Shown here: positions 1-22,480 of the stretch, piece by piece
Numbering within the stretch: position 1 is the first letter of the stretch
Layout of the letters: each line of letters starts with the position of its first letter
IMG/VR virus record: IMGVR_UViG_3300008110_000463
Location: 1-22,480 of that record
DNA: 22,480 nt
Origin: a virus
Direction: 5' to 3' (one strand)
Position numbers and translations under genes: made by a program
The notes under the pieces: model-generated
Told to the model about the DNA's origin: nothing
Database searches by the model: none
Seen by the model: only the letters and a program-made list of their open reading frames with translations

Positions 1-1
1 G

Positions 2-199
2 AACCACTTCTTGACCGACAACAACGCTTGGTTCCTGACCACGGACGTTCCCAACGGTCTGAAGCACTTTGTTCGTACCCCGATGAGTACCGGAATGGAC
101 GGTGATTTCGATACGGGCAACGTGCGTTACAAGGCCCGTGAGCGTTATTCGTTCGGTTGGTCGGATCCGCTCGGTATGTTCGCTTCCCCCGGAGCCTAA
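2..199 (+). CDS. Major capsid protein, C-terminal fragment
   Basis: The reading frame is already open at the left edge and stops at 197-199, so only about 65 C-terminal residues are present. They include NAWFLTTDVPNGLKHF, a methionine/glycine-rich stretch (TGMDGDFDTGNVRYKARER) and a YSFGWSDPLG ending. These match my memory of the C-terminus of major capsid proteins in environmental tailed phages, which are often annotated as Mu gpT-like or P22-like major head subunits. Its position just before a strong terminator and a run of small virion genes fits a capsid gene, which is normally the most highly expressed late gene. The initiation site and most of the fold lie outside the window, so the assignment rests on the C-terminal sequence and context. 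The first in-frame start-like codon (TTG, 11-13) is internal to the protein and is not the start. Confidence 0.72.
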   Translation, partial: NHFLTDNNAWFLTTDVPNGLKHFVRTPMSTGMDGDFDTGNVRYKARERYSFGWSDPLGMFASPGA

Positions 200-346
200 G
201 GCTTTAGGGTTGCAGGGAGGGGGCTTCGGCCCCCTTCTCTTTTATTGTCTGGTGTGTTAGTTTCTGCGTATCCAAGATTATTGTTTTTCTACCGACTGGC
301 TTGGCAGATTTTCCTCAAACGGTAGAACCATACGAGGACATTTAAA
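200..346 (+). other. Non-coding gap between capsid and next gene
   Basis: Apart from the terminator I see no gene in these 147 bases. The right end carries the ribosome binding site GAGGA (334-338), eight bases before the ATG at 347. I found no convincing sigma70-type promoter here: T-rich hexamers are present, but none is paired at 16-18 base spacing with a good -10. The downstream genes may depend on readthrough of the terminator or on a phage-specific promoter that I cannot recognise. Confidence 0.5.
215..243 (+). terminator. Rho-independent terminator after the capsid gene
   Basis: A stem pairs 215-224 with 229-238. Its core is GGGGGC / GCCCCC closed by a TTCG tetraloop, with two G-U pairs lower down, and CTTTTATT follows directly. 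This is a textbook intrinsic terminator, 15 bases after the capsid stop. It would limit or partly stop transcription from the capsid gene into the following virion genes, as is common just after phage capsid genes. Confidence 0.88.
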
Positions 347-826
347 ATGAGTTTCGCTACTTTCTCCGGCCCCGTTCGTTCTGGCACCGTTCGTTATGGC
401 GCAGGCCGTAATACTGGCTTGGCCGTGCTTAATCAGTCCTATGACACAGGTGACCTTACCGGCACTATCGTAGGCAACGTAGACGGCGCACGTTTTGTTG
501 TCCCCCAAGGTTCACAGATTGTGGATATTGTGGTCGATCAGGTTGTTGCCGCTACCGCTGGTACTACGACGATCTCGGTCGGTACCACTTCGGGTGGCGC
601 TGAACTGATGGCTGGTGTTGCTACTACGGCGGGTGGCCGTTTCCGTGGTGTTGCTACTGCTGCTACCCAGCTTGCTTGGCAGACTTCGACTACTGCCGAC
701 ACCACGATCTACGTGCGCGTTGCGGTTGGTACTGCCACTCTTACTGCGGGTCGAGCAATTGTGACTGTTCTTTACGCTCAGCGTGGCTCAGACGGCGCTC
801 AGAACCCGACTACCTTCCAGAACTGA
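347..826 (+). CDS. Small beta-rich virion protein, probable head decoration
   Basis: This 159-residue protein is rich in Ala, Gly, Thr and Val, has no Cys and shows alternating hydrophobic/polar beta-strand patterns throughout. The N-terminus (MSFATFSGPVRSGTVRYG) is short and polar, with no signal peptide or membrane segment. A GAGGA ribosome binding site lies eight bases before the ATG. Placement directly behind the major capsid gene is the usual position of capsid decoration or stabilising proteins, and the composition fits a small beta-barrel or beta-sandwich virion protein. I do not recognise a named family; decoration protein is an inference from position and composition. It could equally be a head fibre or neck component. 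Confidence 0.6.
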   Translation: MSFATFSGPVRSGTVRYGAGRNTGLAVLNQSYDTGDLTGTIVGNVDGARFVVPQGSQIVDIVVDQVVAATAGTTTISVGTTSGGAELMAGVATTAGGRFRGVATAATQLAWQTSTTADTTIYVRVAVGTATLTAGRAIVTVLYAQRGSDGAQNPTTFQN

Positions 827-839
827 TTAAGGGGGTAGC

Positions 840-1175
840 ATGCGCCCAGTCCGTACAGCACTAACGGGACTGGGGGCTTCGGCCCCCATTCCTCTCGATA
901 TCAATCAGTCACCGTTTAATGTCAGTGTCGCAGTGGCACTGTCAGCCGGGGCGAACCTGACGTATACCGTCGAGCACACCTACGACGATGTTTATGCCGC
1001 AGGGTTTGACCCGTCTACGGCTGTCTGGTTTTCTCAGGCTGGATTGACGACCAAAACGACTTCACTGGATGGTAACTACAACTACCCAGTGCGGGCCGTC
1101 CGGTTGAATATCACTCTGTACACCAGCGGTCAGGCGACGATGACTATCATCCAAGCTGGCATGCCGGGGAGGTAA
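840..1175 (+). CDS. Conserved small phage structural protein, unknown function
   Basis: A 111-residue protein. After a short basic start (MRPVRTALTG) it contains PLDINQSPFNVSVAV, then LTYTVEHTYDDVYAAGFDP and a beta-rich C-terminus. The central pattern LTYTVxHTxDDV resembles small virion-associated proteins in environmental phages. The ATG at 840 is preceded by AAGGGGG (829-835). The first 17 codons span two overlapping GC-rich hairpins (845-887, listed separately), which may affect translation. The stop overlaps the next gene's first possible ATG by one base. No membrane segment, signal peptide or catalytic motif is visible. Probably a minor virion beta-sandwich protein; the exact role is unknown. 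Confidence 0.62.
   Translation: MRPVRTALTGLGASAPIPLDINQSPFNVSVAVALSAGANLTYTVEHTYDDVYAAGFDPSTAVWFSQAGLTTKTTSLDGNYNYPVRAVRLNITLYTSGQATMTIIQAGMPGR
845..887 (+). promoter_or_regulatory. Two mutually exclusive GC-rich hairpins at a gene start
   Basis: CCCAGTCC (845-852) is perfectly complementary to GGACTGGG (867-874). GGGGGC (872-877) pairs with GCCCCC (882-887) across a TTCG loop, and this second hairpin is identical in sequence to the core of the terminator at 219-234. The two stems share bases 872-874, so only one can form fully. The second stem is followed by ATTCCTCTC rather than a T-run, so it is not a normal terminator. Its CCCCC arm could also pair with the GGGGG of the ribosome binding site at 831-835. 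The pairings are seen directly; any attenuation or translational control is inference, since the region also encodes GLGASAPI. Confidence 0.4.
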
Positions 1176-1177
1176 TG

Positions 1178-1696
1178 ATGAGTATTGACATTGGTGCCCT
1201 TCGGCAGTTTGAGGCGTCTTGGAAGCCTGTCCTCGACTCGATTCCTGCTGTTATTGAGATGTCGCAGCAGCGCAACGAACTTGAGAAGGCAGTCGAAGCC
1301 AAGCGCAAAGAGTTTGCCGCTACGGAGCAAGAAATTAAGGATGCTTACGTAGAAGCAGACAGGCGTCTGTCTGAAGTGAATAGTCAGATGGAGCAGGCTA
1401 TTAAAAGCAAGCAGGATGTGCTTGATGAGACCGCCCGCTTGGTTGAGGCGCGTTCTCTGGAAATCGCAGAAGCTGGTGCTACACGCAAGAAAACTCTGGC
1501 GGCTACGGAAGCAAAACTTGCTGAAGCGGAAGCAAAACTTGCCGCAGTTGAAGCAGGCATTGCGGAAAAGGCCGCTGCGTGTGATGCGGAGATTGAAGCT
1601 AAAAAGGCCGCTGCGGAGGCTGCTCTTGCTGAAGTCGAGGCCAAGCGTAAAGCCGCTGAATCCGTACTTGAGTCTCTCCGAGCCAAGTTGGGGTAA
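1178..1696 (+). CDS. Long alpha-helical coiled-coil protein
   Basis: About 172 residues, dominated by Ala, Glu and Lys from roughly residue 28 to the C-terminus, with heptad spacing of Ala/Leu/Val typical of a continuous coiled coil. The N-terminal 25 residues (MSIDIGALRQFEASWKPV...) are the only non-repetitive part. I chose the second of two adjacent ATGs (1178, not 1175) because GGGGAGG at 1166-1172 is then five bases away. Short DNA direct repeats inside the gene (1506-1542 and 1566-1615) show growth by heptad-sized duplications. Such proteins act as rods, spacers or scaffolds. Possible roles are a scaffold-like assembly factor, a fibre stalk or an internal virion protein. The role is not decidable from sequence; the coiled coil itself is clear. 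Confidence 0.68.
   Translation: MSIDIGALRQFEASWKPVLDSIPAVIEMSQQRNELEKAVEAKRKEFAATEQEIKDAYVEADRRLSEVNSQMEQAIKSKQDVLDETARLVEARSLEIAEAGATRKKTLAATEAKLAEAEAKLAAVEAGIAEKAAACDAEIEAKKAAAEAALAEVEAKRKAAESVLESLRAKLG
1506..1542 (+). repeat. 16-base direct repeat at 21-base offset in the coiled-coil gene
   Basis: CGGAAGCAAAACTTGC occurs perfectly at 1506-1521 and again at 1527-1542. The 21-base offset equals seven codons, exactly one coiled-coil heptad. A second pair, AAAAGGCCGCTGCG at 1566-1579 and 1602-1615, is offset by 36 bases (12 codons). These are internal duplications within the coding sequence rather than a separate element. Confidence 0.85.
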
Positions 1697-1699
1697 AGC

Positions 1700-2032
1700 G
1701 TGTCAGTCAGCGGCGTAAGTTACGTCCAAGGGCTGGATAGTGGTGAATATGACTTTACCCATGTGGTATCGACAGTCACTGCTTCCGGCTCTACGACTAT
1801 CTACACCCCCGCTGCGGGCAAGCGCCTGCGCCTGCGGTGGATCTACACCTTGAACGACCCCGGTTCTACCGCTTCGCCTTTGATTAGGATCTTTCTCGGC
1901 GCAGAAGAAAAGTTCCGGGTTTACGCGCTTAGCAAACGGCAGTTCTGTACGGGGCCGGTAAACGGCGCTTTGATTATCAACCTCAGTGAGGCTGCTGAAG
2001 TGGCCGTAACTGCTCTAATAGAAGAGTTCTGA
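1700..2032 (+). CDS. Small beta-rich phage structural protein
   Basis: This 110-residue protein starts at a GTG three bases after the preceding stop; the frame contains no better-placed ATG at its beginning. The sequence includes YDFTHVVSTVTASGSTTIY, then KRLRLRWIYTLNDPGS and a hydrophobic C-terminal half ending ALIEEF. The alternating pattern indicates a small beta-sandwich. No signal peptide, membrane segment or enzyme motif is seen. It lies in an unbroken series of virion-type genes with nearly no spacing, so a minor structural or decoration role is likely. I do not recognise a named family. Confidence 0.58.
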   Translation: MSVSGVSYVQGLDSGEYDFTHVVSTVTASGSTTIYTPAAGKRLRLRWIYTLNDPGSTASPLIRIFLGAEEKFRVYALSKRQFCTGPVNGALIINLSEAAEVAVTALIEEF

Positions 2033-2033
2033 C

Positions 2034-2459
2034 ATGGCAACGTACAATAAATTTCAAGACTTCTCTGAACAGCTTGTTATTGGCACTCATGACTTTGACA
2101 CCAACGTGTTCAAGGTCTACCTGTCCAACACCGTGCCTTCGGCTTCTGCTGATGCGATTAAAGCTGATCTCCCTGAGATTACCGCAGGTAACGGCTACAC
2201 CGCTGGTGGCGCTACCACGACCATTACGGTTGCTGAAGTAACAGGCACTACGACCGTTTCCGGCACTCAGGTAGTGTTCACGGCTTCTGGTGGCGCGATT
2301 GCGGCTTTCCAGTATGTTGTGCTGTACAACGATACCGCTGTTAACAAGAACCTTATCGCGTGGTGGGACTACGGCAGTGCGTTGACGCTTAACAACGGCG
2401 AGTCCTTTACCGTCAAGTTCTCCAACACCACTCCCGGCGCTATCTTCACTCTGGCTTGA
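2034..2459 (+). CDS. Tail-associated beta protein, paralogue of the gene at 15067
   Basis: A 141-residue protein with the order: short helical start (NKFQDFSEQLVIGTHDF), FKVYLSNTVPS, a glycine turn (EITAGNGYTAGG), Thr-rich strands, and a C-terminal half with YVVLYND and FTVKFSN. The same order (GxxxFxxxxFKxxL, then E-x2-AGxGYxAGG, then an LxY strand and a final FxVxF strand) is seen in the 140-residue product of 15067-15489. I therefore call the two paralogues or members of one widespread phage structural family, usually annotated only as hypothetical or tail protein. Its role is probably in virion decoration or tail attachment. It starts one base after the preceding stop. Confidence 0.62.
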   Translation: MATYNKFQDFSEQLVIGTHDFDTNVFKVYLSNTVPSASADAIKADLPEITAGNGYTAGGATTTITVAEVTGTTTVSGTQVVFTASGGAIAAFQYVVLYNDTAVNKNLIAWWDYGSALTLNNGESFTVKFSNTTPGAIFTLA

Positions 2460-2471
2460 TAGGGGCGGTCC

Positions 2472-3119
2472 ATGCCTATCGTCTACCGCAACGTCAAAGG
2501 CTCGGCGCTTACTTACGCCGAGTTGGATGGCAACTTCTCTACACTCGCCGGTAGGACTGATCTTGCGTGGGCGCAGGTTGGCAGTGAGCCTTCTATCGAG
2601 TCTGGCACGGGTAACCCACCAGAACTAGCCCCGTTCATTGGCGGCATCAACGCTTGGTCTTACAGCGCAACGTCCATGACTGAGGCGTTTTCGACCAGCG
2701 ACTTGCCGTTTGACTGGTGCCCCGGTACTGATCTTGTCTACGGTATTCACTGGTCGCCGGGGAACAGTACGTCCACGGGCACGGTACGGTTTGGGCTTGA
2801 GTTCACTTACGCATGGGCGTACGGGCAAGGCGCAGCATCAGTTTTTCCTGCTACGACCACGATTTATGTTGAGCCTACGATCAGCACAGGCGTGGCGTAT
2901 GAGCATTACCTGAACTTTAACGCGCCGGCAAATAATTTCCCCGGTAGTCTGGCGCAACAGAACATGCGGTTCTTGGTACGCATCTTCCGTGACGGCGGGC
3001 ATCCTAACGATACGTTCCCTGATCCAGTCTTCATTCTTGCGACAGATCTGTTTTATCAGACAGACCGCTTTGGTGTGCCAAATAAGTCGCCGCCGTTCCC
3101 CACAACGCCTATTTCGTAA
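2472..3119 (+). CDS. Phage virion appendage protein with fibre-type N-terminus
   Basis: A 215-residue protein. The N-terminus, YRNVKGSALTYAELDGNF, has the LTxxELDxNF motif common at the start of phage tail-fibre and appendage proteins, where it serves as a virion-attachment segment. Residues about 95-160 carry a pattern (YGIHWSPGNSTSTGTVRFG, then LEFTYAWA and TIYVEPTIS) resembling a beta-sandwich domain found in phage appendage proteins. The C-terminus is rich in Phe, Pro and Asp (FPDPVFILATDLFYQTDRF). The start has AGGGGCGG upstream (2460-2467). I infer a small fibre or decoration protein attached to the particle; the partner and receptor are unknown. Confidence 0.6.
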   Translation: MPIVYRNVKGSALTYAELDGNFSTLAGRTDLAWAQVGSEPSIESGTGNPPELAPFIGGINAWSYSATSMTEAFSTSDLPFDWCPGTDLVYGIHWSPGNSTSTGTVRFGLEFTYAWAYGQGAASVFPATTTIYVEPTISTGVAYEHYLNFNAPANNFPGSLAQQNMRFLVRIFRDGGHPNDTFPDPVFILATDLFYQTDRFGVPNKSPPFPTTPIS

Positions 3120-3129
3120 GGGGTAGCCA

Positions 3130-4899
3130 ATGGCTCTTGGCACCCCAGTAGCCGCAGCAGCAGCCTATTCGGCGCTAAACGGCACCACTGTCACACCGGC
3201 TTATCCGGCGGGCATACTTGCCACTGACGTTGTTCTGCTGTTTGTTGGTCAAAAGCCCGGTAGCGCAAACAGCGGCACTAATCCGGCCCCAAGCGGTTGG
3301 ACGCTCCGCGAGGAGTTAACTGGCGCGGGTGGCTACGGCGCTACGCTGGGTGCTGACACCGGCAACACGAACCTGCGGGTGTTTTCGTGGAATACGCCGA
3401 TTGCGGGACAGACGGGTAACCTGAACGTTTCGCTTGGTAACAGTAACGTCGCGTGGGCGTTTATCGTTCGCATCCCCACGGGCGGCGGTGCGATCAGTTA
3501 CGGATCGGCTGACGGTCAGAGGACGACGACTCCCACCTCACCGATGACGGTGGCGCTGACCAACGGCGCAACAGCAACAAACTTCGAATCGGGTGACCTC
3601 GCCATCTGGGCGATGTGTATCCCGACCGACGTTCAAACTCCGGCTCAGTTCAGCAACCACTTAGCCACGGCGACCGGTGCGACCTTTGCTGCTGGCGTCG
3701 AGATCAACGAACCTGATTCGACCACTGGTAACGACATTGGTGGCTTCAGTGCGTATGCGTCTGTCAGCAGTGGCAGCAGTACGGCAGCACCCAGTGTAAC
3801 GGTCACGCTGGCGGGTACGCTCACCAACGTGCGCGGCCCGGTGGTCATGCTGCGGGTGCGAGAAATCCAAGCGATCTCGTTCAACGCTGAAGTTGGGTCT
3901 TACAGCATCACTGGGCAGGCGGCTACTACTGCCGCTTCACGCTTGTTCAACGCCGAGGCTGGGGCGTATAGCCTGACCGGGCAGGCGGCTACGCTTGCGC
4001 TATCTAAGGAACTTTCTGCTAACTCAGGCTCCTACGCGATCAATGGGCAGGCGGCAGACTTTGTTTTAGCTAAGGCCATCTCCGCTGATGCGGGTTCTTA
4101 TTTACTGACAGGGCAGTTAGCAGCCCTTCTTCGTTCCACTGTTTTTTCTGCCGATACGGGCGCGTATGTAATTACGGGGCAGGCAGCGACTCTTTCCCGC
4201 GCAGCCAACTTTTCCGCTGACGCAGGCACCTACGTTGTCACAGGCCAGCCTGCAAGTTTATTTACCGCTTCGGTATTTAGTGCTGATTCAGGTACGTACA
4301 GTATTACGGGTCAGGCGGCAGATCTTCTGTATGTACCTGTTGCTACGTTTGACGCTGAGTCTGGTAGCTATGCTGTAACGGGGCAAGATGCCACGCTGAT
4401 CCGGGCGCAGATTTTTACCGCAGGGCTCGGTCAGTATTCAATCAGCGAAGACTACGTAGACCCCGGATACAACGAGCCCGGATACACCAGCGGTACTAGT
4501 GCGGCGCTGCTTCGTTCGCTGCTGTTTAATTCTGAGGCGGGCAACTACGCTATCACGGGGCAGGACGCAGGCTTGTCGCTCGACACGCTGCTGAACGCCG
4601 AGGCTGGGGCGTACAATATAAGCGGTCAGGCCGCTTCGCTGCTATCCGCAGCGTCGCTCTTTGCCGATGCGGGCACTTATGCTATAAGCGGTCAGGCCGC
4701 TAGCCTGCTATCAAGTTCACTCTTTAATGCAGCATCTGGTTCGTATTTGATCTCCGGGCAGGATGCTACTCTCTTCCCAGCTACGCTCTATCCCAACCCA
4801 GCCGACGTCCGACAAGGCGTTGTTTACGGGCCCGATGGCATCTATACTGGGACTCTAGTTGTGGGTGGCAACGCTGTAATCTACCTTTTTGACGACTAA
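3130..4899 (+). CDS. Repeat-containing fibre/adhesin-like protein (GxYxITGQ repeats)
   Basis: A 589-residue protein in three parts. Residues 1-250 form a beta-rich domain with YPAGILATDVVLLFVGQKPG and a GWTLREEL turn, a pattern common in phage fibre and virion beta domains. Residues 251-549 hold thirteen units of about 22-24 residues with the core GxYx(I/V/L)(T/S)GQxAxL. Twelve are canonical; the ninth (GQYSISEDYV) is degenerate and followed by a Tyr/Pro/Gly insertion. Residues 550-589 carry VRQGVVYGPDGIYTGTL, a C-terminal motif seen in several phage repeat proteins. No signal peptide or membrane segment is present. The repeats probably form a beta-solenoid or a string of small beta units, giving an extended fibre. 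It lies directly before the six-paralogue array and shares its repeat with the gene just after it. An adhesin or fibre role is inference. Confidence 0.68.
   Translation: MALGTPVAAAAAYSALNGTTVTPAYPAGILATDVVLLFVGQKPGSANSGTNPAPSGWTLREELTGAGGYGATLGADTGNTNLRVFSWNTPIAGQTGNLNVSLGNSNVAWAFIVRIPTGGGAISYGSADGQRTTTPTSPMTVALTNGATATNFESGDLAIWAMCIPTDVQTPAQFSNHLATATGATFAAGVEINEPDSTTGNDIGGFSAYASVSSGSSTAAPSVTVTLAGTLTNVRGPVVMLRVREIQAISFNAEVGSYSITGQAATTAASRLFNAEAGAYSLTGQAATLALSKELSANSGSYAINGQAADFVLAKAISADAGSYLLTGQLAALLRSTVFSADTGAYVITGQAATLSRAANFSADAGTYVVTGQPASLFTASVFSADSGTYSITGQAADLLYVPVATFDAESGSYAVTGQDATLIRAQIFTAGLGQYSISEDYVDPGYNEPGYTSGTSAALLRSLLFNSEAGNYAITGQDAGLSLDTLLNAEAGAYNISGQAASLLSAASLFADAGTYAISGQAASLLSSSLFNAASGSYLISGQDATLFPATLYPNPADVRQGVVYGPDGIYTGTLVVGGNAVIYLFDD
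3880..4776 (+). repeat. Thirteen degenerate GxYxITGQ coding repeats
   Basis: The period is about 66-72 bases. Most units have diverged at synonymous sites, but some keep DNA-level identity: ATAAGCGGTCAGGCCGCT is perfect at 4618-4635 and 4684-4701 (66 bases apart), and AACGCCGAGGCTGGGGCGTA is perfect at 3949-3968 and 4594-4613. This indicates repeat gain or exchange at different times. A further unit with the same core lies in another gene, at about 10597-10638. Confidence 0.85.
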
Positions 4900-4911
4900 C
4901 GGGCAAAGTCA

Positions 4912-5718
4912 ATGGCTATCACGAATCTGGACCAAGTAATTGCTGGGGCACAGATCCCTCAGTTCTATATCAAAGCGCTGTCTGGTACGTTGGTTGCTGG
5001 TCGCCCGTACTCCACGTTTTATACAGCGGGCATCCCCGGCCCCGCCGTTGCGCCCACTCCCGGTATTAGCGGCGCGGCACTTACTTCTTACGCAGGGCAG
5101 TTGCCGTTTACCAATCCGGCAAGTGGAAACTCTTATCTGGCCCGCTTTGTTGGCATTTCATCCGCGCAGATCGGCACCGTTACGCTGGCCGATAGGCTCT
5201 GGCATAACAGCGGCATTACAATCACTTCTACCTCTCCGCAGACTGTCAATAGCGTAGCTTTCCCGGCGAGGGATTCCAGTGGCACCGTTAATGGCGCTGG
5301 AGTTGTGCTGGGGGTTGAAGTATCTACCGTGACGGGTGCTGGAACCCCCACAATCACGGTTTCTTATACCAATAGCGTTGGAGCCGCTGGCCGCACGGGC
5401 ACCAATATCATTGCCACGAATGCGACCTCCGCCGCTGGTACGTTCTACCCGATCAGTTTGCAGGCTGGCGACTTGGGCGTGCAGTCAGTTCAGTCCGTTA
5501 CGCTCAGCGCTACATGGACAAGTGGTGTTATTCATCTGGTTGCGTACAGGCCACTTGTATCTGTGCAGTGCCCCGCTTCCGGTTCTGCCGCCGCTGTAGA
5601 CGCGCTGACTAGCGGTATGCCTCGGATGTTTAACAATACGGTACCTTTTGTTATTTTTCTACCCCAAACAACTACTACTACCTCGATTCAAGGATCAATG
5701 ACGGTTACACAGGGGTAA
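4912..5718 (+). CDS. Array paralogue 1 (subgroup A), virion/appendage protein
   Basis: 268 residues. The opening MAITNLDQVIAG is shared in pattern with all six copies. Core motifs are DRLW at about residue 94, QTVNSVAFPARD at 110, SYTNS at 151, GDLGVQSVQS at 186 and AYRP at 211; the chain ends TVTQG. It is beta-rich, Thr/Ser/Gly-rich, and has no signal peptide, membrane segment or catalytic motif. The family matches what I remember as uncharacterised structural proteins of environmental phages, in which DRLWHNSG and a TQG ending recur. It follows the repeat protein by 12 bases, and AAAG upstream of the ATG is a weak ribosome binding site. A virion surface or tail appendage component is likely; the specific role is unknown. 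Confidence 0.72.
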   Translation: MAITNLDQVIAGAQIPQFYIKALSGTLVAGRPYSTFYTAGIPGPAVAPTPGISGAALTSYAGQLPFTNPASGNSYLARFVGISSAQIGTVTLADRLWHNSGITITSTSPQTVNSVAFPARDSSGTVNGAGVVLGVEVSTVTGAGTPTITVSYTNSVGAAGRTGTNIIATNATSAAGTFYPISLQAGDLGVQSVQSVTLSATWTSGVIHLVAYRPLVSVQCPASGSAAAVDALTSGMPRMFNNTVPFVIFLPQTTTTTSIQGSMTVTQG

Positions 5719-5721
5719 GTC

Positions 5722-6561
5722 ATGGCCATCACTACTCTTGCTCAGGCGGCGAGTGGGCTTTTGCCTCCTGTCAACACAATTAAAGTTGACCTTGCGGGGC
5801 CGCTTAGCTCTAACCAAAGTGGATGGATTTCGCTTTGGTATTATGGCGCATACCCTCCTGCGGCAACCTTAAATACTAGTGGGCTAGCCGGGCAGGCGCT
5901 GTATTCCTCCCCCGCTGGGGTGCCTTTTCCAAATCCCCCTAGTGGAAACACTTACTTATCCCGTTTTTCGTCCAGTTTTTGGGCTGAACAGAACGAGCAT
6001 AGTTACTGTTATTATTTATTGGATAGGCTTTGGGAAAATTCTGGCCTTTTACCCGGCGTATTAACCACTCAAACTGTTAACAGCGTCCCGTGGCCCGCTA
6101 GGGATATAAACGGCTCCTCATCAGGTAACGGTGTATATGTAGCGCTTGAGTTTCCTACTTCTACCAGCTCGGGGTTTTCGGTAGAGATTAATTATACCAA
6201 TAGTGTTGGTATAAGCGGGCGTATCGCGCAAAACATTACCCGCCCCAGCAGTATAGCTGCGCTCAAATCGGTAATGCTTTTTGCTCTGGAGGCTGGGGAT
6301 GTAGGTGTCCAGTCTGTACAAAGTGTATCTTTTGCTGCTGGGGGTTGGAGTGGTGGAACCGCTAATTTGTTTGCTTACAGGCCGATTATCATTACGAGTT
6401 CATTTAGCGGAAACACAGTGTTGTCTTCGGAAGAAGACATTTTTAATTTAGCTGCTCCTCGAATATTTGATGATAGTGTACTGATGTACTTAAAATACGT
6501 AATTACGTCAGCTAGTTTAAGCTATTACGATCAAATAAACTATCAGTTTACCCAAGGCTAG
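5722..6561 (+). CDS. Array paralogue 2 (subgroup B), virion/appendage protein
   Basis: 279 residues, starting MAITTLAQAASGLLPP and ending QFTQG. The shared core is present: DRLWENSG, QTVNSVPWPARD, INYTNSVG, GDVGVQSVQS and AYRP. It differs from copy 1 by a Trp-rich stretch (GWISLWYYGAYPP), by Trp in place of Phe in the QTVNSV(F/W)P motif, and by a C-terminal LAAPRIFDDSVL in place of GMPRMFNNTVPF; copy 3 shares all three changes. The gene is visibly more AT-rich than the flanks: by eye count 6001-6060 has 23 G/C of 60 and 6481-6540 has 18 of 60. The ribosome binding site AGGGG sits inside the last codons of copy 1. Function unknown; an appendage role is inferred. Confidence 0.7.
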   Translation: MAITTLAQAASGLLPPVNTIKVDLAGPLSSNQSGWISLWYYGAYPPAATLNTSGLAGQALYSSPAGVPFPNPPSGNTYLSRFSSSFWAEQNEHSYCYYLLDRLWENSGLLPGVLTTQTVNSVPWPARDINGSSSGNGVYVALEFPTSTSSGFSVEINYTNSVGISGRIAQNITRPSSIAALKSVMLFALEAGDVGVQSVQSVSFAAGGWSGGTANLFAYRPIIITSSFSGNTVLSSEEDIFNLAAPRIFDDSVLMYLKYVITSASLSYYDQINYQFTQG

Positions 6562-6563
6562 TC

Positions 6564-7415
6564 GTGGCTATTACTACATTGAGTCAGGCAGTAGACGGTA
6601 TGTTGCCCCCCATAGAGGTGGTAAAACAGCCCCCTACTATTTCCACTCTTGACATGACTTGGAATACTAGCTGGTATAACACTGGCTATCCTACACCGGC
6701 TTCAACGTCGCTATCTGGCACCCTTGCTGGCACTGCACTTACTTCTGCTACAGGCCAAATGCCCTTTACCAACCCCGCAGCGGGCAATACATATTTAGCC
6801 GCTGTTCGCAGAACGTCTAATTCCCCCCCTACTTCTCTGGCCTCTCAAGGTAGTTTTTTTATAATTGACCGTTTATGGGAGAGTTCTGGTACCGCCGCAG
6901 TTTTAACCCCGCAGACAGTTAATAGCGTTACTTGGCCTACCCGTGACATAAACGGTTCCTCTTTAGGAGAGGGGGTATTTGTAGCTCTGGAGATTTATAA
7001 TCCCAGTACCCTCGGCGGTACACTGCCTACTGCGTCCATCTCCTACACTAACAGCGCTGGTGTAAGTGGGCGAGCTGGTGTAATGATGGCGAATGATTTT
7101 GTTACGACCGTAAGGCATTTTGCTATTTATCCGTTTAGTTTAGATTCTGGAGACACGGGCGTTCAGTCTATTCAGACTTTGACTTACCTAACTGACGCAA
7201 ACAGCCGCTTAAGGTTAATTGCGTTTAGGCCAATTTGTATTGTTCCTCCGTTTAATCAAAAAGGTGCGCGTACTGCTGGAGACATCATAACTCTCGCCGC
7301 CCCACGCCTTTTTGATAACTCAGTATTGCAAACTCTGTTTCTCTTCGCGGGTTATTCTTTTGGTTTTCAAGGCGGGGACTCCGGCGCTACAACGATTCAG
7401 TACACTCAGGGCTAA
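6564..7415 (+). CDS. Array paralogue 3 (subgroup B), GTG start
   Basis: 283 residues, the longest copy. It begins at GTG (6564), which gives MAITTLSQAVDGMLPP, aligning exactly with the family start, so the GTG is secure. Core motifs: DRLWESSG, QTVNSVTWPTRD, SYTNSAG, GDTGVQSIQT and AFRP (Phe replacing Tyr of AYR). It shares with copy 2 the WYNTGYPTPAS-type stretch and LAAPRLFDNSVL, so copies 2 and 3 are probably each other's closest relatives in the array. It ends QYTQG. The ribosome binding site CAAGG lies in the last codons of copy 2, six bases plus one from the start. A structural or appendage role is inferred from family and context. Confidence 0.7.
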   Translation: MAITTLSQAVDGMLPPIEVVKQPPTISTLDMTWNTSWYNTGYPTPASTSLSGTLAGTALTSATGQMPFTNPAAGNTYLAAVRRTSNSPPTSLASQGSFFIIDRLWESSGTAAVLTPQTVNSVTWPTRDINGSSLGEGVFVALEIYNPSTLGGTLPTASISYTNSAGVSGRAGVMMANDFVTTVRHFAIYPFSLDSGDTGVQSIQTLTYLTDANSRLRLIAFRPICIVPPFNQKGARTAGDIITLAAPRLFDNSVLQTLFLFAGYSFGFQGGDSGATTIQYTQG

Positions 7416-7418
7416 ATC

Positions 7419-7802
7419 ATGGAACTTAGCAAACAAGAGTTTATCGACCGCTTTACCCATGCGGAGTTTGTCGGGGTTCTGAACTCCGCCAAGACTAACG
7501 TAGACGTAGAGGCGTGGCTTTTCCGGTTTAATAACGTAACTGACAAGATCAACACACTTGATTCACGCACTCTCGCGGGGCTTGACCTACTTGTTACGGC
7601 TGGTGCTTTGACGCAAGCCCGTGCTGATGAGATCTCTGGGCGGGTGTGGGGCGCGTGGACGGTAGGGCAGAACGTGCGTGTTCTCGCTCCATTTGACGTA
7701 ACTTACCCCGGCGAATACCCTATTCAGGAGTTTGATGTCGAGCACGGGACGATCCTCGTGTCTGGTACGTCGTTTGACCCGCAGTACGTGGAGGCTGTGT
7801 AA
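7419..7802 (+). CDS. Two-domain small protein interrupting the array
   Basis: 127 residues, unrelated to the array family. Residues 1-72 are predicted alpha-helical: KQEFIDRFTHAEFVGVL, VEAWLFRFNNV, then LAGLDLLVTAGALTQARADEI. This resembles a short helical protein family often found among phage tail-fibre genes and annotated as hypothetical. Residues about 76-127 look like a small SH3-like barrel: VGQNVRVLAPFDVTYPGEY, then ILVSGTSFDPQYVEAV. It begins three bases after copy 3, with the ribosome binding site AGGG inside that gene's last codons. Copy 4 follows immediately: the stop TAA directly abuts the next ATG, with GGAGG (7793-7797) supplied by this gene. It might be a chaperone or connector for the array proteins; this is inference. 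Confidence 0.62.
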   Translation: MELSKQEFIDRFTHAEFVGVLNSAKTNVDVEAWLFRFNNVTDKINTLDSRTLAGLDLLVTAGALTQARADEISGRVWGAWTVGQNVRVLAPFDVTYPGEYPIQEFDVEHGTILVSGTSFDPQYVEAV

Positions 7803-8618
7803 ATGGCAATCACTAGTATGGATGGGGTAATCGCCGGTGGTAGGCCACCCATTTACTATAGATCTACAATTAGCGGGGGGCTTGGGGAGCCGCCGTGGTT
7901 TACCCCATTTTACTTAGCTAGCATTCCCGGTGCTGCTGCCGCCCCGACTTCGGGCATGTCTGGCACTGCGCTTACTTCTTACCCCGGACAGATTCCATTT
8001 ACCAACCCTCCGGTGGGGCAGTCAACTTATCTTACCCGCTTTTCAGCTAACCCGCTAAGGAGCGGCGGCGGGGCTATGCTGGCGGATAGGCTCTGGCACA
8101 GCAGTGGGATTAACCTAAATACTCCGGCTGTACAGACCGTAAACTCCGTTGCTTTTCCGCCTCGAGATGTAAATCAATCTTCTGACGGAGAGGGCGTTTA
8201 CATCGCAGTTGAGATTGCTACTACTCTTGGGTCAGGTAACGCAGTATTTGAACTGTCCTATACTAACAGCGCGGGCGTCGCGGGACGGCTTGGCTACACC
8301 ATACCGGATAATATTGGATCGAGCCAACCAAGCGGCACTTTCTGTTGTTTTAGTTTGCAGAGCGGGGATTCCGGGGTTAGGTCTGTTCAGTCTATTCGTT
8401 TGACTGCTGGCGGGTATCTAGTTGGGACAATGGGTCTGGTAGCGTATAGGCCGATTTCTTTAATCACCTGTATACCAAACGCCCTTTCTTTGGGCGTAGA
8501 TTGCCTGACCGGGGCCATGCCGGAGTTGTTTAATGACTCAGTGCCATTCCTTGTATTTAGACCGGACACCAATACAGCAACAGAATTTGAATCTTTGATT
8601 GTTTTTTCCCAAGGCTAA
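7803..8618 (+). CDS. Array paralogue 4 (subgroup A), virion/appendage protein
   Basis: 271 residues, starting MAITSMDGVIAGGRPP and ending IVFSQG; this is the only copy with Ser before the final QG. It shares with copies 1 and 5 the block FYxxxIPGxAxAPTxGxSGxALTSYxGQ and the late VPFLVF. Core: ADRLWHSSG, QTVNSVAFPPRD, SYTNSAG, GDSGVRSVQS and AYRP. The N-terminal 40 residues and the region after YTNS vary most, as in the other copies. Translation should start efficiently from GGAGG eight bases upstream. No enzyme motif or membrane segment. Role as for the family: probable virion surface protein, unproven. Confidence 0.7.
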   Translation: MAITSMDGVIAGGRPPIYYRSTISGGLGEPPWFTPFYLASIPGAAAAPTSGMSGTALTSYPGQIPFTNPPVGQSTYLTRFSANPLRSGGGAMLADRLWHSSGINLNTPAVQTVNSVAFPPRDVNQSSDGEGVYIAVEIATTLGSGNAVFELSYTNSAGVAGRLGYTIPDNIGSSQPSGTFCCFSLQSGDSGVRSVQSIRLTAGGYLVGTMGLVAYRPISLITCIPNALSLGVDCLTGAMPELFNDSVPFLVFRPDTNTATEFESLIVFSQG

Positions 8619-8620
8619 TT

Positions 8621-9460
8621 ATGGCTATCGCTAACGTAAACGGAGTAATTGCGGGGTGTCAGCCGGGCGTATTTTTTTATAAAAATTTGTTCGTTCCTGT
8701 TGTGAACAGGCCGTTTTCTTTATTTTATCAGTCAGGGATCCCCGGCCCCGCAGTTGCTCCAACCCCCGGTATTAGTGGAGCGGCACTGACTAGCTATCCG
8801 GGGCAACTACGTTTTGTAAACCCCGGTGCGGGAGAAACCACCTATTTGGCAAGGTTTAGCACCCTCGCTTATAGGGTAACAGGCACTGCTTTGCCTCCCG
8901 GCTCAGTAATGCTGGCAGATAGACTTTGGCATAACAGCGGCATTTCTATTACGTCTTCCGCCTCTCAAGCAGTAAATTCTGTCGCCTTCCCGCCTCGTGA
9001 TGCTAACGGTACCACTAACGGGCTCGCCGTACTTTTGGGCCTAGAGATTAGCACCGCGACCTCTGGTGCAGTGACACCGACAATAACTGTCGAGTACACA
9101 AATGAAAACAACGTAGCCAGAACCATTGCCGGGGGCACTGCGGCTACTACGACACTTCCGACTGGCTCAACCACTGCTGGCACTTTTACTTATTTGAACC
9201 TGTACGGTTCTGATCGAGGCGTCAGGTCAATTCAAAATATTACGTTCACAACCCCCTATAGCAGCGGGGTCGCGCATCTGGTTGCCTACAGAAAGATTGC
9301 CTCTGTCTTGTTGGGTTACGCAGACGTACCAAACGACGTAAACCCTCTAACTGGAGGTATGCCGGTTATGTACGACAATACAGTGCCGTTTGTCGTTATG
9401 ACGCCCACTCAGGATATTGACACTTATTGTCAAGGTATGATGACGGTTACGCAGGGGTAA
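8621..9460 (+). CDS. Array paralogue 5 (subgroup A), virion/appendage protein
   Basis: 279 residues, beginning MAIANVNGVIAGCQPG and ending MTVTQG. It is closest to copy 1: both carry IPGPAVAPTPGISGAALTSY identically, and both have LADRLWHNSGI. Despite identical protein in that block, the DNA differs at many synonymous positions. It deviates from the other copies at QAVNSV (Ala for Thr), at YTNENNVART (the YTNS-G-GR motif is disrupted) and at SDRGVRSIQN (Ser for Gly). These changes in the most conserved motifs suggest relaxed or altered function in this copy. The ribosome binding site CAAGG is in the last codons of copy 4. Function inferred only from family. Confidence 0.7.
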   Translation: MAIANVNGVIAGCQPGVFFYKNLFVPVVNRPFSLFYQSGIPGPAVAPTPGISGAALTSYPGQLRFVNPGAGETTYLARFSTLAYRVTGTALPPGSVMLADRLWHNSGISITSSASQAVNSVAFPPRDANGTTNGLAVLLGLEISTATSGAVTPTITVEYTNENNVARTIAGGTAATTTLPTGSTTAGTFTYLNLYGSDRGVRSIQNITFTTPYSSGVAHLVAYRKIASVLLGYADVPNDVNPLTGGMPVMYDNTVPFVVMTPTQDIDTYCQGMMTVTQG

Positions 9461-9462
9461 GC

Positions 9463-10278
9463 ATGGCTATTTCTACTTTGGATCAGGCAATTACGGGCCT
9501 TCTACCTACCTATTCTTTGTTTAGGAATATAGCTAATCGACAAAACAATGATACTCGAATTCTGTATTCTTTTTTTAGTCCTGGGGTTCAGCCCTCTGCG
9601 GCTTCTGGAAACGTACTTTTAAACTCTGACGCTGGGGCCATACCCTTTTCTAATCCGGTCTCTGGTAATACGTATCTCGCTGGGCTAAAAGTCAGCCCGA
9701 TGAGTAACTTTACGCTTACGTCCAGAAAAATATTAATGGTAGACCGTTTGTGGCACGGACTTCTTTCAAGTACAACCTCCCTGCAAACGGTCAACAGCGT
9801 TACATTCCCGGCTAGAGATAATAACGGCTCAACTAATGGGGATGGAGTATATTTGGCTATTGAAATTGGTCCTACTGGAAACGATGGAGCACCAGATTGG
9901 GGTGTTACTGTAACTTATACAAATAGCGCAGGAGTTGCTGGTAGAACGGCGACAGTGTTGTCCCCTTATGTACAAGGTTTCTCACGAGAATATCGTTGGT
10001 TCCCCCTAAAACTTCAGAGCGGGGACGTTGGGGTTCGTTCTGTCCAAGATGCTACGTTTACTGCGGCAATCGGTGTAAACACTAACATCGTTGCCTATCG
10101 AGTGCTAACACAACTGTATTGTCAGACCACGGCGGACGGTACTGGTGTTGCTGACGTAGTAAGTTTGGGTATGCCAAGAGTTTATAACGGTAGCTACCTC
10201 ATGTTTGTTTACGGAAACTACCTTAATAGCTCAATAGATATCGCCTCTAGTTTTGAAGTAACCTTGACGCAAGGCTAA
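9463..10278 (+). CDS. Array paralogue 6, most divergent copy
   Basis: 271 residues from the ATG at 9463, which yields MAISTLDQAITGLLP and aligns with the family start. An upstream in-frame TTG at 9427 would overlap copy 5 by 34 bases and is not credible. Core motifs: DRLWHG, QTVNSVTFPARD, TYTNSAGVAGR, GDVGVRSVQD and AYR. It lacks both the IPGPAVAPTPG block of copies 1, 4 and 5 and the Trp-rich block of copies 2 and 3, and instead has a Phe/Ser/Tyr-rich stretch (ILYSFFSPGVQPSAAS). It keeps the ending TLTQG. The start is served by AGGGG inside copy 5. Structural role inferred from the family. Confidence 0.7.
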   Translation: MAISTLDQAITGLLPTYSLFRNIANRQNNDTRILYSFFSPGVQPSAASGNVLLNSDAGAIPFSNPVSGNTYLAGLKVSPMSNFTLTSRKILMVDRLWHGLLSSTTSLQTVNSVTFPARDNNGSTNGDGVYLAIEIGPTGNDGAPDWGVTVTYTNSAGVAGRTATVLSPYVQGFSREYRWFPLKLQSGDVGVRSVQDATFTAAIGVNTNIVAYRVLTQLYCQTTADGTGVADVVSLGMPRVYNGSYLMFVYGNYLNSSIDIASSFEVTLTQG

Positions 10279-10281
10279 AAC

Positions 10282-10890
10282 ATGCTTGGTTACGGCGCAT
10301 TCCCTACTACATCCTCGTGGTGGTCCACAGGGACGCCGCTTTTACGCCCCGTTATCGCTTTTGGCGACTTAACCAACGTAGAAGGGGTCTCTCAGTCTGA
10401 GTGGTTTTTCGGCCCTGTTGTTTACGAGGACGCTGGTTTAGGCGCGTACCCACTAAGCTCTGCTTGGACTGGGGTAACTAGTGGGTATTTTGCGCGGCAG
10501 GTTCTTAACTTTTCTGACCTAGATGACGTAGAAGGTAGCACCCAGTCCCTTTGGTTTTTTGGGGAGTACGTCCCCGTCGCTCCGACTTTGGATCTGGAAG
10601 TTGGGTCTTACAGTATTACAGGGGAAGCCGCTGAGCTTGTCCGTACGGGGATTTTGCCGACGGATAACTACATCTCCGAGGCTACTAGTGGTGTATCGAC
10701 TCTCTCCAACACCATGGAGAGCTTCTTTACCATGGCGGAAAACGCATCTGCTGCCGATACCATCACCAACGCCAAAGTAATAGATGTTGCTATGAGCGAG
10801 GGCGCTACGGCGGAAGATACTCCGGGCCGTACATGGAACCCAATCAACACCCCGCAAACGACAACGTGGACGCTCATTCAGACCCCTTGA
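10282..10890 (+). CDS. Mosaic repeat protein closing the array region
   Basis: 202 residues made of modules. Residues 2-44 and 53-94 are an internal duplication: LGYGAFP...FGDLTNVEG...SQSEWFFG and LGAYPLS...FSDLDDVEG...TQSLWFFG. Residues 108-119 are a single GSYSITGEAAEL unit of the repeat seen twelve-plus times in the protein at 3130. Residues about 130-185 are Ser/Thr/Glu/Asp-rich (ASAADTIT, SEGATAEDT), a pattern common in phage repeat regions. The C-terminus WNPINTPQTTTWTLIQTP is a short aromatic/Thr motif seen at the ends of phage structural proteins. It starts three bases after copy 6. Probably a fibre or decoration protein that functions with the array; this is inference. Confidence 0.62.
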   Translation: MLGYGAFPTTSSWWSTGTPLLRPVIAFGDLTNVEGVSQSEWFFGPVVYEDAGLGAYPLSSAWTGVTSGYFARQVLNFSDLDDVEGSTQSLWFFGEYVPVAPTLDLEVGSYSITGEAAELVRTGILPTDNYISEATSGVSTLSNTMESFFTMAENASAADTITNAKVIDVAMSEGATAEDTPGRTWNPINTPQTTTWTLIQTP

Positions 10891-10897
10891 CGGGGGC

Positions 10898-10926
10898 TTG
10901 TAGGGACGGTACCTACCGTCTATACT
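10898..10926 (+). promoter_or_regulatory. Candidate sigma70-like promoter
   Basis: TTGTAG (10898-10903) and TATACT (10921-10926) are separated by exactly 17 bases. The -10 matches consensus at five of six positions; the -35 matches at three. An alternative TTGACG at 10887-10892 is a better -35 but is 28 bases from the -10. It lies in the longest gap (68 bases) between 827 and the right end of the window, directly before the block of small basic-protein genes. Plausible but unproven. Confidence 0.4.
10905..10920 (+). promoter_or_regulatory. 16-base palindrome in the promoter spacer
   Basis: GACGGTACCTACCGTC has GACGGTA (10905-10911) reverse-complementary to TACCGTC (10914-10920) around two central bases. 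It fills the spacer between the candidate -35 and -10, the classic place for a repressor operator. As RNA it could form a six-pair hairpin with an ACCT loop; no T-run follows, so it is not a terminator. GACGG recurs at 10947-10951 and could pair alternatively with CCGTC at 10916-10920. Confidence 0.4.
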
Positions 10927-10958
10927 TCGCTTAGCATCGTCTATCTGACGGACTAGTT

Positions 10959-11213
10959 ATGGCAAAGACCCCCGCTTGGACTCGCAAGGAAGGCAAATCC
11001 GAAAAGGGTGGCCTTAACGCCAAGGGCCGTGCTTCTTACAACGCCGCCAACCCCGGCAAGCCGGGACTCAAAGCCCCTCAACCTGAGGGCGGCTCCCGCC
11101 GCGACTCTTTTTGCGCCCGGATGTCCGGTATGAAGAAGAAACTCACGAGCGCCAAGACAGCCAACGATCCCAACAGCCGGATCAATAAATCGCTTAGGGC
11201 ATGGAACTGCTGA
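10959..11213 (+). CDS. Conserved small basic phage protein (DUF6321-like)
   Basis: 84 residues, strongly basic. The N-terminus AKTPAWTRKEGKSEKGGLNAKGR, described here by its parts TPAWTRKEG and GGLNAKGRASY, and the C-terminus with SFCARMSGMKKK, LTSAKTANDP and SRINKSLRAWNC match a well-conserved family of small phage proteins that I recall as DUF6321. The function of the family is unknown. Two Cys (in SFCARM and the final WNC) and many Lys/Arg suggest nucleic-acid contact or packaging in the virion, which is inference. It is the first gene after the candidate promoter and starts eight bases after GGA in a weak ribosome binding region. Confidence 0.75.
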   Translation: MAKTPAWTRKEGKSEKGGLNAKGRASYNAANPGKPGLKAPQPEGGSRRDSFCARMSGMKKKLTSAKTANDPNSRINKSLRAWNC

Positions 11214-11214
11214 A

Positions 11215-11457
11215 ATGGAACTCAGTATCTGGAACACCGTGTTGTCGGTGATTATTGGGCTGTTGTCTTGGGTTCTGAAGGAAAAGTCTACTGAGCTTAA
11301 GCGGGTTGAGATTCTGCTCAACAAGACCCGAGAAGAGATTGCTCGGGAATACGTTACCAAGGTAGAAGTCCATAACGACATCAATCGAGTGCTTGATAGG
11401 CTTGACAGGCTGGAAGCAAAGATTGATACCTTCATAAAAGGCGGTGCTCGTGCCTAG
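11215..11457 (+). CDS. Membrane-anchored coiled-coil small protein
   Basis: 80 residues. Residues 5-21 (IWNTVLSVIIGLLSWVL) form one transmembrane helix. Residues 25-75 are a charged helix with heptad-spaced Leu/Ile (LKRVEILLNKTREEI, VLDRLDRLEAKID), typical of a coiled coil. The architecture resembles small phage membrane proteins of the XhlA or spanin-accessory kind, but no diagnostic motif confirms either. It starts one base after the preceding stop and overlaps the next gene by eight bases. It lies about 6 kb from the holin and endolysin, so a lysis role is uncertain; anchoring assembly or ejection factors at the membrane is another possibility. Confidence 0.6.
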   Translation: MELSIWNTVLSVIIGLLSWVLKEKSTELKRVEILLNKTREEIAREYVTKVEVHNDINRVLDRLDRLEAKIDTFIKGGARA

Positions 11458-11872
11458 TACCAGTCAGCGGCAGCATAATCTGATGGCTATGGTCGCAAAT
11501 GACCCGAAAGCCGCAAAAAAGACTGGCATTCCTCAGTCAGTTGGGGAAGAATTTGTAAAGGCGGATAAGGGCCGTAAGTTTGGTGGCCCGCGCCCAGATC
11601 TTCAACGTGTTAACAAGCCGAATACCCAGCATGGCAAATCGGCACTTTTCAGCAAGGGTGGCGAAATGAAAGAGTCCAAGGCAATGATGAAGAAAGAAGT
11701 TGGCTTCATGAAGGCAAAGGGTGCCCCGAAGTCAATGATTAAGCACGAGATGAAGGAAGCCGGTATGAAGAAGATGGCTTCTGGTGGTTTCGTCCGCGCA
11801 GCCGACGGTGTTGCTTCCAAGGGTAAAACCAAGGCCAAGCAGATCGCTATGAAAAAAGGCGGTAAGTGCTAA
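11450..11872 (+). CDS. Small lysine-rich phage protein with ADGxAxxGKTK tail
   Basis: 140 residues from GTG 11450, chosen because MPSTSQRQHNLMAMVANDP is the recurrent N-terminus of this phage family (compare MPSTSKxQHNxM); the frame also has a GTG at 11444. It continues with KKTGIPQSVGEEF and DKGRKF, then a Lys/Met-rich helical segment (MMKKEVGFMKAKGAPKSM). The C-terminal region ASGGFVRAADGVASKGKTK contains a motif shared with the next gene, and the end is KKGGKC. Family function is unknown. High charge suggests DNA or RNA binding or electrostatic association with packaged DNA, which is inference. It overlaps the preceding gene by eight bases. Confidence 0.7.
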   Translation: MPSTSQRQHNLMAMVANDPKAAKKTGIPQSVGEEFVKADKGRKFGGPRPDLQRVNKPNTQHGKSALFSKGGEMKESKAMMKKEVGFMKAKGAPKSMIKHEMKEAGMKKMASGGFVRAADGVASKGKTKAKQIAMKKGGKC

Positions 11873-11874
11873 CT

Positions 11875-12114
11875 ATGGACAAGCCCAAGACTCCCCCGCC
11901 TCCCCAGCCTCCGCCCGACCCTAAAGCCGAGACTGCTGAAGAGCGCATGGTTCGTGAGGCTAAGCAGGACGCCGCTAACCAGAAAGGCTATGAGGCCGCT
12001 ACCAAGCCAGACCGTTTGAAGAAAGCGTTTAAGGCGGGTGGTATGGTGGGCTCCGCTTCCAAGCGTGCTGACGGTTGCGCTCAGCGTGGCAAGACTAAAG
12101 GTCGGATGGTATAA
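11875..12114 (+). CDS. Proline-rich small protein with ADGxAxxGKTK C-terminus
   Basis: 79 residues from ATG 11875, two bases after the preceding stop; an in-frame GTG at 11866 would overlap the upstream gene without benefit. The first 18 residues are Pro-rich (PKTPPPPQPPPDPKAE), followed by a charged helix (AEERMVREAKQDAANQKG). The C-terminus GGMVGSASKRADGCAQRGKTK then GRMV repeats the motif ADG-x-A-x2-GKTK of the upstream neighbour. Such Pro-rich starts and basic glycine-rich tails are common in small phage proteins near neck genes. No function is known to me. The shared tail suggests a common interaction, perhaps with the particle or DNA. Confidence 0.65.
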   Translation: MDKPKTPPPPQPPPDPKAETAEERMVREAKQDAANQKGYEAATKPDRLKKAFKAGGMVGSASKRADGCAQRGKTKGRMV

Positions 12115-12116
12115 CC

Positions 12117-12401
12117 ATGATGTCCTCACGTGGGATGGGGGCCATAAGCCCCTCCAAGATGCCCAAGGCAACTCGCAAATCAAGGCGAGACAATACTGAT
12201 TTCGATCAGTATGCCGAGGGCGGCGAGGTTAAGTCCCGTGTGAATCAGGCTGGTAATTACACCAAGCCGGGTATGCGTAAGTCGCTGTTTGAGTCTATCA
12301 AGTCTCGCGCTACGCAGGGCACCGCCGCAGGGCAATGGTCAGCCCGTAAAGCGCAGTTGCTGGCAAAGCAGTACAAGGCTAAAGGCGGAGGCTATAAGTG
12401 A
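12117..12401 (+). CDS. Conserved small basic phage protein (SSRGMGAI family)
   Basis: 94 residues from ATG 12117; a second ATG at 12120 would give the more usual MSSRGMGAI start and is equally likely. Conserved parts are SSRGMGAISPSKMPK, YAEGGEVKSRVN, AGNYTKPGMRKSLFESIK and QWSARKAQLLAKQYKAKGGGYK. This set recurs in small phage and giant-virus proteins of unknown function (I think of DUF5872-type families, but the exact number is uncertain). It is strongly basic, without membrane segment or Cys. It ends four bases past the start of the next gene (GTGA overlap), implying translational coupling. Confidence 0.7.
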   Translation: MMSSRGMGAISPSKMPKATRKSRRDNTDFDQYAEGGEVKSRVNQAGNYTKPGMRKSLFESIKSRATQGTAAGQWSARKAQLLAKQYKAKGGGYK

Positions 12402-12631
12402 AAGCCCCCCAGCAGTCACTAAAAAACTGGACTGCTCAGAAATGGCGCACGAAGTCAGGCAAACCCTCAAGCGAGACTGGCGAGCGATACCTTCCCGTAA
12501 ACGCGATCAAGTCCCTGTCCCCCGCCGAGTACGCTGCGACCACCCGCGCTAAACGCGCTGGCAAGGCCAAAGGCAAGCAGTTTGTATCTCAGCCTAAGAC
12601 CATAGCCAAAAAGACTGCAAGGTTTAGATAA
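12398..12631 (+). CDS. Conserved basic phage protein (GERYLP family)
   Basis: 77 residues from GTG 12398, overlapping the preceding stop by four bases. Conserved blocks are LKNWTAQKWRTKSGKPS, TGERYLPVNAIKSL, EYAATTRAKRAG and GKQFVSQPKTIAKKTARFR. This block order is recurrent in phages and large viruses as an uncharacterised protein; a DUF5872-like assignment is plausible but not verified. About a third of residues are Lys or Arg, so nucleic-acid binding is likely. The stop TAA overlaps the ATG of the adaptor gene (TAATG), so the small basic genes and the adaptor are probably co-translated. Confidence 0.7.
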   Translation: MKAPQQSLKNWTAQKWRTKSGKPSSETGERYLPVNAIKSLSPAEYAATTRAKRAGKAKGKQFVSQPKTIAKKTARFR

Positions 12632-13560
12632 TGTCTACGACAGGCACCTCGACGTTTAATCTGGACATCAACGATCTCATTGAAGAGGCGTTTGAGAGGT
12701 GCGGCCAAGAACTTCGCACGGGTTATGACTTCCGCACGGCTCGACGCAGCCTGAACCTTCTGACTATTGAGTGGGCAAATCGCGGTATCAACCTGTGGAC
12801 GATTGAGCAAGGCCAGCTTCCGCTGTACCCCAACCAAGCAATCTACTCCTTGCCTGTGGACACCATTGATCTTCTGGATCACGTAGTCCGAACGGGAACT
12901 GGTACAAATCAGATCGACATCAGCATCAACAGGATCTCGGAGTCCACGTACTCTACGATCCCTAACAAGAACGCTACGGGTCGCCCGATTCAGGTGTGGA
13001 TCAATCGTCAGTCTGGCGAGTCCAACACAACCACGGCTACGCTGACTTCTACGATTGGTTCTACCGATACTACGATTGCCGTTACCGGCGCTTCGTCTTT
13101 GCCGTCCGCAGGGTTTATCAAGCTGGACAACGAAACGATTGGGTACTCGGCCATCAGTGGCAATAACTTGCTCTACTGTGGTCGTGGACAGAACGGCACT
13201 ACGGCGGCATCTCACACCGCTGGCGCTAGCGTTACACTTCAGAACTTGCCAAACATCAATATCTGGCCTGTGCCCAATCAAGGCGCAGTGGGTAACGCCT
13301 ACTACACGCTCGTCTACTGGCGCATGCGCCGTATGCAGGACGCTGGTACGGGCACGAAGACTCAGGACATTCCGTTCAGGTTCATCGAATGCATGGTCGC
13401 TGGGCTTGCGTATAAGATGGCAATGAAACTGCCGAACATGGACCCCGGTCGCATGGCCGTGCTTAAAGCAGAGTATGACCAGCAGTGGCAACTCGCTTCC
13501 GATGAAGACCGGGATAAAGCGAGCCTTCGCTTCGTCCCACGCTCTATGTTCTATGCCTGA
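12631..13560 (+). CDS. Head-tail adaptor / tail tubular A-like protein
   Basis: 309 residues. The N-terminus (LDINDLIEEAFERCGQEL, TGYDFRTARRSLNLLTIEW) is the helical signature of podovirus adaptor proteins of the T7 gp11 and P22 gp4 type, which form a ring beneath the portal. It continues QGQLPLYPNQAIYSLPVDTIDLLDHV and, near the end, a helical PFRFIECMVAGLAYKMAMKL with YDQQWQLASDEDRDKAS. Residues about 135-204 are an inserted beta domain (IGSTDTTIAVTG, FIKLDNETIGY, CGRGQNGTTAASHTAGA) absent from minimal adaptors and similar to small phage decoration modules. The length exceeds the typical 200-240 residues by about this insert. Starts with TAATG overlap. Confidence 0.8.
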   Translation: MSTTGTSTFNLDINDLIEEAFERCGQELRTGYDFRTARRSLNLLTIEWANRGINLWTIEQGQLPLYPNQAIYSLPVDTIDLLDHVVRTGTGTNQIDISINRISESTYSTIPNKNATGRPIQVWINRQSGESNTTTATLTSTIGSTDTTIAVTGASSLPSAGFIKLDNETIGYSAISGNNLLYCGRGQNGTTAASHTAGASVTLQNLPNINIWPVPNQGAVGNAYYTLVYWRMRRMQDAGTGTKTQDIPFRFIECMVAGLAYKMAMKLPNMDPGRMAVLKAEYDQQWQLASDEDRDKASLRFVPRSMFYA

Positions 13561-13562
13561 TT

Positions 13563-13940
13563 ATGGCCGGACCAAAGTTTGCCTCTGCCAAGAACTCGAT
13601 TGCTGAGTGTGATCGGTGCGGGCAGCGCTATAAGCTAAAAGAACTTCGTAAGCTCGTAGTCAAGACGAAGCTAACCGACATCAAAGTTTGCCCCGAGTGC
13701 TGGGAGCCAGATCAGCCTCAATTGCAGTTGGGCATGTATCCAGTCTACGATCCCCAAGCTGTGCGCGACCCTCGTCCAGACACTAGTTATTATCAGTCTG
13801 GAATTAACGCAGAAGGCAGTCGTGTCTTTCAGTGGGGCTGGAATCCTGTAGGCGGGTCAAGGGCAAATGATGCTGGATTGACCCCGAATAACTTGGTACT
13901 CTCTGTGCAAGTAGGTACCGTTACCGTAGTGACTGCTTAG
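13563..13940 (+). CDS. Zinc-ribbon small phage protein
   Basis: 125 residues. Two Cys pairs, CDRC (C16, C19) and CPEC (C43, C46), form a probable zinc ribbon; around them are RYKLKELRKLVVKTKL and CWEPDQPQLQLG. The middle DPQAVRDPRPDTSYYQ is a conserved DPxAxRxPRPD segment. The C-terminal half is beta-rich (RVFQWGWNPVGGS, LVLSVQVGTVTVVT). This N-terminal pattern is recurrent in phages beside the adaptor gene and is annotated as hypothetical. The location suggests a virion or neck component; zinc binding is inferred from the Cys spacing. Starts two bases after the adaptor stop. Confidence 0.72.
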   Translation: MAGPKFASAKNSIAECDRCGQRYKLKELRKLVVKTKLTDIKVCPECWEPDQPQLQLGMYPVYDPQAVRDPRPDTSYYQSGINAEGSRVFQWGWNPVGGSRANDAGLTPNNLVLSVQVGTVTVVTA

Positions 13941-13948
13941 GAGCAATC

Positions 13949-14101
13949 ATGGACTCTATGAAGAAGATCGCCAAGACTGAAGTCAAGGCTCACGAAAAAC
14001 GCATGCATGCTAAAGGCATGAAAAAGGGCGGAGTTACGTCGCTCGACATGAAGAAGTATGGCCGCAACATGGCCCGTGTAATGAACCAGCGGAGCAAGTA
14101 A
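13949..14101 (+). CDS. Short conserved basic phage protein, 50 residues
   Basis: Starts at ATG 13949, preceded by TAGGAG (13938-13943), a good ribosome binding site six bases upstream. The product includes KKIAKTEVKAHEKRMH, GMKKGGVTSLDMKKYGRNMA and RVMNQRSK. The parts VKxHExxMH and TSxDMKKYGRNMARVxNQ are a conserved short phage protein that I recognise from neck regions of environmental phages, of unknown function. It is highly basic. Its stop TAA overlaps the ATG of the next gene. A nucleic-acid or virion role is inference. Confidence 0.72.
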   Translation: MDSMKKIAKTEVKAHEKRMHAKGMKKGGVTSLDMKKYGRNMARVMNQRSK

Positions 14102-14367
14102 TGGCTAAGTTCAGCATGAAGGTTAAGGGCAAAGAGATCGGCCCAGCTTACGTTTATGCGCCTCCGCATACGATGCAGGGCAGCGAGAATATTGACCTGA
14201 GCAACTCTGGCTACGGTAAAGGCAATCGTTACCGCGCTAACGATGTCAACATGAGTGTTGGTAATATCGCCCGTAATGACTATGCTGAGCCTAAGACTGC
14301 GGGTACCAAGACTCGTGGTAACGGTGCTGCGATCAAGGGCGTTACTGCTCGGGGACCGATGGCGTGA
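14101..14367 (+). CDS. Small conserved phage protein
   Basis: 88 residues, basic and Gly/Asn-rich: FSMKVKGKEIGPAYVYAPPH, then IDLSNSGYGKGNRYRAND, NIARNDYAEPKTAG and a final GVTARGPMA. No membrane segment, Cys or enzyme motif. The start ATG overlaps the previous stop by one base and the GTGA at its end overlaps the next start by four bases, so it is embedded in a translationally coupled string. The N-terminal KxxGKEIGPAxVYAxPHTM resembles small proteins in related phages. Function unknown. Confidence 0.65.
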   Translation: MAKFSMKVKGKEIGPAYVYAPPHTMQGSENIDLSNSGYGKGNRYRANDVNMSVGNIARNDYAEPKTAGTKTRGNGAAIKGVTARGPMA

Positions 14368-15065
14368 ACTATAGCGAGTTGTCTGGGGCTATCCAGAGTT
14401 ATACGGAAAACCAATTTCCAGATACTTATCTGGCGGATGGTTCGACGGTTTCGTCAGCCACCCAGATCGCTCGCTTTGTTCGACAAGCTGAGCAGCGGAT
14501 TTACAACTCGGTTCAGTTCCCCTCCCTACGTAAAAACGTAACGGGGTATGTGGGTGTATCTAATAAGTACCTCGCTTGTCCAGACGACTTTCTGGCCGTG
14601 TACTCTCTCGCTGTTGTTGATAACGACGGTTCGTACGAGTACCTGCTTAACAAAGATGTTAATTACATCCGTCAGGCGTACCCCAGCCCTACTGATACTG
14701 GCAAGCCCAAGTATTACGCTTTATTCGGCCCGTACGTTCTGGACGAAGTTATTTCCCGCGAACTAGCGTTTATCTTCGGGCCAACTCCTAGCGGTGCATA
14801 TCAACTGGAGTTGCACTACTACTATTACCCAGAGTCGATCACAACGGCTTCTTCTGGGCAGTCTTGGCTAGGCGACAATTTTGATTCTGTGCTTCTGTAC
14901 GGCTCTCTTGTTGAGGCGTACACCTTTATGAAGGGCGAAGCCGATCTCGTCGCTCTATATGAGACGAAATACAAAGAAGCCCTTGCCCTTGCTAAACGTC
15001 TTGGGGATGGTATGGAGCGTCAGGATGCGTATCGTTCTGGACAATACCGCCAGCCGGTGACCTGA
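14364..15065 (+). CDS. Second adaptor / neck protein
   Basis: 233 residues from GTG 14364. The N-terminus MNYSELSGAIQSYTENQFPD, the helix TQIARFVRQAEQRIYNSVQFP, then KNVTGYVGVSNKYLACPDDFLAVYSL and a C-terminal helix rich in Ala/Lys (VALYETKYKEALALAKRLGDG) match phage head-tail connector or adaptor-like proteins commonly found beside the T7 gp11-like protein in environmental podoviruses. The pattern WLGDNFDSVLLYGSLVEAYTFMKGE is also typical of these. It probably forms part of the neck ring between portal and nozzle. No insert like that of the 12631 gene is seen. Assigned by motif and context. Confidence 0.72.
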   Translation: MNYSELSGAIQSYTENQFPDTYLADGSTVSSATQIARFVRQAEQRIYNSVQFPSLRKNVTGYVGVSNKYLACPDDFLAVYSLAVVDNDGSYEYLLNKDVNYIRQAYPSPTDTGKPKYYALFGPYVLDEVISRELAFIFGPTPSGAYQLELHYYYYPESITTASSGQSWLGDNFDSVLLYGSLVEAYTFMKGEADLVALYETKYKEALALAKRLGDGMERQDAYRSGQYRQPVT

Positions 15066-15066
15066 T

Positions 15067-15489
15067 ATGGCCCTTATTCAAACCGCTACCAACGCATTCA
15101 AGACAGGCTTGGCGACAGGCTCGTACAACTTTGCGTCTGATACGTTTAAAATCGCGTTGTATACGAGCGCTGCTAGTCTGGATGAGACCACAGCGGCGTA
15201 CACTTCTGTAGGGGAAGTTGTTGCTGGTGGATATGTGGCAGGTGGAGAAGCGCTGACTGTATCTCTAGCGCCCACTGTGGGTACGTCTGGGAATATTGCG
15301 TACTTGTCGTTTAGCAACGCTTCTTGGACGGCGGCGATTACTGCTCGCGGCGCGTTGATTTACAAAGTAGCGGCGGGTAACCCCACTGTATGTGTGCTGG
15401 ATTTTGGGGCGGACAAAACGTCTACTTCTACATTTCAGGTGCAGTTCCCCCCTGCGTCCAACACCAGCGCTATCATCCGAATTAGCTAA
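15067..15489 (+). CDS. Tail-associated beta protein, paralogue of the gene at 2034
   Basis: 140 residues. Helical start (TATNAFKTGLATGSYNF), then TFKIALYTSAASLDETTAAY, VGEVVAGGYVAGGEALTVS, a Trp-containing strand (FSNASWTAAITARGALIYK) and a final FQVQFPPASNTSAIIR. This is a recurrent phage family annotated as hypothetical or tail protein. It matches the 141-residue protein at 2034 in length and block order, with FKxxL, AGxGYxAGG or AGGYxAGG, and a late FxVxF. The two genes lie 13 kb apart, one on either side of the six-paralogue array. Probably a virion beta-sandwich component. Starts one base after the previous stop. Confidence 0.68.
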   Translation: MALIQTATNAFKTGLATGSYNFASDTFKIALYTSAASLDETTAAYTSVGEVVAGGYVAGGEALTVSLAPTVGTSGNIAYLSFSNASWTAAITARGALIYKVAAGNPTVCVLDFGADKTSTSTFQVQFPPASNTSAIIRIS

Positions 15490-15498
15490 GAGGCCATA

Positions 15499-16065
15499 AT
15501 GGGCGAGAAAACTAAATCAGTTGACTCTGTAAGCGCTAGCGTAACTAGCGTTCGTCGGCACGAAAACAATGCTTCTGCGGGGGGCGTATTCCACGTAAAG
15601 TGCCATAGCGCCGACGGAGTCCTTAAGTGGGAAGCCCAGTCTCATAACCTAGTGGTCGATCAAGGGCTACAGGATATGAACAACAAGTATTTTGGCGGCT
15701 CAGTCTATACAGCCTCTTTTTTCCTTGGGCTTATTGCTGGCCCCGGATCGGGTACCGCATATAGCGGCAGCGACACGATGACTACCCATCCGGGTTGGGT
15801 TGAGTTCACCGATTACACGGGTACGCGCAAGGCCATGGCTTTTGGCGCGGCGAACTTCGACAATCCGTCTGTCGTGCCTAACACCTCAGTTGCGTTTTCG
15901 ATCACCGCTACGGGTATCGTGGCTGGAGCGTTTCTCTGCACTACTACTAGCGGCACGGGTGGCATTCTGTTTTCAGAAGCGGACTTTCAGTCTCCCGGAG
16001 ATCGCTCTGTGCAGAGTGGCGATATTTTGAATGTGGCGTACACCTTCAGTCTGGCAGCGAGCTAA
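15499..16065 (+). CDS. Conserved phage virion protein, unknown role
   Basis: 188 residues. Residues about 30-60 (VFHVKCHSADGVLKWE, HNLVVDQGLQDMNNKYFGG) and the following ASFFLGLIAGPG are a recurrent beginning in phage structural proteins: short beta strands, then NxVVxQGLxxM and a FxGLI strand. The middle HPGWVEFTDYTGTRKAMAFG and the end (FSEADFQSPGDRSVQSGDIL, VAYTFSLA) continue the same family pattern. No membrane segment. It lies between the beta protein at 15067 and the tail fibre, spaced 9 and 3 bases. AGAGG upstream serves as ribosome binding site. Likely tail or decoration component. Confidence 0.65.
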   Translation: MGEKTKSVDSVSASVTSVRRHENNASAGGVFHVKCHSADGVLKWEAQSHNLVVDQGLQDMNNKYFGGSVYTASFFLGLIAGPGSGTAYSGSDTMTTHPGWVEFTDYTGTRKAMAFGAANFDNPSVVPNTSVAFSITATGIVAGAFLCTTTSGTGGILFSEADFQSPGDRSVQSGDILNVAYTFSLAAS

Positions 16066-16068
16066 TAG

Positions 16069-17091
16069 ATGCCTACCGCATATACACCCCTTCTAGGGTT
16101 CGCGCTTCCCGTAACCGGAGAGTTGTCCGGTACATGGGGGGACACGATAAACAGCTACATTACGGAGTATATCGACGCCTCCGTAGCGGGATCGTTGACG
16201 CTTTCGACCGATGCCAGCGTAACTCTGTCTATTACTAACGGCAGCGCGTTAGGTAGCACTTCCGCACAGTATTCCACGCTGAATATGATTGGTGTGAGGA
16301 CGGCGGTTCGGGTTGTTACCCTTCCGCTGTCTAGTCGTAGCTACATTGTTTTTAACAGCACTACAGGTGGGTATAACGTAACAGTAGGTGGCGTGACCGT
16401 ATATAACGGGGAGCGCTGCACGATTGCGTACAACACTGCTACGGGTGCTTATGAGAAAGTAAACTCTGACAAGTACGGGACTACGCAAGTTCCGGGTACA
16501 AACGATACTTCGTTTGCAACTACAGGGTTTGTGCAGGCTGCGGTTACAGCGTTTTTGAATGCGGTGTACCCGGTTGGGTCTGTGTACACAAACGCAGTAA
16601 ATGGCACCAATCCCGGAACGCTTCTAGGCTTTGGTACTTGGACAGCGTTTGGCGCTGGTCGCGTTGCCGTTGGTTTTGACGCCGGTAATGCGTTGTTTGA
16701 TTCGCCTGAAGAAACGGGCGGTAGCTATGACGCCACGCTTGTAAGCCACACGCACACGGCAACATCTGGGAATCAAAGCGTAGACCATACGCATACGTTT
16801 AGCGGTACGACTGCTGCGGTTGGTGACCACCAGCACCCGGAAATTCACTACTCGACAAACGGATCTGGCGACGGACCCGGACCCGGCGCTAGTTGTTGCG
16901 GAGGCGCTCAAATTACCTCGGCACTAAGTACAGGTAGTGCAGGGGCGCACTCTCACTCTTTCTCTGGAACAACTTCGGGCATGAGCGTAAGCCATAATCA
17001 CGCGATTACTGTAGATTCGGCGGGTTCGTCCGGTACCAACGCAAACGTGCAGCCTTATATCACCGTGTATATGTGGAAGCGAACAGCATGA
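16069..17091 (+). CDS. Tail fibre/collar protein with histidine-rich tip
   Basis: 340 residues. The N-terminus (LPVTGELSGTWGDTINSYI, then SLTLSTDASVTLS) is a recognisable phage fibre attachment and beta region. From residue about 167 follows the YPVGSVY and LGFGTWTAFGAGRVAVG pattern of tail-collar or receptor-binding tips, with EETGGS at about 215. Five HxH motifs (H227/229, H240/242, H254/256 plus H260, H294/296, H309/311) resemble metal-binding tips of T4 gp12-like short fibres. The ending NVQPYITVYMWKRTA is typical of the family. The loop with S275-C276-C277 lies between HxH pairs. The role is recognition of the host surface by a trimeric tip; trimer and metal are inferred from the family. 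The stop overlaps the next ATG. Confidence 0.8.
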   Translation: MPTAYTPLLGFALPVTGELSGTWGDTINSYITEYIDASVAGSLTLSTDASVTLSITNGSALGSTSAQYSTLNMIGVRTAVRVVTLPLSSRSYIVFNSTTGGYNVTVGGVTVYNGERCTIAYNTATGAYEKVNSDKYGTTQVPGTNDTSFATTGFVQAAVTAFLNAVYPVGSVYTNAVNGTNPGTLLGFGTWTAFGAGRVAVGFDAGNALFDSPEETGGSYDATLVSHTHTATSGNQSVDHTHTFSGTTAAVGDHQHPEIHYSTNGSGDGPGPGASCCGGAQITSALSTGSAGAHSHSFSGTTSGMSVSHNHAITVDSAGSSGTNANVQPYITVYMWKRTA

Positions 17092-17312
17092 GCTTGCCTA
17101 ACTTAGACTCCGAAGAAGTGCGTAATCGGCCTGAGTTTAATACCGACGCCTTCCGAAACGAAGAATCTTCTGCTGAGATGCTAGCCCGTAGGCGGGCGCT
17201 ATGTGACGCATGTGAGCACAAAACCAGCGTCGGACTGTGCGGTAAATGTTTTTGCATAATCGCGCTTAAGACTAAATGGGCGTCTCAGAGTTGCCCTATC
17301 CATAAGTGGTAA
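17088..17312 (+). CDS. Cysteine-rich small protein (probable zinc binding)
   Basis: 74 residues from ATG 17088, which overlaps the fibre stop (ATGA); an earlier in-frame ATG at 17073 would overlap more of the fibre gene. Cys residues C39, C42, C51, C54, C56 and C69 form CDAC, CGKCFC and the final CPIHKW. The order CxxC, CxxCxC, CPxxKW is a small zinc-binding arrangement found in several phage proteins and in families such as DUF6171, though assignment to the latter is uncertain. Acidic N-terminal half. It could aid fibre assembly or act on nucleic acid; its role is unknown. Confidence 0.65.
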   Translation: MSLPNLDSEEVRNRPEFNTDAFRNEESSAEMLARRRALCDACEHKTSVGLCGKCFCIIALKTKWASQSCPIHKW

Positions 17313-17339
17313 GACGCAATATGTGGGTGGTGTTTTGTT

Positions 17340-17801
17340 ATGTTCCCCAAACTTACCCCCGTGGTGCAGTTCCTGACTGCCTCGTTTGCCCTATCCGTAG
17401 GCGGGTATAGCGCTGGGGATAAGTTTGGATGGTTTGACCGCAGCATTATTGAGTGGGCACCGGAGCACTTTAGTATCAAGGATGCCAAGATCGGTGAGCC
17501 TGTGCAGGTGACGGTAGCCCGGATCAAGAAGCGCGATGACTGTTCGGTTGAAGGCTTTATCCCGACGGTGCGTGATGGATACGGGGTGATTCACGAAGCC
17601 ACTCCCAGCATGTCGAAGTTCACCGGCCCCGCTGGCCCTGAGATTGATACCTTCACGTACCTGCTGAAGATTTCGGACAAAGAGCCCGTAAATCCCGGAA
17701 AGGCCACCCTGCTGGCGACCATCAAATATAAGTGCCCAGAGGGTGAGCGGACAGTAACTTACCCCCGGCACAAGAACCTGACGTTCAATTTAAAAGGCTA
17801 A
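17340..17801 (+). CDS. Conserved phage protein with N-terminal membrane anchor
   Basis: 153 residues. Residues 8-25 (VVQFLTASFALSVGGYSA) are a hydrophobic segment, possibly a membrane anchor or signal. A beta-rich region follows: VQVTVARIKKRDDCSVEGF, IDTFTYLLKISDKEPVNPG and KYKCPEGERTVTYPRHKN. Two Cys could form a disulphide if the domain is outside the cytoplasm. The pattern recurs in environmental phages just before the holin. It directly precedes holin and endolysin with a two-base gap, so a lysis accessory or envelope role is plausible. It is not an obvious spanin: no lipobox or second small gene is seen. The 27 bases before it hold no clear ribosome binding site. Confidence 0.6.
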   Translation: MFPKLTPVVQFLTASFALSVGGYSAGDKFGWFDRSIIEWAPEHFSIKDAKIGEPVQVTVARIKKRDDCSVEGFIPTVRDGYGVIHEATPSMSKFTGPAGPEIDTFTYLLKISDKEPVNPGKATLLATIKYKCPEGERTVTYPRHKNLTFNLKG

Positions 17802-17803
17802 GC

Positions 17804-18283
17804 ATGCTCCCAATCGTCGCCTCTATCGTCTCTGGCCTGATCTCCAACGGTCTGCCTAAGATTGCCGACGCCGTGCTGGAAAAGGGCGTTGATTACGTCG
17901 AGAAAAAACTCGGGGTAGAACTCAAGCCAGAAGAAGAAATGACCCCCGACCATGTTGCTTCCCTGCGCGAGCGGGCCATGGAGCATGCTGAGTTCATGGT
18001 AGAACAAGAAGTTAAGGACAAGGCCAACGCCCGAGACATGGCAAAACACGCCATGTCCTCCTCAGATTGGTTCGTAAGGCGGTTCACCTATTTCTTCATT
18101 ACCGCATGGTCACTCTTTGCAATGGTGTACATTCCCTACATCACCTTCGGCCCCATCCCGGCTGAGAACGTGCGGTTTGCTGACACCATCCTCGGCTTCA
18201 TGCTGGGCACTGTGATGGCTTCGATGTTCTCGTTCTTGCTGGGTTCCTCCTTTGGCTCCCGTGTCAAGGATGAGAAGAAATGA
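17804..18283 (+). CDS. Holin, three-TM GTA-holin-like family
   Basis: 159 residues. A weakly hydrophobic N-terminus (2-20), a charged middle (21-88, with KKLGVELKPEEEM and KDKANARDMAKHAM), then transmembrane helices at about 94-115 (YFFITAWSLFAMVYIPY) and 127-147 (DTILGFMLGTVMASMFSF), and the basic end GSSFGSRVKDEKK. The NARDM, SDWFVRR and GSSFGSR blocks match the holin family with three transmembrane segments known from gene transfer agents and many proteobacterial phages. It forms the pores or lesions that release the endolysin. AAAGG in the previous gene is the ribosome binding site. The endolysin ATG overlaps its stop, so the two are coupled. Confidence 0.78.
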   Translation: MLPIVASIVSGLISNGLPKIADAVLEKGVDYVEKKLGVELKPEEEMTPDHVASLRERAMEHAEFMVEQEVKDKANARDMAKHAMSSSDWFVRRFTYFFITAWSLFAMVYIPYITFGPIPAENVRFADTILGFMLGTVMASMFSFLLGSSFGSRVKDEKK

Positions 18284-18891
18284 TTGAGATTGCTCACCTC
18301 GTTGCCGTTGGCGTAAAACCTGAGACTGCTGCTACGTGGCTTCCTGCTGTGCAGGCTGCTTGTGAGCGGTTTGAGATCAACAACCCAAATCGGATTGCGG
18401 CATTTCTCGCGCAGTGCGGCCATGAGTCTGGCGGCTTTACTCGGCTCATCGAGAACCTGAACTACAGCGCCGAGGCGCTCATGCGGGTGTGGCCCAGTCG
18501 GTTCCCGACGATGGAAGTGGCTATGCGGTACCACCGTCAGCCTGAGAAGATCGCTAACAATGTGTATAGCAACCGGATGGGTAACGGCTCTGAGGCAAGT
18601 GGCGAAGGCTGGAAGTACCGGGGCCGGGGGCTGAAACAACTCACTGGTAAGTCAAACTACACAGCGTGTAGCAAGGGGTTGGGTAAAGATCTCGTTGCTG
18701 AACCTGACTTGCTGCTTACGCCTGAGTTTGCTGCGCTGTCTGCCGGGTGGTTCTGGAAGGCGAATAACTGCTCGCCTATGGCCGACGCACGGGAGTTTGA
18801 ACTGTTGACCAAACGCATCAACGGTGGTCTCATTGGACTGGCCGACCGCAAGGCCCGATACGCTAAGGCGCTCGCTTGTTTCCCTGAGTAA
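18280..18891 (+). CDS. Endolysin, GH19 chitinase-like muramidase
   Basis: 203 residues, starting in an ATGA overlap with the holin. IAAFLAQCGHESGGF places the catalytic Glu at E49, with E58 close behind, and ANNVYSNRMGNGSEASGEGWKYR, here noted by its parts NVYSNRMGN and GEGWKYRGRGLKQLTG, is the second hallmark block of GH19-type phage lysozymes (about residues 95-123). The C-terminus has SAGWFWK and TKRINGGLIGLADRKARY. GH19 endolysins hydrolyse peptidoglycan glycan strands. No signal peptide or separate binding domain is visible, so it depends on the holin for access to the wall. The length is normal for a single-domain globular endolysin of phages of Gram-negative hosts. Confidence 0.88.
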   Translation: MIEIAHLVAVGVKPETAATWLPAVQAACERFEINNPNRIAAFLAQCGHESGGFTRLIENLNYSAEALMRVWPSRFPTMEVAMRYHRQPEKIANNVYSNRMGNGSEASGEGWKYRGRGLKQLTGKSNYTACSKGLGKDLVAEPDLLLTPEFAALSAGWFWKANNCSPMADAREFELLTKRINGGLIGLADRKARYAKALACFPE

Positions 18892-18893
18892 CT

Positions 18894-20999
18894 ATGCCCC
18901 TCCAAAAGATCCTGTTTAAGCCCGGAGTCAACCGGGAAAATACTCGATATACCACTGAGGGTGGGTGGTATGAGGGCGACAAGATCCGCTTTAGGCAGGG
19001 CAACCCGGAGAGTATCGGTGGGTGGGTGCCGTTCTCGCTAAACACCTTTAAAGGTGTTTGCAGGTCGCTGTGGAATTGGATTACGTTGACCGGCCAGAAC
19101 CTCATGGGGGTCGGCACTAATCTTAAGTTTTACATCGAGAGCGGGGGTGGGTTTAACGATATTACCCCCCTGCGTAAGACCACAAGCCCTATGAGCGCTA
19201 ACCCTTTTGCGGGGGATGGTACTTCTATCGTAGTGGTTACCGATGCGGCTCACGGCTGCGCTACTGGTGATTTCGTTACGTTCAGTGGTGCTACTGGTAC
19301 TTATGCCACAGAACTGACTGGGAACTTTCAGGTAACTGCGCTTACGATTAACACCTACTCTATTAATGTAGGCACTTCGATTGCAGCAGGTGCTTATGGC
19401 GGGGCTAGTGTTGTCGCTAAGTACGAAATAGGAGTTGGGCCTGAGGTAGCAGTACCGCTTACGGGTTGGGGCGCAGGCCCATGGGGTGCCGGTACATGGG
19501 GTGTGGGTACATCAAGTGCTTCGTTTACCGCTTCCAGAATTTGGAACCAACAGAATTATGGGCAAGATCTAATCTATGGCCCACGTAAAGGCGGTATCTA
19601 TTACTGGGAAGCTAGTGACGGCTTAACCGCTCGTGGCGAACTGCTTAATACTTTAGGTGGTACGGTATCGTTCTCCGTTTCGTCCCCAACGATTATTACG
19701 ACTAGCAAAGTTTTTAGCGAAGGTACTGCGGTTCAGTTTTCAGTATCCAGTGGCGGTACTTTACCTACAGGCATTTCCGCTAGCACAACTTACTATCTGT
19801 TCAATACAAACGGCGTCCTAGCAAACCTTCTGGATTCCGCAGGTAATTTAGTCAATGTGACTGGTGCAGGTAGCGGCACGTTCTCTGTATCGTTGTTGGT
19901 AGACGTTCCCACAGTAGCCAATCTGCTGTACGTATCTGATATCAGCCGGTTTGTGTTTGCTCTTGGGTGCAATGACTACGGAGACAACGACGTTGACCCA
20001 ATGTTGATTCGTTGGTCGGATCAAGATAATCCGTATGTTTGGACTCCAGACGCCACCAATCAGGCGGGTAGCATTAGGCTTTCTCGGGGATCCTCTATCA
20101 CTGCCGTAATTTATACTCGGCAGGAGATTCTTGTTTTTACCGACTCCAGTCTGTACTCCCTGCAATATCTCGGCCCGCCTGTAGTCTGGGGGGCGCAGTT
20201 GCTCGCAGACAATATTTCGATTGTTGGGTCTAACTCCCTTACCATTGCTTCGGGCATTGTGTACTGGATGGGGGTGGATAAGTTTTACGTATACGATGGT
20301 CGAGTGCAAACGCTTAACTGTGACTTGCGGCGGTTCGTCTTTAGCGACTACAACTTTGTTCAGCAGTTGCAGACATACGCTGGCACAAACGAAGGGTTCA
20401 ATGAGGTTTGGTGGTTCTACCCAAGTGCAACGTCGGAGCAGATCACCAACTATGTAGTCTATAACTACATTGATCGCGGTTGGTATTACGGCACTATGTC
20501 TCGTAGTGCATGGATTGATTCCGGTCTCCGGCCTACCCCTATCGCTACCACGTTTGATTCCAGCACTAAGCTGGGCCGTTTGATCTCACATGAAAACGGC
20601 CTTAACGACAACACTGAAGGCGTAAACCTTCCGCTTAATGCCTACATCTCTTCTTCTGAGTTTGATATCGGTGACGGGCATAATTTCGGGTTTGTGTGGC
20701 GGGTTATTCCAGACTTGACGTTTGCAAATTCCACCAATACGCCGACTAATACCCCCGCACAGGTAACCATGACTCTGTACCCCTTGCAAAACTCCGGGTC
20801 AGGTATTGGGAAATCGGACACCGATACGGTACGGCTGGGTAGTGCGTACACACTCACCGATACGGAAAAATTTACCGGGCAGATATACACCCGAGTGCGC
20901 GGTCGGCAGATGATTTTCCGAATTGAATCGAATCAAGTAAACACCGCTTGGCAGTTGGGCGCACCCCGTATTGACATTCGTCCGGACGGGCGTAGATGA
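18894..20999 (+). CDS. Tail nozzle / tail tubular B-like protein
   Basis: 701 residues, the largest complete protein in the window. The N-terminus KILFKPGVNRENTRY, GGWYEGDKIRFRQGNPE and SIGGWVPF is the conserved beginning of phage nozzle-like tail proteins (P22 gp10, T7 gp12 class in size and position). Residues about 110-175 (AAHGCATGDFVTFSGATG, then LTGNFQVTALTINTYSINVG) and about 265-330 (EGTAVQFSVSSGGTLPTG, ASTTYYLFNT) look like inserted beta domains common in phage structural proteins. The middle and end are beta-rich with many Trp/Tyr, consistent with a beta-propeller. It probably forms the distal tail tube. Its stop overlaps the next ATG. Assignment by motif, size and context; not proven. 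Confidence 0.72.
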   Translation: MPLQKILFKPGVNRENTRYTTEGGWYEGDKIRFRQGNPESIGGWVPFSLNTFKGVCRSLWNWITLTGQNLMGVGTNLKFYIESGGGFNDITPLRKTTSPMSANPFAGDGTSIVVVTDAAHGCATGDFVTFSGATGTYATELTGNFQVTALTINTYSINVGTSIAAGAYGGASVVAKYEIGVGPEVAVPLTGWGAGPWGAGTWGVGTSSASFTASRIWNQQNYGQDLIYGPRKGGIYYWEASDGLTARGELLNTLGGTVSFSVSSPTIITTSKVFSEGTAVQFSVSSGGTLPTGISASTTYYLFNTNGVLANLLDSAGNLVNVTGAGSGTFSVSLLVDVPTVANLLYVSDISRFVFALGCNDYGDNDVDPMLIRWSDQDNPYVWTPDATNQAGSIRLSRGSSITAVIYTRQEILVFTDSSLYSLQYLGPPVVWGAQLLADNISIVGSNSLTIASGIVYWMGVDKFYVYDGRVQTLNCDLRRFVFSDYNFVQQLQTYAGTNEGFNEVWWFYPSATSEQITNYVVYNYIDRGWYYGTMSRSAWIDSGLRPTPIATTFDSSTKLGRLISHENGLNDNTEGVNLPLNAYISSSEFDIGDGHNFGFVWRVIPDLTFANSTNTPTNTPAQVTMTLYPLQNSGSGIGKSDTDTVRLGSAYTLTDTEKFTGQIYTRVRGRQMIFRIESNQVNTAWQLGAPRIDIRPDGRR

Positions 21000-21637
21000 G
21001 TAACGCCCTTCAATTCCCAGCAGCCCCTAATCTACCTGTAGCACCCAATGATTGGGATGCTAGGTTTCAGAATCAGTTTGCCAACGCTCTGCGTCTGTAT
21101 TTCAATCGGCTTAGTTCGGACTTACAGCAACTTAGTGGCTCACAAGGAGGGCAGCGACTCAGCTTCCCCTACGGATCTTTTTCCTCTTCCGCTACTCAGA
21201 ATATTGCGGTAGTTACCAATGCTTATGTTGTACAGCTAGACACAACTGTTTTTGGTAACGGCGTATCTCTCGTTGATGGGTCTAAGATACGGGTTGATCG
21301 TGAAGGTATCTACAACCTTCAGTTCAGTATTCAGCTAAGCAGTGATGACAATCAACCTCAAGACTCAGACATCTGGCTTCGTCAAAACGGCACTGATGTT
21401 CCGGGGTCTAACAGCAGGTTTGGTTTGGTCGCGCACAAGAACCCCGGTAACCCGTCGCACTTGATTGCGGCTTTGAACGTTTTTGCGTCTATGAACGTAG
21501 GGGATTATCTCCAACTCGCTTGGTCTGCGACTAGCACGAACATTTCTATCGCTGACTATGCTGCGGGCACTGGGCCTACGCGCCCCGCTATCCCTTCGGT
21601 AATCACAACTCTTTCTTTTATTTCCGCACGTACGTAA
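20996..21637 (+). CDS. C1q/jelly-roll-like virion fibre protein
   Basis: 213 residues. A Pro/Asn-rich start (AAPNLPVAPNDWDARFQNQF) and a short helix (ANALRLYFNRLSSDLQQL) are followed by a beta-rich domain: FPYGSFSSSATQNIAVV, AYVVQLDTTVFGNGVSLVDG, REGIYNLQFSIQLSS, DIWLRQNGTDVPGSNSRF and NVGDYLQLAWSAT. This order is that of C1q/TNF-like jelly rolls in phage fibres. The N-terminal helix may trimerise it on the tail. It overlaps the nozzle stop by four bases, which suggests stoichiometric coupling with that gene. Probably a small fibre or tip component; receptor unknown. Confidence 0.68.
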   Translation: MSNALQFPAAPNLPVAPNDWDARFQNQFANALRLYFNRLSSDLQQLSGSQGGQRLSFPYGSFSSSATQNIAVVTNAYVVQLDTTVFGNGVSLVDGSKIRVDREGIYNLQFSIQLSSDDNQPQDSDIWLRQNGTDVPGSNSRFGLVAHKNPGNPSHLIAALNVFASMNVGDYLQLAWSATSTNISIADYAAGTGPTRPAIPSVITTLSFISART

Positions 21638-21665
21638 ACTTACGGCTTAAGTAAGTGAGGCAATT

Positions 21666-22480
21666 ATGACCTTTGGCGTTGGTGAAAGTATGCTTCTTGG
21701 CGCTGCTCTAGGCGGCGTTTCTTCCGCAGCGCAAGGTGGTGACCCCCTTAAAGGCGCGTTGCTTGGTGGCATTACGGGCGGTGTGGGTAGTGGGATCTCT
21801 AGTGCTATACCAAGTCTTTTTGGGCCTGCTGCTAGTTCTATCCCCAGCGTAGGCGCTCCTGCGGCAGCAAACGCTGCTCAGTTTGCTACGCCTAGCCTGT
21901 TCGGCGCAGGGGCTACTCCGGGCATTTCTGGGCTGACTAGTGTTATGCCGGAGGCTATTAGCGGTGGGTTGAGTGCTGCTGCCCCCCCGTCTGTTACTGC
22001 TCTGGGTGCTCCCTCGGTCGCCTCGACTCCGCTTCCTATGGGCGGTGCGCTCGATGCAGTTAGGTCTATGGGGTTTAATCCAGCGCAGGGCGGTATTGGG
22101 GCTTTGCTGGATGGGGGGACTGACTTAGGACTACTTAATTCCGCTACGCCTGAGGCTCTTGCAGCGGAAGCCTCACAGGTACCCACGGTTTACAACCGAG
22201 TGGATCCACTGCCGGTGGACGCGATTGACGATTTTAGACTTGCTTCCTCAAACGCTGCCTCCCCGAGCACTGCTCAAGCGACTTCCCCGTCGCTTCTTTC
22301 TGACCCTAACGCCGCATCTAGGCTTTACGGGCAAACCGGCACCGGTATGTCTTCTTTTGGTCAGCCGACGGGTAAGCCCAGCTTCATGGATAGCCCGACC
22401 CAGTGGTGGAAGTCGCTTAGCCCCAAAGAGAAACTCCTCTACGGCGGCGCGGGTGGTCTTGGTCTGATGGCGCTTATGGG
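21666..22480 (+). CDS. Probable DNA-ejection / internal virion protein, N-terminal part
   Basis: The frame opens at ATG 21666, preceded by GTGAGG (21655-21660), and is still open at the right edge (271 residues seen). It is low-complexity, Gly/Ala/Ser/Pro-rich, with a hydrophobic glycine-zipper-like start (MLLGAALGGVSSAAQG, LKGALLGGITGGVGSGISS) and a second hydrophobic stretch near the end (LLYGGAGGLGLMALMG). Between these lies a disordered-looking acidic/Ser-rich linker (VDPLPVDAIDDFRLASS). Such composition directly after the nozzle gene is typical of podovirus ejection proteins that enter the cell envelope with the DNA. The end of the gene is not in the window, so this is a moderate assignment; a long internal structural protein is the alternative. 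Confidence 0.6.
   Translation, partial: MTFGVGESMLLGAALGGVSSAAQGGDPLKGALLGGITGGVGSGISSAIPSLFGPAASSIPSVGAPAAANAAQFATPSLFGAGATPGISGLTSVMPEAISGGLSAAAPPSVTALGAPSVASTPLPMGGALDAVRSMGFNPAQGGIGALLDGGTDLGLLNSATPEALAAEASQVPTVYNRVDPLPVDAIDDFRLASSNAASPSTAQATSPSLLSDPNAASRLYGQTGTGMSSFGQPTGKPSFMDSPTQWWKSLSPKEKLLYGGAGGLGLMALM

Follow-up and report, generated by a model that had tools for sequence, protein, structure and literature searches.

A six-gene array in an uncultured short-tailed phage amplifies one part of a mobile cassette and most likely serves host-surface recognition

Results

The six-gene array

The six related genes at positions 4912-10278 of the window (the 22,480-nucleotide stretch analysed here, positions 1 to 22,480 of IMG/VR record IMGVR_UViG_3300008110_000463) represent a genuine and unusual case in which one part of a mobile structural gene cassette has been amplified; the cassette most likely serves host-surface recognition. 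The window is a fragment of the genome of an uncultured short-tailed phage, as judged by matches to the gp10-type stabilisation protein phrog_3287 and to the SU10 adaptor. The left edge encodes the C-terminus of an apparent major capsid protein, which matches the corresponding place in relative L024 at 58% and has a 302-aa ORF as its apparent counterpart in L007. A small beta-rich gene (347-826) follows directly, in the place that the cement gene occupies in phage Pam1. The array (Table 1) lies between these head genes and the adaptor genes, a position that makes the copies probable virion proteins, as they were labelled in the first-pass annotation. Two different proteins, encoded at 12631-13560 and 14364-15065, ~0.8 kb apart, match the SU10_adaptor Pfam family.

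Table 1. Coordinates of the array and of the genes discussed with it.
Feature	Position	Strand	Size or start	Description
p141	2034-2459	+		phrog_644; a protein of the same size class adjoins the family gene in relatives
R589	3130-4899	+		upstream neighbour; 12 ITGQ-type repeats, mostly 22 residues apart
Copy A	4912-5718	+	268 aa	conserved, slow member; orthologue of copy 1 in relatives
Copy B	5722-6561	+	279 aa	fast-evolving, sister of C
Copy C	6564-7415	+	283 aa, GTG start	fast-evolving, sister of B
X127	7419-7802	+	127 aa	unrelated gene between C and D
Copy D	7803-8618	+	271 aa	long branch, placement unsure
Copy E	8621-9460	+	279 aa	apparently younger, fast-diverging sister of A
Copy F	9463-10278	+	271 aa	long branch, placement unsure
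p202	10282-10890	+		downstream partner; two ~45-aa N-terminal motifs (GxGxxPxxSSW...DWFF) and one 22-aa ITGQ-type repeat
p140	15067-15489	+		in the same size class as p141; lies ~5 kb past the array

That the six genes are paralogues, as first proposed, was borne out. All are full length, without stops and transcribed in one direction, their products share 31-55% pairwise identity over the full length, and 44 alignment positions are invariant across them. When copy A was used as a query against its own record, the other five copies were retrieved at E values of 4e-41 to 4e-76, far beyond chance. The motifs DRLW, QxVNSVxxPxRD, YTN and DxGVxSxQ occur in the same order in all six, whereas AYR, also listed as universal, is present in five and is replaced by AFR in C. 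The common start and end signatures were confirmed as MAI and (T/S)QG, respectively, in every copy, and the QTVNSV/QAVNSV block is indeed encoded by six different 18-mers, one per copy. The description of the genes as tandem needs to be amended, as they form one array but are split 3+3 by X127. The start of F was set at 9463; a longer frame from the TTG at 9427 would run into E and would not begin with MAI.

The terminal codons of the copies have the form acN-caR-ggN and are followed by a stop and, usually 3 nt later, by the next start, an arrangement that recurs across most of the family. It places AGGGG or AAGG at ribosome-binding distance, and hence the conservation of the shared end may partly reflect a role in translating the gene that follows. 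Each duplicated unit would thereby bring a start signal for its neighbour. Promoter and terminator scans found no excess over shuffled sequences in the array.

Scans of the six copies against Pfam and PHROGs gave matches only at chance level or below the curated cut-off, and a search of the PDB with the sequence profile of the family returned nothing. Searches with B, C or F as the sole query, which reach close relatives only, retrieved nothing but the same phage.

Three records, assembled separately and 99.8% identical, represent the same phage, and the six-copy array is intact in each. The genes from A through p202 (4912-10890) have zero nucleotide differences among the three records, compared with 23-34 differences elsewhere. 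Fifteen of the differences fall in a 522-bp gene at 1175-1696.

Age and relationships of the copies

For most pairs of copies, mismatch at four-fold degenerate sites is at or close to the random expectation (near saturation). The clearest exception is A-E (0.57 against 0.74 expected), and C-D and E-F are somewhat below expectation. Copy E is therefore either a younger copy of A or was partly converted, and the earlier statement that there is no sign of recent copying or conversion has to be qualified accordingly. The dN of A-E is 0.41, with synonymous sites near saturation; dN/dS ratios of the copies are unreliable because synonymous sites are too saturated.

In the tree, copy A groups with copy 1 of related phages (support 99/98) on a branch of 0.18-0.20, as compared with 1.0-1.3 for B, C, D and F, and it is 74% identical to its orthologue in L009. 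Copy E is placed as a faster sister of A. B and C are sisters (support 100/99); together they join copy 2 of L009, L020 and L022 (support 92/96). The long branches of D and F limit confidence in their placement. Constraining the six copies to a single clade costs 51 log units (AU test, p = 0.0008), and a lineage-specific burst is thus rejected. At least one duplication must be older than the split from relatives of the L009/L020/L022 type, or copies were acquired horizontally; the A/E and B/C duplications are later. Duplication of a block of three, A-B-C to D-E-F, is also rejected because the copies pair as A/E and B/C. The view that the copies are paralogues of a structural-type protein, old and deeply diverged, is hence supported.

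Family duplications have occurred repeatedly and independently in other lineages (L013, L073 and L085). These events, the younger age of E and the long branches of B, C, D and F would be expected if the extra copies were a drifting by-product of repeated unequal crossing-over, with only A of importance and B-F dispensable and decaying. However, all six copies have remained full length and free of stops with 44 invariant positions, dN for A-E is 0.41 with synonymous sites near saturation, duplications predate the lineage, and the whole array is identical in three records. Neutral genes of 800 bp would also be expected to be lost under phage genome-size pressure. Drift is consequently regarded as quite unlikely. 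The segments that vary most among orthologues, at about residues 21-40, 161-180 and 221-260, are also variable among A-F.

Distribution and copy number of the family

A family profile was built from 74 members, and copies A-F match it over their full length (E 2e-77 to 4e-129, near-identical record G001). In a scan of IMG/VR, 363 stretches matched the family, which is common in uncultured tailed phages. Members were also found in Rhodobacter capsulatus phages, a Pseudanabaena phage, Virus Rctr197k and a Rubrivivax pictus genome; none was present in the plasmid collection. In MW202795, no CDS is annotated for the family gene (L101:3453-4259) in the deposited record.

Among 65 whole records, a set that includes several near-duplicates or fragments, 47 carry one copy, 15 carry two (one of these being a bacterial assembly whose two copies lie on different contigs), two carry three, and one carries six. 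A search for phages with one to six copies, as had been proposed, thus recovered a series of one, two, three and six, and the array is the most extreme amplification found, six copies being seen only in the window's phage.

This series bears on the suggestion that the number six fits a six-fold tail. Six divergent, full-length copies transcribed in one direction could form a hetero-oligomeric ring or six-part complex with one position per copy, but the relatives manage with one, two or three, and evolutionary rates differ widely, with one slow copy and five that are fast or derived. In podoviruses, tail adaptors usually have 12-fold symmetry, and no observation links a count of six to the tail. 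Six equal partners are therefore not indicated, and a ring of this kind is considered highly improbable.

Cassette context in related phages

As judged by gene order in relatives, the family takes the central position in a mobile cassette, in which a ~135-aa virion-type protein is followed by the family gene, usually in one copy, and by a payload of variable length. The ~135-aa gene that precedes the family in many relatives belongs to phrog_3758 ('virion structural protein'), phrog_10467 or phrog_644, and portal genes of several unrelated families lie upstream of it. In isolates Seuss, CKB-S1 and Papyrus, a phrog_3758-like gene is found beside tail-tip or baseplate genes. Comparison of the PDB with the profile of the ~135-aa proteins gave leads only, namely 'tail wing arm gp31' (E 0.06) and, from phage 7-7-1, a structural protein of 141 aa (E 0.5). 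In L016, L023, L078, L088, L104 and L105, a large upstream gene ends in an APSSPxxGDLWVDTN-like peptide, which in most of these records immediately precedes the family gene.

The gene after the family typically starts 7 bp past the last family codon. Its product carries an N-terminal motif of ~45 aa, GxGxxPFxSSW...DxDxxExxVWxDWFF, in about 40 loci, in proteins of 88 to 863 aa, and payloads in which the motif was not detected can be longer, up to 1742 aa. Most payloads had no match in Pfam, and recognisable enzyme domains were seen in few. In the complete genome of ctCJ8213 (MW202738, L111), a ~146-aa gene and two family copies are directly followed by an alginate lyase (Alginate_lyase PF05426, E 1.3e-18), and the payload directly after the family copy in L028 matches Polysacc_deac_1 (E 3e-17). 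The payload in L030 contains a match to the 'tail protein' phrog_6079, and in L010 a lectin-like Laminin_G_3 domain (E 4e-7) is encoded three genes downstream.

The window holds a rearranged form of this cassette. The motif is present in p202, which starts a few bases after F, where it is doubled, while it is single in the relatives examined. The gene directly upstream of A is R589 and not a ~135-aa gene; p141 lies three genes upstream of A, X127 precedes D, and the array is flanked by R589 and p202. The repeat type of R589 recurs in the downstream protein of L010 and, as three repeats with a 22-residue spacing, before the alginate lyase of ctCJ8213. The first family copy is immediately preceded by X127 in L009, L010, L014 and L020-L022; in L063, X127 lies nearby. 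In L024, only the C-terminal part of X127 precedes the family copy, and a similar short protein is present there in L048. The proteins p141 and p140, which flank the array at a distance, are 28% identical, and p140-like genes are present in Caulobacter, Roseobacter and Pelagibacter phages. A correspondence between motif count and family copy number was considered and fails, as two- and three-copy phages still have one motif.

The first-pass annotation could not see that most relatives have one copy, that the array lies in the middle of a cassette, or that part of the end signature doubles as a putative ribosome-binding site.

Predicted structure

The AF2 model of copy A is all-beta (pLDDT 96, pTM 0.92). 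In BFVD, it matches unannotated phage homologues with TM 0.75-0.90. Copy F, modelled as a read-through fusion with p202, has the elements of A in the same sequence, and the BFVD entries it matches are those matched by A. The concern that the copies would prove structurally unrelated beyond short motifs therefore does not apply to F, as far as the predictions go. In the fusion model, the motif part has low confidence, with only a short helix at 305-316, and is not docked on F.

The solved structures closest to the copy A model are XepA (Z 5.9), the cement proteins of KHP40 (5.5) and Pam1 (5.2), and the long tail fibre of 7-7-1 and PRD1 P5 (both 5.1). With all Z scores below 6, these matches indicate a jelly-roll-like fold at most, at a generic level. 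The cement proteins and fibre heads of KHP40, Pam1, 7-7-1 (gp015, described as a jelly roll) and PRD1 P5 would thus resemble the family model in broad fold class, with about 100-115 of 268 residues aligned at 4-11% identity. For the TNF/C1q-like class of trimeric jelly rolls, the observations were likewise an all-beta model with top Z values of 5-6 to several jelly-roll proteins. The top PDB matches from Foldseek, to birnavirus VP2, were rejected (TM about 0.2, rmsd about 20 Å).

The weak matches to the KHP40 and Pam1 proteins, together with the placement of the family downstream of the major capsid protein both here and in MW202795, are what would be expected of a capsid decoration (cement) family, in which jelly-roll trimers would sit on the head and the individual copies would occupy different symmetry sites. 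However, the beta-rich gene at 347-826 already fills the place of the Pam1 cement gene, and in relatives it is often portal or tail-tip genes, not the capsid gene, that precede the family. To our knowledge, cement proteins do not travel with alginate lyase or deacetylase genes. A decoration role is hence judged unlikely.

The family also occurs in Rhodobacter capsulatus phages, where RcZahn 40 and RcPescado 13 are members (HMM E about 1e-28 to 1e-30). Gene 40 of RcZahn follows tail-tip genes, and genes 37-41 are present in all RcD phages with their order kept and functions unassigned (PMC8601537). The member in RcPescado is near the DNA polymerase gene, a non-structural location that would suit a non-virion role, for example as an assembly chaperone or secreted factor of a late operon. 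The rigid all-beta fold and the structural-operon context, which is consistent in most records, argue against such a role, and it is thought very unlikely.

Discussion

Taken on balance, we slightly favour the interpretation that copies A-F represent six versions of a host-surface adhesin or adaptor belonging to a fibre or depolymerase appendage, drawn from an all-beta mobile-cassette family; the virion location, the binding and the distinct roles of the copies are part of that interpretation. The family protein would be an adhesin or adaptor subunit of an appendage attached to the tail or head, and its likeliest role would be recognition of the host surface, probably of polysaccharide. Copy A may keep the ancestral role under strong constraint, while B-F, arising from several duplications of different age, would have diverged most in loop-rich segments and may differ either in the surface groups that they recognise or in the payloads that they hold. 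The proposed link to polysaccharide comes from neighbours in relatives and not from proteins of the window, where no lyase was recognised next to the array. The adhesin or assembly role put forward in the first-pass annotation fits the cassette context as a putative function.

A three-gene module of Alishewanella phage LSH1, gp34-gp36, is present or absent as a unit among related genomes and comprises an Ig-like protein, a dimeric fibril protein matching 8JOU_g of Ralstonia phage GP4, and a lyase-like payload (PMC13243795). The products were termed virion proteins by the authors, who proposed an attachment protein, a fibril and a lyase-like payload (PMC13243795). By description, this would be the closest published parallel to the cassette, although the LSH1 module is single copy and the window family has six. 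RcZahn genes 37-41 and RcD genes 10-14 include true members of the family, by profile match, inside a conserved gene order, again with a single copy as against six in the window. The receptor-binding proteins of Ackermannviridae are long tail spikes with different receptor-binding or enzyme parts, unlike the window copies, in which the whole 270-aa protein is conserved. In a published account, the branched tailspike complex of these phages is described as giving one phage several receptor-binding proteins for different host polysaccharides (PMC11414711).

A more specific form of the adhesin interpretation, in which six jelly-roll subunits specialised from one adaptor make up a heteromeric multi-ligand attachment apparatus, with anchoring motifs shared in the doubled form in p202, is offered tentatively and is rather unlikely as a whole. 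If true, a short-tailed phage could present several polysaccharide-binding or polysaccharide-degrading specificities at once.

Although the family is widespread among tailed phages of the environment, it has no entry in Pfam or PHROGs and is sometimes unannotated. A cassette placed beside polysaccharide lyases suggests, for an entire class of 'hypothetical' proteins, a function that can be tested, and the series of one, two, three and six copies offers a natural experiment in which the multiplication and specialisation of host-recognition parts by phages can be followed.
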